From assembly GCF_011038965.1 (NCBI RefSeq), contig NZ_JAAKEB010000001.1:124001-188000 (forward strand): a stretch of 64,000 nt of DNA, read 5' to 3'. The notes below the pieces were generated by a model. That model worked only from the letters and a program-made list of their open reading frames with translations, did no database searches and was not told the origin of the DNA. The translations under genes were made by a program, and so were the position numbers. This document shows positions 1-64,000 of the stretch, piece after piece (the stretch's first letter is position 1; each line of letters starts with the position of its first letter). This DNA is from Adlercreutzia sp. ZJ141 (GTDB lineage Bacteria > Actinomycetota > Coriobacteriia > Coriobacteriales > Eggerthellaceae).

Positions 1-20
1 CAGATTGCAAGGAACACAAT

Positions 21-43
21 CCTCGCTCATACATCTAGCGAGG
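21..43 (+). promoter_or_regulatory. inverted repeat ahead of kinase A
   Basis: CCTCGCT (21-27) is mirrored by AGCGAGG (37-43) around a 9-nt loop, about 40 nt before the kinase A start. No T-run follows, so an operator is as likely as the terminator of an upstream gene. The 9-mer TCGCTCATA at 23-31 recurs upstream of kinase B. A possible -10 (TATATA) lies near 61-66. Function is inferred only. Confidence 0.35.
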
Positions 44-84
44 GCTTCCTAACTGGAATACTATATAGAGAGGTGGAATCGACA

Positions 85-2124
85 ATGGGAAGTCGCATGT
101 ATCAGTATGAAAAGATTCCGAGAGTTCCCCTGGAGGGGTCGGCCTCGGCTGAAGGTTGCGTAACCTTGGCGTTTGAGGATTTCTCCTGCACGAACGTCAA
201 GGTCTTGAGCGAAGACGGTGCAAGTGGAATCGTTTACGAAGCAGTATCAAAAGACTTCTACCATTCCGAGGGCATGCCATCGGCTAGGCTGATAGTGAAA
301 GAATGCTATCCCGTTAAGATTGCCGATAGACTGAGACGGGAGAAGGGCGTTCTGTCTTTGTCGCCCGAAGCAGATGAGGACGACGTGCTCTACTTTAATA
401 GGTTTCTCAAGCAGTACAAAGACGCTTTTTCGAGTCACGCCGCACTATATCAAAGCTCCGCGCGTGAGCAGATAGTCGTTCCCGACAAGTCATATTCGCT
501 GAATGGGACGCAATACTTGGTTAGCGACGCGTCCAACGGCGATACGATGACATTTGCGTTTGAGCGCATGAGTCTGAAAGACAAAATCAAGACGCTCGTT
601 CGTGTGTGTGAGGCAATCACCGCGATTCACGAGGCTGGCTACGTTTACCTCGACCTGAAACCTGACAACATCCTCTGCGTGAAGAACTCCGATGCGAGTT
701 CGAACAGGTTGTACACGGGTGAAATCAAATTGTTTGACTTCGATACGGCAACCAAGATCTCGGATTTATCTAAAGCCGATACGCTGATATTTGGATCAGG
801 CGGCTGGTCGGCACACGAGCAGACCCACGAAGGGTATCGCGACAAGATAGGTCCTCGGAGCGACATCTACTCCATTGGAGCGTTGTTGTTCTGGATAGCG
901 GTCGGCCGTCCTCCGAAATCTAATGAAGTCATACATGCTGATGGTAAATGGCCGATTAGCGGTAGGGATTGTTCGAACGCTGAACTTATCAGGGCAGATG
1001 AACGCGCTCTCCAATGTGTTCGACATATCCTTAACAGCACGTTAACGGTCGATCCAGCCCTCCGTTATTCGACAACCAAACCATTAATAGACGATCTTTC
1101 AATTCTGGGTGATCTTATTTTGCCAGTAGGACCCACCCACGCAACAGATCATATGGCAATGAGAGCAGAACTCGAAAACCTGGCTACCAGCATTTCGGAA
1201 GTAAAAGCGCTGTTGGAATCATCGAGAGGGGCGGTTGACTCTACGCCAAACACAAGCGAATCCGAGGCGGAATCTGTCGGCACTGGGTTCGGCGATGCTG
1301 CGGACATGATCGCTCCGGCTGACGTTGATATAATAGAATCGGACTTGAGTGACGGAAACCCAGCTGTGGTGGGATATGCGGTATATCAGATCCTTACGTC
1401 CCTTACTGACAATTTCGAATATGACATCCAAGACGATATTCGCGCTGTCTTATCAAGTACCGCAGCGAAAATCAAAGACGTGCTGTCAGCTCGGAGTGCG
1501 GACGAATCTGAAGACCTTTTTGAAGTGGCAACCGAAATGGCAAACTCTGTTTTGCATCTGCTTGTCTGCAATATGGCCCTCGATATGCCTGAATACTACC
1601 ATGTTCCGGCTAAAGTCACCCGTATCTGTAAAAGCGTGCTTTCCTCTCTTTCGCATGCGACTGCAGAAAAGGATGTAGATGAGATGCTCCGTTACTGCGC
1701 CGATGCGGTGCGCTGCACCTATGCCACTCAGCTCCTTGCCGTAGCAGGATCAATAAGAGGGAACCTCAGCAAGTATCTCTCTGACATCTATCTAGCCGCA
1801 TTCGACGATGCAACAAACAACGTAGTCTCCGCGCTTGAGGGTGCTGACGCCGAAAAGATAGACGCTGCGGTTGAAGGACTAGAGCGCTGCACCCATGCCA
1901 CTCAACTCCTTGCTGCAGCGGAGTCAACAAGGGAGAGCCTCGGCGAGTACTTCTCCGACAGTTATCTAGTCGCAATCGACGATGCGGTAGACAACGTGGT
2001 TTTCGTACTCGAGGGCGTTGACGTCGAAAAGATAGACGCTGCGGTTGAAGGACTAAATAGAATACTAGCGCAGGCTAATGAGAACGCAATGGCAGGTATG
2101 ATTTCCAGGCAGCTCGATGACTAG
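85..2124 (+). CDS. divergent Ser/Thr protein kinase with C-terminal repeats (kinase A)
   Basis: Residues about 35-340 form a Hanks-type kinase domain: a glycine loop GASGIVYE near 45, the ATP lysine in VKECYP near 72, catalytic loop YLDLKPDN near 188-195 (HRD has become YLD, but the Asp, Lys and Asn remain), and DFD in place of DFG near 218. It should phosphorylate Ser/Thr on unknown substrates. No membrane helix is seen, so it is probably cytosolic. The last third is helical and ends in a tandem 58-residue repeat. ATG 85 is preferred to GTG 73 because GAGGTGG sits 8 nt ahead of it. The gene converges on partner gene 2142-3527 with only 17 nt between stops. It is a clear paralogue of the kinase at 5721-7331. 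Kinase identity is firm; the role is unknown. Confidence 0.85.
   Translation: MGSRMYQYEKIPRVPLEGSASAEGCVTLAFEDFSCTNVKVLSEDGASGIVYEAVSKDFYHSEGMPSARLIVKECYPVKIADRLRREKGVLSLSPEADEDDVLYFNRFLKQYKDAFSSHAALYQSSAREQIVVPDKSYSLNGTQYLVSDASNGDTMTFAFERMSLKDKIKTLVRVCEAITAIHEAGYVYLDLKPDNILCVKNSDASSNRLYTGEIKLFDFDTATKISDLSKADTLIFGSGGWSAHEQTHEGYRDKIGPRSDIYSIGALLFWIAVGRPPKSNEVIHADGKWPISGRDCSNAELIRADERALQCVRHILNSTLTVDPALRYSTTKPLIDDLSILGDLILPVGPTHATDHMAMRAELENLATSISEVKALLESSRGAVDSTPNTSESEAESVGTGFGDAADMIAPADVDIIESDLSDGNPAVVGYAVYQILTSLTDNFEYDIQDDIRAVLSSTAAKIKDVLSARSADESEDLFEVATEMANSVLHLLVCNMALDMPEYYHVPAKVTRICKSVLSSLSHATAEKDVDEMLRYCADAVRCTYATQLLAVAGSIRGNLSKYLSDIYLAAFDDATNNVVSALEGADAEKIDAAVEGLERCTHATQLLAAAESTRESLGEYFSDSYLVAIDDAVDNVVFVLEGVDVEKIDAAVEGLNRILAQANENAMAGMISRQLDD
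1711..2058 (+). repeat. tandem 174-bp repeat inside kinase A
   Basis: Two in-frame units (1711-1884 and 1885-2058) each encode 58 residues, beginning RCT(Y/H)ATQLLA and ending EKIDAAVEGL. DNA and protein are both strongly similar, which points to a fairly recent duplication. The 38 residues just before (from about 1597) align ungapped but weakly with the later part of the unit, suggesting an older half unit. The units look helical and may be a binding surface. Confidence 0.85.
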
Positions 2125-2141
2125 GTTAGTTGCGGTGGTGC

Positions 2142-3527
2142 TCACATGGAGTAGAACTCGGTGAGCATCTGATTGAGATAGTCGATCGGATGTCTGTTAC
2201 CCGACCCGGCAATGCTGCGAAGGAAAAGGCCGTCCAGGGGTTTTCTCGGATGCAACGGCATCATGCCGCATTCATCGGTAAGGATGATGTTAGTTTGCTG
2301 ATAGAAAGAGTCGAAAAGAGTTTCCTTGAGAGCCCCGTTGGCCATCTGGGCGTCGTTTTCGAAGCAGAAGTGGAAGAAGAGCAGGGCCACCATATTGCCC
2401 CTTGGAATTCCGTTTTCTCGCATCCGCCCGACTGCGTGCTCCTCGGTTCTAATCTCGCGATCTTGTAAGACATCCAAATCTCGCTCGTTTTCCTCGAGCC
2501 AGGCTCTGCGGTTCATCGTCCCCCAAAGCAGACGCTTCCTCTGCGAGTCCTCTTGAACGTATGCGTTGTCGAGGTAGCTTGTCTCAGGGAGCGTGAGGCT
2601 GTATTTTTCCTTATACATCTCGACTAGCGAACGAATTCCGACGCCACCTTCTTTGAAGAAGAGATCGTATGTCTCAACCACAGAGCGTTGGATTCCGGTG
2701 AAAAGCCTGTGGTTGGATTTCAGGAAGGCACGAAACGCCTCTGCCGCATGGTTCTGGTCTGCGAAATCTGATTCAGAAAGCCCCCTGATCCTCCCGCCAA
2801 GCAAGCGGGTAAAGCCAGCCGCTGATTCCGTTTCTTTCGAACCACCCTGGAGGTGGTTTAGTGCTGAGCTTGCTTCGAGTTTATACCACTCAAGCATTTC
2901 GATCGCTTTTGCGTACGCATCGTTGCCGAAGATGTTTTGGCAACCGATAAAGAAGATGTATATAGCCTCTTCCGCAACTCTGTAGTTGAGCCAATTCTGA
3001 TAGAGGCACTCAAAACAAAACCTTTGGGATTCGGCGAGATTAAGGTTCATTGCCAAACACAGCTTGAAGATGCTTCGGGGGCTAACGTATACCTCCCATT
3101 TCTCCTTCGTGATCCATTGGCTCAAGTTCGCAGAGGAGAAACCCAGCCCTTTTTCCTTCCCCGACTCGCGCAAGGCCTTCTTGACACCTTTCACGTCATC
3201 TGCAATACCAAAACGCCGCGCAACAAAGCTGGTGAGCCGCTCGTTGAACGGCACTATCTCCATCGTCAACTCATTAAGGGCATCTATTGTGGAAAGGGGT
3301 TCAATATCCTTGAGGCTTTCGAGCATTTCAACGGTGTACGCACCGTGCTTTTTGGGAAGCAATCGCAGCTCTTCTAAATTCTTATCCTCGGGTGTAATCA
3401 TTATGTCTCGCAGTTTCCGTTTTAATAATGCTATCGCCTTAATGGTTGAAAACCCCAGGTTCTGTCCATAATGAGATAGCTGGTTTTCCAGGTCATCGTT
3501 GTTACATTCTAGCCCATACTCTATCAT
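2142..3527 (-). CDS. HTH-like partner protein of kinase A
   Basis: I do not recognise a named family for the full length. It is a clear paralogue of 7497-8696: shared blocks include (V/I)PFNERL, SSANLSQWI, FTG(I/V)R.S and a C-terminal block with PLHPRKP. The SSANLSQWI block, followed by a Ser-Pro and a LCLAMNLNLAE-type helix, resembles an XRE-like helix-turn-helix followed by the tail seen in HTH proteins encoded beside bacterial Ser/Thr kinases. DNA binding is therefore plausible but inferred. About 90 residues precede the shared core, more than in the paralogue. The start is uncertain: ATG 3527 is chosen, with no clear ribosome site; TTG 3593 is the upstream alternative. It faces kinase A tail to tail. 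Confidence 0.75.
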   Translation of the reverse strand: MIEYGLECNNDDLENQLSHYGQNLGFSTIKAIALLKRKLRDIMITPEDKNLEELRLLPKKHGAYTVEMLESLKDIEPLSTIDALNELTMEIVPFNERLTSFVARRFGIADDVKGVKKALRESGKEKGLGFSSANLSQWITKEKWEVYVSPRSIFKLCLAMNLNLAESQRFCFECLYQNWLNYRVAEEAIYIFFIGCQNIFGNDAYAKAIEMLEWYKLEASSALNHLQGGSKETESAAGFTRLLGGRIRGLSESDFADQNHAAEAFRAFLKSNHRLFTGIQRSVVETYDLFFKEGGVGIRSLVEMYKEKYSLTLPETSYLDNAYVQEDSQRKRLLWGTMNRRAWLEENERDLDVLQDREIRTEEHAVGRMRENGIPRGNMVALLFFHFCFENDAQMANGALKETLFDSFYQQTNIILTDECGMMPLHPRKPLDGLFLRSIAGSGNRHPIDYLNQMLTEFYSM

Positions 3528-3722
3528 AGGGGTGGCTGAGGGTCGTAGCTGCTCCCGTGGCAAGCGCAAGCGCGAGGAAACGATAAACAGCAATATGAGT
3601 TTAGATCATACGAAGCGGCATTACATCTCATCGTGTGGATACCCAAACATAAGAGGAAGGTTGGCTGCAAGAAGAGTCGCACCGAGACCCGTCATATTTT
3701 GGCGAAGAACATGTTTATCTTC

Positions 3723-3754
3723 GATGACTTATGTGAAGCTCCACATAAGTCATC
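3723..3754. promoter_or_regulatory. perfect 13-bp hairpin in a gene-poor gap
   Basis: GATGACTTATGTG (3723-3735) and its exact complement CACATAAGTCATC (3742-3754) flank a 6-nt loop. No T-run follows on either side, so a simple terminator is unlikely; an operator or RNA element is possible. The gap 3528-4167 otherwise holds only a likely GNAT remnant (minus strand) and an unconvincing 61-codon basic frame at 3633-3818 without a ribosome site. Confidence 0.5.
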
Positions 3755-3832
3755 ATTTGTAAGCAACCTGAACCGACAGAAACGGAAACCTAAGAAGTTG
3801 CAACGAAAACAGCGATAACGATTGTCTGTTTT

Positions 3833-3997
3833 TTACTTTACCGAACGGAACAAGCGCTGCGAGCAAAGGGACCATATCAGACAAAGATATAGTTTTCGAA
3901 TACCATAAGAGTCTTCGAGTTTCGCTCTTTCAACAAGTTCGAATTTAATCCCACCCGACTTCTGCAGCTGATTAGCTGACCTATTTTCACATGTCCC
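3833..3997 (-). pseudogene. possible GNAT acetyltransferase C-terminal remnant
   Basis: The minus strand is open for 54 codons without a start. It reads CENRSANQLQKSGG and continues about 40 residues to a stop. An Asn-x-x-Ser-x-x-x-x-x-x-x-Gly-Gly pattern of this kind is typical of the acetyl-CoA-binding end of GNAT acetyltransferases. A stop codon lies immediately upstream and no continuation was found, so it looks like a decayed fragment. The match is by eye and short. Confidence 0.35.
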
Positions 3998-4167
3998 CTA
4001 ATCAAAGGACGTTCTAGGCCTTCATTTTTGCCGACTGAAATAAAAGCAGTGCTCAGACTATGTGGACACCAACCAATGATATTCTGTATAACTATGGTGA
4101 TAAATACGTCTCAAAATAATCGATTGCAAGCTTGAATCCAAACCAGCTCCCACTGAAAGGGTAACAG

Positions 4168-4617
4168 TTGAAACGCTTTGTGCTCCTCTTTTTAACTATA
4201 TTAGTTGCTATAGGGTTTTATGGCTGTGCTTTCACGGCAGATAAGAGTCTTTACGAGAATAATGTAATAAACAGCGCTCAATATCTTCTCGAGGGGAAGA
4301 CTCCCGGAAAGTTTATTTCTGACGAATTGCATTTTAATACTATTGCAGACGGAGTGTATTATTCTGACGTGCACGTCAAATCTCATACTGTGGATGCAGT
4401 CAAGGATCAGACCTCGATATTTGATAAGGAATACAAGTATGTGATTGGCGGAAATGTGACTTTTACCGGGTCTTTTAACTATTACACAAATGGCGAGTTT
4501 GGCAGCAACGACTACGAAGAGGTACGGACTTACGGGCCGTATGAATACCATGCCTGGTGTACGGTTACCGCTGACGGGAAAGTGAATTGGACCGGTTTTC
4601 AAATGAACGATTTATAA
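4168..4617 (+). CDS. small lipoprotein
   Basis: The 149-residue product starts with a lipoprotein signal: Lys-Arg, a hydrophobic run, then FYGC with the lipid-bearing Cys at residue 20. The mature part is polar with many Tyr and Asn and no motif I recognise; it probably sits on the outer face of the membrane. The start is TTG 4168, supported by GAAAGGG about 7 nt upstream. It stands alone among the kinase modules; its outer location makes it a possible sensor-side partner, but nothing shows this directly. Codon use is AT-rich like its neighbours. Confidence 0.7.
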   Translation: MKRFVLLFLTILVAIGFYGCAFTADKSLYENNVINSAQYLLEGKTPGKFISDELHFNTIADGVYYSDVHVKSHTVDAVKDQTSIFDKEYKYVIGGNVTFTGSFNYYTNGEFGSNDYEEVRTYGPYEYHAWCTVTADGKVNWTGFQMNDL

Positions 4618-4737
4618 CGTTATTGAATGACGAATGCTTCTATTACTTGACTGTTGACGTACTTTATCGTGTGCTTTCGATACACATAGAAGGCTATAGT
4701 CAACATATCTACTGGCACCTAAGGTTAATACCGGTGG

Positions 4738-4914
4738 TTATGGAGAAAACCAAACTTTACCCATGATGGACTCATTCCTTTCCATTGCATCGGTGATTCG
4801 ATAATCCTTTACCGTAAAGTCCCACGCTTTGTACGGTACCAATGCGCTAATGACTACTATGGCGATGATTACACCAATGACATACGGTGCTTTCGACTTT
4901 GACTGGGTTGACAT
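4738..4914 (-). CDS. 58-residue single-pass membrane peptide
   Basis: ATG 4914 is preceded by GGAGGG with 3-4 nt spacing, and a perfect TATAAT lies at 4946-4951 on the same strand. The product begins MSTQSKSKAP, has one hydrophobic helix (about residues 11-27), and ends with a charged tail of about 30 residues that finishes VWFSP. I do not recognise the family. Promoter, ribosome site, start and stop all line up within 215 bp, so the gene is likely real despite its size. It lies upstream of nothing on its own strand except the terminal gap toward the lipoprotein gene, which runs the other way. Confidence 0.6.
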   Translation of the reverse strand: MSTQSKSKAPYVIGVIIAIVVISALVPYKAWDFTVKDYRITDAMERNESIMGKVWFSP

Positions 4915-4945
4915 CAACCCTCCGATGCTCGCACTGTTTTACAGC

Positions 4946-4951
4946 ATTATA
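4946..4951 (-). promoter_or_regulatory. -10 box for the 58-residue peptide gene
   Basis: TATAAT on the minus strand, about 30 nt before the start codon. No good -35 is visible at 17 nt. Identification rests on the perfect -10 and the compact spacing to a strong ribosome site. Confidence 0.4.
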
Positions 4952-5155
4952 GACCAAATAGTTGATGCCTAAGACTTCCAATATGACACCCCCACCCCAC
5001 TGCGTTTTGGTTAAGGACCTCAGAATGCCCTTGTGTAGTAAACTCATTCCCTGCAAGGGAAACATAGCTAGAATAGCAACATGACGCTCAAAGCCTGCTG
5101 TATTCTCGGCGTCTGAGAACCTGCCGGGCTATCGCGCATTGCAAAATGCCCGAAC

Positions 5156-5713
5156 CTATTGCTTCTCAAAAACTATGTCGTAGCTTTCGTCATTAAAGTG
5201 GAGGTATAGCGTCCAGGGATCTGCTTCAGAGTTCATGTAGATGTAAAACTCACCAACTTGCATTCCGGATGCTTTCAGTGCGTATTTTAGATAAAGGTCA
5301 AGCGTTCCCCTGTCGATTTTATCTACGAGTGACCATTCGTATTTTCGCTCGGCTGTCTCTGTGGTAAGTATACAGCTTCCATCTTCACTGGCGCTAAATG
5401 TCATTTCTTTGAGAGTATTACCTGGTGCGGGCACGCTTTTCGTATCAACATGTGCGGTTGACATGAATGAGGTCCATTCCCCAATGACGGGATCGCTGGG
5501 AGAAATACCTTTGTCAAAGAACGCGCCGAATACGCCGGTCGTCCATGCAAAAACTGCTATGGCGACTATTGCCAGCATGATGATCACGGTGGCTGCGATA
5601 CGTGTTCTACCCGTACCCTTTCCGTCTTTCGCGTGTACCTTGTCTGCGAGTTTATCGTCTAACGTCTTGTTAGCTACCTCTAGCTTTGCTTCAAAGGTGT
5701 CAACGTCTTCCAT
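5156..5713 (-). CDS. membrane protein with a kinase-B-like outer domain
   Basis: This 185-residue protein has a charged cytosolic N-terminus rich in Lys, Glu and Asp, one membrane helix (about residues 45-65) and a C-terminal outer domain. That domain starts VIGEWTSF and contains DGSC, a TE..E stretch and a Trp, matching the order seen in the outer domain of kinase B (VGHWQSI, DGTG, TEQTE, W). Both resemble lipocalin-like beta domains, a fold guess only. ATG 5713 has AGGA 5 nt upstream and begins 7 nt after the kinase B stop; GTG 5740 would overlap it. It is very probably co-transcribed with kinase B and may share or titrate its ligand. Confidence 0.7.
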   Translation of the reverse strand: MEDVDTFEAKLEVANKTLDDKLADKVHAKDGKGTGRTRIAATVIIMLAIVAIAVFAWTTGVFGAFFDKGISPSDPVIGEWTSFMSTAHVDTKSVPAPGNTLKEMTFSASEDGSCILTTETAERKYEWSLVDKIDRGTLDLYLKYALKASGMQVGEFYIYMNSEADPWTLYLHFNDESYDIVFEKQ

Positions 5714-5720
5714 CTTGTTC

Positions 5721-7331
5721 CTATCTGACGAAATATACACCTGTTATGGTGGTGCCGTCGCTGGTGTAAAGGGTACATAACTTCGTGTAGCCCTCAAGAG
5801 CCTCGAGCATGCCGGTTTTTTCCGACTCGAGTTTAACTATGGTTTTGTAGTCGATGTCGGATACGACAAGCTTTGTAGTGGCTGTTCCGTTGTTTGTTCC
5901 GACGTACGTTCGCGTCAGGTGACCGTCTTCGTCAGCAACCTCCATGGAATACTTCCACGAGAAAGAGACTTCCGTCTGCTCTGTAGCAACGCTACCCGTT
6001 CCATCTGTTCTGATGGTAAGAAGGGTCGAGTCGCCTATCAAGAAAGAGTCTTTGTCGCTTATATTGCCCGAACCGTCATCTGGTGCGGTGAATGTCGCAA
6101 TCGATTGCCAATGACCGACCAGAGGTTCGAGTGTGCTTTTTTGAAAGAAGGTAACTGTCGCAATCGCAACAGAGACGGCAACGATTGCGACCAGAATCGC
6201 ACACCATCGTACGAGGCGGCTTCTGCGTGCTTCTATTTCTGCCTTACGTATTGCCTCGGCTGCGCTGCCCTCTATCTTCCCGAGCTCTTGCTTTGCTGCT
6301 TCTGAAATGGGAGAGACAAGCTCAAGCAACGTCTGGATGTTTAGCTTGAGGTCTTTTGCAGTGGGGTATCTTTTATCGGGGTCGATAACTAAGGTTTTGT
6401 CGAGTATTTCAGTTATTTTCTTTCTTGCGCGACTACCGAAGCACGAAAACGTTGGGTCTTTCAGCACCTCGTCGGTATTCCATGACCCGCAGGCGTGGAT
6501 GACCTCGGTGGCGGTAGGGGGTCGACCGTAGGCCATCCAGAACAAGATGGCACCGATCGAGTACAGATCGGTTCGCATGTCGATGCCTTGCCGTTCTGGG
6601 CGAAACACCTCGTACCCCGACCAATTCTTGGTACCCAATACAGGCATTCCGTCTCCGAATCCCTTTTTCTCCGCCAGTGTGCTGTCGAAATCAAAAAGAA
6701 CCACTTTTGTTCGTTTTCCGGCTGTGTCCTGAAACGTGATGATATTGGTTGGTTTGAGATCTAAGCAGTAGTAACCACAGCTGTGTATGGCTATGACAGC
6801 ATCGCAAAGGGACGCCAACATCGCAATCCGTTCAGGTCCCGACATGTTGCCGATGGCCCTGTCGAGGGTGAGACCGTCAGATGCGTCACTAACAAGGTAT
6901 GCTGTATTGTTTTCTTTTAGATAGTGAATGGGCGTGCTGACGAACTCCTTGGCTTTTCCCTGGTGGAGACTGGTGTGTACAGTTATTGCCCAGTCGAAGC
7001 GCTCAAGGTTCTGCTCGAAACTAAGTTTTGCGAACGTTGGTGCATCCTGCGTAAGCTGCAGGCACTTACCCAACCTTTGCAGGTAGGGGCTCGTGTCTAG
7101 CGGGTAGCACTCTTTGACAATAAGCCGCGCCGGTGTGGCCACTTCCGTACCGTAGAGATCGTGTGATATTGTCTCGTAGACGATTCCGCTTGCGCCATCT
7201 ACGCTGAGCGTCTTTACCTGCTCGCATGTGAAGGAAGGGAATCGCAGTGTCGCCCCTTGCGTGCTGTTTGCATCGAGAGATATGCGGCTTGGCTTAGCGA
7301 TGGGCTGGCCTTGCGCAATGGGGAGGTCCAC
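5721..7331 (-). CDS. membrane Ser/Thr protein kinase with outer domain (kinase B)
   Basis: Residues about 35-335 are a kinase domain closely related to kinase A: GASGIVYE near 47, VKECYP lysine near 73, CLDLKPTN near 189-196, DFD near 214 and a D.YSIGAILFW block near 255. After a helical linker there is one membrane helix (about 376-396) and an outer domain of 140 residues starting VGHWQS. The layout is that of a receptor kinase sensing something outside. Starting GTG 7331 is supported by GGAG 7 nt upstream. It is transcribed away from its partner 7497-8696 and ahead of the membrane protein 5156-5713. HRD is replaced by CLD and DFG by DFD, but the catalytic Asp, Lys and Asn remain, so activity is plausible. 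Confidence 0.85.
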   Translation of the reverse strand: MDLPIAQGQPIAKPSRISLDANSTQGATLRFPSFTCEQVKTLSVDGASGIVYETISHDLYGTEVATPARLIVKECYPLDTSPYLQRLGKCLQLTQDAPTFAKLSFEQNLERFDWAITVHTSLHQGKAKEFVSTPIHYLKENNTAYLVSDASDGLTLDRAIGNMSGPERIAMLASLCDAVIAIHSCGYYCLDLKPTNIITFQDTAGKRTKVVLFDFDSTLAEKKGFGDGMPVLGTKNWSGYEVFRPERQGIDMRTDLYSIGAILFWMAYGRPPTATEVIHACGSWNTDEVLKDPTFSCFGSRARKKITEILDKTLVIDPDKRYPTAKDLKLNIQTLLELVSPISEAAKQELGKIEGSAAEAIRKAEIEARRSRLVRWCAILVAIVAVSVAIATVTFFQKSTLEPLVGHWQSIATFTAPDDGSGNISDKDSFLIGDSTLLTIRTDGTGSVATEQTEVSFSWKYSMEVADEDGHLTRTYVGTNNGTATTKLVVSDIDYKTIVKLESEKTGMLEALEGYTKLCTLYTSDGTTITGVYFVR

Positions 7332-7496
7332 TCGTTTTCTCCATTCATCCGTCGGGAAGGCTTTCAGGTTTGTCTTACTATTCTATACTTTATGAGCGAT
7401 GAGGTAGCTTCGTTGCTTCGTTGAATGTGGGTAGTTGACGTGGCACAAGCGTGAGAATTGAACTGCTGCCAGCCACTCTGAAGGGATGATGTACGA

Positions 7497-8696
7497 ATGG
7501 CAACCGATGCTGCGTTTCCTTACCAGTTCGGATCATTGACGGAAGGCGTACTCGAGGATTACCGATCAGCTTCTTTCATTAGCGCGAAAGCAGCCGCTCG
7601 AGAGCTTGCCGCCGAAATGATCCCGTTCAACGAACGCTTGTCATCGTATATTGCGCAACGGCTCGACATTCCCGACAACCCAAAGTCTATAAGGAGGGCT
7701 CTTCGAGCGGCAAGTAAGCACAAAGGGCTTGATCTATCCTCTGCGAACCTGAGTCAGTGGATCTCTGAGCCGAAGGGAGAGGTGACTCTGAGTCCAAAAA
7801 GCGCGTTTAAGCTATGTGTTGCGCTGGATCTGAACTTGTTAGAGGCCGAGCATTTTGTTTTTGATTGCCTGTACCAGGATTGGTTCAACTTCCGCGATAG
7901 GGAGCAGTGCGTTTACGGTTTGTGTTTGGGAGCTAAAGACATACTGAGGGATAACGTCTATCAGATTGCAAAGGAGCTTCTGCAGGAAGAGTCCTCTAGA
8001 CACAGCACATTTCCTGTTGTATCAGATGATGCGACTAGTTGCACGCAACTCATCAACTGCGGCTTACGAGATTTCGCAGCGCGCAATTATGCATCCCAAA
8101 AAGAAGCTGTTTCTTGGATGCGAGACTATTTAAGCGAATGCGCACCTTTGTTCACAGGGGTAAGATTGTCGGCTGCACGTTGCTATCGAACTTACTTCGA
8201 TGAGGGTGGAGCCGGTATAACTCCTCTGGTGGAACTCTACCGCAGAAAGACGGGCTTAACCCTCCCCTCTACAAGTTATCTGGATATGACAGACACGTGC
8301 GTTCTTCCCAACAAGAAGAGGCTTTTATGGGGTATCATCGGCCGCCCTGCATGGGTTGAACGAAACGGTAGAGATTGGGATATTCTTCACGACAGTACAA
8401 TTAGAACCGAGCGTCATGCAGTGGAGCGAATGGCAAAAACGGGCTATCTGCGTGGAAACATCATTGCTGTACTGTTCTTCCATTTCTGCCTTGAGAATGC
8501 ATTCTCGAACGATTCCGACCTATTCACTCGCTTCTATGAAACAACGAACCTCATCTTGGTCGACGAGTGTGCCATGGCACCCCTGCATCCACGAAAACCT
8601 TTCGACAGGCTGTTTCTAGCAGCGTTGTCAAAGCATGGCAACCAGGATCCCATCCAATACCTCAACGAGATTCTTGAACAATTCTACGCATCATAA
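7497..8696 (+). CDS. HTH-like partner protein of kinase B
   Basis: A 399-residue paralogue of 2142-3527. In order: IPFNERLSSYIAQRL, a basic helix RRALRAASKHKG, SSANLSQWI, an SPKSAFKLCVALDLNL helix, a segment with a REQCVYGL block, then a conserved C-terminal half with FTGVRLS, EGGAGI, LTLPSTSYLD and PLHPRKP. The first part looks like an XRE-type helix-turn-helix with the tail known from kinase-neighbouring HTH proteins; the C-terminal half is unknown to me. ATG 7497 has AAGGGA about 10 nt upstream. It diverges from kinase B, so the 165-bp gap must hold both promoters. A kinase target or kinase-controlled regulator is the natural guess. Confidence 0.75.
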   Translation: MATDAAFPYQFGSLTEGVLEDYRSASFISAKAAARELAAEMIPFNERLSSYIAQRLDIPDNPKSIRRALRAASKHKGLDLSSANLSQWISEPKGEVTLSPKSAFKLCVALDLNLLEAEHFVFDCLYQDWFNFRDREQCVYGLCLGAKDILRDNVYQIAKELLQEESSRHSTFPVVSDDATSCTQLINCGLRDFAARNYASQKEAVSWMRDYLSECAPLFTGVRLSAARCYRTYFDEGGAGITPLVELYRRKTGLTLPSTSYLDMTDTCVLPNKKRLLWGIIGRPAWVERNGRDWDILHDSTIRTERHAVERMAKTGYLRGNIIAVLFFHFCLENAFSNDSDLFTRFYETTNLILVDECAMAPLHPRKPFDRLFLAALSKHGNQDPIQYLNEILEQFYAS

Positions 8697-8770
8697 GGAT
8701 CTATGCGGTGGCGACATTAGTGGCTGAGTGCTCCGACAAACGAGATCCCCTTTATCGACGAGATTGCCGA

Positions 8771-8932
8771 CTACCAATCGGAAGATGTACGGATTCTTTT
8801 TCCGAGCCCTCCCTCTTGAAGTGGCGTGTTGCCTTTTTGAAAGACGGGTTTCCAAAACTGCTCCATCTGCTCTGAGATAATGAAATAATGGGGATCAAGT
8901 TTTAGCGCCTTGTCAAAGGAAAGAAGTGCGTA
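8771..8932 (-). pseudogene. possible TPR-protein remnant
   Basis: The minus strand is open for 53 codons between stops without a usable start. It contains LLSFDKALKLDPHYF, a pattern typical of the second helix of a tetratricopeptide repeat, followed by about 30 more residues. It fills most of the 8697-8971 gap and looks like the end of a decayed gene. The call rests on one motif. Confidence 0.35.
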
Positions 8933-8971
8933 CTACGACAAGCTCCGCACCTTACACATTTAGGAGAAAAG

Positions 8972-9538
8972 ATGAGTGGAAAAACCTGCACTACCTGTGG
9001 AGCCGTAATACATGAGGACGAAAAGAACTGTCCCCAGTGCGGAACAGCGCTCATTGCCACTAGCGTACCTACCATTAGTACACCGGATGAAGCAGGAACC
9101 GCTGCTCATAATATATCCTCTAGCAAAGCATCAACTCCTGCGATATCGCGCGTTCTTGCAAATTGGAAGACAAGCGTTGGAGCAAGCATCGGTGGCTTTT
9201 TTGCATTCTTAGCACTCGGTAGATCAATCGAACTCGTATCTTCCACTTCCTATGGCGGATTTCTCTTATACCTTATAGCTTCGTTTATATGGATCACCTG
9301 TAGCATTTGTTATGCATCATCATTCTACCCATCTCTCTTCAGGGCAGATAGTCAATACTCTGCCTCATCTGCCTTCATTTCTTTCATGAACTTGTTCTTT
9401 GGCGGTATCATCTTCGGATGCCTTTGGAATAGCAACCTCACGAAGGGTGCCAAAGGCATATCGTATATTGTCTATGTGATTATCGGTGTGATAGAGCTTG
9501 TCATAGGTTTTGTGGTTACCGCATCCGTTCTTCTCTAA
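8972..9538 (+). CDS. zinc-ribbon membrane protein
   Basis: The 188-residue product starts with a zinc ribbon: CTTCG at residues 6-10 and CPQCG at 20-24 give the two Cys pairs. A Ser/Thr-rich linker follows, then about four hydrophobic segments between residues 65 and 188. AGGAGA stands 5 nt before ATG 8972. Proteins with an N-terminal ribbon and multiple membrane helices are common in Gram-positive bacteria, but their role is poorly known. No partner is evident; it stands between module B and a coiled-coil gene. Confidence 0.7.
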   Translation: MSGKTCTTCGAVIHEDEKNCPQCGTALIATSVPTISTPDEAGTAAHNISSSKASTPAISRVLANWKTSVGASIGGFFAFLALGRSIELVSSTSYGGFLLYLIASFIWITCSICYASSFYPSLFRADSQYSASSAFISFMNLFFGGIIFGCLWNSNLTKGAKGISYIVYVIIGVIELVIGFVVTASVLL

Positions 9539-9786
9539 AACAGTGAGGTTATCTTGACAGTTTCTGGCCTCCAGCTATCAAAGTGTTATACGAGAATCAT
9601 GCCAAATGACACAAAACCCGGTGACAAGGATCATCTAATGTCAATCTTTGATGCTCAGCTATCTCTCATAACTTCCAGTCTGCAAGGTTGCGATTGATGC
9701 TGTGCAGAATATGAAAAGTGCAGGTCTACATACTACAAGGGGTTTAAAGTTTAGTTTCAAGAATAATAGTAGGAAGGGGAGCGATT

Positions 9787-10095
9787 ATGTATAAAATGAT
9801 AAAGGCAGCTCGGGAATATGAGTTGATGATAATCCAAGCGGAAATTGATCGCTACAGAAGACAAGCTGAAAAAAGCGCTCGGGAACTCGAAAGACTGAAA
9901 GAGATCGAAAGGACAGAACGTCAGCGTTATGAAGAAGAGTGTCGGCGACGCGAAGAAGAAATTCTACGTTATACTGAGCTGCGCAAAAGCGACAATGCAG
10001 ACGATCAGCGTGAAGCTGATGCTATACTCGAAAGACTAGCGCAAGAAATCGAGAAAATCTTTGCCCAATGGGAAAGCGATAAGGGAAGAGTTTGA
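9787..10095 (+). CDS. short coiled-coil protein
   Basis: The 102-residue product is almost entirely charged and helical, with runs such as RREEEILR, so a long coiled coil is likely from about residue 10 to 95. A strong purine-rich ribosome site (AGGAAGGGGAG) ends 5 nt before ATG 9787. I recognise no family. It precedes the ATPase gene by about 190 nt, too far for obvious coupling. The gap 9539-9786 ahead of it holds a 32-codon frame at 9599-9697 with no good ribosome site, which I do not call. Confidence 0.6.
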   Translation: MYKMIKAAREYELMIIQAEIDRYRRQAEKSARELERLKEIERTERQRYEEECRRREEEILRYTELRKSDNADDQREADAILERLAQEIEKIFAQWESDKGRV

Positions 10096-10219
10096 CACGG
10101 GATTGCGCATCTTTCAAATGTCATATGGCTCGTGCATCGACGGCGTAACAGTCATGAAAATCATATCGCTATAAGCTCCGTTTGTATCTTCTAGATGTCT
10201 GTCCAGATAATCCAGATAT

Positions 10220-10271
10220 TGCACTAGGTAAGTGCAGTATATGCTAAAATGTGCACTCTCATAGTGCACAT
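10220..10271 (+). promoter_or_regulatory. double dyad operator overlapping the ATPase promoter
   Basis: Two inverted repeats share the half-site AGTGCA: TGCACT-5 nt-AGTGCA (10220-10236) and ATGTGCACT-5 nt-AGTGCACAT (10249-10271). Their centres are 32 bp apart, about three helical turns. TTGCAC (10219-10224) and TATGCT (10240-10245) or TAAAAT (10245-10250) could be the promoter, so one dyad covers the -35 and the other the early transcript. This is the geometry of a repressed promoter. Confidence 0.6.
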
Positions 10272-10283
10272 GAAGGACTTACC

Positions 10284-11453
10284 ATGGAACGACTTTACGA
10301 ATACATGCAGCGCCAACTTGCTCATACGCCCAATGACTTTCTACGCTACCGTTACGGGCAGATCAACTGGGAAAACCCGATGCTCGGACTCGTGGGTCCG
10401 CGAGGTGTGGGTAAAACCACGCTGTTTCTCCAGCACATTGCCAACGAACGCTCGCTTGACGAAACGCTGTACGTTTCCGCAGATCACATGTATTTCGCCA
10501 ACCATACGCTCTACGACACGGCAGAAACGTTTTACCACAACGGCGGACGTTTCCTCTACATCGACGAGGCTCACAAGTACGAAAACTGGTCGCGTGAGCT
10601 GAAGGCCATGTATGACACCTTCCCTGATTTTCACGTTTACTTCACCGGCTCATCGGTGCTCGACATCGAACGCGGTGAGGCCGACCTGAGCCGTCGCGCG
10701 CCAAAATACCTCATGCAGGGCCTTTCGTTTCGCGAGTACCTGGCTATACGCTACGGCATCGAAACTCCCGTTCGCAGCCTCGAACAGATTCTCGCCCATG
10801 ACTACCGTATCGAGGGAATCGATCATCCGATTCCTTTTTTCAAAGACTACCTGTACCTTGGTTACTACCCCTTCGGAACCGATCATGATTTCGAGGTTGA
10901 GCTCGATCAAGTTATCACACGTACCTTGGAAGTTGATATCCCCCAATTCGCAAACATGACCACTGCAACTGGGCGCAAGCTCAAACGACTCATGGCTATT
11001 GTCAGCACGTTAGCACCTTTCAAACCCAACATGTCGCAGCTCGCGAGCAGAATCGGCGCAAGCCGCAATAACGTGGAGGATTACTTGCTTTACATGGAGA
11101 AAGCGGGGATGATCGCGCAGCTACGCACTGAGCGCACGAATCTTGGAGCCCTCGGCAAAACCGAGAAGATCTACCTAGACAACACCAACATTCTCGCGAA
11201 TCTCAGTGAACAGACCGAGAATATTGGCACCGTTCGAGAAACTTTCTTCTACAACCAGATGCGTGTCAACCACCTGGTGACCGCCTCTACCATCTCCGAT
11301 TTCGAAATCGACGGGATGACGTTCGAAATCGGTGGCAAGAACAAAGGGAAAGACCAGATAAAAGCGGCTGAACGCGGCTATATCGCAAAAGACGACATCG
11401 AGTACGGACACGGCAACGTTATCCCACTTTGGGCTTTCGGGTTGAACTACTGA
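10284..11453 (+). CDS. DUF4143-type AAA ATPase
   Basis: The 389-residue product has Walker A GPRGVGKTT near residue 37, Walker B FLYIDEAHK near 92, and sensor FTGSS near 120. After the ATPase core come a winged-helix segment with LASRIGASRNNVEDYLLYM and a C-terminal nuclease-like fold with EIGGKNKGKDQI, as in the DUF4143 family. Such ATPases are widespread in anaerobes and human-associated bacteria, and their biological role is unclear. ATG 10284 is chosen over 10251 because AAGGA lies 7 nt before it and the upstream start would lie inside the operator dyad. It is preceded by a double dyad, so it is likely repressed, perhaps by its own winged helix. Confidence 0.85.
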   Translation: MERLYEYMQRQLAHTPNDFLRYRYGQINWENPMLGLVGPRGVGKTTLFLQHIANERSLDETLYVSADHMYFANHTLYDTAETFYHNGGRFLYIDEAHKYENWSRELKAMYDTFPDFHVYFTGSSVLDIERGEADLSRRAPKYLMQGLSFREYLAIRYGIETPVRSLEQILAHDYRIEGIDHPIPFFKDYLYLGYYPFGTDHDFEVELDQVITRTLEVDIPQFANMTTATGRKLKRLMAIVSTLAPFKPNMSQLASRIGASRNNVEDYLLYMEKAGMIAQLRTERTNLGALGKTEKIYLDNTNILANLSEQTENIGTVRETFFYNQMRVNHLVTASTISDFEIDGMTFEIGGKNKGKDQIKAAERGYIAKDDIEYGHGNVIPLWAFGLNY

Positions 11454-11570
11454 GCGTGACGAGGGTCACACCAAAACACGAGGATTCCCCGGCAGGTGCC
11501 GTTTGTTGCATATGGGTGCGCCCGGTGCCGATTTTCTGCGGGATGTGCCCGTCTGTGCTTCCCGGTACCG

Positions 11571-11576
11571 TACAAT
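11571..11576 (+). promoter_or_regulatory. -10 box of the thiC transcript
   Basis: TACAAT, which would start transcription near 11583, right at the 5' end of the TPP aptamer. The -35 is weak. The position relative to the aptamer is the main support. Confidence 0.4.
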
Positions 11577-11582
11577 GACCTC

Positions 11583-11736
11583 ACCGGGGAGCTCGCACGC
11601 TTTCGTTGCGTTGTGGCAGTCGTTTGCGCTGCAGCATTGCTGTGCGGAAGGCGGTGGGCTGAGAGGAGGCGCGCGGTGTATACCTGTCGCCTCGACCCGA
11701 AGAACCTGATGCGGGTAATGCCAACGAAGGGAGAAC
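11583..11736 (+). promoter_or_regulatory. TPP riboswitch (THI element)
   Basis: The conserved blocks appear in order: GGGGAGC (11586-11592), GCTGAGA (11658-11664), GAACCTGAT (11702-11710), GGGTAATGCC (11713-11722) and ACGAAGGGAG (11724-11733). The insertion between the first two blocks is about 65 nt, so helix P3 is long. The 3' conserved block also contains the purine-rich ribosome site for ATG 11741, so ligand binding should hide it directly; no terminator is seen. This implies translational control of thiC by thiamine pyrophosphate. Confidence 0.9.
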
Positions 11737-11740
11737 CATC

Positions 11741-13231
11741 ATGCCAAGTAAGCAGGCATGCGCCATTGCGCCCGAAACCACCGTAGCTCAATCCGTCACG
11801 TCCGAACTCACTGCGCTCGAATCTATTGCCTCCGAACCCACTACACCTGATTCTGCTGCCTCCGAACCCACTGCGCCGGAATTCGCCACATTCAAACGCA
11901 CTGCACCCGAACCTGTCACGCAGATCGACTTCGCCCGCGCTGGTGTTATCACGCCAGCTATGCACATCGTAGCGGAAAAGGAGCATCGCGACCCCGAAAC
12001 AATCCGCGCAGGCGTTGCTTCGGGACGCATCGCTATCCCCGCGAATATCCATCATACGTCGCTTTCGCCCGAGGGTGTGGGCACGTGCGCAGACGGCGCG
12101 GGGCTGCGCACGAAGGTGAATGTGAACCTGGGCATTTCGGGCGATGTTGCTGACGAAGCCGAAGAATGGAAAAAGGTCGACGTAGCGCTCGAACTTGGTG
12201 CCGAGGCCATTATGGATCTGTCGAATTCCGGCAAAACACGCGCTTTTCGCACGGCACTCATCGAAAAAAGCCCTGCCATGATTGGCACCGTGCCCATGTA
12301 CGATGCTATCGGGCACTTAGATAAGGCGCTCGTGGACATTACAGCGGACGACTTTCTGCGTGTGGTGCGTGCGCATGCGGAAGACGGCGTTGATTTCGTT
12401 ACCATTCATGCGGGTATGAACCGTCGTGTTATCGACAGCTTCAAGGAAACGGGGCGCCTTACCAACATTGTGAGTCGTGGCGGCTCGCTTATCTTTGCAT
12501 GGATGGAAGCCACCGGCAACGAGAACCCCTTCTACGAACACTACGACGAGGTGCTTGAAATCCTGCACGATCATGACGTGACCATTTCCATTGGCGATGC
12601 CATGCGCCCCGGTTCAACGTATGACGCCACCGATGCGGCGCAGATTGCCGAGCTCATTGAAATTGGCAAGCTTACGCGGCGCGCGTGGGACGCTGGCGTA
12701 CAGGTGATGGTGGAAGGACCGGGGCATATGGCGCTCGATGAAATTGCGGCCAATATGAAGCTGGAAAAGCGGCTGTGCCATAACGCGCCCTTCTATGTGT
12801 TGGGACCTTTGGTGACCGATATCGCGCCGGGCTATGATCACATCACCGCCGCCATTGGCGGGGCAATTGCCGCTTCGAGTGGTGCGGACTTTCTATGCTA
12901 CGTAACGCCAGCGGAGCATTTGCGCCTGCCCGACGCCGACGACGTGCGCGAGGGGCTGGTAGCAACCAAGATAGCCGCACACGCTGCCGACATGGTACGC
13001 CGCGTGCCGGGAGCGCGCGATCGCGACAACCGCATGAGCGATGCCCGCCGCCGTGTTGACTGGGACGACATGTTCACCCTCGCGCTCGATCCCGCGAAAG
13101 CGCGTCGCTATTTCGAAAGTGCACCGCCTTCCACGGAGGGAACGTGCACCATGTGCGGTAAGATGTGCGCCATGCGAACGGTGAATCAGATCATGGATGG
13201 CCTTGTCATCGACTTAGGTGAAGAACGCTGA
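11741..13231 (+). CDS. thiC: phosphomethylpyrimidine synthase
   Basis: ThiC turns aminoimidazole ribotide into hydroxymethylpyrimidine phosphate, the pyrimidine half of thiamine, by a radical-SAM reaction in the cytosol. The C-terminal cluster motif CTMCGKMC is near residues 468-475. The core contains family blocks such as [14 protein letters not shown] and [11 protein letters not shown] 11741 has GGGAGA about 7 nt upstream inside the TPP riboswitch. Odd feature: the first 60 residues include five degenerate 10-residue repeats that are not part of the usual enzyme core. It heads a thiC, hydrolase, thiD group. Confidence 0.97.
11768..11917 (+). repeat. five 30-bp units in the thiC N-terminus
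   Basis: Five in-frame 30-bp units (starting 11768, 11798, 11828, 11858, 11888) encode decapeptides on the theme A-S-E-P-T-x-P-E-x-A. Units 2 to 4 are closest; the outer ones have drifted. The insert lies before the conserved core, so it is probably a tolerated linker. Confidence 0.8.
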
Positions 13232-13373
13232 CGAGGTGAGCTTGCGAAGAGCGCTGACGAAAAGCCTGACGAATCGCGCGAAACGAAGTGTGCGAAACGA
13301 CGTGCGCGAAACGGACGGAAAGACCATTCGATAAGCTGCTCGCGTTTGGGAATCAGAAGAATTTGGAGGAACC

Positions 13374-13973
13374 ATGCTAGGAGACGAGAAGAATACCGCG
13401 CTTGTTGACGTTGATGGATTGCGCGCGAGCGACTGCGCGCTGCTGGTCATTGACGAGCTGGGCGATCCGCGCGAAACGCCGTTGGAAGGTGTGCTGCTGC
13501 CCGCCATCCAGAACACGGCGCGTTTGTGTGAGGTAGCGCGCGAGCAGGGCATGCCCGTAATCTTTACGAACGACGCTCACCTTCCCGGGCTCGACCGTGA
13601 GCTTGAGCTGTGGGGGCCGCATGGCATTGCCAATACGCCCGAAGCACAAACGAGTCCGCTGCTCAATCCACAAAAGAGCGACTTCACAGTGGAGAAGCGC
13701 CGCTACAGCGCATTCTTCCAAACAGGGCTTCGTCTGCTGCTCGATGAGCTGGGCGTGCGAGCGCTCATTTGCTGTGGCATGGACACCAACATCTGCGTGC
13801 GGCACACGGTGGCTGATGCCTACTTCAACAACTTCGACGTTGTGGTGGTGTCTGACGCGACGGCAACTTTCTTGGTGGGCAACCAAGAGGAAGGTCTCGA
13901 GTATATGAAGGCGTGCTACGCGGCAGCGGTGATTAACACCGAGGAAGCGTGTGCGCTTATCGGTCGTGCGTAG
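13374..13973 (+). CDS. isochorismatase-fold cysteine hydrolase in the thi cluster
   Basis: The 199-residue product has the family's triad positions: Asp in LLVIDELGDP near 28, Lys in VEKRRYSAF near 106, and the nucleophile Cys in CGMDTNICVRHT near 139. The family hydrolyses amides, ureas or vinyl ethers (nicotinamidase, biuret or N-carbamoyl compounds, isochorismate). The exact substrate cannot be read from the sequence. GGAGG lies 5 nt before ATG 13374. It sits between thiC and thiD, 143 nt after thiC and 72 nt before thiD, so a thiamine or pyrimidine salvage role is an attractive inference. The gap 13232-13373 shows nothing clear. Confidence 0.85.
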   Translation: MLGDEKNTALVDVDGLRASDCALLVIDELGDPRETPLEGVLLPAIQNTARLCEVAREQGMPVIFTNDAHLPGLDRELELWGPHGIANTPEAQTSPLLNPQKSDFTVEKRRYSAFFQTGLRLLLDELGVRALICCGMDTNICVRHTVADAYFNNFDVVVVSDATATFLVGNQEEGLEYMKACYAAAVINTEEACALIGRA

Positions 13974-14045
13974 GTGCGACACAGGATTGCCGCGCTGGAA
14001 AGCGGAATGGCGAGAAAGCAGGAAAGCGAAAGCGAAGGTGCGGGC

Positions 14046-14837
14046 ATGAAGGCCGTTTTGAGCATTGCGGGGTCGGATTCAAGCGGGGGCGCGGGGATTC
14101 AGGCCGACATTAAGACCATCGAGGCACACCGGCTGTTCGCCGAGACGGCCATCACCGCACTTACCGCGCAGAATACCACAGGCGTGTTTGGGGTGGAGAA
14201 TGTACCGCCGGCGTTCGTGGAGCAGCAGATCGACGTGGTGTTTGACGACATTCGACCCGATGCGGTGAAGGTTGGCATGGTGTCATCGGGCGACATTGCG
14301 GCTACCATCGCTCGCGCGCTTTCTCGGAACGGGGCTCGAAACATCGTGGTTGATCCGGTGATGGTAGCTACGAGCGGCAGTGCGCTTGCCGAAGGCGGGG
14401 CGGTTGCGACGTTAGTCGATAAGCTGTTCCCACTTGCCGCAGTAGTCACACCCAACATTCCCGAAGCATGCGCACTTGCTGGCTTTCCCGTTGAGAGTGA
14501 AGCCGACATGGAGCGTGCTGCTGTTGCTATTGCAAGCCTTACGCCGGGAGCCGTGCTGGTGAAAGGCGGTCATGGCAGTAGCGCCACGGCGAGCGATTAT
14601 CTGCTTTTACCCGATGGGTCGGGTGTGTGGCTTCGCGCCGCGCGTGTGGATAATCCCAATACGCACGGCACTGGATGCACGCTGTCATCGGCTATCGCAT
14701 GCGGGTTAGCGAAGGGGCTCAGTATAGAAGACGCCGTTCGTGCGGCAAAGGCATACCTGACACGTGCCCTTGAGGCGCAGCTCGATTTAGGGCGGGGAAG
14801 TGGCCCCCTCGATCATGGGGTTGAGCCGGGCTGTTAG
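14046..14837 (+). CDS. thiD: hydroxymethylpyrimidine/phosphomethylpyrimidine kinase
   Basis: ThiD phosphorylates hydroxymethylpyrimidine and then its monophosphate, supplying the pyrimidine for thiamine assembly. The N-terminus AVLSIAGSDSSGGAGIQAD and the C-terminal NTHGTGCTLSSAIA block, with the anion-hole GTGC, are diagnostic of this ribokinase-fold family. Length (263 residues) is normal. ATG 14046 is preferred over GTG 13974 because the conserved start follows at once and AAGG lies 8 nt upstream. It ends the cluster before a strong hairpin. ThiE and ThiG-type genes are not in the window. Confidence 0.95.
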   Translation: MKAVLSIAGSDSSGGAGIQADIKTIEAHRLFAETAITALTAQNTTGVFGVENVPPAFVEQQIDVVFDDIRPDAVKVGMVSSGDIAATIARALSRNGARNIVVDPVMVATSGSALAEGGAVATLVDKLFPLAAVVTPNIPEACALAGFPVESEADMERAAVAIASLTPGAVLVKGGHGSSATASDYLLLPDGSGVWLRAARVDNPNTHGTGCTLSSAIACGLAKGLSIEDAVRAAKAYLTRALEAQLDLGRGSGPLDHGVEPGC

Positions 14838-14848
14838 CGCTGCTTAAA

Positions 14849-14887
14849 GCCGCCCCATCTGTGTAGACGGTACGTAGATGGGGCGGC
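14849..14887. terminator. bidirectional terminator between thiD and the response regulator
   Basis: GCCGCCCCATCT (14849-14860) pairs perfectly with AGATGGGGCGGC (14876-14887) over a 15-nt loop. TTT follows on the minus-strand side. It separates two convergent genes. Confidence 0.7.
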
Positions 14888-14938
14888 AACGTCGCCTGTA
14901 TGTGTGTCAAGGTTGGCAACGTTGGCTGGCGCTCCGTG

Positions 14939-15556
14939 TTACTGATGTTGGAAGTAGAAGATTGCGATCTGTGTGCGGTTCTTCAGCGTGAGCTTCTGCA
15001 AGATGACGCTAATGTGATTGCGTACGGTTCCTTCTCCCAAATAGAGGGCAGTGGCGATCTGTCGGTTATCAAGCCCCTCGGCGATCTTTTCCACAATGGC
15101 GCATTCCCGCTCGGTGAGATTGGGATGCGAAAAGGACGTCGGCGTACGACGCAAAAGGGTGCTTGCCCGCTCAACTACGTCTCCTGCCAGCACGCTTTGG
15201 CCAGCCATAACACTGCGAAGCGCTGGCGCTATCTTAGCGGCGTCCTGCTTAATCAGGTAGCCGCGCGCGCCTAACTGCAGTGCTCGCACAATGTACTCGT
15301 CGTCGGAAAACGTGGTCAAAAACACGATGCGCGCGCACGGCTGCTCACGCAGGATAGCTTCGGCGGCGGCCAGGCCATCGGTTCCAGGCATCTGAATGTC
15401 CATGAGCAGCACGTCGGGCGTAAGTGCGGCGAAGCGCTCGATCGCCTGTGCGCCGCCATGGGCGCGCTCTATTACGTCAATGTCGTTTTCCGCATTTAAG
15501 ATGGTGCTGAGCGATTCGGTGATGAACGGATCGTCATCAACAATTATGACTTTCAT
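14939..15556 (-). CDS. NarL/FixJ-type response regulator
   Basis: The receiver domain (residues 1-120) has the acidic pair DDD at 7-9, phospho-acceptor Asp in LLMDIQMPG near 53, Thr in FLTTF near 81 and Lys in LIKQD near 103. A LuxR-type helix-turn-helix follows (LTERECAIVEKIAEGLDNRQ, then GTVRNHISVI). It should be phosphorylated by the kinase 15553-16722; the two overlap as ATGA. Its likely target is the divergent exporter operon beginning at 16894. Confidence 0.93.
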   Translation of the reverse strand: MKVIIVDDDPFITESLSTILNAENDIDVIERAHGGAQAIERFAALTPDVLLMDIQMPGTDGLAAAEAILREQPCARIVFLTTFSDDEYIVRALQLGARGYLIKQDAAKIAPALRSVMAGQSVLAGDVVERASTLLRRTPTSFSHPNLTERECAIVEKIAEGLDNRQIATALYLGEGTVRNHISVILQKLTLKNRTQIAIFYFQHQ

Positions 15557-16722
15557 ACGGTGCGCCTTTCGTTTGAGGATGAAACGCGTTCTTTCGGAAT
15601 GGAAGCGAACACGACAAATCCGTGTTTGTTCCGGTCAAACCCTGCGCGGAAGGTGCCGCCAAGCGCGCCGACACGCTCTTCCATGGTACGCAAGCCGATT
15701 CCCGCAGAGGTGGTAGTGCGCGCGGAGCCTTCTTCGTCACTGCCGTTGTCGGTGACGGTGAGGTTCCAAAGCGCCGGATACTCAGCTACTCGAACCTGCA
15801 CGCGTGTCGCGTTGCTGTGTCGTGCCACGTTAGCCAGTGCTTCCCGCGTTACGGCGGCAAAGCAATACGCCACCGCGTTTGGTGCGTTGTCGATCTCGTA
15901 GCGCAAGCTAACATTTTCCAGCTCGCTTTGCTCAACCAATCGCTCAAGCTGCGAGCGCAGGTCGAAGGCGTCGTCGTGTAGTGCATGTACGCTTTTGCGC
16001 ACGGCGTCGAGCGCCTCGCTCACGGTTGCTGCGATAGGGGCGAGCTGCGCCTGCAACTGTTCGTCTTTGGCGTGCGTTACCTGGAGGGCTTGCGTTTGCA
16101 GCACTGCCCGGGTAAGCAGGTGCCCTACGTTGTCGTGGATGTCGCGCGCAATACGCCCACGTTCGGTAAGGGTAGCCACGCGCACCTCGTAGTCTTGCCG
16201 GTCAAGTAGGTCGCGGTTGCGCGCTTCCAGGGAAAGCGAACGTTCACGCAGCTCATCGCGTGCGGTGCGTTGTTCGTCGTGCTGAAGTAATAGGCGGCTC
16301 GTGCGCCAGGCGAGCAAGAGAGATACGGCCATGACAACCGCGATTATGGCACACACGGCAAGCGACAGGCGCACTGCGACACCCACAAAAGCTACAGCAC
16401 ACAGAAGCTGCATGGCGCGTAAACCCCTCACTGCATCTGGCTTTGCTGGCGTGTGGCAATGCTCACCGCGTTTACTGAGTCCGTGAGGAAGGCAATCATA
16501 GGCAATCAGGGGCACGAACAGCGCGCAAGGAACCACCACGAGCGCCAGGGCGAGGTAGGCGATGGCTGCGGCGTACCTCGTTTTTTTCGGCAGTACTTCA
16601 AGCAGCGACGATGCAATGACGGCTGCAAGCAAGCCGACAACCGTAAGCGATGGGGGCGCAACAAAGCCGAGCGCAAGGCAACACCCCAAAAACACAATAA
16701 GCTTGTCGAGCACGCGTTCCAT
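15553..16722 (-). CDS. NarL-family sensor histidine kinase
   Basis: About five hydrophobic segments fill the first 150 residues, with little outside the membrane, as in intramembrane-sensing kinases. A coiled linker leads to the HisKA_3 motif RGRIARDIHDNVGH, where the first His after the Asp is phosphorylated. The ATPase domain has TREALANVARHSNAT (N box) and GIGLRTMEERVGALGG (G box). ATG 16722 is chosen because longer starts would run into the divergent exporter gene; no clear ribosome site supports it. The gene overlaps its regulator by four bases. Confidence 0.9.
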   Translation of the reverse strand: MERVLDKLIVFLGCCLALGFVAPPSLTVVGLLAAVIASSLLEVLPKKTRYAAAIAYLALALVVVPCALFVPLIAYDCLPHGLSKRGEHCHTPAKPDAVRGLRAMQLLCAVAFVGVAVRLSLAVCAIIAVVMAVSLLLAWRTSRLLLQHDEQRTARDELRERSLSLEARNRDLLDRQDYEVRVATLTERGRIARDIHDNVGHLLTRAVLQTQALQVTHAKDEQLQAQLAPIAATVSEALDAVRKSVHALHDDAFDLRSQLERLVEQSELENVSLRYEIDNAPNAVAYCFAAVTREALANVARHSNATRVQVRVAEYPALWNLTVTDNGSDEEGSARTTTSAGIGLRTMEERVGALGGTFRAGFDRNKHGFVVFASIPKERVSSSNERRTV

Positions 16723-16893
16723 GCAAACATCATACGGCAAGACACCGCTGCACGCGGCGGCAATCGGCACCTCATGAGCGAGGATGGGAAACTCGTGACA
16801 AAAGTCACTTCCGCGATAAGCACCCGATGCGGATACTGAAAAAAACGAAGGAAGTGTGCGCAGGGTGCGCATGTGTACAGAAGGGGGACTCGT

Positions 16894-17934
16894 ATGGGCG
16901 AAACCGCGCAGCGTACGCCAAACGACGTTGTCGTTGAAGTGTCGAGCTTGGTGAAGCGCTACAAGGAAACCATTGCGCTCGACCATTTCAACCTGTCGAT
17001 ACGTCGCGGCGAAGTATTCGGGCTTTTAGGCCCGAACGGCAGCGGCAAAACCACCGCTATCAACTGCATATTGCAGCTGCTCACCTACGACAAGGGTGCG
17101 GTTCGGTTGTTTGGCGAGGCCATGGCGCCAACGCGTTACGACATCAAGCGCCGGATAGGTGTGGTGCCGCAGAATTTGGCAGTGTTTGAAGAACTTACCG
17201 TGCGCGAAAATATCGACTACTTCTGTGCGCTGTACGTATCCGACAAACACCGTCGTCGCGAGCTGGTGGATGAGGCCATTTCGTTCGTGGGACTCGAGGG
17301 ATATGAGCGCTTCCGGCCGAAGAAGCTTTCGGGTGGCTTAGCACGACGCCTGAACATTGCGTGCGGCATCGCGCACAAACCGGAGCTCATCATCTTAGAC
17401 GAGCCTACGGTGGCGGTTGATCCGCAGAGTCGAAACGCTATTTTGGAGGGCATTCTGCGGCTGAACTCGGAAGGTTCCACCATCATCTATACCAGCCATT
17501 ATATGGAAGAGGTGGAGGAAATCTGCTCGCGTATTATGATCATGGACAAGGGACGCGGTGTGGCAAACGGCACGAATGCCGAGCTGAAGGCCATGATTGG
17601 CACGGGTGAGAAGTTGCGTATCCAACTGGTGGGCGACACCGGTGCTCCCGCTTTCGTAGCGCCGCTTGTGCGGGGTGGTGCGGACGTTGGTGCAGATTCG
17701 CCCGCCGAAATGGAACCGGCGTTTATGGCACGTATCCGCAGGTTGCCGCACACGCTGCGCGCCAACATCGAAGGCGACGTGCTGGAAGTCGATTGTGCAG
17801 TGGGTGCACACAACCTGGCCGACGTTCTTGCCGTACTTAAGGAGGCGGACGTGGCGTTCGGGCGCATCTATGCCGAGCCGCCCACGTTAAACGACGTATT
17901 CCTCGAGATTACCGGCACCGAACTGCGCGACTAG
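16894..17934 (+). CDS. ABC exporter ATP-binding protein
   Basis: The nucleotide-binding domain has Walker A GPNGSGKTT near 45, a Q loop at VVPQN, signature LSGGLARRL and Walker B LIILDEPT, followed by the H-loop TSHYMEE. A C-terminal region of about 100 residues follows, as in DrrA- or YhaQ-type exporters. ATG 16894 has GGGGGA 6 nt upstream. It is first of three genes (next ones at 17954 and 19296) and diverges from the two-component genes, a layout typical of drug or peptide efflux under two-component control. The substrate is unknown. Confidence 0.93.
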   Translation: MGETAQRTPNDVVVEVSSLVKRYKETIALDHFNLSIRRGEVFGLLGPNGSGKTTAINCILQLLTYDKGAVRLFGEAMAPTRYDIKRRIGVVPQNLAVFEELTVRENIDYFCALYVSDKHRRRELVDEAISFVGLEGYERFRPKKLSGGLARRLNIACGIAHKPELIILDEPTVAVDPQSRNAILEGILRLNSEGSTIIYTSHYMEEVEEICSRIMIMDKGRGVANGTNAELKAMIGTGEKLRIQLVGDTGAPAFVAPLVRGGADVGADSPAEMEPAFMARIRRLPHTLRANIEGDVLEVDCAVGAHNLADVLAVLKEADVAFGRIYAEPPTLNDVFLEITGTELRD

Positions 17935-17953
17935 CGCGGGCGGGAGGCACATC

Positions 17954-19309
17954 ATGTGGAACACGTTCAAATATACGACGCTTTATATCTCGCGCGAGCG
18001 TGAGATCCTCATCTGGGCACTGGCGTTTCCTATCATCTTGTCCACGCTGTTCTCGCTTATGTTTTCTGGGATGGATGAGTCGGTGTATGCCACCGATTTA
18101 GGCGTGGTGGTTGTCGAAGATGAGGCGTGGGAGTCTGATGAAGCTGCCGTGCTGCGCGAGGTGATGGATGCGATAAGTGAGCCAGGCACCGCGGCTGACG
18201 AGGTGGGTAGTCTTGTGGCACCGCACTATGTTGAAAGCGAAGAGGATGCACGCCGCACACTCGCCGACACCGATGCCATTGCCTACCTGATAGTTGACGA
18301 ACAAGGCGCGCCGCAGCTGCATATGAAGCTCGATCCAGCTGACTCGTCGCTCACGCAACGGCAAACCGTGGTGAAGACGGTGCTCGATGGCGCACTGCGT
18401 ACCAAGGCAGCGGTGAGTGATGCGGTTGAGAGTCATGTTCGTGCCGATGTGGAGCAAGCTGCCCGTTCGGGCGCGTTTTCGCCGGAAACCTTCGACGTGC
18501 AGGCGCTGCCTACCTCTGTTGAAAACTGGGATCAGGAAGCTTCCCTTTCTCTCGATGATGCTTCTGCTGCCTCGGATGTGCTTATGTATGTGGGTATCGA
18601 CGTCGAAGCGCTCGTTGAGCAAGCGCTTGCAGCAACCGATGCTGAGCTTACCGAGCGCGTGTCGATCACGCACAATAAGCCAATGGAATCGGAGCGCTAC
18701 TACTACGCCCTTTTGGGCATGGCGACGCTGTTCACCGCAAACATTGGCATGCTTGGAATAAACCGGATGCTGGCGAACACGTCGAGTGTGGGTGCACGCC
18801 GCACGTTGGGCGCGGCGTCCCGTACTCGCGTAATGGTAGCGACGTGTGCGGCGACATGGGTGCTGTCCTTCGCCTGTCTGCTGGTGGCGTATGTCTATAT
18901 CCGTTGCGCGATTGGTGTCACGTTTGGTGGGAAAGATGCGGCGTGTGTGCTTGCGTTGGCGGCGTCGTCGCTTGCAGGTTGCATGCTCGGCGCTTTCATC
19001 GGCGCGATTCCGGGCGTTTCGGAAGGCGGGAAAGGCGGCATCATTACGGTGATTGCATGCTTTGGGGCGCTGTTTGCAGGGTTGTATGGGCAGGCGTGTA
19101 TGTCGTTGGCTGACCACATTGCTGCCGTAGCACCGTGGTCGGTGTACGTGAACCCGGCGAGTTTGATCGCTCGGACGTTCTACAGCTTGTACTACTACGA
19201 CAGCATGGTTCCCTATGCAGAGTCACTCGCGATGCTGCTGGTAATGGCGGTAGTTTTCTTGGCAGGAACCGCACTTTTGGCAAGGAGGCAGCAGCATGAA
19301 CATCTTTAA
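17954..19309 (+). CDS. ABC-2 type permease 1
   Basis: One N-terminal membrane helix (about 20-40) is followed by a large outer domain of about 200 residues and then five or more helices from about residue 255. This is the YhgE/ABC-2 permease layout. It begins 19 nt after the ATPase gene and overlaps the next permease by 14 nt, so the three make one operon. The two permeases probably form a heterodimer with the ATPase dimer in the inner membrane. Confidence 0.88.
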   Translation: MWNTFKYTTLYISREREILIWALAFPIILSTLFSLMFSGMDESVYATDLGVVVVEDEAWESDEAAVLREVMDAISEPGTAADEVGSLVAPHYVESEEDARRTLADTDAIAYLIVDEQGAPQLHMKLDPADSSLTQRQTVVKTVLDGALRTKAAVSDAVESHVRADVEQAARSGAFSPETFDVQALPTSVENWDQEASLSLDDASAASDVLMYVGIDVEALVEQALAATDAELTERVSITHNKPMESERYYYALLGMATLFTANIGMLGINRMLANTSSVGARRTLGAASRTRVMVATCAATWVLSFACLLVAYVYIRCAIGVTFGGKDAACVLALAASSLAGCMLGAFIGAIPGVSEGGKGGIITVIACFGALFAGLYGQACMSLADHIAAVAPWSVYVNPASLIARTFYSLYYYDSMVPYAESLAMLLVMAVVFLAGTALLARRQQHEHL

Positions 19310-20558
19310 GGCCGCCTGTAAGATTTTATTGAACAACAAAATGTACTTTCTCATGTATGTGGTGTTCTTAGGAGCTATAGGTGTGTTCGTGGCGACGGGG
19401 AACACGCAGGGAGCCACCTCGGACGAGTTCGTGCAGAACCGCGCCGATGTAGCCGTGATCGACCGCGATGGTGGGGCGCTAGCCTCGGGTGTCACCGAGG
19501 CTATGGCTTCGAATGCCACCATGGTCGAGGTGGCCGACACCGAGCGCTCTTTGCAGGATGCGGTGGCGCAAGGCATGGTCGACTGCCTGATCATCGTGCC
19601 GGAAGGTTACGGGGAAACATTTGTGGAAGCGGTTCGCGCAGGTGACGAGCCACCATGCGTTCAAACAGTGGCGAGCTTCGACAACATGGCAGGGTTTGAG
19701 GTGGAAAACCAGCTGCAGATGTACCTGTCGTGTGTGGCTGCACGTACGGCTTTAAGTGGGGAAGAAACTGCACAAGAGGCTCTGTCTGAGGCTGCAACGG
19801 CTGCGCTTGACGATATGGCTGAGCAAACAACAGCGTCGTATGCTATCGAGGAGGGGAAGGCCTCTCCCTTACCCGACGATTTCCTCTTGTATAATCGCTG
19901 GTCGGTCTATCCGATCGTGTGCGCCATTGGCGTGCTGGTAACGGTTACTTTGGCGGGTTTCAACCGCACTGACGTGCGCCGGCGTAATTTGTCCGCGCCG
20001 GTGAGCAGCTTGTCGCTCAGCTTGGGATTATCCTTAGCGAGTGTGGTGTGCATGCTCATTACGTGGGTATGGTTCGCTGGATTGGGCCTTGTTGCCTTCG
20101 GTGGGTCGCTTGAGGGTACCGATACGTGGCGTGTGGTACTGTGCTTGGTTGATTTGTTTGCGTATGCCGTGTTCGCGCTTGCGTTCGGCTTCCTGTTAGC
20201 GCAGCTGGGTGCAAGTGTTGCGGTGGCGAACTCGGCGGCGAATATCGTGGGCCTGGTGCTGTCATTTCTGGGTGGCGCATGGATTGATATACGGCTTATG
20301 GGGCAAACCCTGGAAACAGTGGGGCACTTCACGCCATCGTACTGGCATGGCCAGGCGCTCGTGAGTATCGCGCAGGCCGATGGGGCAACGTGGGACGCGC
20401 TTGCACCTGCGATCGCCGATATGGGCATTGTGTTCCTGTTTGCGGCGGCGCTCTTCGCCGTGGCATTAGTGGTGGGGCGCGTGCGGCTGGGAAATGCGGG
20501 TACGAAGGAACGTGCGTCTTCTGACAAGTCGACGCCGAAGGAAGCTTCCGTGGCGTAA
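19296..20558 (+). CDS. ABC-2 type permease 2
   Basis: It has the same layout as its neighbour: an N-terminal helix (about 15-35), an outer domain of about 170 residues, then helices from about residue 205 to 400. The final 20 residues are charged and cytosolic. It overlaps the end of permease 1, indicating translational coupling, and ends the exporter operon just before a hairpin at 20596. The substrate is unknown. Confidence 0.88.
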   Translation: MNIFKAACKILLNNKMYFLMYVVFLGAIGVFVATGNTQGATSDEFVQNRADVAVIDRDGGALASGVTEAMASNATMVEVADTERSLQDAVAQGMVDCLIIVPEGYGETFVEAVRAGDEPPCVQTVASFDNMAGFEVENQLQMYLSCVAARTALSGEETAQEALSEAATAALDDMAEQTTASYAIEEGKASPLPDDFLLYNRWSVYPIVCAIGVLVTVTLAGFNRTDVRRRNLSAPVSSLSLSLGLSLASVVCMLITWVWFAGLGLVAFGGSLEGTDTWRVVLCLVDLFAYAVFALAFGFLLAQLGASVAVANSAANIVGLVLSFLGGAWIDIRLMGQTLETVGHFTPSYWHGQALVSIAQADGATWDALAPAIADMGIVFLFAAALFAVALVVGRVRLGNAGTKERASSDKSTPKEASVA

Positions 20559-20595
20559 GACTATTCGCGCACACGTTCTGAAGAGAAATAAGTTA

Positions 20596-20629
20596 CTGGC
20601 CCTGCGCTTACTCGTTTGCGCAGGGCCAG
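20596..20629. terminator. terminator between exporter operon and amidohydrolase gene
   Basis: CTGGCCCTGCGC (20596-20607) pairs with GCGCAGGGCCAG (20618-20629) over a 10-nt loop. The genes on both sides converge, so it may serve both. T-runs are weak. Confidence 0.65.
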
Positions 20630-20645
20630 CGGCTCTTGTCGGTTC

Positions 20646-22304
20646 TTATGCAGTGTATATGCAGCGGCCGCCGGTGAAGGTGGCCAGGGTGCGCGTCTTC
20701 TGAATGTCGGCTGCGTCACTGATGAGCAGGTTGCGGTCAACTACAGTGATGTCGGCCAGCATGCCCGGCGCGATTGTTCCCAGTTCGTGCGCTCGGCTTG
20801 CTGCTGTGGCGCTTCCCAGCGTGTAGGCGCGGATGGCTTCGGCCATGGTCACACGTTCGGATGGCAGCCAGCCGCCGGCGGGTTCATGTGTGGCGGGGTC
20901 TTGTCGTGTGACGGCCACGTAGAGCATGTCCATCGACTTCACGTCGACTACCGGAGAGTCGGTGCCGAACGCCAGCGTGCCGCCGACGTCAAGCAAGGCG
21001 CGCAGCGGCCACATGTACGGTACGCGCTCGTTCCCTAAGTCGCGCTCGGGGCCGCCCGGATCAAGCGTGATATGCGGGGGCTGCACGGCAGCGACCACGT
21101 TCAGGCTGGCCAGACGGGCGATGTCGTCCGGCAGGAAGTTCTCCACGTGCTCGAGACAGTTCCTGCGCCCCTGCGGCAGCTCGCCGAAGCGTTCACGTGC
21201 TTCTTCGAAGAAGTTGAGTGCGGCATGGATGGCGGCATCGCCGATGGTGTGGATGCGCACCGGGTACCCCTTTTCGGCGGCGGCCAGTACATAGTCGCGC
21301 ATGAGGGCGGGATCAATGGTGGGCCGCCCGCAATCGTCGGCAAAGCGTGCGTTTGTGTAGGGGTCGGTTACCCAGGCGGTGTGCTGACTGGACACTCCGT
21401 CGAAGAATTGCTTGAAGCCTCGCGTGCTTAAGAGCGGATGAGTGTAGTCGCGCAGCATGCGTTCAAAGCGGCTCTGGTCGGCTAGTAGCGTGGGGAACAT
21501 GTGGATGCGCGCGGTTAGTTCGTCCTTTTCTAGCAGTCGAGCGAAGGAATCGTCGCGGATGAAGTCGAGCCCGGGCGACGCCATAAGCGACATATCACAC
21601 ACGCCGGTAATGCCCTCACGGGCTAGCCGGGCAAGGAAGCCCCGGTAGGCGTCATCGATTTCAGCGTCGGTGAAGGCACCCACAATCTTGGGCATGAGCT
21701 CCATAGCTGCTGCTTCGCGCACGATGCCGGTTAGCTCGCCGGTATCGTCACGATCGTAGCTGCCGCCGGCGGGTGCTACGCTGTCATTGTTTACGCCCAG
21801 CTCGCGCAGTGCGACCGAGTTGAGCCACAGCGTGTGTGCGTCACCTGAGTACAGCGCTACCGGACGGTCAGGGAAAGCGGCGTCGAGCGAATGCTTCGAC
21901 GGCATGACCGGTGGGTTCCAACGGTATTCGCGCCAGCCCTGTGAGAGTAGCCAGCCGGTGGGTCTACGCAGGGAAAGCTCTTGCATACGCCGTACGCAGT
22001 CGGCTTCGTTTTCTCCCAGAAACATCTCGGCGAGGGGCGACGAGTACAGTGCCGAATGGAAAAAGTGCAGATGAGAGTCGTGAAAACCCGGCGTCACAAA
22101 CGCGTCTTCGAAATCGAACACGCGTGCAGGGGTCTGTCCTGTATTCGCGTTTGCAGCCAAATCGCGCAGGTCACAGGCGTTGCCTACAGCAACTATGCGG
22201 TCGCCCGAGAGAGCGATGGCTGCGGGTTTTGCCTCGTCGTTTGTTCCCGTGAAAACGTTTTGACTGATGATGATCGCATCAATGCGTTTCGCTTCGCATC
22301 CCAT
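20646..22304 (-). CDS. YtcJ-like amidohydrolase
   Basis: A 552-residue member of the amidohydrolase superfamily. Metal ligands appear in HDSHLHF near residue 75, the lower His residues in IHTIGD and LEHVE, and the Asp in FGTDSPV near 470. The C-terminus has the usual SGxLAPGxxAD-like block (GTIAPGMLADITVVD). YtcJ-type enzymes hydrolyse amides or carbamates, but few have known substrates. ATG 22304 has GAAGG about 7 nt upstream. It lies next to an esterase and ahcY without close coupling. Confidence 0.9.
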   Translation of the reverse strand: MGCEAKRIDAIIISQNVFTGTNDEAKPAAIALSGDRIVAVGNACDLRDLAANANTGQTPARVFDFEDAFVTPGFHDSHLHFFHSALYSSPLAEMFLGENEADCVRRMQELSLRRPTGWLLSQGWREYRWNPPVMPSKHSLDAAFPDRPVALYSGDAHTLWLNSVALRELGVNNDSVAPAGGSYDRDDTGELTGIVREAAAMELMPKIVGAFTDAEIDDAYRGFLARLAREGITGVCDMSLMASPGLDFIRDDSFARLLEKDELTARIHMFPTLLADQSRFERMLRDYTHPLLSTRGFKQFFDGVSSQHTAWVTDPYTNARFADDCGRPTIDPALMRDYVLAAAEKGYPVRIHTIGDAAIHAALNFFEEARERFGELPQGRRNCLEHVENFLPDDIARLASLNVVAAVQPPHITLDPGGPERDLGNERVPYMWPLRALLDVGGTLAFGTDSPVVDVKSMDMLYVAVTRQDPATHEPAGGWLPSERVTMAEAIRAYTLGSATAASRAHELGTIAPGMLADITVVDRNLLISDAADIQKTRTLATFTGGRCIYTA

Positions 22305-22440
22305 ACAAAACCTTCTCTCTTATGCGGTGTTTCCCAAAAGAAACGCTGACTGGCACCGTCTTGCCTTGCGAATTAAGGGCAGGCGGAAGTAACCGATGTT
22401 TCTCTCAAGCGGATTATAGCCCTGTTCGGGTGCTCATGTA

Positions 22441-23406
22441 CTACGCGATGAACGCCACCACTTCTTCAAAAGCACGTTGGCTTTCGGGAAGGTGCTCAAT
22501 GAACGGGAAGATGTGCCACATGCCCTCATACTCGCTCAACGTTACCTGACAGCCTTCTGTGCGGGCTTCAGCGGCAAACGCGCGCATACCCGAGAGCATG
22601 ATCTCATGCTCGCCGCCGATAACGAGCATTGGCGGCAGCCCCCGCTTCGGCCCGTACAGAGGGTCGGGCGGGAAGCTTCTCGGATCGAGCCCCTCGGCCC
22701 AGATTTCGGCAATCTGTTGGCAGCTGTATCGTCCGATCAGTGGGTCGTGCGCGTTATATCCTGTGGCGAGATCAACGTCACCCATCATGTCGAAAAACGG
22801 CGAGATCGCCAGTATGCGGTCAGGCAGCGCCGCGTTGCGCTGTACGGCCAGCTGCGCCACGGCAACCGCTAGGCTGCCGCCCGCCGAGTCGCCAAACAAC
22901 ACCAGGCGCGCGACTTCCTGCTCCGCACGCGCGCAGGCAGCTTCATAGGCGGACGTGGTTGCGGCAAGTGTTTCGGCGCAGCGGTGCGTGGGTGCGAGCG
23001 GGTAGATGCAGGCAGTGAGTTCGCATCCCGTGCGTTCAACCAAACGCTGGCAAAAACGCCACTGGTCATCGCTGATCCGCTTGAAGAATGCGCCGCCGTG
23101 GAAGTAAAGTACGTGGGTGGGCGTGCAGGTGAGCTCGGCGCTTTCCGCATGCTCGTTACTGGCAGAACCTGCGCTAGCTGCCGACCGCACGGTGACAAGC
23201 AGTGTTCCGTCGGCTGCATGCGAGCGCTCAACGTGCATCGACTCGCGTAAGAAAGCGGGTGGCTCATACGCGCTTTCCAGCTCGATGCGCTGCTCTTCGC
23301 GGCACGCCTCAACCAATTGTGCGAAGGGCACTGGCTCTGACCAAGGAGCCTTCGCGTTCGTGCGAATGAACATGTCGTAGATCGCCGTTGCCTCGCTGCT
23401 GCGCAT
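22441..23406 (-). CDS. HSL-type alpha/beta-hydrolase (esterase)
   Basis: The oxyanion motif YFHGGAF is near residue 110 and the nucleophile elbow GDSAGG near 170; the acid Asp and the catalytic His (MWHIF near 305) follow in order. This fits the hormone-sensitive-lipase family of carboxylesterases, acting on small acyl esters. It has no signal peptide and is probably cytosolic. A GGCGGG ribosome site lies 7 nt before ATG 23406. It is downstream of ahcY on the same strand by about 35 nt, so co-transcription is possible. Confidence 0.88.
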   Translation of the reverse strand: MRSSEATAIYDMFIRTNAKAPWSEPVPFAQLVEACREEQRIELESAYEPPAFLRESMHVERSHAADGTLLVTVRSAASAGSASNEHAESAELTCTPTHVLYFHGGAFFKRISDDQWRFCQRLVERTGCELTACIYPLAPTHRCAETLAATTSAYEAACARAEQEVARLVLFGDSAGGSLAVAVAQLAVQRNAALPDRILAISPFFDMMGDVDLATGYNAHDPLIGRYSCQQIAEIWAEGLDPRSFPPDPLYGPKRGLPPMLVIGGEHEIMLSGMRAFAAEARTEGCQVTLSEYEGMWHIFPFIEHLPESQRAFEEVVAFIA

Positions 23407-23442
23407 GTGAGAGCCCGCCTTTCGCTTGTTGCTTTGCTTGTT

Positions 23443-24729
23443 CTAGAAGTTCCAGCTGTTCATGTAGGCAATCTGCTCGTCGGTGAGCTCGTCGATAGCA
23501 ACGCCTAAGGTTTCCAGTTTCACGCGCGCTACGCCGTCATCAATCTCGGCTGGCACGTCGTATACCCGGTTCTCAAGCTCGTTTTTGTGGTGGTACAAGT
23601 ACTCGGCGGCAAGCACTTGGTTAGCAAAGCTCATGTCCATCACGCTGGCAGGGTGACCTTCGGCGCAGCTTAAGTTCACCAATCGGCCCTCGGCAAGCAC
23701 GGTAATGGTGCGCCCGTCGGCAAGTACGTACTCATCGACTAAGTGTTTCAGCGTGCGTTTCTCGGCGGCGTTTTCTTCAAGCCACGTCATGTTGATTTCG
23801 GAATCAAAATGACCGGAGTTCGCCAGAATTGCGCCGTCTTTCATGTTCTCGAACGCGGGTGCGTCGATAACCTTGCAATCGCCGGTGACCGTCACCCACA
23901 CGTCAGCATGTTTGGCTGCCTCAGCTGCGGGCATTACCTCGTAGCCTTCCATGTGCGCTTCAAGTGCCTTGCAGGCATCTACTTCGCACACGATCACGCG
24001 CATGCCCATGCCTTTCGCACGCAATGCCAAGCCGCTTCCGCAGTAGCCGTAGCCCGACACCACCATGGTGCGTCCGCACAGCAGGCGGTTCGTGGCGCGC
24101 ACGATGCCATCAAGGGTGCTTTGACCTGTGCCGTAGTGGTTGTCGAAGCAGTGCTTGGTGTTTGCGTCGTTAATGTTGAACACGGGGTAGGCAAGTGTTC
24201 CTTCAGCGGCCATGGAAGCGAGGCGCATCACACCGGTGGTGGTTTCTTCGGTACCGCCGATGACGCCGGCCAGCTTGTCGGCATGGTGTGTATGCAGTGC
24301 AGTATCTAAGTCGGCGCCGTCATCCATCACAATCTGCGGGTTGGTGGCGATAACCGCTTCGATATGGGCGTTATAGGAGTCCATGCTCTCGCCGGCGATG
24401 GCGTACACATTTACGCCAAAGTCGCGCACAAGCGAGGCGGCGGTGTCGTCTTGCGTGGAAAGGGGGTTGCTCGCGCACAGGGTTACGCTCGCGCCGCCTG
24501 CCACTAGTGCTCGCATCAGATTGGCGGTTTCGGTGGTCACGTGCATGCAGGCGCCAACGTGTACGCCTTCTAAGGGGCGCTCTTCGGTGAAGCGCTCGCG
24601 AATGCGGCGCAGAACGGGCATATCGCGCTCGGCCCACAGGATGCGTGCCTTGCCCGCATCGGCCAACGTGATGTCTTTGATGTCGCAGCTTGTCGGTTCG
24701 GCCGTTTCGATGTCGCAGTTCTTCGGCAT
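23443..24729 (-). CDS. ahcY: adenosylhomocysteinase
   Basis: AhcY splits S-adenosylhomocysteine into adenosine and homocysteine, using bound NAD, and so drives methylation reactions. Visible blocks: CASNPLSTQDDTAA near 88, the substrate loop GGTEETTTGV, the NAD-binding VVSGYGYCGSGLA near 220, and GHFDSEI. At 428 residues it is the shorter type found in archaea and Thermotoga, lacking the insertion of the eukaryotic-like enzyme. ATG 24729 is preferred over upstream starts because the usual N-terminus follows. A TATAAT lies at 24809-24814 on its strand. Confidence 0.95.
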   Translation of the reverse strand: MPKNCDIETAEPTSCDIKDITLADAGKARILWAERDMPVLRRIRERFTEERPLEGVHVGACMHVTTETANLMRALVAGGASVTLCASNPLSTQDDTAASLVRDFGVNVYAIAGESMDSYNAHIEAVIATNPQIVMDDGADLDTALHTHHADKLAGVIGGTEETTTGVMRLASMAAEGTLAYPVFNINDANTKHCFDNHYGTGQSTLDGIVRATNRLLCGRTMVVSGYGYCGSGLALRAKGMGMRVIVCEVDACKALEAHMEGYEVMPAAEAAKHADVWVTVTGDCKVIDAPAFENMKDGAILANSGHFDSEINMTWLEENAAEKRTLKHLVDEYVLADGRTITVLAEGRLVNLSCAEGHPASVMDMSFANQVLAAEYLYHHKNELENRVYDVPAEIDDGVARVKLETLGVAIDELTDEQIAYMNSWNF

Positions 24730-24808
24730 AGATGCCCCTATCTTCTCGTATCGTATGCATTTGTGGTTTGCCCGCAGCACAGCGGGCCGGTGAGTTTCGC
24801 GTTTGGTT

Positions 24809-24814
24809 ATTATA
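24809..24814 (-). promoter_or_regulatory. -10 box for ahcY
   Basis: TATAAT on the minus strand, 80 nt before the ahcY start. TTGAGC lies 19 nt upstream, slightly too far for an ideal -35. Confidence 0.45.
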
Positions 24815-24907
24815 CGGTTCGCCTGTGTGGAGCGCTCAATCGTATTAAGGAAAGTTGACGAATCAGTGCGAAATCAACGGAATCGCGTCCATTTTCTGAC
24901 AAGCGGC

Positions 24908-24913
24908 TATAAT
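24908..24913 (+). promoter_or_regulatory. -10 box for the membrane glycosyltransferase
   Basis: TATAAT on the plus strand, 30 nt before the start at 24943. The -35 is weak. Confidence 0.45.
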
Positions 24914-24942
24914 CATGCAGACTTCGGGGTGAAGGAGTATTC

Positions 24943-26286
24943 GTGATAGACCAATTGCTGGCCAACATATCGTTCGTTGACGTGATCAACACCTGCATGT
25001 TTATCGCGTTCTCCTGTTGCTATGCCTACCAGCTGTTTTACGTGCTTGTAGTGCTGACAAAAAAGCCGCCCGAAATCACGGCGCGGCGCAATCATAAGTA
25101 CGCCGTTATCGTTGCCGCGCGCAATGAACGAGCTGTTATTGGCGATTTGATGCGCTCCATTCGCGCCCAGAACTACCCGCAAGAGCTCATCGATATCTTC
25201 GTGGTGGCCGACAACTGCACCGACGACACTGCGCAGGTGGCTCAAGCGGCGGGCGCGACCAAGGTGTTTACGCGCAAAAATGCCGAGAAGGTGGGAAAGG
25301 GTTACGCACTCGAGTACGGCATCGATCGTATTCGTTCCGAGCATGCCGAGGCGGGCTATGAGGCCTACTTCGTGTTCGACGCCGACAACGTGCTTGACGA
25401 GAATTACTTCCGCGAGATGAACAAAACGTTCGACGGTGGAGCGAAGGCTTCGACAAGTTACCGCAATTCGAAGAACTTTGCATCGAACTGGATATCGGCG
25501 GGTTATGCCGTATGGTTTTTACGCGAGGCGAAGTTCCTTTCTCAGGCGAGGTTGACCTTAAACACAAGCTGCGCCATTTCGGGAACGGGCTTCTTTATTG
25601 CTGCTGAAGTCATTGAGGCGCACGACGGTTGGCAGTGGTTTTTACTCACCGAGGACATCGAATTCTCAACTTCTACTATCCTTGACGGCGACCGCATATC
25701 GTACTGTCCCACAGCGGTGCTCTACGACGAACAACCCATTACCTTCCGCGATTCGTGGAATCAGCGTTTCCGTTGGGCAAAAGGCTTTTATCAGGTGTTT
25801 TGGCGCTACGGGGCGCGGCTTGCCAAAGGTATGGCGAAAAACCCGAAGGGTTCGCGCTTCGCGTGCTATGACATGCTGATGACCATATCGCCGGCGATGC
25901 TGGTCACGTTTATTGTCGCTATGTTCAACCTGGTTATTGTGATACTCGGGTGTTTGGGTGTCATGTCTATGGGCAACGTAGTGGCAAGTTCGCTCTCATG
26001 CGTGATTTTCTGCATTCTAAACTACGTCATGTTTATGTTTCTGTTCGGCGTGCTGACCACCATTATGGAATGGGACGTTATTCGAGCCTCGACGGCGATG
26101 AAAATCCGCTCGGTATTCACGTTCCCGCTGTTCATGCTTACCTACATTCCCATCGCATTCGTGGCGCTGTTTAAGCGGGCCGAATGGAAGCCCATTCGCC
26201 ACAGCATTTCGGTTGACGTGTCGGAGTATTCAACCACAGCATCTACGGGAGCAGGCATTTCCGTTGACACGCCCGATCAGCGTTAA
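24943..26286 (+). CDS. membrane-bound family 2 glycosyltransferase
   Basis: One N-terminal helix, a GT-A catalytic domain, then about four helices at the C-terminus, as in processive synthases. Catalytic marks are VAARNE near residue 52, the DNC and DADN aspartates, TED near 237, and QRFRW near 272, the signature of cellulose/hyaluronan-type enzymes. It should transfer sugars from a nucleotide donor at the inner membrane face, perhaps with export of the chain. The acceptor is unknown. GTG 24943 is supported by AAGGAG 6 nt upstream. Confidence 0.9.
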   Translation: MIDQLLANISFVDVINTCMFIAFSCCYAYQLFYVLVVLTKKPPEITARRNHKYAVIVAARNERAVIGDLMRSIRAQNYPQELIDIFVVADNCTDDTAQVAQAAGATKVFTRKNAEKVGKGYALEYGIDRIRSEHAEAGYEAYFVFDADNVLDENYFREMNKTFDGGAKASTSYRNSKNFASNWISAGYAVWFLREAKFLSQARLTLNTSCAISGTGFFIAAEVIEAHDGWQWFLLTEDIEFSTSTILDGDRISYCPTAVLYDEQPITFRDSWNQRFRWAKGFYQVFWRYGARLAKGMAKNPKGSRFACYDMLMTISPAMLVTFIVAMFNLVIVILGCLGVMSMGNVVASSLSCVIFCILNYVMFMFLFGVLTTIMEWDVIRASTAMKIRSVFTFPLFMLTYIPIAFVALFKRAEWKPIRHSISVDVSEYSTTASTGAGISVDTPDQR

Positions 26287-26357
26287 TGCAAATCAGAGCC
26301 AACTTGTAACGCAGTATTGGTGAAGTCAACGAGTGTTTCTTGCACTCTTGGTTTGTG

Positions 26358-26442
26358 CGCCCAGGGACAACGGGGACGTAGGCTATTGTCCCATTTTGTT
26401 TCAAAATGGGACAATAGCCTACGTCCCCGTTGTCCCTGGGCG
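26358..26442. repeat. 41-bp perfect palindrome (REP-like)
   Basis: The arms 26358-26398 and 26402-26442 are exact complements around TTT. The left arm begins CGCCCAGGGACAACGGGGAC. Directly after, 26444-26472 carries a second, imperfect piece whose ends are TGACAGAATG and CTATTGTCACA. Such elements resemble the REP repeats mobilised by RAYT transposases, but none is in the window. It lies between convergent genes and could also stop transcription. Confidence 0.85.
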
Positions 26443-26487
26443 TGACAGAATGCCCTGACCCTATTGTCACATAATTGGTTTGTATTC

Positions 26488-27240
26488 CTACAACACGCGG
26501 GCGAAGGTGAGTGCCCATACGTTTTGTACGCCCGCAGCGTGGAGTGCGTCGGCTGCGGCGAAAAGGGTCGATCCGGTGGTGTGAACGTCGTCTACCAAAA
26601 TGACGCTGGCTGCCTGGCGCACGATGTCTTGTGCCGCTTCGCTCATCGAGAAGCGCTCGCTCATGTTCGCGATGCGCCCGCGCCGCCCAAGCGTGCGCTG
26701 ATCTAAACTGCGTGGATGATCGAGCGCGTATGCAACCGGTAGGTCAAGCTCGTGTGCGAGAGCTAAAGCGAGCTCAGCGCCATGGTCGAACCCGCGCGCC
26801 CTTCGGGCGGCACGTGATGCGGGAATGCCGACGATTACGGGCCGCTTTTCCAGCCAGGTGGGCAGCGCGTACGGTGCCATGATGCGTGCCATGGCGGCGG
26901 AAAGCGCGCGGTCGCCGGCGTCTTTCCAGGTGCGCACGATGCGCGCTGCCGCATCGCCGTAGAGCACGGCGCTCGCGCAGCCGTCGTAGCCAGGTGCGCT
27001 GCGCCCCGCTGCAGCGAGCATGACATCGTTACATTCGCAGCATTGAATAGCACCGAAGGGGGATCCGCATCGGGGGCAGGCACGCCACCAGTCAATGTAG
27101 GGCAATTCTCTTCGGCACTGATCACAGAGCACTTCTCCCGGCACGTCACATACGGCGCAGCGGGTCGGCCATATCGTTTCCGATACGACGTCGACCAAGG
27201 CTGTCCGGTACGATTCTATCGATGCAAGAAGGCTGTTCAT
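26488..27240 (-). CDS. comF: ComF-family phosphoribosyltransferase-like protein
   Basis: The N-terminus has a zinc-binding set of Cys pairs (CAVC, CDQC, CPRCG, CCEC), followed by the PRPP-binding loop VILVDDVHTTGST near residue 213. The ARRARGFDHGAELA block is typical of ComF. In naturally competent bacteria ComF helps take in single-stranded DNA; in many others its role is unknown. No partner competence genes are in the window. The start ATG 27240 lacks a visible ribosome site. Confidence 0.9.
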   Translation of the reverse strand: MNSLLASIESYRTALVDVVSETIWPTRCAVCDVPGEVLCDQCRRELPYIDWWRACPRCGSPFGAIQCCECNDVMLAAAGRSAPGYDGCASAVLYGDAAARIVRTWKDAGDRALSAAMARIMAPYALPTWLEKRPVIVGIPASRAARRARGFDHGAELALALAHELDLPVAYALDHPRSLDQRTLGRRGRIANMSERFSMSEAAQDIVRQAASVILVDDVHTTGSTLFAAADALHAAGVQNVWALTFARVL

Positions 27241-27350
27241 GGGTCGATGGTATCACGGGGCTTGCAGCAAAAAGTTGAAGGAAATCTTGCGGAATTCTGT
27301 TGCCGATCTGTCATAGGCGCGAACGTGCCATGTGGCATGTGTGCCGTTTT

Positions 27351-27359
27351 TGGTAGAAT
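27351..27359 (+). promoter_or_regulatory. extended -10 promoter of the lipoprotein leader
   Basis: TGGTAGAAT combines an extended TG with a good -10 (TAGAAT, 27354-27359). No strong -35 is seen. Transcription would start near 27366, giving a leader of about 300 nt. Confidence 0.4.
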
Positions 27360-27365
27360 GGGAAG

Positions 27366-27665
27366 GCTTCATTCGGGTCTGTAGTTGCGGATGCGTGTTC
27401 GCGATCGGTTTCGGTCGCTGCCTGCGTGTCCAAGTCCATGACAGATGCGGTCGAAGGGATCCACGTAAGTTCGCGCGTTTGCGTGGGCGATCATGGCGTA
27501 TCCTAGAGGTAAGTCGCACCGTCCGTTCTACTGATAGCGGCATTCGGCCGCGCGGGCGAGAGGGCTACGGCGCAAGCTTAACCCCGGTGCGCGAGTGTGG
27601 GGGCAAAGACTAGGTCAGCCGATGAAGCAGCTCGTTTGAACCGTTCGAGACTAAGGATATCAGCA
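27366..27665 (+). other. long GC-rich leader, possible structured RNA
   Basis: The gap 27241-27665 holds no convincing gene. It contains short dyads, for example CCACG with CGTGG (about 27460-27488) and GCGGC with GCCGC (27536-27552), and a GGGGGCAAAG stretch at 27599-27608. It ends at the ribosome site of the lipoprotein. It lacks the hallmarks of RNase P RNA, tmRNA and SRP RNA. A riboswitch or small RNA is possible but not identified. Confidence 0.3.
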
Positions 27666-28703
27666 ATGAAGCGTCTGCAAGCTCTTTTGGTCGGCTGCCT
27701 TGTGGCGGCGGGCCTTGTGGTTCTCATGACTGGCTGCACGTCGTCTGAGAGCTATGCTCCACCCGAGAAGACCCCCATGGTGTCCGCTCCTGCCATCATC
27801 CAAGATGGCGTTTTGAAGGTGGGTGTCGACGCGACGGCGGCTCCCTTGGCGGGGCAGCCCGCGAATTCCACGAAGATTGTGGGTATCGACGTTGATATAG
27901 CGGCAGCGCTTGCCGATCAGCTGGGATTGAAACTTGAGGTCATCGACGTGGGAAGTGACCCTGAAGCCGCGTTGGAAGAGGGCCGTGTTGATATCGTTAT
28001 GGGCGTCGACGGCTCCGACGACTCGTATACGTTCTGGCGTTCTGAGAGTTATTTACCCACTGCTGTTGCGCTGTTCGCTACGACGCAAGGGCAAGCTCCG
28101 GCGGCTGACACCACCGCTAGTATCGCAGCACAGCTGTCATCGAAGAGCGCATGGGCTGCTGCCAACATATATAAGAGCGCGAGTCTGACCACCACTGACA
28201 CACTGGAAAGCGCGTTCTCATCGCTTGCAACGGGTAAGGTCGATTATGTGGCGTCCGATATGGTTATCGGTACGTATGCAGCGCACAGCGCCGGTCAGGA
28301 AGTGCAGGCGGTCGCGCTGCTGCAGCCCGCGAGTGGCTACTGCATTGGTGTACTTGATGCGAACACCGAGCTGAAGCAGTGCGTGTCTGATGCGCTCGCT
28401 ACGCTGTCGGGTTCAGGTGTGGTGTCTGTCATCGAATCGAAGTGGCTCGGCCAGGCACTCGACTTGACCAACATTCCGGTTGCTGAAGGTGCGACATCGG
28501 TATCGACCGACGATGAGGACGCAGAACAAAGTGCCGACGGTGAAGAAGCAGCCGACGGCTCTGCAGTTGATCCTGCTGTTGAGGAAGCGCTTGGCAGCGG
28601 GTCTGGAGCAGATGAGCCTTCCGCCACCGATGGTATTTCCGGCACTGACGGCACGCAAACCGAAGGGGTGTCGGGTGTCGCCAGCAATGCGGTAGTGCTG
28701 TAG
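27666..28703 (+). CDS. solute-binding lipoprotein (family 3 type)
   Basis: A lipoprotein signal ends at MTGC (Cys about residue 24). The mature part matches family 3 binding proteins for amino acids: LKVGVDATAAPLAG, then GIDVDIAAALADQLGLKLE, and a Gly-rich C-lobe. A Ser/Asp/Gly-rich tail of about 85 residues follows, unusual for the family. No permease or ATPase gene is adjacent, so either it is an orphan binding protein or it has another sensing role. ATG 27666 has AAGGA-like bases 8 nt upstream. Confidence 0.85.
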   Translation: MKRLQALLVGCLVAAGLVVLMTGCTSSESYAPPEKTPMVSAPAIIQDGVLKVGVDATAAPLAGQPANSTKIVGIDVDIAAALADQLGLKLEVIDVGSDPEAALEEGRVDIVMGVDGSDDSYTFWRSESYLPTAVALFATTQGQAPAADTTASIAAQLSSKSAWAAANIYKSASLTTTDTLESAFSSLATGKVDYVASDMVIGTYAAHSAGQEVQAVALLQPASGYCIGVLDANTELKQCVSDALATLSGSGVVSVIESKWLGQALDLTNIPVAEGATSVSTDDEDAEQSADGEEAADGSAVDPAVEEALGSGSGADEPSATDGISGTDGTQTEGVSGVASNAVVL

Positions 28704-28784
28704 GTTTCCACATGTTTCGTATACTCCGCTTGATGTGAGTGTTTGACGCAAGCACGGTTGTGCAATTGGATACAGCATAAAGAA

Positions 28785-28818
28785 GAGGGCTTTGGCGATT
28801 CGGTTCGTCAAAGCCCTC
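28785..28818. terminator. bidirectional terminator between lipoprotein and sufB
   Basis: GAGGGCTTTG (28785-28794) pairs with CAAAGCCCTC (28809-28818); the loop side pairs four bases more. It separates convergent genes. Confidence 0.7.
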
Positions 28819-28893
28819 GGTCTCTGTATACCCTGCTTGTAAAGACGTTCTCGAGCGTGGGGCCGCGCGAACGCCGTATGCTCGGTTGAAGCG

Positions 28894-29823
28894 TTAGTTC
28901 AGGAAGTCCTCGAGAATCTCCTGTTCGGCTTCCTCTTCGGTAAGTCCGAGCGTCATGAGCTTGGTAATCTGGTCGCCAGCGATTTTGCCGATGGCGGCTT
29001 CGTGTACAAGCATAGCATCCTCGCTTGCGGCCTCGATGCCGGGGATAGCCGTTACGCGGGCATTGCCCATGATGATGGCGTCGCACTGCACATGGCCGCG
29101 GCACTTTGCATTGCCGATAACCAGCGGGTTGAACACTTGCTTCGAGTTGTCCTGTGCCACGCTGCGTGAAATCACCTGTACGCTCGCGTCATCGCCATTC
29201 AGTTCAATCTTCATGTTCGACGTGGCCATCTGATCATCGTGTGTCAGTAGCTTTTCGGTGAGTATCAGCTTCGATTTTGCGGCCAGCGTGGCGTTGGTAT
29301 CGCGCACGGTAGAGGTAACACCGCGCAGCTGGATCATCTCCATCTCGCATATAGCTTTCTCATCCAATATCACGTTCGTCACCGGGTTTAAGATGCGCTC
29401 GCCGGTGCCTTCGCCTTCGCCGTAGTGTTTCTCGACGTACTTCACATGGCTGTTCTTGCCACAGTGGAAGGTGTGGATGCCGTCATGTTCGGAAGCTTCA
29501 TGGCTTTCGTTATGGATGCCGCAGCCAGCGATGATGGTCACGTCGCAGTCTTCGCCAATGTAGAAGGTGTTATACACCACGTCCTTCAGCCCGGCCTGCG
29601 TAACGATGACCGGTATGTACACCGTTTCACCGCGCGTTCCTGGTGCGATGCGGATGTCGATGCCGGGGTTGTCGGTCTTCGTGGCTATTTCGATGTTGGC
29701 TGAGGAATGGCGCTCAACGAGCTTGCCGTCGCGGCGGATGTTGAAGGCTCCTTTCGGCATGCCATGGATGTTCGCTATCTCGGCGAGTAGGTTCTCGTCG
29801 ATAGGGGAAAGGTCAACTGCCAT
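28894..29823 (-). CDS. sufB: SufB/SufD-type Fe-S scaffold subunit
   Basis: The 309-residue protein is the right-handed beta-helix core of SufB, without the longer N-terminus of the classical subunit. Visible are the GRGETVYIPV-like region, NRDT-type RDTNATL, and the final SRSVAQDNSKQVFNPL and GHVQCDAIIMG blocks that form the cluster/SufC interface. Together with SufC it should build Fe-S clusters in the cytosol. AAGGAGG lies 8 nt before ATG 29823; it follows sufC by 17 nt. Classical sufD, sufS and sufU are absent here, so this looks like the two-gene SmsCB form. Confidence 0.92.
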   Translation of the reverse strand: MAVDLSPIDENLLAEIANIHGMPKGAFNIRRDGKLVERHSSANIEIATKTDNPGIDIRIAPGTRGETVYIPVIVTQAGLKDVVYNTFYIGEDCDVTIIAGCGIHNESHEASEHDGIHTFHCGKNSHVKYVEKHYGEGEGTGERILNPVTNVILDEKAICEMEMIQLRGVTSTVRDTNATLAAKSKLILTEKLLTHDDQMATSNMKIELNGDDASVQVISRSVAQDNSKQVFNPLVIGNAKCRGHVQCDAIIMGNARVTAIPGIEAASEDAMLVHEAAIGKIAGDQITKLMTLGLTEEEAEQEILEDFLN

Positions 29824-29840
29824 CGTGAATGCCTCCTTGT

Positions 29841-30617
29841 CTAGCACGTCGTAGGAATTTCAGTGATATGCAGGCGTGTTGGCTGCGTGAGTTGGCAGTG
29901 GGGCATACCCTTTGCCACAAAGCCGAGCCTTGGCATGAGTTCGTCGGGTGTTCCGGTTTCTACCACCTTGCCGTCTTTGATAAGCACGATCTCGTCAGCC
30001 AGTTGAATGATGCGCTCTTGGTGCGAGATGATGATGATGGATCGGCCGTCGCGTGCCTCGTGGATGTCGCGGAACGTGTCGGTGAGACGGTCGAAGCTCC
30101 ACAGATCGATGCCCGCCTCGGGTTCATCGTAGATGGCAAGCTTCGGATCGCGTGCCAAAATGGTGGCGATCTCGATGCGCTTCACCTCGCCACCCGACAA
30201 GTTCTTATCGACCTCGCGGGTGAGGTAGTCAGCCGAGCACAAGCCCACCTTTGACAGGTACTCGTTGCAGGAGAGCATGGGAAGTTTACGGCCTGCGGCG
30301 ATGTCGAGCAGTTTCTTCACTTTCATACCCTTAAAGCGCGCCGGCTGCTGGAAGCCGTAGCCAATGCCTAAGCGTGCGCGCTCATCGATACTCATGGAGG
30401 TGATGTCGAGTCCGTTGAAGATAATGCTTCCTGACGTGGGGGTTTCCACGCCCATGATCAGTTTCGCCAGCGTGCTCTTGCCGCCTCCGTTCGGCCCGGT
30501 GATCACGGTGAAGCGATCGACGGGTATGGTGAGATTCAGTCCGTCGATGATCCGCTTCGTTTCCCGGGAGCCTTTGCTTACGGGCACTTCGAACACAAGA
30601 TCTTTCAGTTCAAGCAT
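29841..30617 (-). CDS. sufC: Fe-S assembly ATPase SufC
   Basis: An ABC-type ATPase of 258 residues: Walker A GPNGGGKST near 40, a Q loop at GFQQP, signature LSGGEVKR, Walker B LAIYDEPEAGID and the His in IISHQE. The DEPEAGID form and GFQQPARFKG are typical of SufC, which powers the SufB scaffold during Fe-S assembly. It is first of the two-gene operon with sufB. The last 25 residues are an extra tail. Confidence 0.94.
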   Translation of the reverse strand: MLELKDLVFEVPVSKGSRETKRIIDGLNLTIPVDRFTVITGPNGGGKSTLAKLIMGVETPTSGSIIFNGLDITSMSIDERARLGIGYGFQQPARFKGMKVKKLLDIAAGRKLPMLSCNEYLSKVGLCSADYLTREVDKNLSGGEVKRIEIATILARDPKLAIYDEPEAGIDLWSFDRLTDTFRDIHEARDGRSIIIISHQERIIQLADEIVLIKDGKVVETGTPDELMPRLGFVAKGMPHCQLTQPTRLHITEIPTTC

Positions 30618-30718
30618 TCGTATCGTTTCCTTTGTTTCGTTTCCATCGTCTCGTCTGACTATATGTCATAAGTTCGGCAACATATTATAGGAGTTTCTTG
30701 CAGGCGTACAACTCGAAT

Positions 30719-33700
30719 TTAGTCGTTCATCAAGTCGATGACGTTCCATGAACGTTTCGACGACTCGATGATGCTGCGATTCCCGAACACGCACATTGCA
30801 CCGTGCTTCATACCATCTTGCAGGGGTGTGGTGAGCGAGCGTACATCATTAAGCGTGGTGCCTACTACGCGCTTTCGGTCGTGTAGGCGATCATCCCACG
30901 TGCGGCCGGCAAACACGTCGGCAGCCTGGCGCTTGACGATCGCGCGGGGCTGAAGCGGATTGTCGATGGCTGCTACCGTGCTTACCACGTACCCCTCGAG
31001 CTCGTCAGCGTCGGGCTTATAGCTTTCAAGCCACTGGGCAGCGCTGTCGAAGCGCTCACACGTACGATCAAGGTGCGGATCGCGGTAGGAGTAGAAGCGC
31101 ATTGCGCCAGCACGTGCGGCCTGAAAACCTGCTCCGTAGGCACCGCCCTTCACGCGCACCTCGTTCCACAGATAATCGTAGTTCAAAGCACGTGCGGCAA
31201 CCGACCACGACGGCGAATAGTCGCAGTTGATCAGGCGGTGGTCGAACCCAGCTGCGGCGTAACACACGTCGGAAGCGACAATAAACGCTTCATTGCTCGT
31301 GTGCGGTTCGGGAATATGAAGACGCACATCGCGTACGGCGGCATGACCATCGGTTACATCCGGCACGTTTGTGTGGCCAAAAGCGACGTGCTTTTCGGCG
31401 AAGGTGCTCCAGGCGTCGTACGGCCCGGCGAAGCTGAGTGTCTGGTTGTTATCGGTGAAGATGCGCGCGGCAAGCTCGGTGAGCTTTGTGGGTAGGGTTG
31501 GAGCTGCTTGATCGAAGTTGCTTATGAGGTGTTTCACGAAGCGGTACATATCGGTGCCTGCCAGCTGTTCCTCAACCAGGCCAGCAGGCAGGTAGTACGA
31601 TCGCAGGCGCGCCATAGCACACGTGTGTCCGGCATTCACAAAGGCGTTCTCCATAGCGGCCTTGCGCTGGCGCAGCACATCAAGGATACGGTCGGTGTTG
31701 GAGAAGTCGGTTTCCAGCATCACCTCGCGCGAGAGGTCACCCAGGTAATCGACGCGCGGCGCGAGTGCGCTTGCGCTGACAATAAACAAAGGGCGCACGA
31801 CGGATGCGTCGAAAGCGTCCTCATGTACGCGCTGGTAAAACGATAAGTTGCCTAAACGCCCGTTGATCAGGGTGTCGAGTTCTTGCGCGGTGTGTCGTGC
31901 GGTATCCATCTTTCCCAAAAGCGACCCTAAAAGCGACACGTAGGGAAGCTCTTCGAAGCTCACGCAGTTGAGGTCAAAGTAGCGGTATGCGTACACGATG
32001 CCGTTCGTCTCAACGCTGTGACGGATGCAGGGGACGCTACCTGCGCGTACAAGCTCGTAGGCTGGCTCGCGGTCCGGCTCAGCGATGTCGGTTATCGCTA
32101 AGCGGGGAAGGGTCGCCACTGCTTGCGGGGTATCGGGGGTTTCCTGCATGGCGCGCAGGTGTTGTTCGTCTTGTTCAATGCGTTCGAAGTCGGATTCCGT
32201 CATAGTTGCGGCGATGTCGGCCAGGCGACGGGCTTCGTTCGCGCTCGTGTCATCTTCAGTGGGCACAATCTCAGCGAGGGCAGTATGCGCATTGTCGATG
32301 AATACCTCGCGAATAAGGTTTTCGAACCAATCATCGTCAAGGTGTTCGCGCAAGTAAGCGATGGCGTCCTCAAAGCGCAGGTAGGCGGTAGGCATATCGT
32401 CGTCATAAAGCCAGCCACTCATCGATGCGGTGGCATATGCTATGCCGTTGGGAATGCCGAAGTTCCCTTCGCGTAGGATGAATTCGTTGCGCGAGATTGC
32501 CGCTTCGAGCAATGCATGATCAAGTCCACCGTTTGCGAGTGCATGGATGGCTTCGTCGAACACGCGGCGGAATTCGTGCGTTTTTTCGGGATGGATGCCG
32601 CGCAGCTCCACCACGGCGAAGGGTTGCAGTAGCGAGTCGGCTACATAGGCGTTCGCGTCGGCCGCAAGGTTGGCGTCCAGCAAAGCACGCTTGAGCGGCG
32701 CTTCGTTTGAACCCATGATAGCGTCAAGCAAAACATCCACTGCAATCACGCGCACCCGGTCGCGGGCGCACCCGATGACACACCCAATGGCTGCGCAAGC
32801 GTTCTCGGGTGCGCATGCCATGTGCTTAGCGGCGTAGTCGGTGCGCACGGGTGCCTGAAGGCGCAGTTCGCGGGGCGTAAGCTCGCTGCCGCGTGTACGC
32901 GCGTGTTCGCGCTGTTCGATGGCCACAGGTGTGAGGTAGCGCGTATCGAGGAAGGTCAACATGCGAGCGATATCGAGGTTGCCATACAACATAATGTAGC
33001 TGTTGTCGGTGCGGTAATGCCGTTCGTGTTCTTCCAAGAAGCGTTCGTAGGTGAGCGTGGGGATAGCCTCTGGCGTACCGCCCGACTCGAAGCGGTAGGG
33101 TGTGTCGGGGAACAGCAGCTGCTGCAAGGTGTCGTAGAGCACCGATTCGGCGTCTGATAAGGCGCCTTTCATTTCGTTGAATACCACACCGTTCCAACGC
33201 AGCGTACGGGCTTCCACCGCAGCGTCGTCACTTTCGCACACATCGTCGGTTTCGGAACACGTGTTATCTACAAGCTCGTAGTGCCAGCCTTCTTGCTGAA
33301 AGATTGCTTTGTTGTGGTAGATGGCGGGATGGAATACCGCGTCGAGGTAGACGTCCATCAGGTTTATGAGGTCTTGCTCGTTCGTGCTCGCCACAGGATA
33401 CATTGTCTTATCGGGAAACGTCATGGCGTTCAGGAAGGTTTGCATGGATGTTTTCAACAGGTTAACGAACGGCTCCTTCACGGGGAACCGGGACGAGCCG
33501 TTGAGTACCGAGTGCTCAAGGATGTGGAAAACCCCAGTGTCGTCGGCAGGTGGCGTGCGGAAGGCGATAGAGAACGCCTTGTTTGCATCATCGTTTTCCA
33601 GAAACAGCAATTTTGCCTGGCTTGCGTCGTGCAGCATGACGTGTGCCAGGCCGTGAATTTCGGGCAGCTGTTCGGTTGACTGCAAGGTGAACCCGCATGC

Positions 33701-33724
33701 GCGGGCAATGGATTCAAGTGACAT
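30719..33724 (-). CDS. M16C metallopeptidase (presequence-protease type)
   Basis: A 1001-residue zinc peptidase with inverted motif HILEH near residue 56 and a downstream Glu in an NEMKGAL block near 160. Length, the four-domain layout and the FPVKEPFVNLLK segment fit the PreP/CYM1 branch (M16C), which degrades short peptides inside a closed chamber. No signal peptide is seen, so it is cytosolic. ATG 33724 is preferred over 33778, since AGGAAAGG stands 8 nt before it and the longer start has no ribosome site. Confidence 0.92.
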   Translation of the reverse strand: MSLESIARACGFTLQSTEQLPEIHGLAHVMLHDASQAKLLFLENDDANKAFSIAFRTPPADDTGVFHILEHSVLNGSSRFPVKEPFVNLLKTSMQTFLNAMTFPDKTMYPVASTNEQDLINLMDVYLDAVFHPAIYHNKAIFQQEGWHYELVDNTCSETDDVCESDDAAVEARTLRWNGVVFNEMKGALSDAESVLYDTLQQLLFPDTPYRFESGGTPEAIPTLTYERFLEEHERHYRTDNSYIMLYGNLDIARMLTFLDTRYLTPVAIEQREHARTRGSELTPRELRLQAPVRTDYAAKHMACAPENACAAIGCVIGCARDRVRVIAVDVLLDAIMGSNEAPLKRALLDANLAADANAYVADSLLQPFAVVELRGIHPEKTHEFRRVFDEAIHALANGGLDHALLEAAISRNEFILREGNFGIPNGIAYATASMSGWLYDDDMPTAYLRFEDAIAYLREHLDDDWFENLIREVFIDNAHTALAEIVPTEDDTSANEARRLADIAATMTESDFERIEQDEQHLRAMQETPDTPQAVATLPRLAITDIAEPDREPAYELVRAGSVPCIRHSVETNGIVYAYRYFDLNCVSFEELPYVSLLGSLLGKMDTARHTAQELDTLINGRLGNLSFYQRVHEDAFDASVVRPLFIVSASALAPRVDYLGDLSREVMLETDFSNTDRILDVLRQRKAAMENAFVNAGHTCAMARLRSYYLPAGLVEEQLAGTDMYRFVKHLISNFDQAAPTLPTKLTELAARIFTDNNQTLSFAGPYDAWSTFAEKHVAFGHTNVPDVTDGHAAVRDVRLHIPEPHTSNEAFIVASDVCYAAAGFDHRLINCDYSPSWSVAARALNYDYLWNEVRVKGGAYGAGFQAARAGAMRFYSYRDPHLDRTCERFDSAAQWLESYKPDADELEGYVVSTVAAIDNPLQPRAIVKRQAADVFAGRTWDDRLHDRKRVVGTTLNDVRSLTTPLQDGMKHGAMCVFGNRSIIESSKRSWNVIDLMND

Positions 33725-33827
33725 GGCAATGCCTTTCCTGTGGTTCGGTGCGCTTGGTGCGCTGTCGTTTTGCGGCATGAATTATAATTCGAAACATCAT
33801 TTCTGATCGATCGGCGGAAGGATTTCC

Positions 33828-34298
33828 ATGACGCAGGGCTCACCGGGCTTCTCGTTCATAACTGTTCACGATGACGAAGATGATGTCGTTATCCAGGCAG
33901 GCATCCGCGAACCTCGCGAGGATGAGTGGGTTGAAGACGCGTCTGCTGCAAACGAACTCGCAGGTGAAAACGGGGTTGATGGTGCGAGTGGATCTGACGA
34001 TGTTGTTGACGGTACTAACGATTCTGCCGAAGCTGACACAGATGCAGACATCGTTGTTGCTGACGTTGCTGACGCTGACCTCGACGCTGATACCGACGCC
34101 GATGAGTTGGTGGTTGAGACGGACGGCGAGCAGCAGGACGCAAGACTTGGCACTGATCAGTCTTTAGATGGTGGTCGGTATGTGACCACGGCTGCCGATC
34201 TTGAGGGCACTCCCATGCCGATTGCGCAGAAGGTAACCATTATCGCTGGCGTGATCTTGTGCGCAATCGCCATTATCTACTGCGCGTTGTGCCGGTAG
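33828..34298 (+). CDS. acidic tail-anchored membrane protein
   Basis: A 156-residue product with a very acidic, Asp-rich middle (repeats of D-A-D and D-T-D) and one C-terminal helix (about 132-153) that would anchor it to the membrane. No family is recognised. GGAAGGATTTCC precedes ATG 33828. It is followed by another single-pass membrane protein on the same strand after a short hairpin. Confidence 0.7.
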   Translation: MTQGSPGFSFITVHDDEDDVVIQAGIREPREDEWVEDASAANELAGENGVDGASGSDDVVDGTNDSAEADTDADIVVADVADADLDADTDADELVVETDGEQQDARLGTDQSLDGGRYVTTAADLEGTPMPIAQKVTIIAGVILCAIAIIYCALCR

Positions 34299-34334
34299 GG
34301 GCGAAGAAGAAGGTTTTGTCCGCGCAACATATAT

Positions 34335-34357
34335 GGTGCCGCAACGCGTGCGGCACC
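34335..34357 (+). terminator. possible terminator between the two membrane-protein genes
   Basis: GGTGCCGCA (34335-34343) pairs with TGCGGCACC (34349-34357) over a 5-nt loop. Only TCTTC follows, so termination would be weak. Confidence 0.45.
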
Positions 34358-34386
34358 TCTTCGTGCGCGTGTTGAAAGGTGTGACT

Positions 34387-35508
34387 ATGGCAAAGCATGC
34401 TGCTGATAGCAATTTCAAGGCACTGCGGGGGCGCAGGAGCGACTACGACGGCAACCACATGGGGCTCACCGAGGCGTTTGCGCCGGTTTCTCCTACCACG
34501 CCGCAACTCGATGACGATTCGGGTAATCGCATGGGCTTAACCGAGGCGTTCGCTCCGGTAACGGCGTCTGGTATGCCTGCGCGTACGCCCACAGACCCGC
34601 TTCAGGAAGAAGGCAGATTCGCCGCGGAAGCTGTGGATACGCCGCGTCACGGCCGCCACGGGCGTCACGGGCGCACAGATGAGCAGGTGCCGAACGTGGC
34701 ATACCCTGTGTCCAATGCGGGTGCTGGACAGTATCAACACAAGTCGCGCCGCATGCGCAAGGTACTCATCGCTGTGATTGTGTTGTTGGTACTGTTAGTG
34801 ATTGCTCTTGGGTACTTCTCGGTACAGCTTTTCACCGAGAGTAAAACGCTTGCTTCCCAGCAAACCCAAGAACAACAAAGTGCTCAAGAGGTTGGGGCCA
34901 TGCAACAGGAGGGTACAAGCGATGTGGCGGCTGGGTCCACCAAAAAGACCGACGTCGTGAACCTGACGGGTTTGCTGGGGGTATCACTTGATGAAGCCAT
35001 CGCGAAGGTGGGGCACGGCGCGTCAGTAACCGCCACGCGCGAGGTTGACCAAGAGGGAAGCGATGTTAAGACCGAGGTCACGCTTGCTTTAACCGATGAA
35101 CCTGCCGACACACGTTCGGGTACGCCATCGGTGTTCTTAAGTTTAAATGCTGACGGTGCGGTTATCCGAGCGGGCTATTCGGCTGCAACGTCTGCTTTGG
35201 GGTACGGGTCCTTAAGCTTTGCTGATGCAGTGCAAAGCGAACACATCATCGAAAACGCGCTGCGTGAAGCGGGTTTGTCGGTTGATGACGGTGCGGCAGT
35301 GTTGCCTGAGAACAAGGGCGACTATTCCACATACGATACCGACGGCACGACGCTCATGAAGGAAACGTGCTCGTTCTCTGGGACGGGTACGGTTGATGGC
35401 GCCGAGCATTCGTGGGACGCGGTACTGCTATACGATTACGTTGCCGCGAATACATCCGGCAATTTGAACGACACAATACGTGTTCTCTACATATATGTGA
35501 ATGCATAA
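34387..35508 (+). CDS. single-pass membrane protein with repeated MGLTEAFAPV motif
   Basis: The N-terminal cytosolic part carries the motif MGLTEAFAPV twice, about 30 residues apart, each preceded by GN. A His/Arg-rich stretch, one membrane helix (about 123-145) and an outer domain of about 220 residues follow. The outer part has a TGLLGVSLDEAI segment faintly like a PASTA or peptidoglycan-binding lobe, which I do not call. The repeated motif may be a docking site. ATG 34387 has AAAGGTG 7 nt upstream. The family is otherwise unknown to me. Confidence 0.75.
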   Translation: MAKHAADSNFKALRGRRSDYDGNHMGLTEAFAPVSPTTPQLDDDSGNRMGLTEAFAPVTASGMPARTPTDPLQEEGRFAAEAVDTPRHGRHGRHGRTDEQVPNVAYPVSNAGAGQYQHKSRRMRKVLIAVIVLLVLLVIALGYFSVQLFTESKTLASQQTQEQQSAQEVGAMQQEGTSDVAAGSTKKTDVVNLTGLLGVSLDEAIAKVGHGASVTATREVDQEGSDVKTEVTLALTDEPADTRSGTPSVFLSLNADGAVIRAGYSAATSALGYGSLSFADAVQSEHIIENALREAGLSVDDGAAVLPENKGDYSTYDTDGTTLMKETCSFSGTGTVDGAEHSWDAVLLYDYVAANTSGNLNDTIRVLYIYVNA

Positions 35509-35515
35509 TTCATAC

Positions 35516-35544
35516 TTGCATCGACACGTCAAGGCTGCTACAAT
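35516..35544 (+). promoter_or_regulatory. infC operon promoter
   Basis: TTGCAT (35516-35521) and TACAAT (35539-35544) are 17 bp apart. Transcription would start near 35551, giving a leader of about 170 nt. Confidence 0.7.
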
Positions 35545-35647
35545 GCAACGGCTGATAACAAGCGAGGGAGTTCCCTCCACCTGTTTTGGCGCTTCGGCAG
35601 CTGATGGGTCATTCTGAATAGCCTTTCGTGGCGTAATGCGAATGAGA

Positions 35648-35676
35648 ACCGTCTGCCCGAAGCAGACGGTTTTTTT
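35648..35676 (+). terminator. intrinsic terminator in the infC leader (attenuator)
   Basis: ACCGTCTGC (35648-35656), loop CCGAA, GCAGACGGT (35662-35670), then a run of seven T. It sits between the promoter and infC, so transcripts must read through it. Attenuation of infC-rpmI-rplT leaders is known in other bacteria, for instance through L20. Confidence 0.85.
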
Positions 35677-35719
35677 CGATAGGCGCTTGATAAGCGCCAA
35701 GGATTGGGAGGTGAGCGCC

Positions 35720-36283
35720 ATAGCAGCGCAAGAACCACGGCTCAACGAGCAGATCACGGTACGTGAGTGCCGTTTGATCAGCTATGACGGAACGCAGATG
35801 GGCATCTATCCCACGCGCCAGGCTCAACAGATTGCCGATGACGAAGGGCTCGACCTGGTGGAGATCGCTCCGAACGCCACACCTCCCGTCTGCCGCATTA
35901 TGGACTATGGGAAGTTCAAGTACGACCAGGCCATCAAGGCAAAGCAGGCTCGCAAGAACCAGAGCAAGATCGAGATTAAGGAAATGAAGTTCCGGCCCAA
36001 AATCGACGTGGGCGATTACACGACGAAGAAGAAGCACGTGCTGCGCTTCCTCGAGGCGGGGAATAAGGTGAAAATCACCATCATGTTCCGCGGTCGCGAA
36101 ATGGCTCATCCGGAACAAGGTTTGACCATTCTGGAGCGCTTGGCTGACGACCTGAAAGACATTGCGGCCATCGAGAATCAGCCTAAGATGGAGGGGCGCA
36201 ACATGCACATGCTCATCGCCCCGCTGCCGAATTCGGCGAAAAGGAAAAAGGAAGCAAACAAGACTGAAGGGAAGGACGAATAA
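35720..36283 (+). CDS. infC: translation initiation factor IF-3, AUA start
   Basis: IF-3 binds the 30S subunit and checks start codons. The protein starts at [13 protein letters not shown] and has the linker and [14 protein letters not shown] block; length 187 residues is usual. The start proposed is ATA 35720: GGAGGTG ends 6 nt before it, whereas GTG 35711 overlaps the ribosome site and ATG/GTG codons further up lie inside the leader terminator. infC genes with AUU or AUA starts are known and allow IF-3 to repress its own translation. The stop overlaps rpmI by one base. Confidence 0.92.
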
Positions 36284-36480
36284 TGCCTAAGATGAAAACT
36301 CATCGCGGTACGGCGAAGCGTTTCCGCGTTACTGGAAGCGGCAAGATCATGCGCGCCAAGGGTTACAAGAGCCACATCCTCACCAAGAAGAGCCCGAAGC
36401 GTAAGCGTAACTTCCGTCATGAAACCGAACTGGCCAAGAGCGATCGCAAGGTGGTCGCCCGCAACCTCGGCCTTCGTTAA
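36283..36480 (+). CDS. rpmI: ribosomal protein L35
   Basis: A 65-residue basic protein with [20 protein letters not shown] and the KRKRNFRH block, diagnostic of bL35 of the large ribosomal subunit. It starts at the A of the infC stop (TAATG), which suggests coupled translation, and is followed by rplT after 19 nt. Confidence 0.97.
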
Positions 36481-36499
36481 TTGTTAGGAGTGATCATCA

Positions 36500-36853
36500 A
36501 TGGCTCGTGTTAAGCGCGCACTCAACGCTCACAAGAAGCGTCGTACTGTTCTCACCCGTGCCAAGGGCTACTATGGTGCGAAGTCCCGTTCCTACCGGTC
36601 CGCGAAGGAGCAGGTGCAGCACTCTCTGCAGTACATGTACCGCGATCGCCGCAACAAGAAGCGCGAGATCCGTCGTCTGTGGATCACCCGTATCAACGCT
36701 GCCGCGCGTCTGAACGGCTTGTCTTACTCGAAGTTCATGAACGGCCTGAAGAAGGCTGGCGTCGAGCTTGACCGCAAGGTGCTCGCCGACATGGCCGTAA
36801 ACGACGCTCAGGCGTTTGCCGCTGTGGTTGAGGTTGCCAAGAAGGCCCTGTAA
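36500..36853 (+). CDS. rplT: ribosomal protein L20
   Basis: A 117-residue basic protein with [24 protein letters not shown] and [11 protein letters not shown], diagnostic of bL20, an early 50S assembly protein. In several bacteria L20 represses its own operon through the leader; the infC leader here makes that possible. It ends the operon before a strong terminator. Confidence 0.97.
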
Positions 36854-36897
36854 AACCACGCATTTTAACGTGCACGCTGGCTTGTTCCAGCAATGTA

Positions 36898-36936
36898 AAA
36901 GCGCCCCGCCGACCACTCGGATTTGCGGGGCGCTTT
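36898..36936 (+). terminator. terminator of infC-rpmI-rplT
   Basis: AAAGCGCCCCGC (36898-36909) pairs with GCGGGGCGCTTT (36925-36936) over 15 nt. The TTTACT end and A-run on the other side suit both directions, and the next gene is convergent. Confidence 0.8.
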
Positions 36937-37031
36937 ACTATTCTGTGAGTGCCTGGGTTCTTGCGCAAGCACCTCCCTGCAAACGCAGGGATGGTGAAAT
37001 CAATCAGCGTTTCCTTACGTCGCTGTTGTTT

Positions 37032-37826
37032 CTACGCTGTCAGGCGCACACCCACATACACGGCGTTTTCGGGCAAACCTGAGATACCGTACATGTCGGA
37101 GAGCGGCACGGCCGATACGCGCCACTGATAGATAACGCCATCGATGTCAAGAGTGCCTGCCTTGAACGTGTTACCCACCTCATCGACGCCGGAGCCGTTC
37201 TCAGCGAGCATGGTGTCGGCGGAAAGCCCCTGTTGCATCATGGCTGCATCAATGGCTGCGTCAAGCGACCCGCTTGCGAAATCAACGTAGCGCACACGCA
37301 TGTCTAAGTATTCGGTGCGGTCGACCGAATACATCCACATCCCCTTGAGCAGTTTTGACGCCTCGACCGCATCAAGGCTTGCGATTCCCTGGTCAAAGAG
37401 TGCCACTGCTTCGTCGTAGTTCATGTCGGCGGGCATACGGGCCGATTCGAAGCCGCCATTAGGATAGTCGGCCGGATCGGAATACTCGTGCATGGCGTAG
37501 CCAGCGTCGGTGAATGTCTGGCGTATGGTGTTGTCGTCAAGGTATACAAGAGAGGAAATAACCGGTGCATCAAAGGCAATATCGCGGGCGAGGTTCGCGT
37601 CAATTTCCTGCTGCTTGCGCTCTGCTGCTCCGAATACGGCATCATCAATGTTGTTGTACAGCTGCCAGGCAATGATGGCACCTACGAGCACGAACGCAGC
37701 CATAATGGCAATTTGTACGCGTGGCATGCTGATGGGACGATCGATGTGGCCCGGATCAAGGTAGCGGATGGGGCCGTCCGATTCGACGTAGCGCTTGCTT
37801 TCGGGCTTCAGTTGAAAAAGCGACAT
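37032..37826 (-). CDS. single-pass membrane protein of unknown function
   Basis: The 264-residue product has a polar N-terminus of about 38 residues, one membrane helix (about 38-58) and an outer domain of about 200 residues with many Asp, Ala and Met. I recognise no family. Type II orientation (inside N-terminus) is likely. The gene runs away from the TerC-family gene and its riboswitch. AGGGAGG lies upstream of ATG 37826 by about 17 nt with AAGGAAGC closer, so the start seems sound. Confidence 0.7.
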   Translation of the reverse strand: MSLFQLKPESKRYVESDGPIRYLDPGHIDRPISMPRVQIAIMAAFVLVGAIIAWQLYNNIDDAVFGAAERKQQEIDANLARDIAFDAPVISSLVYLDDNTIRQTFTDAGYAMHEYSDPADYPNGGFESARMPADMNYDEAVALFDQGIASLDAVEASKLLKGMWMYSVDRTEYLDMRVRYVDFASGSLDAAIDAAMMQQGLSADTMLAENGSGVDEVGNTFKAGTLDIDGVIYQWRVSAVPLSDMYGISGLPENAVYVGVRLTA

Positions 37827-37885
37827 GAGATTGCTTCCTTGCGAAGGGAGGTTTGTAAATTTATCGTGCTGCGGGCATTATATCA

Positions 37886-37913
37886 TTGTCGCAGCGCGCA
37901 CCCGTGATAGGAT
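37886..37913 (+). promoter_or_regulatory. promoter of the Mn2+ riboswitch transcript
   Basis: TTGTCG (37886-37891) and TAGGAT (37908-37913), 16 bp apart, just before the aptamer. Confidence 0.4.
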
Positions 37914-37914
37914 G

Positions 37915-38046
37915 CATGCAACCCATGAGGGAGTAGTTGGCATAGCGATATGCGGTGCGTTCAACATCATGGCGGATGCGATCATTCGCCTGGCGTACCT
38001 GAAATAACGAGACTCGTGGCGCATGGCTGCGCTGCGGGTCTTTTTT
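37915..38046 (+). promoter_or_regulatory. yybP-ykoY (Mn2+) riboswitch with terminator
   Basis: Conserved pieces occur in order: GGGAGTAGTT (37929-37938), TTCAACATC (37960-37968) and AACGAGACT (38006-38014). The last lies at the base of a 14-bp hairpin, partly G-T paired, with arms 38010-38023 and 38028-38041, followed by six T. The hairpin shares bases with the aptamer, so Mn2+ binding could block termination. The gene it serves belongs to the TerC family, a standard target of this riboswitch. Confidence 0.85.
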
Positions 38047-38094
38047 GTGGCCTGTATGCGTGGGTGGGCTGAGCGATGGAAGGAGCAATAACGC

Positions 38095-39183
38095 ATGGAT
38101 TTTTCGATATTCTTGACCCCAGAGGCATGGATCAGCTTGGTGACGCTCATGTTTTTAGAGATCGTGCTGGGTGTGGACAACCTGGTGTTTATCTCTATTA
38201 CATCAGATCGTCTGCCCGAGGAAAAGCAGCATATCGGACGTAAGCTCGGTTTGGCTGGTGCGCTCGCGTCGCGTGTTATCTTCTTATGCTTCGCGTCGTA
38301 TTTGGTGCATATGACCAATCCGCTGTTCACGATCGACCTAGGTGCTTTCTCTCATGGCTTCTCGGTGCGTGACATTGTGCTGTTCGCTGGTGGCGCGTAC
38401 CTTATTTATAAGGGAATCATTGAAATGCGCGAAGTGTTGGCGCTCACCGAGCTGAAGGCCGAAACGAGTGGCGGGGAACATGCCACAAGGCGCATCGGGT
38501 TGCCCCAGGCGGTAGGAACCATTATGGTCATGGATATCGTGTTCTCCATCGACTCGGTGATCACCGCGGTGGGTTTGGCGAATCACCTGATCATCATGAT
38601 TCTGGCGGTCATGATTGCTGTCATCCTGATGATGATCTTCATCGACCCGATATCCAATTTCATCAACAAGCACGCCGAAATGAAAATTCTGGCGCTGTGT
38701 TTCATTGTCGTTATCGGTGTGCTGCTTGTGCTTGACGGTATGGGTATCAATTCTGGCATTGAGGTGCTCGACATGCACGCCGAGAAGCTGATGGTGTACT
38801 TCGCCATGGTGTTCGCGTTCGTACTCGAACTCATTCAGATGCGTTACAACTCGGCGCTGCACGCATGGAGGAAGCAGCGGTGGGCATCTGATACCGACCG
38901 TCAGCTCGACGCCGTACGTGCCGAACTCGAGCAGCGGCTTGCAGAAGAACGTGAGGTTCTTCGTGAAGACGGCGAATCCAACCGCGCTCGCAAGGAAGGT
39001 GCACCTGAGCGTGAGCGCGTGCAGCCTGTCATTATCGGCAACAACGTGTACGTGATGATGCCTGTCGCTGGTGAGGATGCTGCTTCCTTCAAGCAGCTCA
39101 TGGCCGCCTCTGACGGTGCCAGGGCAGCGCTTGATGATCCGCTTGAGATCGAGGTCGAAGGCGAGATCGTCGAAGAGAATTAG
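38095..39183 (+). CDS. TerC-family membrane protein, likely Mn2+ exporter
   Basis: The membrane part (residues 1-235) has about seven helices with conserved acidic blocks EIVLGVDNLVF near 22 and MDIVFSIDSVITA near 145, typical of TerC proteins that carry metal through the membrane. A charged cytosolic tail of about 120 residues follows; it contains VIIGNNVYVMMPVAG and is not part of the usual core. The upstream Mn2+ riboswitch points to manganese efflux. The stop overlaps that of the convergent gene by 4 nt. Confidence 0.9.
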   Translation: MDFSIFLTPEAWISLVTLMFLEIVLGVDNLVFISITSDRLPEEKQHIGRKLGLAGALASRVIFLCFASYLVHMTNPLFTIDLGAFSHGFSVRDIVLFAGGAYLIYKGIIEMREVLALTELKAETSGGEHATRRIGLPQAVGTIMVMDIVFSIDSVITAVGLANHLIIMILAVMIAVILMMIFIDPISNFINKHAEMKILALCFIVVIGVLLVLDGMGINSGIEVLDMHAEKLMVYFAMVFAFVLELIQMRYNSALHAWRKQRWASDTDRQLDAVRAELEQRLAEEREVLREDGESNRARKEGAPERERVQPVIIGNNVYVMMPVAGEDAASFKQLMAASDGARAALDDPLEIEVEGEIVEEN

Positions 39184-40253
39184 GCGAAGTTGGCGTGCGG
39201 CGCGCTCGCATTGTTGCCGGGCGCGCTGGCGTCACTGTTCAAGGTGTCGTTGCTGGTTTGCTGGGTCTTGTCAGCATCGGTACCTTCTGTATATTCGCTT
39301 TCGGTATTGCTAACCTGTTCGTCTTCGTCGCCTTCTTCGTCTTCAGCGCGTTTGAAGGTGCGGTAACCTTCTTCTGACATGATGAACGTTGCGGCTCCTT
39401 CGAGCACACGTGCGGTGAAGGGGGTGGTTGCATCGATCACTTCGCCGTCGAACTGGATGTTCATGGGAGGGTCGGCTTCAACACGAACCACCCGCGCTTT
39501 ATGTACTTCCACTGAGTCGCTTCGGCCGGGGAAGTCGCCCTCGCGGTCGAGGATGCCGGCCAGCAGCGCGGGTATGAGTTCGAAGGCGTTTTGGGCCTTG
39601 AGTATTGCAACTTCAAACTTGCCGTCGCGTGGATTATTGCCATGGGTGAGGGGGATGTCGAACTGGATTCTCGAGAAGTTGACAATCAACACGCCAATAC
39701 CGTCGCTTTCCACGGTGCGGCCGTCGAGGGTGAGCGTGAAGTGTGATACCTGCGGAAGGGGGTTCGCCAGTGCAGCGCCGGCATAAGCGATGGCGCCGAG
39801 CGCTTTCTTGTTGGGCTGTGCATCCTGCATGATTTTGGCGTCGTAGCCCGCGCCAGCGATCATGCCGAAGCCGACGGTGTGGCCATCGAACTCAAGCTCG
39901 CCGAGGTCGAATTCAAGACAGGTGCGCTGTCGTGTGATTTTGGCCAGCACGCGTGCCTCGTCGGGCTGAGCCAAGTTCATGGCGAGCAGGTTTGCTGTGC
40001 CTGCCGGGAAGGGTAGGATGGGGATGCCGGTGTTCGCAAGCGCGAAGCTAACGGCGGTCACCGTGCCGTCGCCGCCGCTGGCAACCACGGCATCGAAGTC
40101 GCTTGCGTTGGAAAGCAGGTTGGCGATCGGGGTTGCGCCGTCGGTTGCGCGCACCACCATTTCGTCACCGTCTTCGAGAAAAGCGCGGGCAAAATCATAA
40201 ATGCCCCCATCGCCTGGACCGGATGCAAGGTTGTTAATCACAAGCAGTTTCAC
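39180..40253 (-). CDS. diacylglycerol/lipid kinase family protein
   Basis: The ATP-binding motif GGDGTV near residue 59 and the FPAGTANLLA block are those of the DAGK/YegS/DgkB family, which phosphorylate diacylglycerol or related lipids at the membrane. The C-lobe closes near residue 300, and a tail of about 55 acidic and Thr-rich residues follows, unlike the family norm. Substrate is uncertain: diacylglycerol or a glycan lipid. The gene converges on the TerC gene. Confidence 0.9.
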   Translation of the reverse strand: MKLLVINNLASGPGDGGIYDFARAFLEDGDEMVVRATDGATPIANLLSNASDFDAVVASGGDGTVTAVSFALANTGIPILPFPAGTANLLAMNLAQPDEARVLAKITRQRTCLEFDLGELEFDGHTVGFGMIAGAGYDAKIMQDAQPNKKALGAIAYAGAALANPLPQVSHFTLTLDGRTVESDGIGVLIVNFSRIQFDIPLTHGNNPRDGKFEVAILKAQNAFELIPALLAGILDREGDFPGRSDSVEVHKARVVRVEADPPMNIQFDGEVIDATTPFTARVLEGAATFIMSEEGYRTFKRAEDEEGDEDEQVSNTESEYTEGTDADKTQQTSNDTLNSDASAPGNNASAPHANFA

Positions 40254-40331
40254 AGAACGCCTCCACTTGCTATCATAGTCGGGTTATAAACGTGTCTCAA
40301 GTAAAGCATACAGTACCGTGAGGATGGTTTG

Positions 40332-41489
40332 GTGTACATAATCGATCAGGATACTTTTTCGTTGTTTTTAAGGCGGGCCGAGCGTTCGAGTGTGCTCGCC
40401 ATCGACACCGAGTTCCTACGGGAGAAGACGTATTACCCCCGATTGTGCCTGTTGCAGCTCGCAACTGACGACGAAATAGCCATTGTCGACCCGTTTGAAG
40501 TGCGTGATTTGTCGCCAATGCGCGATGTTTTGTTGAATGAACATGTGGTGAAGCTCTTTCATGCCGGGTCACAGGACCTCGAGATTCTGCTGCATGCGGT
40601 GGGCGTGCTACCCACTCCCGTGTTCGATACGCAGGCGGCCTCTGCCGTGCTAGGGCATACGCAGCAGATCGGGTATGCGGCGCTCGTGCATATGCGCTGC
40701 GGTGTGGCGCTAAAGAAAGCCGACTCGTTCACCGATTGGTCGCGCCGCCCGCTTTCCGAATCGCAGCTTGAGTATGCCGCTGACGATGTTCGCTACCTAC
40801 CTGCGATGTATCGCAGTATGTGCGACGAGCTGCGGGACAAAGGGCGCGCGTCATGGCTCAACCATGAATTCGAAGAGATGTCGGATCCGGCGAAGTACGA
40901 AATTGACGTGCGGGAACGCTTCCGCCGTTTGAAGCGAGTGTCGCAGCTGTCTCATCGGCAGCTCAGTGCAGCGCGCGAGGTTGCTGCATGGCGCGAGCTC
41001 GAGGCGCAACGCCGCGACGTTCCCCGTAAGTGGGTGCTCACTGACGAACAAATCGTAGAGGCGTGTCGACGTGAGGCTCGCACATGCGATCAGCTGTTCA
41101 TGGTGCGCGGGGTGCAGGAGCGTTTGTCAATGTCGGATGCTCGTACGGTTGCTGACCTCATGGCTTCGGCGTTTGATGCTCCGCCCGAAACGTGGCCTGA
41201 TTTGGGAAGATCCGCGAAGAGCGAGCCGAATGTCGACATTGAGCTCGATTTGTTAAACGCGCTTGTGCGCTTGCGCGCCCGGGAAAACGATATCGCGTTT
41301 CAGACGCTTGCTTCCCACGACGACCTGGTACGGCTTGCGCGTGGCTACCGCACGCGGGTTGACGTATTGCGTGGATGGCGCCGCACTATTGTTGGAGACG
41401 AGCTGGTTGATTTGTTGGAAGGACGCGTGTGCTTGCAGGTTGGCAAGAACGGCGTGGAGGTTCGCCGTATTGACGCGCCCGGCGAGTAA
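40332..41489 (+). CDS. rnd: ribonuclease D
   Basis: RNase D trims the 3' ends of tRNA precursors. The DEDDy exonuclease sites are visible: DTEF near residue 22, the second Asp in AGSQDLE, and YAADDVRYL near 149 with the family Tyr. Two HRDC-type helical segments follow. GTG 40332 has AGGA 7 nt upstream; TTG 40329 is the neighbouring alternative. It shares the divergent gap with the lipid kinase. Confidence 0.92.
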   Translation: MYIIDQDTFSLFLRRAERSSVLAIDTEFLREKTYYPRLCLLQLATDDEIAIVDPFEVRDLSPMRDVLLNEHVVKLFHAGSQDLEILLHAVGVLPTPVFDTQAASAVLGHTQQIGYAALVHMRCGVALKKADSFTDWSRRPLSESQLEYAADDVRYLPAMYRSMCDELRDKGRASWLNHEFEEMSDPAKYEIDVRERFRRLKRVSQLSHRQLSAAREVAAWRELEAQRRDVPRKWVLTDEQIVEACRREARTCDQLFMVRGVQERLSMSDARTVADLMASAFDAPPETWPDLGRSAKSEPNVDIELDLLNALVRLRARENDIAFQTLASHDDLVRLARGYRTRVDVLRGWRRTIVGDELVDLLEGRVCLQVGKNGVEVRRIDAPGE

Positions 41490-41538
41490 CGCTTCGGCGA
41501 CGCTTTTGCGGATGTTTCTTACAACTTTTCGCTCTGCT

Positions 41539-41566
41539 TTGAAAACGCACAGACGTTCGATATAAT
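41539..41566 (+). promoter_or_regulatory. promoter of the zinc peptidase-xse group
   Basis: TTGAAA (41539-41544) and TATAAT (41561-41566), 16 bp apart, 33 nt before the start at 41600. Confidence 0.65.
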
Positions 41567-41599
41567 GCGAACGAAACAGAACGGACGGAGGAACACATC

Positions 41600-42265
41600 A
41601 TGCTATCATCAAGCTATTTACTGCTCATTCTCGTGACGCTCGCTATTGGCGGTGTTGCCACCTGGTGGGTGAACTCGAGTCTGAAGCGCTATTCAAACGT
41701 GCCCGTATCAAACGGTCTGACCGGCGCGGAAGCTGCCCGTCAGATGCTTGCATACTACGGAATCAGTGGCGTGCAAGTGTTGCGCGGCGGCCCAGGGCAA
41801 GATTTTTTCGATCCTCGAAGCAATTCGGTTACGCTGTCACCCGATGCTTATGACGGCCGCAGTGTCACCGCAACGGCTACCGCATGCCACGAGGTGGGGC
41901 ATGCTTATCAGTTCGCCGAGGGGTATGCGCCTATGAAGGTGCGCTCTGCCATGGTGCCGGTGGTGAACTTGGCGTCAAATTCTTGGATGTTTCTTTTGCT
42001 TTTGGGCATTATGCTGAACCTTGCGGGGTTTGTGACTCTTGCAATCGTGCTCTATTCATTTGCGGTGTTGTTTCAGCTGGTCACCCTACCGGTTGAATTC
42101 AACGCGTCGCATCGTGCGATGACGTACATGTCGGCGCGCGCGCTGCCAGAAGCCGAGCGTGCGGGGTCGTGGAAGGTACTGCGCGCCTGCGCGTTCACCT
42201 ACGTTGCCGCAGCGCTTACGAGCATTCTGCAGCTGCTATGGCTGCTCGGGCAGCGTCAGGATTAG
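41600..42265 (+). CDS. YugP-type membrane zinc peptidase
   Basis: The 221-residue protein has an N-terminal helix, the zinc site HEVGHAYQ near residue 99, and two or three further helices at 120-215. This is the layout of the YugP family (DUF family of putative neutral zinc peptidases), whose substrates are not known. It is first of a group with xseA and xseB; its end runs close to the xseA start. Confidence 0.88.
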   Translation: MLSSSYLLLILVTLAIGGVATWWVNSSLKRYSNVPVSNGLTGAEAARQMLAYYGISGVQVLRGGPGQDFFDPRSNSVTLSPDAYDGRSVTATATACHEVGHAYQFAEGYAPMKVRSAMVPVVNLASNSWMFLLLLGIMLNLAGFVTLAIVLYSFAVLFQLVTLPVEFNASHRAMTYMSARALPEAERAGSWKVLRACAFTYVAAALTSILQLLWLLGQRQD

Positions 42266-42294
42266 CGGCGTCGCACATGGGAGAGTCACAGGCA

Positions 42295-43767
42295 ATGCGT
42301 GCAGGTAATGTGCGCGAGCAGCAGGAGACCGAGCCGACGCGCGAGGCAATGTCGGTGTCGTCTGCTATGGCACTGGCGAAAGGTGCGCTTGAAGGTGTGA
42401 CTGTGCGCCTGGTGGGCGAAGTGTCCGAGGTATCCGATAAACCTGGCTATAAAGCGGTGTACTTTACGGTGAAAGACGAGCATGCGGCGCTTCCGTGTCT
42501 TATGTGGAACAACCGCTACCGCAAAACGGACGTTGAGCTTGCCGTCGGCCAGAAGGTAGAGTTGTCGGGTCAGTTCACGCTGTACGCGGCGCGTGGCACT
42601 ATGAATTTCAACGTGTTTGCCTTATCGCTTGTGGGCGAGGGCTATCTGCGCATGCGTGTCGCGCAAATACAGCGGCGTCTTGCGGCTGAAGGGCTTACCA
42701 GCGACGCACGTAAGCGTCCGTTGCCGGCTTACCCGGAAACGATCGGGCTGGTTACGTCGCCTAGAGGCGACACGGTGCATGACGTGCTACGCACTTTGCG
42801 GCATCGTTATCCGCTGGCGTGTGTGAAGCTTGCCGGTGTGGCGGTTGAGGGAAAGGATGCTCCTGCGGGCATTATGCAGGGGATTGACGCCGTTGTTGCT
42901 GCAGGTGCCGAGGTGGTGCTCATCGTGCGTGGCGGTGGGTCATATGAGAATCTGATGCCCTTTAACGATGAGGTGCTTGCTCGCGCTATTGCCGCCTGTC
43001 CGGTTCCCGTGGTCACGGGTATTGGTCACGAACCTGATACCACCATGGCAGATTTAGTGGCTGACGTGCGTGCTTCGGTGCCTGCACGCGCGGCTGACGC
43101 CGTATCGCCTTCATTTGCCGACGTGTATGCACTGCTTAGCATGCGGGGGCGCGCCATGCACGCCACGCTCGCGCGCAGGTTGGAGCTTTCCTCGGCCCGG
43201 CTTGCCGCTTTGGCTGCCCGCCCATCGTTATCGGATGCCTCTTATGCGTTAGCTCCCGCCCTCCAAGCAGTTGACCTCTATGCTGATCGTTTGTCGCGGG
43301 CACTTCCCGATGCGCTTCGTCGCGACGAGCAACGCGTGCTCGCGATGCATCTTCGTTTCCAGCATTTGCTCACAGCGCCCTTTGCGGACCAAGGTCGTGC
43401 GATGGCGGCTCTGCGTGCCCGCATGGCAGGTGCGGCAAGTGATGGGTTACGGGACGAGCACGCGCGACTGCACTTGGCTGGCAAGCGGCTTGCAATTGCT
43501 GGTCCGGGGTTGTGTGATCGGTTTCGCGCACAGATGGGCGTAGCCGCTGCTCGGTTGAATGATCTGTCGCCATTAACAGTTCTTGCTCGCGGGTACGCCA
43601 TCGCACGCGATGAGAACGGCGCAATTCTGAAGAGCGTGCGTCATGTTGCGCGTGGGTCGAGTGTACGTGTTGATATCTCCGATGGCCAGTTGCATTGTGT
43701 GGTTGAAGACGTACGTGTCGTTGATTCAGGATTCGAGAAATGGGAGGAAGAGCCATGTCGGAAGTGA
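42295..43767 (+). CDS. xseA: exodeoxyribonuclease VII large subunit
   Basis: XseA is the catalytic subunit of exonuclease VII, which cuts single-stranded DNA from both ends. The OB-fold domain (VRLVGEVSEV... to about residue 110) is followed by the catalytic core with GLVTSPRGDTVHDV, IVRGGGSYENLMPFND and GIGHEPDTT, and a long helical tail. ATG 42295 is a choice: GGGAG lies 11 nt upstream; ATG 42277 and ATG 42349 are alternatives. It overlaps xseB by 13 nt. Confidence 0.93.
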   Translation: MRAGNVREQQETEPTREAMSVSSAMALAKGALEGVTVRLVGEVSEVSDKPGYKAVYFTVKDEHAALPCLMWNNRYRKTDVELAVGQKVELSGQFTLYAARGTMNFNVFALSLVGEGYLRMRVAQIQRRLAAEGLTSDARKRPLPAYPETIGLVTSPRGDTVHDVLRTLRHRYPLACVKLAGVAVEGKDAPAGIMQGIDAVVAAGAEVVLIVRGGGSYENLMPFNDEVLARAIAACPVPVVTGIGHEPDTTMADLVADVRASVPARAADAVSPSFADVYALLSMRGRAMHATLARRLELSSARLAALAARPSLSDASYALAPALQAVDLYADRLSRALPDALRRDEQRVLAMHLRFQHLLTAPFADQGRAMAALRARMAGAASDGLRDEHARLHLAGKRLAIAGPGLCDRFRAQMGVAAARLNDLSPLTVLARGYAIARDENGAILKSVRHVARGSSVRVDISDGQLHCVVEDVRVVDSGFEKWEEEPCRK

Positions 43768-44003
43768 AGCCCATCGAAGAGTTGTCGTTTCGCGAGGCGA
43801 TGGCCGAGCTGGAAAGCATCGTCTCGGTGCTCGAGAGCAACACACTTGAGCTCGAGGAAAGCCTGGTGAGCTATGAGCGCGGCGTACGGTTGCTCGGTAG
43901 CTTGCAGGGGCGTCTTGCCAATGCTCAGCAGAAGGTTGACGTGCTTATGGGCGAGTTGTCTGGTTCTGTTGATGACGAGGTACGCGACACTACGTTGTCG
44001 TAA
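43755..44003 (+). CDS. xseB: exodeoxyribonuclease VII small subunit
   Basis: An 82-residue helical protein with LSFREAMAELESIV and LEESLVSYERGVRL, the XseB signature. It binds the tail of XseA and is needed for enzyme stability. ATG 43755 has GGAGG about 8 nt upstream and lies within the end of xseA, showing translational coupling. Confidence 0.95.
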   Translation: MSEVKPIEELSFREAMAELESIVSVLESNTLELEESLVSYERGVRLLGSLQGRLANAQQKVDVLMGELSGSVDDEVRDTTLS

Positions 44004-44025
44004 GGTTACTTTCACCCGAACGGCA

Positions 44026-44062
44026 AAAATGAACCGGTACCAATAAGGCGCCGGTTCATTTT
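44026..44062. terminator. bidirectional terminator between xseB and pta
   Basis: AAAATGAACCGG (44026-44037) pairs with CCGGTTCATTTT (44051-44062), with A- and T-runs on both sides. The flanking genes converge. Confidence 0.85.
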
Positions 44063-44084
44063 CTGAAAACCGTTTATGCCTACG

Positions 44085-45098
44085 CTATTCGCCTTCGGCA
44101 AGCTTCTTCTTGCGATCTTGTGATTGCACGCAGGTGATGGCAACCACGCCAACGATGTCGTCGGGGCTGCATCCACGTGACAGGTCGTTTACCGGGGCTG
44201 CCAAACCTTGTGTGATGGCACCGTAGGCCTCGGCCTTCGCCAGGCGCTGTACCAGCTTGTAGCCGATGTTGCCCGAATCGAGGTCGGGGAATACCAGCAC
44301 GTTTGCGCGCCCTGCCACAGGGGATTCCGGTGCTTTCGAGGCGGCTACGCTCGGCACGATGGCGGCGTCAAGCTGCAGCTCGCCATCGATAATCAGGTCG
44401 GGGGCAAGTTCCTTGGCTATCTTGTAGGTTTCGTACACCTTGCCGGCATCCGGGTTGTTTGCGCTGCCCCAGGTGGAGTGCGACAGGAGTGCAACAACAG
44501 GCTGAGTGCCAATAAGCGAGCGCCACGAGCGTGCGGAGTTCACAGCAATGTGTGCCAGGTTCTCCGCCGTTGGCTGGACTTCCAGCGAGCAGTCGGAGAA
44601 CAAGAAGCGACCGTTTTCACCCATGTCGCAGTCGGGTACGTCCATGATGAACAGCGAGCTGACCAGCTTTACGCCAGGAGCTGTTTTGATAATCTGCAGG
44701 CTTGCGCGGTGCACGTCGCCGGTGGAGTGACAGGCGCCAGCAACCATGCCATCAGCATCGCCTGCTTTCACCATCATCACGCCGAAGTATAAGCAGTTAT
44801 CTAGCAGCTCGAGTGCCTTGGCAGGTGTGACGCCCTTATGCTTGCGCAGGTCGTGCAGCATTTTGGCGTAGCCTTCGCGCAAATCGGACGTGCGGTAATC
44901 GATGACGCGCGCATCGTCGAGCGCGTATCCGCTTGAGCGGATTTCATCAACATCTCCTAAGATGACCAGGTTGGCAATGCCGCTTGCAAGAATCTTTTCT
45001 GCTGCGATGAGTGTGCGCTCGTCGTTTCCCTCAGGCAGGACGATGGTCTGCTTGTCGGATTGCGCCCTCTCGATCATGCTGTCCAAAAACGTACTCAT
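44085..45098 (-). CDS. pta: phosphate acetyltransferase
   Basis: Pta exchanges acetyl-CoA and acetyl phosphate, a step of acetate formation. Blocks IVLPEGNDERT near the start, DGMVAGACHSTGDV near 120, and the C-terminal GLAAPVNDLSRG are diagnostic. 337 residues is normal for the short form. ATG 45098 has AAGGA 7 nt upstream. No ackA is adjacent. Confidence 0.95.
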   Translation of the reverse strand: MSTFLDSMIERAQSDKQTIVLPEGNDERTLIAAEKILASGIANLVILGDVDEIRSSGYALDDARVIDYRTSDLREGYAKMLHDLRKHKGVTPAKALELLDNCLYFGVMMVKAGDADGMVAGACHSTGDVHRASLQIIKTAPGVKLVSSLFIMDVPDCDMGENGRFLFSDCSLEVQPTAENLAHIAVNSARSWRSLIGTQPVVALLSHSTWGSANNPDAGKVYETYKIAKELAPDLIIDGELQLDAAIVPSVAASKAPESPVAGRANVLVFPDLDSGNIGYKLVQRLAKAEAYGAITQGLAAPVNDLSRGCSPDDIVGVVAITCVQSQDRKKKLAEGE

Positions 45099-45246
45099 GG
45101 GGAAATCCTTTCTCATTTATCCGTTTACTATGATAAGCATCCGTCGAAACGCGAACATCGGTAAAATGGCAGTCGGCATTTCCGACTGGGCGAGCGTGTT
45201 TTCGCGCTTTCGCAAGGCTTGTAAACACACGAAAGGGTGTAAGGCT

Positions 45247-46461
45247 ATGGGTGTGAAGTACTCTTCCTTCGCTGACGTTGACATTCGGGCGTTTGACGCT
45301 GTCGTTGTCGGTTGCGGATTCGCGGGTGCTACGGTGGCGCGCGAATTAGCGGAGCGCGGCGGTAAGAACGTGCTCGTCATCGAGAAGCGTGCGCAGATCG
45401 CGGGCAATATGTACGACGAGTTCGATGACGCTGGCATTCTCGTACACCGGTATGGGCCGCATATCTTCCACACCAACGACAAGCGCGCATTCGACTATAT
45501 ACGTCGTTTCACTGATTGGCGCGACTATGAACACGTTGTGTTGGCCGATTGGTACGGAACGTATATGCCGGTTCCTTTCAACAAGAATTCGATGGAGATC
45601 GCCTTCGGGAAAGAGCGCGCGGCTCATCTGACCGACAAGCTCATTGCTACGTTCGGCGATGAACGTAAGGTGACCATCAACGAACTACGCGAGCAGGACG
45701 ATCCGGAATTGTCGGAGATCGCCGATTTCGTGTACAAGAACGTGTTCTTGTACTACACGCAGAAGCAGTGGGGTTTGACTCCCGAAGAGGTTGACCCGAG
45801 CGTTACGGCGCGCGTGCCCGTGTTTATCTCGCGCGACAACCGTTATTTCCAAGATGCCTACCAAGGAATGCCGGCGAATGGCTATACGGCGCTGTTTGAG
45901 CGTATGCTCGATCATGAAGGCATTGTTGTGTGCTTGAATACCGAGGCCGAAAGTGTGTTTGACCTGCGTTTCTTTAGCGACGATGAGGATGCTCCGCTTG
46001 AATCTATCTTTATCAAGGACCGCCGTTTCGACGGACCCATCGTATACACGGGCCCGCTCGATGAGCTGTTTTTGTCGCGCTTCGGGCGCCTGCCGTACCG
46101 CAGCCTCGACTTCGTGTATGAGACGCATGATCAGAAGCACGTGCTGCCCTGCGGCACGGTAAACTTCACCGTTACCGAAGACTACACACGCATCACGGAG
46201 TTCACGTATCTGACCGGTCAGGAGTCCGACAAGACCTCCATCATGAAGGAGTACAGCCACTCCTACGATGATCCTAAGACGCAAATTCCGTACTACGCTA
46301 TTCTCAGCGAGAAAAACAACGCGCATTACGAGCGCTATCGTTTATTGGTAAGCCCCCTTGAGAACTTCTACCCGTTAGGTCGTTTGGCTGAGTACCGTTA
46401 CTACAACATGGATGTCATCATCGGGCGTGCGTTGGCGCTTGCCGATACGTTGGTTGGTTAG
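45247..46461 (+). CDS. glf: UDP-galactopyranose mutase
   Basis: Glf turns UDP-galactopyranose into UDP-galactofuranose with reduced FAD. Visible are the Rossmann motif VVGCGFAGATVARELAERG near residue 20, RYGPHIFHTND near 63 and the C-terminal FYPLGRLAEYRYYNMD, all standard. Length (404 residues) is slightly above average. It is followed after 13 nt by a glycosyltransferase, so it probably feeds a galactofuranose-containing surface glycan. ATG 45247 has TAAGG and AAAGGG just upstream. Confidence 0.95.
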   Translation: MGVKYSSFADVDIRAFDAVVVGCGFAGATVARELAERGGKNVLVIEKRAQIAGNMYDEFDDAGILVHRYGPHIFHTNDKRAFDYIRRFTDWRDYEHVVLADWYGTYMPVPFNKNSMEIAFGKERAAHLTDKLIATFGDERKVTINELREQDDPELSEIADFVYKNVFLYYTQKQWGLTPEEVDPSVTARVPVFISRDNRYFQDAYQGMPANGYTALFERMLDHEGIVVCLNTEAESVFDLRFFSDDEDAPLESIFIKDRRFDGPIVYTGPLDELFLSRFGRLPYRSLDFVYETHDQKHVLPCGTVNFTVTEDYTRITEFTYLTGQESDKTSIMKEYSHSYDDPKTQIPYYAILSEKNNAHYERYRLLVSPLENFYPLGRLAEYRYYNMDVIIGRALALADTLVG

Positions 46462-46474
46462 CGGAGGGTAGTGC

Positions 46475-47497
46475 ATGAAAACCGTGACGTTTGCTGTGCC
46501 TTGCTACAATTCGGCCGCCTACATGGATACGTGCATTGAGTCGCTGCTTACGTGCGGCGATGATATTGAGATACTCATCGTTGATGATGGGTCATTTAAG
46601 GATGACACAGCGGCCAAAGCCGACGAATGGCAGGCTCGTTTCCCGCATATCGTGCGCGCGATTCATCAGAAAAATGGGGGTCATGGCGCTGCGGTGAACA
46701 CCGGTCTTGCCAACGCAAGCGGGCTGTACTTTAAGGTAGTCGATTCAGACGACTGGCTCGATGAGCAGGCTGCGGGCAAGCTCATGGCGTATTTGCGCTC
46801 GCAGGCGGCTGCTTGTGATCCCACCGATCTGGTGGTTGCGAACTACGTATACGAGAAGGTGCATGAAAACACGCGCACGGCAATCGGCTACCGAAACGTG
46901 TTTCCGGTGGGCCGCCGCTTTGGATGGGATGAGGTCGGTCGCTTCATGCCCAGCCAATACCTGCTCATGCATTCCGTGACGTATCGAACCGAACTTTTAC
47001 GCGAGACGAAGCTGCAACTTCCCGAGCATTGTTTCTACGTGGACAACATTTTCGTGTACGTGCCGCTGCCATTCGTCGATTCGATCTATTACCTCGATGA
47101 GGACCTCTATCGTTACTACATCGGACGCGAGGGGCAATCGGTTAACGAGGACGTTATGATGTCGCGCATCGATCAGCAGCTGCGCATCACACGCTTCATG
47201 ATCGACGCAGTGTCGTTGCCCGACGATGTTCCTCAGCCTAAGTTGCGACGCTACATGCAAAGCTACCTGTCCATGATGATGTGCATTTGTACCATTTTCC
47301 TGCGCATGATCAATACGCCGGAAGCTGAGGTAAATCGTGCGGGCATTTGGGCATACCTGCGCGAACACAACCCGCGTGCGTATGGGCCGGTGCGTCGCGC
47401 TGTGGTGAACGTGAGTACGGGGCTGCCGGGCGAATGGGGCCGACGCGTGGGCATTGCTGGGTATCACCTGGCGCAGCGCATCTTCAAGTTCAACTGA
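46475..47497 (+). CDS. family 2 glycosyltransferase
   Basis: A GT-A fold enzyme: FAVPCYN at the start, IVDDGS near 36, and DSDDW near 91 carry the nucleotide- and metal-binding aspartates. The C-terminal 120 residues are helical without clear membrane spans. It follows glf by 13 nt with a GGAGG ribosome site, so it probably uses UDP-galactofuranose or acts on the same glycan. The linkage made cannot be read from the sequence. Confidence 0.9.
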   Translation: MKTVTFAVPCYNSAAYMDTCIESLLTCGDDIEILIVDDGSFKDDTAAKADEWQARFPHIVRAIHQKNGGHGAAVNTGLANASGLYFKVVDSDDWLDEQAAGKLMAYLRSQAAACDPTDLVVANYVYEKVHENTRTAIGYRNVFPVGRRFGWDEVGRFMPSQYLLMHSVTYRTELLRETKLQLPEHCFYVDNIFVYVPLPFVDSIYYLDEDLYRYYIGREGQSVNEDVMMSRIDQQLRITRFMIDAVSLPDDVPQPKLRRYMQSYLSMMMCICTIFLRMINTPEAEVNRAGIWAYLREHNPRAYGPVRRAVVNVSTGLPGEWGRRVGIAGYHLAQRIFKFN

Positions 47498-47512
47498 CGT
47501 TTGAGGGCTTTA

Positions 47513-48769
47513 TCAGGGCTTTATCGTGTGGCCGCATGCCACCCGAGCTGAGTGAAGGTTGCTGCAGTAGGTTCGGGTGAACAGCGGCCGCTCGTCGTCA
47601 GGGAACAGGTGGCGGTAGAGTGCGATGAAGTAGCTATCGGTCATGCTGGCCAAGAAATCTACCACGATGGTATCGGGGTCACCTTGCAGATAGGTTTGTG
47701 CGTCGATAGAACGCGACTGCTGGGCGAGGTAGTCGGCATGATGCACGACAAGTGGCGACGATTCATCGCCGCGTTGCGCGTCGGTAAGCAAGCGATCGTA
47801 CATACGCTCAAACATCGAGGCGATCATCGTTTCGTCGTTGCCGTTCATGCCTTCTTTGCCGTAAATGATCTCGTAGTTCTGGCGTTTTGCACGGCGCAGG
47901 TCGTCAAAGGCCCGTTTACTCATACAAATGCGGTCGGTACCGTAGCTGTTGTTTACAATATCAACCGTGAGGTTATTAATGATCTGCGCGTTTGAGGTGC
48001 CAATGTAGTCGGATTCGAAAGCGTCAAGCGAGTCGATGCCACCTACTACCAGCGCGTCTTGCCGATCTTTTCCCAGGTAAGCAATCATGTCGGCCACACG
48101 CACCACACACCCTTCCAGCGTTGAGGGGCGAAGGCTCGCGATAACGCGCTCATCGGCACTACAAGCCTCAACTGCGGCGTCGAGTTCGGCGAAGCTGCTC
48201 ACGTTTCCCATTTGCAGCTCTTGCTGGGCAAACTCGCCATTGTGGCACAATACGCCGTCGAGTGTTTGCAAACTCACGTTTCGCTGAAAGAGCTGGTCGA
48301 GTACGCGCACCGAATGCACGTTGTGGTTGAAGTAGCGTCCGCGTCTGCGGTTGAGACAGGCTGACAGGTAGCGCTCGCCCGCGTGCCCAAAGGGCGTGTG
48401 TCCCACGTCGTGTCCGAGCGCGATGGCCTCAATAAGGTCGGTGTTTAACCCCAGCAGTCGTCCGATATTGCGTGCTACCTTGCTCACCAGCTGCACATGC
48501 AGCCCGCGTCGACAGATATCGTCGTTTTCGGTGAACGAGAACACCTGCGTCTTGCCGGCATAGCGCGCATAGGCAGGCACGTTCATAATCTTCTCGATGT
48601 CGCGCACGAAAGCAGGGCGAAGTACCGTAGCAGTGTCATTGGAAAGGTCGTGGCGGCGGACGACGGCCTCATCGGGGCACGCGAGCGGGTGCCGCCGTGC
48701 GCAGGCAAGGTCGTTACGGATGGATTCTTCCACGTCGGTTTCAAGCGTCAGGTAGGGAACCTCGCTCAT
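47513..48769 (-). CDS. dGTPase-like HD-domain phosphohydrolase
   Basis: The HD motif HDVGHTPFGHAGE near residue 127, a conserved RRHDLSNDTAT near the start (a form of the R.H.S.R. region), and the late NYEIIYGKE block fit deoxyguanosinetriphosphate triphosphohydrolases, which strip triphosphate from dNTPs. ATG 48769 is chosen because AAGG lies 8 nt before it; ATG 48787 is a near alternative. It diverges from dnaG across about 130 bp, a link to DNA precursor supply. Confidence 0.88.
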   Translation of the reverse strand: MSEVPYLTLETDVEESIRNDLACARRHPLACPDEAVVRRHDLSNDTATVLRPAFVRDIEKIMNVPAYARYAGKTQVFSFTENDDICRRGLHVQLVSKVARNIGRLLGLNTDLIEAIALGHDVGHTPFGHAGERYLSACLNRRRGRYFNHNVHSVRVLDQLFQRNVSLQTLDGVLCHNGEFAQQELQMGNVSSFAELDAAVEACSADERVIASLRPSTLEGCVVRVADMIAYLGKDRQDALVVGGIDSLDAFESDYIGTSNAQIINNLTVDIVNNSYGTDRICMSKRAFDDLRRAKRQNYEIIYGKEGMNGNDETMIASMFERMYDRLLTDAQRGDESSPLVVHHADYLAQQSRSIDAQTYLQGDPDTIVVDFLASMTDSYFIALYRHLFPDDERPLFTRTYCSNLHSARVACGHTIKP

Positions 48770-48903
48770 ACACACCGCCTTCTCCATGATTTCCGCCCGT
48801 TTGCGGGCATCGCGTTCGCTGGCACGTCGCACGAGCAACCAAACGCCTATCTTGCAAGGCGGCGGCGCTTATCTGCGAGTGCGGTTGGGGTATACTCTCA
48901 ACC

Positions 48904-50733
48904 ATGATAACCGATGAAGACATAGCGAAGGTTCGTGAAGCGAGCGATTTGGTGGTGCTTATAGGAGAGCGCACGCCGGTGCGGCAGCGTGGCCGCGATT
49001 TTTGGTGCTGCTGTCCTATCCACAGCGAGAAAACCCCTTCGTGTAAGATCGATCCTGCGCTGCAGCTGTGGCATTGTTTCGGGTGTGGCGAAGGAGGCGA
49101 CGTGTTCGCTTATGTCATGAAGACGGAAGACTTGTCGTTTCCCGATGCCGTTCGCTATCTTGCCGATAAGGCGCACATCGAGGTGTCTGACAACAGCGCC
49201 CGAGGCAATCACGTGGGCAGTGGACAGAAGGCGCGGCTGAAGGCCGTGTGTCGCGAGACAGCCGACTTTTACCACCTGAACCTGATGCGTGGTAAGGGAG
49301 CTGACGCCGCTGCAGCGCGGTCGTATCTGGCTTCTCGGTCTATGGGTGGTTCTGTTCCGAAGTCGTGGGGGCTCGGTTTTGCTCCAGGACACGGCGAGTT
49401 AGTGCGGCATCTGATGGCGAAGGGGTTTACGCCCGATGAGCTTGTGATGGCCAACGTTGCCGCTACGGGAAATGGTGATCGTTTGCGCGACCGGTTCTTT
49501 AACCGGGTGATGTTTCCCATCTGCGATGAGGCAGGCGAGGTGATCGCTTTCGGCGGGCGCGTGGTGGGCAAAGGTGAGCCGAAGTATTTGAACTCGCAGG
49601 AAACACCGCTATTCCATAAGTCAAGCGTATTGTACGGCATGGACAAGGCGAAGGCTGCCATGGCATCAACTGGCGTGGCCATTGTCGTGGAGGGTTACAC
49701 CGACGTGATCGCTCTTCACGAAGCGGGCGTGCGCAACGCTGTGGCAACGCTGGGAACAGCGCTGACGTTGCGCCACATACGCCAGCTGTCGCGTCATGCC
49801 AGCAGCAAAATAGTGTATTTGTTCGATGGTGACGAGGCTGGTCAGCGTGCCGCCGACCGTGCGCTCCAGTTTATTGATTCGTCGATGACGCCCGAGGCGG
49901 GCCGCAGTCGTGTGGAACTGTTTTCGGTAACGCTGCCTGATAACTTGGACCCAGCCGACTTCGTGCAACAGCGCGGTGCCGACGAATTGCGGCGCATGGT
50001 TGACGAGGCGCAACCGCTGTTGAAATACGGCATCGAACGGCGCTTGGCCGCGCACGACTTGTCGCGTGCGGAAGGCCGAGCTGCCGCGCTTGCCGATGCG
50101 TTGTCGGTTCTAGCTCCCATTAAGGATTCCCTGCTTGCACACGATTACGCTATTCAGATTGCCGGGCGCGTGCGGGCGCGGGAAGACGACGCACTGGCTG
50201 CACTGGCGCGCTTGAAGCCGCCGCGTGTGCTGCAAGGTGCTACTACTGAGCCTGTCGTGCGGCAGGCAGTGAGCGAACAAGAGCGCAACCGCTTGCAAGT
50301 TGAGCAGGAGTTTTTGGCATTGCTTGCGCACTACCCTCAGCTGGCGCTTTCTCATTCCGACAGCTTGGCGCAGGTGCAGTGGCACGACGCTGCGCATGCG
50401 GCTATCGCGCAGTGTATGCTCGATGAGTTGGCTGGCAACGTGAACACCGACGCCGCTTCGCTTGTAGCGTCAGTAACTCGCAACGTTGCGCAGGCGGCGG
50501 GCGTGCTTGCCGGAGCGCGCAGTAGGGGAAACGTCAACGCAGCCGATCTTGCTCGCTTCTTGGGCGAAGAGTTGGCGATCGGCGATGTGGAAGACGTGCT
50601 CGAAGCGTATAAGGGGCAGCTTTCCGACCCAGCGGCGCTCGACGCAGACGAATTCGACCTACTGTTCGAAAGTGTGGTCGCCATGCAGAAAGATTTGCTC
50701 GCGCGCAAACGGGCGCACAAGCTTCACGTGTAA
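48904..50733 (+). CDS. dnaG: DNA primase
   Basis: DnaG lays RNA primers at replication forks. The zinc domain has CPIHSEKTPS and HCFGCGEGGDVF near residues 37-68; the TOPRIM core has VEGYTD near 262 and FDGDEAGQRAADRAL near 307; a C-terminal helicase-binding region of about 170 residues follows. The usual downstream rpoD is missing: cls follows after 24 nt. ATG 48904 begins the conserved N-terminus. Confidence 0.96.
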   Translation: MITDEDIAKVREASDLVVLIGERTPVRQRGRDFWCCCPIHSEKTPSCKIDPALQLWHCFGCGEGGDVFAYVMKTEDLSFPDAVRYLADKAHIEVSDNSARGNHVGSGQKARLKAVCRETADFYHLNLMRGKGADAAAARSYLASRSMGGSVPKSWGLGFAPGHGELVRHLMAKGFTPDELVMANVAATGNGDRLRDRFFNRVMFPICDEAGEVIAFGGRVVGKGEPKYLNSQETPLFHKSSVLYGMDKAKAAMASTGVAIVVEGYTDVIALHEAGVRNAVATLGTALTLRHIRQLSRHASSKIVYLFDGDEAGQRAADRALQFIDSSMTPEAGRSRVELFSVTLPDNLDPADFVQQRGADELRRMVDEAQPLLKYGIERRLAAHDLSRAEGRAAALADALSVLAPIKDSLLAHDYAIQIAGRVRAREDDALAALARLKPPRVLQGATTEPVVRQAVSEQERNRLQVEQEFLALLAHYPQLALSHSDSLAQVQWHDAAHAAIAQCMLDELAGNVNTDAASLVASVTRNVAQAAGVLAGARSRGNVNAADLARFLGEELAIGDVEDVLEAYKGQLSDPAALDADEFDLLFESVVAMQKDLLARKRAHKLHV

Positions 50734-50757
50734 GGTGCGGGGGAGGGAAGGGTTGCC

Positions 50758-52335
50758 ATGGAGAAGCTGATCGGGCGGATTCTTGCCATTATCCCGGCAG
50801 CCATCGTACAGGTCGGCGTGATCGTACTTATCACGCGTTGGTTGGCTCCTTGGTCGGCATCGGTCAACGTGGTGCTGTCTATTCTGGCGATAGTGTTCGC
50901 GCTCTACATCATTACCAAACACGACGAGAGTACGTATAAGATCCTCTGGCTGCTGATCATCCTGCCGTTTCCGGTATTCGGGGCGCTGCTGTACCTGTTG
51001 TTCGGAAACCGACGTACGGTCAAACCGTTAAGCAATAGAATCGAGCGCAGCAGAAAGGGTATGCCACCCGTGTCGGCTTTCGGCGGCGAACCAACACCTG
51101 CATGCCGCGAGATCGCGCGCGTTGATGAGCGGCTTGCGCAGACGTTTCGTTATGTGGAGCGCTTCAGCGGGTATCCGACGCTTAAAAACGTTCGCACGAC
51201 ATATTACCCGATTGGCGAGCAGCTCTACGATGCTATGCTCGAGGCTGTGCGTGGGGCTAAGCAGTATGTGTTCGCGGAGTATTTCATTTTGAAGCCGGGG
51301 GTGATGCTCGACACGTTGGTTGCTCTTCTTGAGCAGAAGGCGGCGGCGGGTGTTGACGTGCGTATCATGTACGATGACTGGGGCTGTTTCAGCTCGTTTT
51401 CCCAGGCGAACGCTGATATGCTGCATGATCGCGGCATCAAGTGTATCCGGTTCAACCCGCTGTGGTACTTAAGTGGCACCATCAACTATCGCGATCATCG
51501 AAAGATACTCGTGGTGGATGGCGTGGTGGCGTTTAGTGGCGGAGTGAATCTTGCTGACGAGTACATCAACCGCTGCGAGCGCTTTGGGCATTGGAAAGAT
51601 GGCGGCTTTATGGTGGAAGGCGCACCTGCTCGCGTCTACACGCGCATGTTTGCGGAGTTCTGGAATGCGTTTTCCGACGAGCCGGTTTCGCGCGCTCTCC
51701 TACAGCCGCTAGCTGACGAGATGCCAGATGACGAGATGCCGGAGACGGGCATGTCGATGGAGAAGGCGGCGGCACTGACATCGATGTATGACGGGTATGT
51801 GCTGTCATACTACGATTCGCCGGTACATCGTATTGCCATTACGAACGATTTATATCGCGAGCTGGTAGGGCAGGCAAAGCACACCGCATGGTTCTTCACA
51901 CCCTACCTGCTGCCGAGCGAAAGCTTGCTCGATTCGTGCATGCGGGCTGCGCAGCGTGGAGTTGACGTGCGCATTATCTTGCCGGGCATTCCCGACAAAC
52001 GAATTGTCTATCGTATGTCGCGCAGCTACTACCAACCACTTCTTCAAGCGGGGGTGCGCATTTTCGAATATGTGCCAGGTTTCGTGCATGCGAAGGGCTG
52101 TGTAATAGATGGAAAGGTGGGAGCTATTGGTACGGTGAACCTCGATTACCGCAGTCTGTTTTTGAACTTCGAGAACAATGCGCTGCTGTACGGCGCATCT
52201 GCTCTGCGCGACTTCGAAGCTGACTTCGTGGCAACGCAGCGGCTGTGTCGCGAACGCACACTCGATGACATCGGATCGGGCCCTGCCACGTGGTTGGTTG
52301 ACAGCGTGTTGCGTATCGTGTCGCCTTTGTGCTAA
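50758..52335 (+). CDS. cls: cardiolipin synthase
   Basis: A phospholipase-D-type synthase of membrane cardiolipin: two N-terminal helices (about 10-60), then the HKD sites. The first is HRKILVVDG near 247, the second HAKGCVIDGKVGAIGTVNLD near 443. Length 525 is slightly above normal. It starts 24 nt after dnaG with GGGAAGGG upstream, so it is probably co-transcribed with it. Confidence 0.93.
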   Translation: MEKLIGRILAIIPAAIVQVGVIVLITRWLAPWSASVNVVLSILAIVFALYIITKHDESTYKILWLLIILPFPVFGALLYLLFGNRRTVKPLSNRIERSRKGMPPVSAFGGEPTPACREIARVDERLAQTFRYVERFSGYPTLKNVRTTYYPIGEQLYDAMLEAVRGAKQYVFAEYFILKPGVMLDTLVALLEQKAAAGVDVRIMYDDWGCFSSFSQANADMLHDRGIKCIRFNPLWYLSGTINYRDHRKILVVDGVVAFSGGVNLADEYINRCERFGHWKDGGFMVEGAPARVYTRMFAEFWNAFSDEPVSRALLQPLADEMPDDEMPETGMSMEKAAALTSMYDGYVLSYYDSPVHRIAITNDLYRELVGQAKHTAWFFTPYLLPSESLLDSCMRAAQRGVDVRIILPGIPDKRIVYRMSRSYYQPLLQAGVRIFEYVPGFVHAKGCVIDGKVGAIGTVNLDYRSLFLNFENNALLYGASALRDFEADFVATQRLCRERTLDDIGSGPATWLVDSVLRIVSPLC

Positions 52336-52410
52336 CGGGAGGGCAAGCGGGAGCATCCTCTTCCGTCCCTTTCGCGGGCGGAGCACAGTGCTATACTTGT
52401 CCGACCGTGA

Positions 52411-52422
52411 AAACACGTGTTT
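52411..52422. promoter_or_regulatory. 12-bp palindrome ahead of trpS
   Basis: AAACACGTGTTT is a perfect palindrome, 15 nt after a possible -10 (TATACT, 52392-52397) and 36 nt before trpS. This fits an operator near the transcription start. The -35 is weak. Confidence 0.4.
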
Positions 52423-52458
52423 CCCTGGGTGCAGGGCGAGACGATAGGGGTTTGACGC

Positions 52459-53514
52459 ATGACCACGAGAAGCGACAGTTTTGAGGCGAGCCGCCGCCGC
52501 AGCGATGAGATTCAAGCCGATCTGGCGGTGCATCCGCAAAACTACACCATGCTCACAGGCGACCGTCCTACGGGGCGTTTGCACATGGGGCACTACTTCG
52601 GCACGATTCGCGAGCGCGTGGCCTTGCAGAATGCCGGCATTACCACCCGTATCGTTATTGCCGACTATCAGGTGATTACCGACCGTGACACGACGGCTAA
52701 CATTCAGGACAACGTGCGCAACATGGTCATCGACTACCTGGCGTGCGGTATCGATCCGGAAAAGACCATCATCTTCACGCATTCGGCCGTGCCAGCCTTA
52801 AACCAGCTCATGTTGCCGTTTCTGTCACTCGTGTCTGAAGCCGAACTACTACGCAACCCCACGGTAAAGTCCGAACAGGAAGCCAGCGGGCACGCGCTTA
52901 CGGGGCTGTTGCTCACCTATCCGGTGCATCAAGCGTGCGACATTCTGTTCTGTAAGGGAAATATTGTGCCGGTTGGGAAAGACCAGCTGCCACATATCGA
53001 GCAAACGCGCCTGATCGCGCGCCGCTTCAACGAACGCTATGGGCGTGTGTTTCCCGAGCCTGAAGGCATTTTGAATGATGCGCCCGAAATTCCCGGACTT
53101 GACGGTCGCAAGATGTCGAAGAGCTACGGCAACGCTATCAGTTTGTCGGCGACCGACGAGGAAACGGCAAAGGTAATCAAGAAGTCAAAGACCGATTCCG
53201 AGCGTCTGATTACGTTTGACAAGGAAAACCGGCCGGGCGTGTCGGCGTTGCTGACCACGGCAGCGCTGTGCACAGGGCGTACGGAAGTTGACATTGCCGC
53301 CGAAATTGCAGACGCCGGATCAGGAGCGCTGAAGAAATACGTCACTGAGTCGGTGAATGCGTATTTGGCACCCATTCGCGAGCGTCGGCGCGAACTGGAG
53401 TCACAGCCCGACTACATTGTTGACGTGTTGTGCGAGGGTAATCGTCGCGCGAATGAGATCGCCAACGCGACACTTGCTGAAGTGCGCGAAGCGATGAGTA
53501 TGGTGTACTGCTAG
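52459..53514 (+). CDS. trpS: tryptophanyl-tRNA synthetase
   Basis: TrpRS charges tRNA-Trp. The class I signatures are GRLHMGHYFG (HIGH form) near residue 39 and KMSKSYGN near 222; 351 residues is usual. The segment GDRPTGRLHMGHY is the typical active-site entry. It starts at ATG 52459 and is preceded by its own putative promoter and a small palindrome. Confidence 0.96.
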   Translation: MTTRSDSFEASRRRSDEIQADLAVHPQNYTMLTGDRPTGRLHMGHYFGTIRERVALQNAGITTRIVIADYQVITDRDTTANIQDNVRNMVIDYLACGIDPEKTIIFTHSAVPALNQLMLPFLSLVSEAELLRNPTVKSEQEASGHALTGLLLTYPVHQACDILFCKGNIVPVGKDQLPHIEQTRLIARRFNERYGRVFPEPEGILNDAPEIPGLDGRKMSKSYGNAISLSATDEETAKVIKKSKTDSERLITFDKENRPGVSALLTTAALCTGRTEVDIAAEIADAGSGALKKYVTESVNAYLAPIRERRRELESQPDYIVDVLCEGNRRANEIANATLAEVREAMSMVYC

Positions 53515-53596
53515 GGAGATCGGTGGCGCAGCGGTGCAGAGGTGCAGCGGTGCGAGAAGCATTTCTGTGAGCACGGCGGATTGAGACTTGAAAGGC

Positions 53597-53622
53597 GCGG
53601 GCACCCATAATAGGGTGCCCGC
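53597..53622. terminator. terminator after trpS
   Basis: GCGGGCACCC (53597-53606), loop ATAATA, GGGTGCCCGC (53613-53622). T-runs are short. The flanking genes converge. Confidence 0.7.
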
Positions 53623-53640
53623 ATTGCGATTGGTGTGAAG

Positions 53641-54237
53641 CTAACTTTGCGCCAGGGTTACGTGCGTGCGTCGGTCGGTATCCTCGGTTGATCGAGTGTC
53701 TGCGTGTTCGGCTTCCCAGGCAGCACGGTCTGCCACGTCGACCACGTTTACGATAATCTCGGTAACAGTAAGGCCGGTCATATCCTTCACCTGTTCGGTA
53801 ACCGAATCCTTGATACCCTCGAACACGTCGATAGCCGATTTGCCATATTCCAATATGATCGACAACTCAACCCTTGCGGTTCCATCTCCGACATCGGCTT
53901 GCACGCCCTTCTTGTCGTCGCTGCCACCAAGACCCTCCTGAATGCGGGAGAAAACGCTGCCTTTCATGTCGATAATACCGTCGACTTTACGGGCGGCGAT
54001 GAGCGATATCTTCTCCACAACATCTTCGTTGATGGTGAGGATGTACTTCGGTTCGGGTGTATCAGGCATGTTGTAGCTGTGTTCGTTGTGGTCGTTGTGC
54101 TCGTCGTGGCCCGCGGCAACAGACCTCAGAGCATCAGAGACCTTACTTACCGGTGTGTCGGGCGACGTGATGTTCGGGGAGGAGTTGTCCTTCATGTTGT
54201 CGTTGTCGGTGCGAATGGGGTTCATGGTGTCATTCAT
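53641..54237 (-). CDS. Asp23/Gls24-family envelope stress protein
   Basis: The 198-residue product has a disordered, Asn/Asp/His-rich N-terminus of about 70 residues, then the Asp23 domain: INEDVVEKISLIAARKVDGI, followed by VELSIILEYGKS and a V.EIIVNV block. In Gram-positive bacteria these proteins sit at the membrane through AmaP, here encoded upstream, and respond to envelope stress. ATG 54237 has GAGGA 7 nt before it. It is last of three genes on this strand. Confidence 0.9.
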   Translation of the reverse strand: MNDTMNPIRTDNDNMKDNSSPNITSPDTPVSKVSDALRSVAAGHDEHNDHNEHSYNMPDTPEPKYILTINEDVVEKISLIAARKVDGIIDMKGSVFSRIQEGLGGSDDKKGVQADVGDGTARVELSIILEYGKSAIDVFEGIKDSVTEQVKDMTGLTVTEIIVNVVDVADRAAWEAEHADTRSTEDTDRRTHVTLAQS

Positions 54238-54323
54238 GATGAGTCCTCTTTCTGATGGGTAGTTTGCGGAATTCGCCCGTTTAGGGCACACCTAAAACAA
54301 GGGGGGTATGCGTGGCTGCGCAG

Positions 54324-54782
54324 CTATTTCCCTATACGTGCGGTTAGGTTTGCGGCCATGCGCTGCATGCGCGCGTCGCCATCGCGATAGCGGCCAATGG
54401 CAACGCCGATGGCAGCGAAGGCGACCAGCAACGCTGTGGGCCAAAAGCCGATAATCAGCATCAGTATGGCTATGCCGAGACCAGTAAGTCCATAGGTGAG
54501 TGCACGGCCGTGCTTGTCGGCGTAGGCTTTTGCGAGAGAACCGATGCTGTGTAGAGTACCCTGCGGCGACTCGGCGTGGTTGTCATCTTGTTCAGCGCGG
54601 TGGCTATCTTGACCTTCTTGGGTAGTGTGGTTGTCTGTCAACGCGGCGTTACGTACGGAGCGCGGGGGAGGTGTGCGGCTCGCATTAGCGGCTGCTGCGC
54701 GCACGGCGGGACCCGATGGCCGCTTATAAGGAGCTTGGTATTTCGTGGGTGTTGGTATTGTTGTACTGGGTGTTTTCGACAT
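54324..54782 (-). CDS. DUF2273-like small membrane protein
   Basis: The first 90 residues are polar and disordered; the last 60 form two hydrophobic helices around GFWPTALLVAFAAIGVAIGR, the mark of DUF2273. Such proteins are usually about 60-70 residues and accompany Asp23 and AmaP genes; here the N-terminus is much longer. It lies between amaP and asp23 on the same strand, so it is likely part of the same membrane complex. Confidence 0.8.
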   Translation of the reverse strand: MSKTPSTTIPTPTKYQAPYKRPSGPAVRAAAANASRTPPPRSVRNAALTDNHTTQEGQDSHRAEQDDNHAESPQGTLHSIGSLAKAYADKHGRALTYGLTGLGIAILMLIIGFWPTALLVAFAAIGVAIGRYRDGDARMQRMAANLTARIGK

Positions 54783-54831
54783 GGGGTTTCCCTCCTTTCA
54801 AGGGTGGCTCTTCTGATGTGAGTTGGTTACG

Positions 54832-55443
54832 CTAGGCTTGAGCTGGGGCGCTTATAACAGTGCGCGTTGCAGGGGTGTTGGCGGCGGCAGTGGTGGCGGC
54901 GGCAGTGGTGGTGGTAGCCGCTTCGGCACCGCCGGTGAATGTGATATCCACGTGTTTCACGGGGCAGCCGGTAAAAAAGCTCACGTTTGCGGCTATTTCG
55001 TGCTGCAGGCGTGCACCGAGCACTGCCAGGTTTGCGTTGTTGCCGGCATTGACGTTTGTGTGAATCGATATGCGCGGGTCGTGTCCGCCGCGAATGCTCA
55101 CGCGAGTGCGCTTACACGTTAGGCCGCGGAAGCGTTCGACGGTGTGCTTTGTGGAGGATCGGATAGCGTCCTTCGTAATGGATACGGTGCCGCCCTTGCG
55201 TTCGATAGCAATGCTTCCATCCTTACCCGGCGCGGCGATAGCAGCGATAATCATAGCGATGGCTCCTGCGGCGATAATACCGAGCATCACCAGAAGTGCG
55301 ATGTTAAACCAATCCATACCCATCAGCCAAACGCTGAAGGGAAACAGTGGGCCCCATGCGAACCAAAGCGTTGCAAACAGGCCTAAGGTTGTTACGGTCG
55401 CAAGGGCGAACGCGACAAGTCCGATACGGGTGATCTTCCTCAT
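54832..55443 (-). CDS. amaP: AmaP-like Asp23 membrane anchor
   Basis: Two helices near residues 8-30 and 45-68, then a cytosolic domain with GGTVSITKDAIRSS and a V.IRGG block, as in AmaP, which holds Asp23 at the membrane. The last 40 residues are Ala/Thr-rich and probably disordered. ATG 55443 is preferred, with GAGGTGG 6 nt upstream. It heads the three-gene stress set. Confidence 0.85.
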   Translation of the reverse strand: MRKITRIGLVAFALATVTTLGLFATLWFAWGPLFPFSVWLMGMDWFNIALLVMLGIIAAGAIAMIIAAIAAPGKDGSIAIERKGGTVSITKDAIRSSTKHTVERFRGLTCKRTRVSIRGGHDPRISIHTNVNAGNNANLAVLGARLQHEIAANVSFFTGCPVKHVDITFTGGAEAATTTTAAATTAAANTPATRTVISAPAQA

Positions 55444-55856
55444 GATTGCCACCTCTCTCTTCGGTGTATGCTGCGTGCCGAGCGGGATGCAAAGAGACAC
55501 CTACGGATAGGGCACTTTCTGCGCGTCACGCAGCATGCGGTTTTCATGTCGTGGCTTACTTTACGCAGCGCCACACAGAAGAAAAAGGCCCTGTACCAAT
55601 CTGAGACAACCTAGATGAACAGGCGTAACGAGTAAACGACACCGTTACCGCACCGTTGCAGCGCAGGAGATGTAGCGTTGCAACGGGGTAAACTTACCAG
55701 TATCGTTATTCGGGTATGGAAGTATGAGGCTTTGATCGTGAAACTTGCGAAGTAATGGATTCGTAGAAGAGCCAAGAAGATAGTCACTCAGAAGCTTCAG
55801 AGGACATTGTGGGTTCGGTTCTCGTCAATGGAGGCAAAGATGCCCGGCGGCCTTCG
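55444..55856. other. gene-poor gap with small palindromes
   Basis: No convincing gene. CGTTGCAACG (55676-55685) is a perfect 10-bp palindrome, followed by GGTAA/TTACC (55687-55698). The promoter of the amaP set must lie here on the minus strand, but I see no clear match. Confidence 0.4.
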
Positions 55857-56960
55857 CTATTTCTTGATGCGGGGGTTGTAGTGGTGGGTAAGAACGGGGC
55901 CGAGAAGCTGTAGCTTTATAATGGCGAACCCAGTGATAACAGCAACGATGGTAATGGCAACAACGCGGGGAAACCCGTCAGATTCGGCAAGAACGATGCT
56001 GCATATTGCCAATGCGGCTGTCCAAGTCCACATGATGAAAACGGTTGCTCGTTGAGAAAAACCTGCTTTCATCAGGCGATGGTGGATATGTCCGGTGTCG
56101 GGGGCATCCACTGGTTGATGAGCCCGCTTTCTGCGAATGATCGCCATTGCCGTATCGGTAACCGGAACCCCTGCCGCTAGAATAGGAACAAGTAGTGAGA
56201 TGAATAGTGTGGATCGAGCAACGGCGAATAGCGAAATCACACCAAGCGATAACCCGAGCAGTAGGGAACCCGAATCGCCCATGAAAATCGATGCGGGATG
56301 TAAGTTCGACTTAAGGAAGCCAATACACACGCCCACGACAATAATGCCCATAATGGCCGCCGAAAACCTGCCCGCAAGAATGGCGAAAATGAAGATAGTG
56401 CTGGCTGATATTGCGCTGATACCCGCAGCCAACCCATCAAGCCCATCAATGAGGTTGATAATGTTCGCAAACGCCACCAGGTAAAACACCGTTATAGGGT
56501 AGGAGAAAACTCCGAATTGGATAAAGGCATCTTCAACAAAGGGGTTTTGGATGTTGGACAGCAGTAACCCCGAACTGGCGACAATGCATGCGGCAACAAT
56601 TTGACCTGCGAGTTTCACTCGAGCGGTAAGGTTGAAGATGTCATCGAGAGCACCTACGGCAAACATTGCTGTTATTCCTATACCCAGAAGGACGTAATTA
56701 ACGTCTTCTCCCAGATACGATTGGAATGGGTTGATCCAGCCCCACGCATTGACGCCGATAATAAGCACGACGCAGCTTGCTGCGATGCCTCCAAAAATTG
56801 CAACGCCCCCCATACGGGGAATGGGTTCGGTGTTTACACGCCGCTGGTCAGGATAGTCGATGGCGTCGAAGCGTTTTGCGATCAACTTCGCAACAGGCGT
56901 GAGCGCTATGGTTACAATGACGGCGGTAAGCAACAGTGCGCCGCACTCGAGCCAGTTCAT
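55857..56960 (-). CDS. undecaprenyl-phosphate sugar-1-phosphate transferase (WecA/TagO type)
   Basis: About ten membrane helices with the family's catalytic marks: DYPDQRR(V) near residue 35, GALDD near 104, NxxNLIDGLDGLA near 167, and HIHHRL near 293. These enzymes link a sugar phosphate to undecaprenyl phosphate and start envelope glycan synthesis. MraY is less likely, since the HIHHRL form and the setting fit WecA/TagO. It is convergent with no neighbour and sits near the glycan genes 57111-59560. Confidence 0.9.
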   Translation of the reverse strand: MNWLECGALLLTAVIVTIALTPVAKLIAKRFDAIDYPDQRRVNTEPIPRMGGVAIFGGIAASCVVLIIGVNAWGWINPFQSYLGEDVNYVLLGIGITAMFAVGALDDIFNLTARVKLAGQIVAACIVASSGLLLSNIQNPFVEDAFIQFGVFSYPITVFYLVAFANIINLIDGLDGLAAGISAISASTIFIFAILAGRFSAAIMGIIVVGVCIGFLKSNLHPASIFMGDSGSLLLGLSLGVISLFAVARSTLFISLLVPILAAGVPVTDTAMAIIRRKRAHQPVDAPDTGHIHHRLMKAGFSQRATVFIMWTWTAALAICSIVLAESDGFPRVVAITIVAVITGFAIIKLQLLGPVLTHHYNPRIKK

Positions 56961-57110
56961 TGGCTTGTTACCAATCCTTCCGTCATTCGCTCAGCTGGAA
57001 TTGCATAATCGTTGATATTATAGCGCTCGCTTTTTGGGCCGAGTGCTGGTTCATGTGCTAGGGTAAAATCAACATCATTCAAATACGCTGCACTATGAAG
57101 GGATTCTCCG

Positions 57111-58088
57111 GTGGAAAAAGTCGCCATCGTCGTCGTAACATACAAGCGCCAGCAGCTTCTCGAGCGGTTGCTAGAGTCGTTTTCTCAGATGACAACGGCT
57201 CCTTGGCGCATCATTGTTGTTGATAATGAGAATTCCCCCGAAACGGCAGAAGTTGTGAAGCGCTACCAGAAACGTTTGGAGCAAGGGGAAACAGCGTGCC
57301 GATGGGCTGATTCAGCCGATTCGGTTGTGTACGAGTCTCAAGTCGAGAACACAGGTGGTTCTGGCGGCTTCTATGCGGGCATGAAACGAGCGTACGAGTT
57401 GGGAGCCGATTGGTTTTGGCTCATGGACGACGATGTGGTTGTTTTGCCTGATGCGTTGGAAAAGCTGTCGAAGTGGATGCCAAACCATGGTGTGGTTCAG
57501 GGGAGTCGCCTTGATTACGACGGAGGTCCATTCTACTGGCAGTATCGCTTCCTTTCCGCTTTAGGTATTTACAATCCTATCGCGTCGGCGAAGTTTGATT
57601 CTGCAGGCTGCAAGCCAACAAACACGGCGTGCTTTGAGGGCGGTTTGTTCAGGCGCGACGTTGTTGAACAAGTGGGGTTGCCTGACAAGCGATTCTTCAT
57701 CTATTGGGACGATTGTGTGTACGGGTACCTAGCAAGTAAGGTGACCGACTCCGTTGTGGTGTCTGATGTTATTCTGCAGCGCTCGCGTGAGGTTAAGAAC
57801 TGGGAAGTGACAGGGGTTCGCCAGCTGAATTCTTCCTCGGATATGACGCGGTTCTACATTATGCGTAATCGCGGCTATATGGCGCGCTACCTTATGCTGT
57901 ATGGTGATTACAACCCAGTCGGCTTCGCGTTGGGTACCATTTTGAGCTTTGCGAAGGAATTTATCCGTTTGCTTACGGTTGATCGTGCGTCGTTTGGTAG
58001 CGGAGCGAAACGCCTTGTGGCCGGATGGAAGGAATCGCGCAAGCTTATACACGATCCTAGTTGGGAGCCGATGCCGAATTTGAAATAG
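57111..58088 (+). CDS. family 2 glycosyltransferase, galactofuranosyl-type
   Basis: A GT-A enzyme with VVVTYKR at the start, VVDNENS near 38, an NTGGSGGF block near 86, and the metal site MDDD near 109. ENxGGSGG(F) and WDD late in the domain are typical of the GlfT1-like group that uses UDP-galactofuranose. Together with glf in the same window, galactofuranose transfer is a good inference. GTG 57111 has AAGGGA 7 nt upstream. Confidence 0.85.
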   Translation: MEKVAIVVVTYKRQQLLERLLESFSQMTTAPWRIIVVDNENSPETAEVVKRYQKRLEQGETACRWADSADSVVYESQVENTGGSGGFYAGMKRAYELGADWFWLMDDDVVVLPDALEKLSKWMPNHGVVQGSRLDYDGGPFYWQYRFLSALGIYNPIASAKFDSAGCKPTNTACFEGGLFRRDVVEQVGLPDKRFFIYWDDCVYGYLASKVTDSVVVSDVILQRSREVKNWEVTGVRQLNSSSDMTRFYIMRNRGYMARYLMLYGDYNPVGFALGTILSFAKEFIRLLTVDRASFGSGAKRLVAGWKESRKLIHDPSWEPMPNLK

Positions 58089-58216
58089 GTGCGCGATGTG
58101 AAGGCGTGGTTTTATTAAGGTGTCAAAGCCGTAAGATAAGGTGAAACGACCGGGGGTTTTGTTTCGCGCGACGCTGCGTGGGGCAAGCATTTTGAAGAAA
58201 GGCAGCGTGAAGAATC

Positions 58217-59560
58217 GTGAATGGTAATGCTCGGTATGACTATGATCCGTATGGTGCGGATCAAGATCAGGCACGCAGACGCGAACAGGCACGGCGCCGT
58301 CTTGAGACAAGGCAGCGGGGAGGTGGTGCACCAACATCAAATGAGCACGGCTTTTCGTACTATGACATGCCTTCGAACCGAATGCATGAGTCTGCATCGC
58401 AATATTCGCGGACTCGTGGGAGCTACACTGCGTCTTCTCGTCGGAGGCGGCTGCCGCTTGTTGCTGCGGCGATCGCGCTTGTTCTTGTTGTCGTAGGTGT
58501 GGGCGTTGCGGGAGCTGCGCTGCTGAAATCGGGTGATTCTACGACGGAAAGCCAGGAAAGCACGCATTCGCTTCTCGGGTTCTCAGACGCCAAGGCGCCT
58601 TCGGAGGCATCTTCTGAAGCACCGGTCGCCGACGGGGTAACAATGACGCTTGGAGGCAGTAAAGACACGTATGTGCTGGTAGGAGAGGATTATCTTGAAG
58701 CGGGGTGTCATGCGGTCGATACCGAAGAAGGCAACATAACATCAACGGTGCAGGTGTCGGGAGAGGTTGACACGTCAAAACCCGGCGACTATACGGTTAC
58801 GTACGCGGCTACAACCTCAGATGGCGCGGTGGCTAAAGCCGAACGTACTGTTCACGTAGTTGAATCGTTTGATCAGACTGCAACTAGCTTGCCGGTGCTT
58901 ATGTATCACTACGTGTACACCGAAAACGACCAACCCGAAGCACTCGATGGCAACTTCCTTCTCGATACCGCGCTCGATGGTCATCTTCGTTATCTTACGG
59001 ATAATGGGTACTACTACCCGTCGTTTCAGGAAGTGAAGGCGTTTGTCGAGGGAACCCATACGCTTCCGGCAAAGAGCGTGGTGCTAACGTTTGACGACTG
59101 CGAGATAGGTTTTCTGAAATACGGCATTCCAGTGCTCGAACGTTATGGGGTTCCGGCAACGTCGTTTGTTATCTGCTCTGATGGCGATGCGTCGGAGAAA
59201 ATACGAAACTATGCAAGTGAGTATGTGTCGTTCCAGTCGCATTCCTATGCTATGCATCAGGCGGGGTCAAACGTGGGGCGAGGCGGGCGCATTCATGCCA
59301 TGACAAAAGACGAGATTGTTGAGGATTTACGCCTCGCGCAGGGAGTGTTAGGAACAACCGAGGCGTTCGCGTATCCGTTTGGTGACATGAATGAAAATGC
59401 CCAGGCCGCTATGGGGGAGGCAGGCGTACTCTGCGCATTCACCATTATCAACGATCGAGTGCGCCCAGGTGATGACCCAACAGCACTCAACCGCGTTCGC
59501 ATTTCGGGCGAATACACGCAGGAAAGCTTCGAATACCTTGTTGCCCCAAATGCCGGGTAG
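58217..59560 (+). CDS. membrane-anchored polysaccharide deacetylase with Ig-like domain
   Basis: A charged cytosolic N-terminus (about 75 residues), one helix (76-98), an Ig-like domain near 140-215 with YLEAGCHAVDTEEGNIT (DUF5011 type), then a NodB-type domain: PVLMYHYV near 230, TFDD near 294 (Cys in place of the usual Gly), and SHSYAMH near 340. It should remove acetyl groups from a cell-wall sugar outside the membrane. GTG 58217 has only a weak ribosome site, so the start is less sure. Confidence 0.9.
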   Translation: MNGNARYDYDPYGADQDQARRREQARRRLETRQRGGGAPTSNEHGFSYYDMPSNRMHESASQYSRTRGSYTASSRRRRLPLVAAAIALVLVVVGVGVAGAALLKSGDSTTESQESTHSLLGFSDAKAPSEASSEAPVADGVTMTLGGSKDTYVLVGEDYLEAGCHAVDTEEGNITSTVQVSGEVDTSKPGDYTVTYAATTSDGAVAKAERTVHVVESFDQTATSLPVLMYHYVYTENDQPEALDGNFLLDTALDGHLRYLTDNGYYYPSFQEVKAFVEGTHTLPAKSVVLTFDDCEIGFLKYGIPVLERYGVPATSFVICSDGDASEKIRNYASEYVSFQSHSYAMHQAGSNVGRGGRIHAMTKDEIVEDLRLAQGVLGTTEAFAYPFGDMNENAQAAMGEAGVLCAFTIINDRVRPGDDPTALNRVRISGEYTQESFEYLVAPNAG

Positions 59561-59754
59561 GTCGGAGTGTGTAGCAGAACAGAGTACGCAAAACTAATCT
59601 TTCCATGCCAGCTGCGAAATCCTCATCTTATTGTTGAGAAATCGGCATCCATGGTGCGTTCTTGCGTGTGTTTCCGAAGGACTATACTGGCTAGGTGGTA
59701 TGGGAGGGTGACCTGTATCGTGTTGCGAAGGCTTTTAAGGAAAGGGACGTCGCT

Positions 59755-61098
59755 ATGGTTGGGTTCGCAACTTCTTGTTCAGAATCGCGTGGTGGCACCG
59801 AGCATGCTGCCGTACCTGAAACCCTCACGTCGTCTGCTGCTCATCGTACACCGCATCGATTGCTGTACTTCGCCGTTGCGTTCGTGCTGCTGTTGTTCTT
59901 CGGACTTATCTACGCGTGGTCACTATTTGTTGAGCCGCTTGAAGCCGAATTCGGCTGGCAGCGCTCCGAAACGTCGGTCATTTTCACGTTGTCTATCATC
60001 ACTTTCTGTGTGGGTATGCTGGTAGCTGGCGTGCTCGAGCAGCGCTTCTCGCCGCGCGTGCTGTTGTTGGCAACCGCCGCATGTATCGGCATTGGTTTTG
60101 TCGCCTCGACGTTCGCGGAAACGTTGCCGCACATCTACCTTACTTACGGCGTGCTGGTGGGTACGGGCGTGGGGATTGGTGCCGACTGCGTCATGAGTGC
60201 CACGCTTAAATGGTTCCCTGATCGGCAGGGCGTTGCAAACGGAGCGATGCTTATGGGGTTCGGTATGGGCACCATGGTGTTAAGCCCGGCGGTTACCGCT
60301 ATGCTCGGTGCGCTAGGTTGGCGCACGACGCTTGGGGTGCTTGGTGTGGCATTTGCTCTTATTGTTGCTGTTGGCGCACTCATTATGCGCCTTCCCGACG
60401 AAGAGTACGTGAAGCCGCTGATGGCGAAAGCACACGAGGCCGACATCGTGTCGGCGGTTGACATGAGCGGCACCCAGATGATGAAAACGCCGTCGTTTTG
60501 GGTGTTTATGCTGTGGCTGATGCTCGTCACCTGCGGCGGCTTGGCGCTCATTAGCCAAGCAGTGCCGGCTGCAATGGAGCTGCTTGGTTCTGCGTCGGGC
60601 GCTACCGGAGGCGAAACGGGCGACGCCGCATTGCTGATGGCCACTGCGGCCATGGGTAGCGTGTCGGCTTTCAACGGCTTGGGGCGCTTGCTGAACGGCT
60701 TTATTTGGGACAAGCTTGGCTACCGCGTGTCGCTGCTCTGGGTGTCTATTGCCTTTGCAGTTGGTATGCTCTGCTGTGCAATTGCTATGAGCGTTGGTAG
60801 CTTCCCGCTACTGGTAGTGGGGTTCGTGCTGCTGGGTCTCATGTACGGCGGCAATATGTGTACGATGTCAACTATGGTAAGCACGTTCTATGGCACGCGC
60901 TACTTTGGTATCAACTACGCCATCGCCACCTGCCAGATGATCCCCGCCGCTGTTATTGGCCCGCAGGTTCTGGCTGCGGCACAAATGGGTTCGGGCAGCT
61001 ATCTGCAAGCGTTCTGGGTGTTTCTCGGTATCGCGCTTGCCGCATTGGTGGTGTCGTTCTTTATCCATCGTCCGAAAGAGAGCATGAACCGCGCGTAG
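59755..61098 (+). CDS. MFS transporter, OFA (oxalate/formate antiporter) type
   Basis: Twelve helices over 447 residues. GGxxYAW-like FGLIYAWSLF in helix 1 and the GxGxGxGxD (GVLVGTGVGIGAD) region of helix 4 are hallmarks of the OFA family, which exchanges small carboxylates such as oxalate and formate. The real substrate is unknown. ATG 59755 is preferred, with AAAGGGA 8 nt upstream. The 190-nt gap ahead shows nothing else. Confidence 0.85.
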   Translation: MVGFATSCSESRGGTEHAAVPETLTSSAAHRTPHRLLYFAVAFVLLLFFGLIYAWSLFVEPLEAEFGWQRSETSVIFTLSIITFCVGMLVAGVLEQRFSPRVLLLATAACIGIGFVASTFAETLPHIYLTYGVLVGTGVGIGADCVMSATLKWFPDRQGVANGAMLMGFGMGTMVLSPAVTAMLGALGWRTTLGVLGVAFALIVAVGALIMRLPDEEYVKPLMAKAHEADIVSAVDMSGTQMMKTPSFWVFMLWLMLVTCGGLALISQAVPAAMELLGSASGATGGETGDAALLMATAAMGSVSAFNGLGRLLNGFIWDKLGYRVSLLWVSIAFAVGMLCCAIAMSVGSFPLLVVGFVLLGLMYGGNMCTMSTMVSTFYGTRYFGINYAIATCQMIPAAVIGPQVLAAAQMGSGSYLQAFWVFLGIALAALVVSFFIHRPKESMNRA

Positions 61099-61190
61099 CT
61101 GATTGTGCGCGTAGCTGATTGTCTTTGCATGCGCTACATCGCTGGGGCCATTTGAGCCATGAGCCCCAGAGAATCAAAAAACTGCCGCGT

Positions 61191-61231
61191 CCTTGAGAAT
61201 TCCTTGAGAAACGCTTCCTAAGCTGTAGACA
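61191..61231 (+). promoter_or_regulatory. direct repeats and promoter of the ABC operon
   Basis: CCTTGAGAA occurs at 61191-61199 and 61202-61210, exactly 11 bp apart, and the second copy contains TTGAGA (-35, 61204-61209), 16 bp before TAGACA (61226-61231). One-turn direct repeats over the -35 are typical of OmpR-type response-regulator sites. Confidence 0.5.
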
Positions 61232-61258
61232 TAAGGAAGCGAGAGAAGGGAATTCATC

Positions 61259-62068
61259 ATGGGAAACGTGCTTGAGACGAGAAATCTCACGAAGCGTTTC
61301 GGACGTCGTGCCTGTCGCTTCAGTCGCAATAGCGAACACAACTCTGATGTTACCTACGCAGTTCAGGGTGTGAGCTTGCACGTGCCTGAAGGTGCGGTCT
61401 ATGGCCTGCTCGGACCAAACGGCGCAGGAAAGTCAACCACGCTCAAAATGATCGCAGGCATGCTTCACCCCACGTCGGGCACCATCGTCTTCGACGGGCA
61501 TCCGTGGCAGCGTGCCGATTTGTACCGTATTGGGGCGCTCATCGAAAACCCGCCGCTGTACCCCAACCTCACCGCGCGCGAGAACTTGCGGGTGCGCACC
61601 ATGATGCTGGGCATTCCTGAAGCGCGGATCGACGACGTGTTACGTATGGTTGACTTAACCGATACGGGCTCGAAGCGCACTGCGCAATTCTCCATGGGTA
61701 TGAAACAGCGTCTTGGCATCGCGCTTGCCCTGTTGGGGCAGCCAAAACTGCTCATTTTAGACGAGCCGACCAACGGCCTTGACCCAATGGGTGTCGAGGA
61801 CATGCGGTACCTTATTCGTGCCCTTCCCGAGCGCGGCATCTCCGTTATCGTGTCGAGCCATATTCTGGCCGAGGTGTCACACGTTGCCGATAAGGTGGGC
61901 ATCATAACCGAAGGGAAACTGGCGTTTGAGGGCTTACTTGCCCCAGGAACCGACCTGGAACACCTGTTCATGAGCGTGTGTCGCCGTGCTGCGTGCGAGC
62001 GCAGGCAGGGTGGGCACGGGAAAGCGGAACGCGAAGAAAACGAGGCGGCCAACGAAACCGTTGCGTGA
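61259..62068 (+). CDS. lantibiotic-protection-type ABC ATPase
   Basis: The nucleotide-binding domain has Walker A GPNGAGKST near 50, a Q-loop region ending IENPPLYPNLTARENL, signature FSMGMKQRL and Walker B LLILDEPTNGLDP. The combination IENP with FSxGMKQR is typical of the BcrA/LanF group that protects against lantibiotics or bacitracin. It is first of three genes and its upstream repeats suggest two-component control. A 25-residue insert before Walker A and a charged tail are unusual. Confidence 0.9.
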   Translation: MGNVLETRNLTKRFGRRACRFSRNSEHNSDVTYAVQGVSLHVPEGAVYGLLGPNGAGKSTTLKMIAGMLHPTSGTIVFDGHPWQRADLYRIGALIENPPLYPNLTARENLRVRTMMLGIPEARIDDVLRMVDLTDTGSKRTAQFSMGMKQRLGIALALLGQPKLLILDEPTNGLDPMGVEDMRYLIRALPERGISVIVSSHILAEVSHVADKVGIITEGKLAFEGLLAPGTDLEHLFMSVCRRAACERRQGGHGKAEREENEAANETVA

Positions 62069-62146
62069 GGCAAAAGCTGCGGAAACCGCAGAAACCGTGG
62101 AAACCGCAAAATGAACCGAGGAAAGAATCGAGGAAGGGAGTAGGCT

Positions 62147-62908
62147 ATGGCAACGAAAGCGCTCGCAACATTTCGCGCGGAAACCCTCAAAGGCCACCGA
62201 GGCGCCGCGCGCAAAATAGCGGTTCTCACGCCGCTGCCGTTTTGCTTGTTGGGCATGATGGCAGGTGGCGCGTTCGGTGGAGGTGCTGTTGGTTCGTTTT
62301 CCACCTACGGATGGAACTGGTGGTACTCGCTCATGCTGCCGGTCGCATGCGCGCTCATAACGGCATCGATTGCGAGCATTGATGCACGTCAGAAGCTGAA
62401 ACCCGTGCTGGGGTTGCCAGTGCAGCTTGCACGTGTGTGGTGCGCGAAAGTCGCATATGCGCTCGTACTTGTGGCGGGTGTAAACACAGTGGTGTATGTT
62501 GCTTCCGTTGCGACAACGCTTCTGGGTGCCAGTGCGCCATCATTACTTGAAGGGCTTGCGACTGTTGCTATTCTCACCATTGCATCGGCTTGGATGGTGC
62601 CGGTAGGGTTGGCGCTTACCATGCGGTTTGGCACGCTTGCGGGTATCGCTGTGCCCGCTCTCCTGCAAATTGGCGTAGGAATCAGCATGTGGACAGGAGA
62701 ATTGTGGTTTTTGTTCCCACCGGCAACGTTACTTTGCGCGGTTGCTCCGTTTGTTGGTGTGGAGCCATCGGGTATACCGCTTGCCGCTGGCGATGCGCTG
62801 GGTGTGTTCGGTTGGCAAGCGGTAGCGGGCATCGCCGTGGCCGCGTTGTTCTTTGTCGTGCTGTCGGTTGCTGGTGCGAAGTGGTTCGAAGGAAGGGGGG
62901 CGGCATGA
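62147..62908 (+). CDS. lantibiotic-protection-type permease 1
   Basis: Six helices in 253 residues, the size and layout of LanE/LanG permeases (ABC-2 family). It starts with GGAAGGGAG upstream of ATG 62147 and overlaps the next permease by four bases (ATGA). It should pair with that protein and the ATPase 61259-62068 to expel a peptide from the membrane. Confidence 0.85.
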   Translation: MATKALATFRAETLKGHRGAARKIAVLTPLPFCLLGMMAGGAFGGGAVGSFSTYGWNWWYSLMLPVACALITASIASIDARQKLKPVLGLPVQLARVWCAKVAYALVLVAGVNTVVYVASVATTLLGASAPSLLEGLATVAILTIASAWMVPVGLALTMRFGTLAGIAVPALLQIGVGISMWTGELWFLFPPATLLCAVAPFVGVEPSGIPLAAGDALGVFGWQAVAGIAVAALFFVVLSVAGAKWFEGRGAA

Positions 62909-63717
62909 TGGCATTTATTCGTGCTTTGCGATCAGAGGCTGTAAAGTTACGACGCTCGTCATTAGTGGCGCTTCATGTGGTGCTTGCAGTAATACTCGGC
63001 GGGTGTGCTGGGGCATACTTCGCGGTAAGCGCGTGGGATACCCTGCTTGGCACCGATGCGTTTTTCCAGCTGCTCGGCGCTGGTGCACCGTTGCTCGCAG
63101 GGTTGGCATGCGGGCTTTCGGCGGATGCCGAACACGAAGCGGGCAGGTTTGCAAACGTGCTGGGCGTACCCTGCCGGCGCGCGGCTCTTGCTGCGAAAGT
63201 GACTTCGCTTTTGATGCTGGGGTTCGGTGCGGCGCTTATCGCGATGACGCTGTTTCTCTGCATTGTTGCGGCTGCCGGTTGTGCGACGCCTTCGGTTGGC
63301 GCATGTGTGATGGCTGCGCTGGGTATTGTGGTAGGAAGTGCTGCTCTTTATGTTGTGTTGTTCTGGGTTGCGATGCGATTCGGGCGCAATGCCAGCATCG
63401 CCGTAGGTGCACTTGGTTTCATCGCAGCTACGGCACTCCTCGGAGGACTGGCGAACGGCCTGGTAACGGGCACGTTGAGCGGCCAGTTTGCGGTGGGTAT
63501 CGCGGCGCTTATTCCCTTTGCATGGCCTTCGCGCCTTTCGTCGCTTGCCATTGAGCTTTCCATAGCGCCTTCACTTGCGGGTGATGCGGCACTTGGCGCG
63601 TTGTGGGCGGCGCTGAACGTTGTCGGCGTGGCTTGCGCCGTGGGTACTGTATTTGTTTTCGCATGCTATTTCTGTGGTGCGAACCGCTTCGAAGGACGAC
63701 GTGGCGGTGGGGAATGA
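62905..63717 (+). CDS. lantibiotic-protection-type permease 2
   Basis: A 270-residue protein with six helices and the segment LSADAEHEAGRFANVLG after helix 2, matching LanE/LanG permeases. ATG 62905 overlaps the previous stop as ATGA and has GGAAGGGGGG just upstream. It completes the ABC set before the response regulator gene. Gap 63718-63901 has a possible TATACT (63796-63801). Confidence 0.85.
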   Translation: MMAFIRALRSEAVKLRRSSLVALHVVLAVILGGCAGAYFAVSAWDTLLGTDAFFQLLGAGAPLLAGLACGLSADAEHEAGRFANVLGVPCRRAALAAKVTSLLMLGFGAALIAMTLFLCIVAAAGCATPSVGACVMAALGIVVGSAALYVVLFWVAMRFGRNASIAVGALGFIAATALLGGLANGLVTGTLSGQFAVGIAALIPFAWPSRLSSLAIELSIAPSLAGDAALGALWAALNVVGVACAVGTVFVFACYFCGANRFEGRRGGGE

Positions 63718-63901
63718 AGTGAGGGCTGCAGGCGCCGAGTGGTTTGACACAGATGAGCCTACAGCTGAGAAGGGCCATACTGTCTTGGCGGCAAGTATAC
63801 TAACAAGCATACAGGGAAGCGTCGGGGTGGCTTATCGGGCAGAAATGGCCTGCCCCCAGAAAGCGTGATTGGACGAAAGAACCGGCAAGGAGGTGTGATG
63901 C

Positions 63902-64000
63902 GTGGCGAACGTACTGGTGATTGACGACGAGCCCGCTATCGTTGACGTGCTTGATTGCGTGCTCAAATGCGACGGGCATACGGTGCGTGGCGTTACCGAC
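63902..64000 (+). CDS. response regulator, N-terminus (cut by window end)
   Basis: GTG 63902 follows AAGGAGGTG. The 33 visible residues, VLVIDDEPAIVDVLDCVLK and on, are the start of a receiver domain with its acidic pair. It is adjacent to the ABC operon and probably controls it; the domain type beyond is not visible. Confidence 0.85.
   Translation, partial: MANVLVIDDEPAIVDVLDCVLKCDGHTVRGVTD

Follow-up and report, generated by a model that had tools for sequence, protein, structure and literature searches.

Directly downstream of the kinase B gene, on the minus strand of the window (the whole stretch of DNA analysed: 64,000 nt of the gut-type bacterium Adlercreutzia sp. ZJ141, contig NZ_JAAKEB010000001.1, positions 124,001–188,000, assembly GCF_011038965.1), we identified a small membrane protein without a kinase whose outer domain probably belongs to the same broad lipocalin-like domain family as that of kinase B. 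In our judgement there is about an even chance that this protein serves the kinase B signalling unit as an accessory subunit anchored in the membrane; given the shared domain type, it probably helps or restrains this kinase.

Kinase B starts with a GTG codon and matches Pkinase (PF00069) with E 2.3e-14 in a Pfam search. Residues K73, D191, N196 and D214, which we take to be the catalytic lysine, aspartate, asparagine and aspartate, are invariant in all four aligned kinases. In the small protein, a tail of roughly 35 residues leads into a single helix, which is followed by an outer part of approximately 112 residues. The preliminary description had recognised that this order, helix then outer domain, repeats that of the kinase B end, and we found both genes and both domains arranged accordingly (Table 1). 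An alternative GTG start at 5740 would give a protein of 194 residues, compared with 185 from the ATG. Basic residues mark the cytoplasmic side of a membrane helix according to the positive-inside rule; because such residues precede the helix in both the small protein and kinase B, the outer parts of both proteins should face outside. A promoter and terminator scan of the locus gave results at or below chance.

Table 1. Coordinates of the small protein, kinase B and associated features (window positions unless a relative's locus is named).
Feature	Position	Strand	Remarks
Small protein, 185 aa, single-pass membrane	5156..5713	-	orthologs L018 6639-7199, L031 6742-7302
Small protein, parts			cytoplasmic N-tail residues 1-34; helix ~36-60; putative outer lipocalin-like domain 72-185
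Small-protein outer domain	5156..5500	-	predicted eight-stranded barrel, pLDDT 88.1, pTM 0.79
Small-protein codons 1-14	5672..5713	-	most constrained region; 12/14 columns invariant (3 orthologs), dN 0.03-0.06
Kinase B stop to small-protein ATG gap, 7 nt	5714..5720	-	AGGA motif overlaps stop
Kinase B, 536 aa	5721..7331	-	kinase domain, helix ~369-395, outer domain 402-536
Kinase B outer domain	5721..6128	-	putative GxW lipocalin-like family, profile E 3.3e-6
Divergent 399-aa protein, proposed regulator	7497..8696	+	adjoins this kinase type in 7/7 loci examined
Zinc-ribbon membrane protein	8972..9538	+	stays next to regulator in both close relatives
399-aa-type proteins	window 7497-8696, 2142-3593; L013 6965-8224; L014 14199-15452; L015 5752-7281; L018 8995-10218; L031 9098-10321

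The order small protein, kinase B, divergent 399–407-aa protein and zinc-ribbon gene was found in the window and in two relatives, Slackia sp. ZJ119 (L018) and genome G368 (L031), that is, in three genomes in all, two of them of one genus. The kinase stop is separated from the small-protein ATG by 7 nt in the window and by 1 nt in both relatives, and an AGGA motif lies at or just upstream of the kinase stop in all three genomes; translational coupling of kinase B and the small protein is likely with such an arrangement. The tight pair is present in 3/3 genomes with a kinase B of this type and a readable downstream side (a related membrane kinase in L013 sits at a contig end, with its downstream side unreadable), which backs the earlier proposal of a second, kinase-less protein as a partner. 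The full-length small protein was detected in three of the 138 family genomes, solely beside this kinase type; loci whose kinases end in different C-terminal regions (window kinase A, L014, L015) yielded no small protein. At E <= 1e-10, the 399-aa type is present in 7 of 395 genomes from the order, in one of them (G232) in part only.

The similarity between the small protein and the end of kinase B is weak but, by several sequence measures, real. In blastp, residues 36–127 of the small protein align with residues 370–459 of kinase B at 28% identity over 100 columns (E 1.9e-5). Smith-Waterman alignment of helix plus outer domain scored 78, compared with 32.7 ± 5.5 for shuffled sequences (0/2000 as high), and the outer domains alone scored 48, compared with 29.2 ± 5.3 (9/2000 as high). 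Because the score of the helices alone, 41, was reached by only one of 55 other helices, the helix contributes to this similarity; the one control helix to do so comes from L080, a zinc-ribbon protein that carries a GxW domain. Profile-profile comparison, which the preliminary description had named as a check, placed the similarity above background, with 94% (E 1.1e-7) for the full small protein against the full kinase and 73% (E 3e-5) for outer domain against outer domain, where E refers to just the two profiles compared and the profiles held three orthologs per protein, or four kinases in the full-length comparison. Against 970 ORFs, the small-protein profile including the helix picked up the kinases at 9e-5 to 6e-4, whereas the outer-only profiles showed no mutual match at E <= 0.1, a result that counts against the similarity. 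Among the residues previously pointed out as shared, G.W and the later W are kept throughout, in the three small proteins and the three kinases alike, and TE only partially; DG is present in 5/6 of these orthologs, with DR instead in the L031 kinase. A recent duplication at the DNA level was rejected, as a repeat search of positions 5100–7400 identified no repeat of >= 16 nt between the two genes.

A large lipocalin-like family with the pattern GxW...DG...W appears to include both outer domains, with better evidence for the kinase domain than for that of the small protein. A profile built from four domains of two lipoproteins (L036 and L047), with no kinase row, matched at E <= 0.1 in 59/138 family genomes; its seeds were query-chosen, L036 via the small-protein profile and L047 via the kinase profile. 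The kinase B outer domain matched this profile with E 3.3e-6 in its own genome, 4.0e-6 in G367 and 0.023 in G368, whereas the small protein gave no match at E <= 0.1. With a larger profile of 43 domains, every one taken from other genomes, the small-protein orthologs scored 9.7, 10.0 and 11.7 bits (E 0.06–0.23 at Z 10000), in every case exceeding the 500 shuffles of the same ortholog, the best of which reached 8.2 bits. The four kinases scored 7.7–19.7 bits with the same profile; window kinase B lies above its own 500 shuffles, and the weakest (L031, 7.7 bits, with no shuffle set of its own) falls below the best shuffle of 8.2. Weak matches of the small-protein profile at E <= 0.01 occurred in 8 further genomes and on reading were mostly helices of unrelated proteins; L035 and L036, among these, carry the GxW pattern. 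The GxW domain is carried by lipoproteins as well, and we also observed GxW lipocalin-like outer domains on zinc-ribbon membrane proteins (L035 1315-2277, by eye only; L080 2617-3834; L087 2815-3933).

For structure prediction of the small-protein outer domain we used an alignment of 42 rows (A11), comprising the 3 orthologs and 39 of the 43 collected GxW domains (4 were dropped by hand) and no kinase row. The AF2 model on this alignment has eight strands with pLDDT 88.1 and pTM 0.79, although 39/42 rows are family members and may pull the model towards that fold; the three-sequence alignment gave pLDDT 36.6. Foldseek searches with the model identified barrels of the fatty-acid-binding and lipocalin types, the best at E 0.014 and none at <= 0.001, and VIA-align matched it with Z 8.0–8.8 to 17 of 1000 chains, all small barrels, including Tp0751, Cap15 and Bacteroides lipocalin-like proteins. 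The domain is thus predicted to be a small lipocalin-like barrel of eight antiparallel strands; because Z values near 8 are modest, the claim stops at this description and names no single solved family. The preliminary description had proposed comparing the predicted folds of the two outer domains, and this was carried out in part: that of the small protein was modelled as a barrel, and that of kinase B was placed by sequence. By sequence search, solved structures yielded no match for the small-protein outer domain and seven weak ones for that of kinase B (best E 0.18, FlgE). Within A11, 16/42 rows match Lipocalin_4 (PF13648) at E <= 0.1 (best 1.2e-6) and other rows match DUF5004, DUF4923 and DUF5640 in Pfam. 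These families share the GxW...DG...W pattern, and the small-protein model finds some of its best structural matches in solved bacterial lipocalin-like barrels; in contrast to Lipocalin_4 and its related Pfam families, however, the two outer domains sit on transmembrane proteins, and neither matches any of these families.

The preliminary description had further held that the small protein shares the outer domain of kinase B and is the same sensor. The shared domain type and order stood; the identity of the sensor did not, since the outer domains of the two proteins are only 13–20% identical and are as close to certain unrelated lipoprotein domains as to each other. Single-sequence scores between small-protein and kinase outer domains were 3.0–13.7 bits, whereas the small-protein domain scored 15.9–21.5 bits against a lipoprotein domain of another genus (L036), its best single match among the 43, and the kinase outer domains reached up to 20.2 bits against lipoprotein domains; as top hits from a large search, L036 and L047 bias this comparison against the small-protein and kinase pair. 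Both kinds of score lie above the median of the 43 domains (1.2–3.5 bits). In maximum-likelihood trees the small-protein and kinase domains group together (94/82 with 50 rows, 95/81 with 56 rows) on branches that are both long, and AU tests did not reject placing the small-protein domain with L036 or the kinase domain with L047 (p 0.351 and 0.109). The two outer domains are perhaps an old duplicate, an origin that the trees favour rather than show.

The small protein is under purifying selection. In pairs with the window, its outer domain shows dN 0.21–0.25 and dS ~0.9–1.0 (dN/dS ~0.25), and the kinase outer domain dN 0.17–0.21 and dS 0.8–1.1. The helices of both proteins are less conserved (dN 0.28–0.46, pairs with the window). 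Residues 1–14 of the small protein have dN 0.03–0.06, with dS ~1.1 in both pairs with the window (2/3 pairs), and 12/14 of their columns are invariant, compared with 59/112 in the outer domain (Fisher p 0.022), figures that rest on 14 codons in three genomes. The start of the N-tail is constrained at the protein, not the DNA, level.

Based on these observations, we propose that coupled translation would give the small protein and kinase B in near-equal amounts and that the two would meet in the membrane, where both outer barrels may sense the same or a related cue. The conserved cytoplasmic N-tail would touch kinase B or its regulator, and this contact would adjust the signal to the divergently encoded regulator, in either an activating or a braking direction. 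The mutual blindness of the outer-only profiles, the unrejected AU alternatives and the low outer identity speak against this subunit reading; adjoining genes can also be co-expressed without contact between their products. A bolder version, which we regard as rather doubtful, is that the kinase has a natural twin without a kinase domain, produced in step with it, and that the two form a mixed membrane receptor. Outside, two diverged lipocalin-like barrels would read one cue; inside, the short conserved tail would set the gain of the kinase-regulator module, the outer parts of which vary from relative to relative.

A decoy or dominant brake, with the small protein taking the kinase B ligand or pairing via its outer part and so blocking kinase pairs, seems unlikely to us. 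Its layout of a helix and an outer domain without a kinase is that of the artificial TM-PASTA construct of PknB; overexpression of this fragment reportedly slowed the growth of M. smegmatis and led to cells resembling partly PknB-depleted ones, and no significant effect was seen with the PASTA form once the helix was removed (PMC4632501). The two cases are alike in being membrane-anchored outer domains without a kinase, and overproduction of the PknB fragment is reported as possibly interfering with the full kinase. However, that fragment was engineered from PknB itself (PMC4632501), whereas the gene seen here is natural and diverged, encodes an N-tail of its own and carries a domain other than PASTA. 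A ligand sink would also need to be in excess and would need no cytoplasmic contact, whereas coupling suggests near-equal amounts and residues 1–14 are the best conserved part; with such low outer-domain identity, a common ligand is uncertain as well. We prefer the accessory subunit over a ligand decoy because a conserved cytoplasmic tail is unexpected of a mere ligand sink. Among the roles offered in the preliminary description, co-receptor or regulator accordingly remains plausible, and a pure decoy fits less well with a protein whose most conserved part is cytoplasmic.

There is also a small chance that the protein is an independent envelope protein, with a common lipocalin-like domain and a separate job, which merely shares the operon. 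The abundance of the domain (59/138 family genomes), its occurrence on lipoproteins and zinc-ribbon membrane proteins, and the best single match to the L036 lipoprotein domain fit this explanation; the restriction of the full-length protein to this kinase type, the tight spacing and the conserved N-tail argue against it. We consider it improbable that the small protein is a membrane-tethered substrate or scaffold, whose conserved N-tail would be phosphorylated by kinase B and would then recruit the regulator. The tail has a Thr at position 6, and its start, constrained at the protein level, is nearly identical in the three orthologs, but one threonine within an acidic stretch is weak ground for such a role.

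Bacterial receptor kinases have mostly been studied as single proteins. A diverged partner without a kinase, closely coupled to the receptor kinase and bearing a barrel of the same type, as proposed here for Slackia and relatives, would be a small, testable case of a two-subunit receptor. Kinase-less sensor twins are already known in mycobacteria: the PknH-type sensor domain of M. tuberculosis is also present on the surface proteins LppH, LpqQ, LprH, LpqA and Rv3705c, all without a kinase (PMC4118811). Those proteins are lipoproteins or, in the case of Rv3705c, have a predicted signal peptide, and the PknH sensor fold is described in the same paper as distinctive, with two disulfides (PMC4118811). 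Here, by contrast, the protein is transmembrane, its gene directly follows the kinase gene and its domain is predicted to be lipocalin-like; the PknH sensors were compared with the small protein and kinase B by description only, and a PknH_C-like domain was not among the Pfam matches. A literature search that covered only a minority of subscription journals returned no relevant paper on lipocalin-like kinase sensors or Slackia kinases.

Other origins and roles were considered for the locus and rejected. For a phage or plasmid origin, the small protein was searched against phages and the regulator against plasmids, each with no match, and neither the small protein nor the regulators match PHROGs. 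A role in defence was rejected as PADLOC searches at E <= 0.01 gave no match for the small protein, either regulator or the zinc-ribbon protein. PADLOC kinase models do match kinases A and B, chiefly within the kinase domain; some kinase B stretches extend further, one of them to residue 506.

The kinase-regulator module is present twice in the window, with a second kinase (A, 683 aa) and a second 399-aa-type protein occupying 73–3593. We found no small partner and no GxW outer domain for kinase A. Five aligned members of the 399-aa type keep many invariant residues; searches of Pfam, NCBIfam, PADLOC and PHROGs returned nothing significant for the two copies in the window. A small putative lipoprotein (4168–4617), located between the kinase modules, matches DUF7305 with E 7e-4, under Pfam's cut-off. 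In L018, a 183-aa protein (6013–6564) with no significant Pfam match is encoded convergently with the small-protein gene; it presumably resembles CpcT/CpeT-like proteins. The C-terminal parts of this kinase family vary widely among relatives, and L014 encodes a kinase of the same type (9235–14175, 1646 aa) with a very long, repeat-like C-terminal part.
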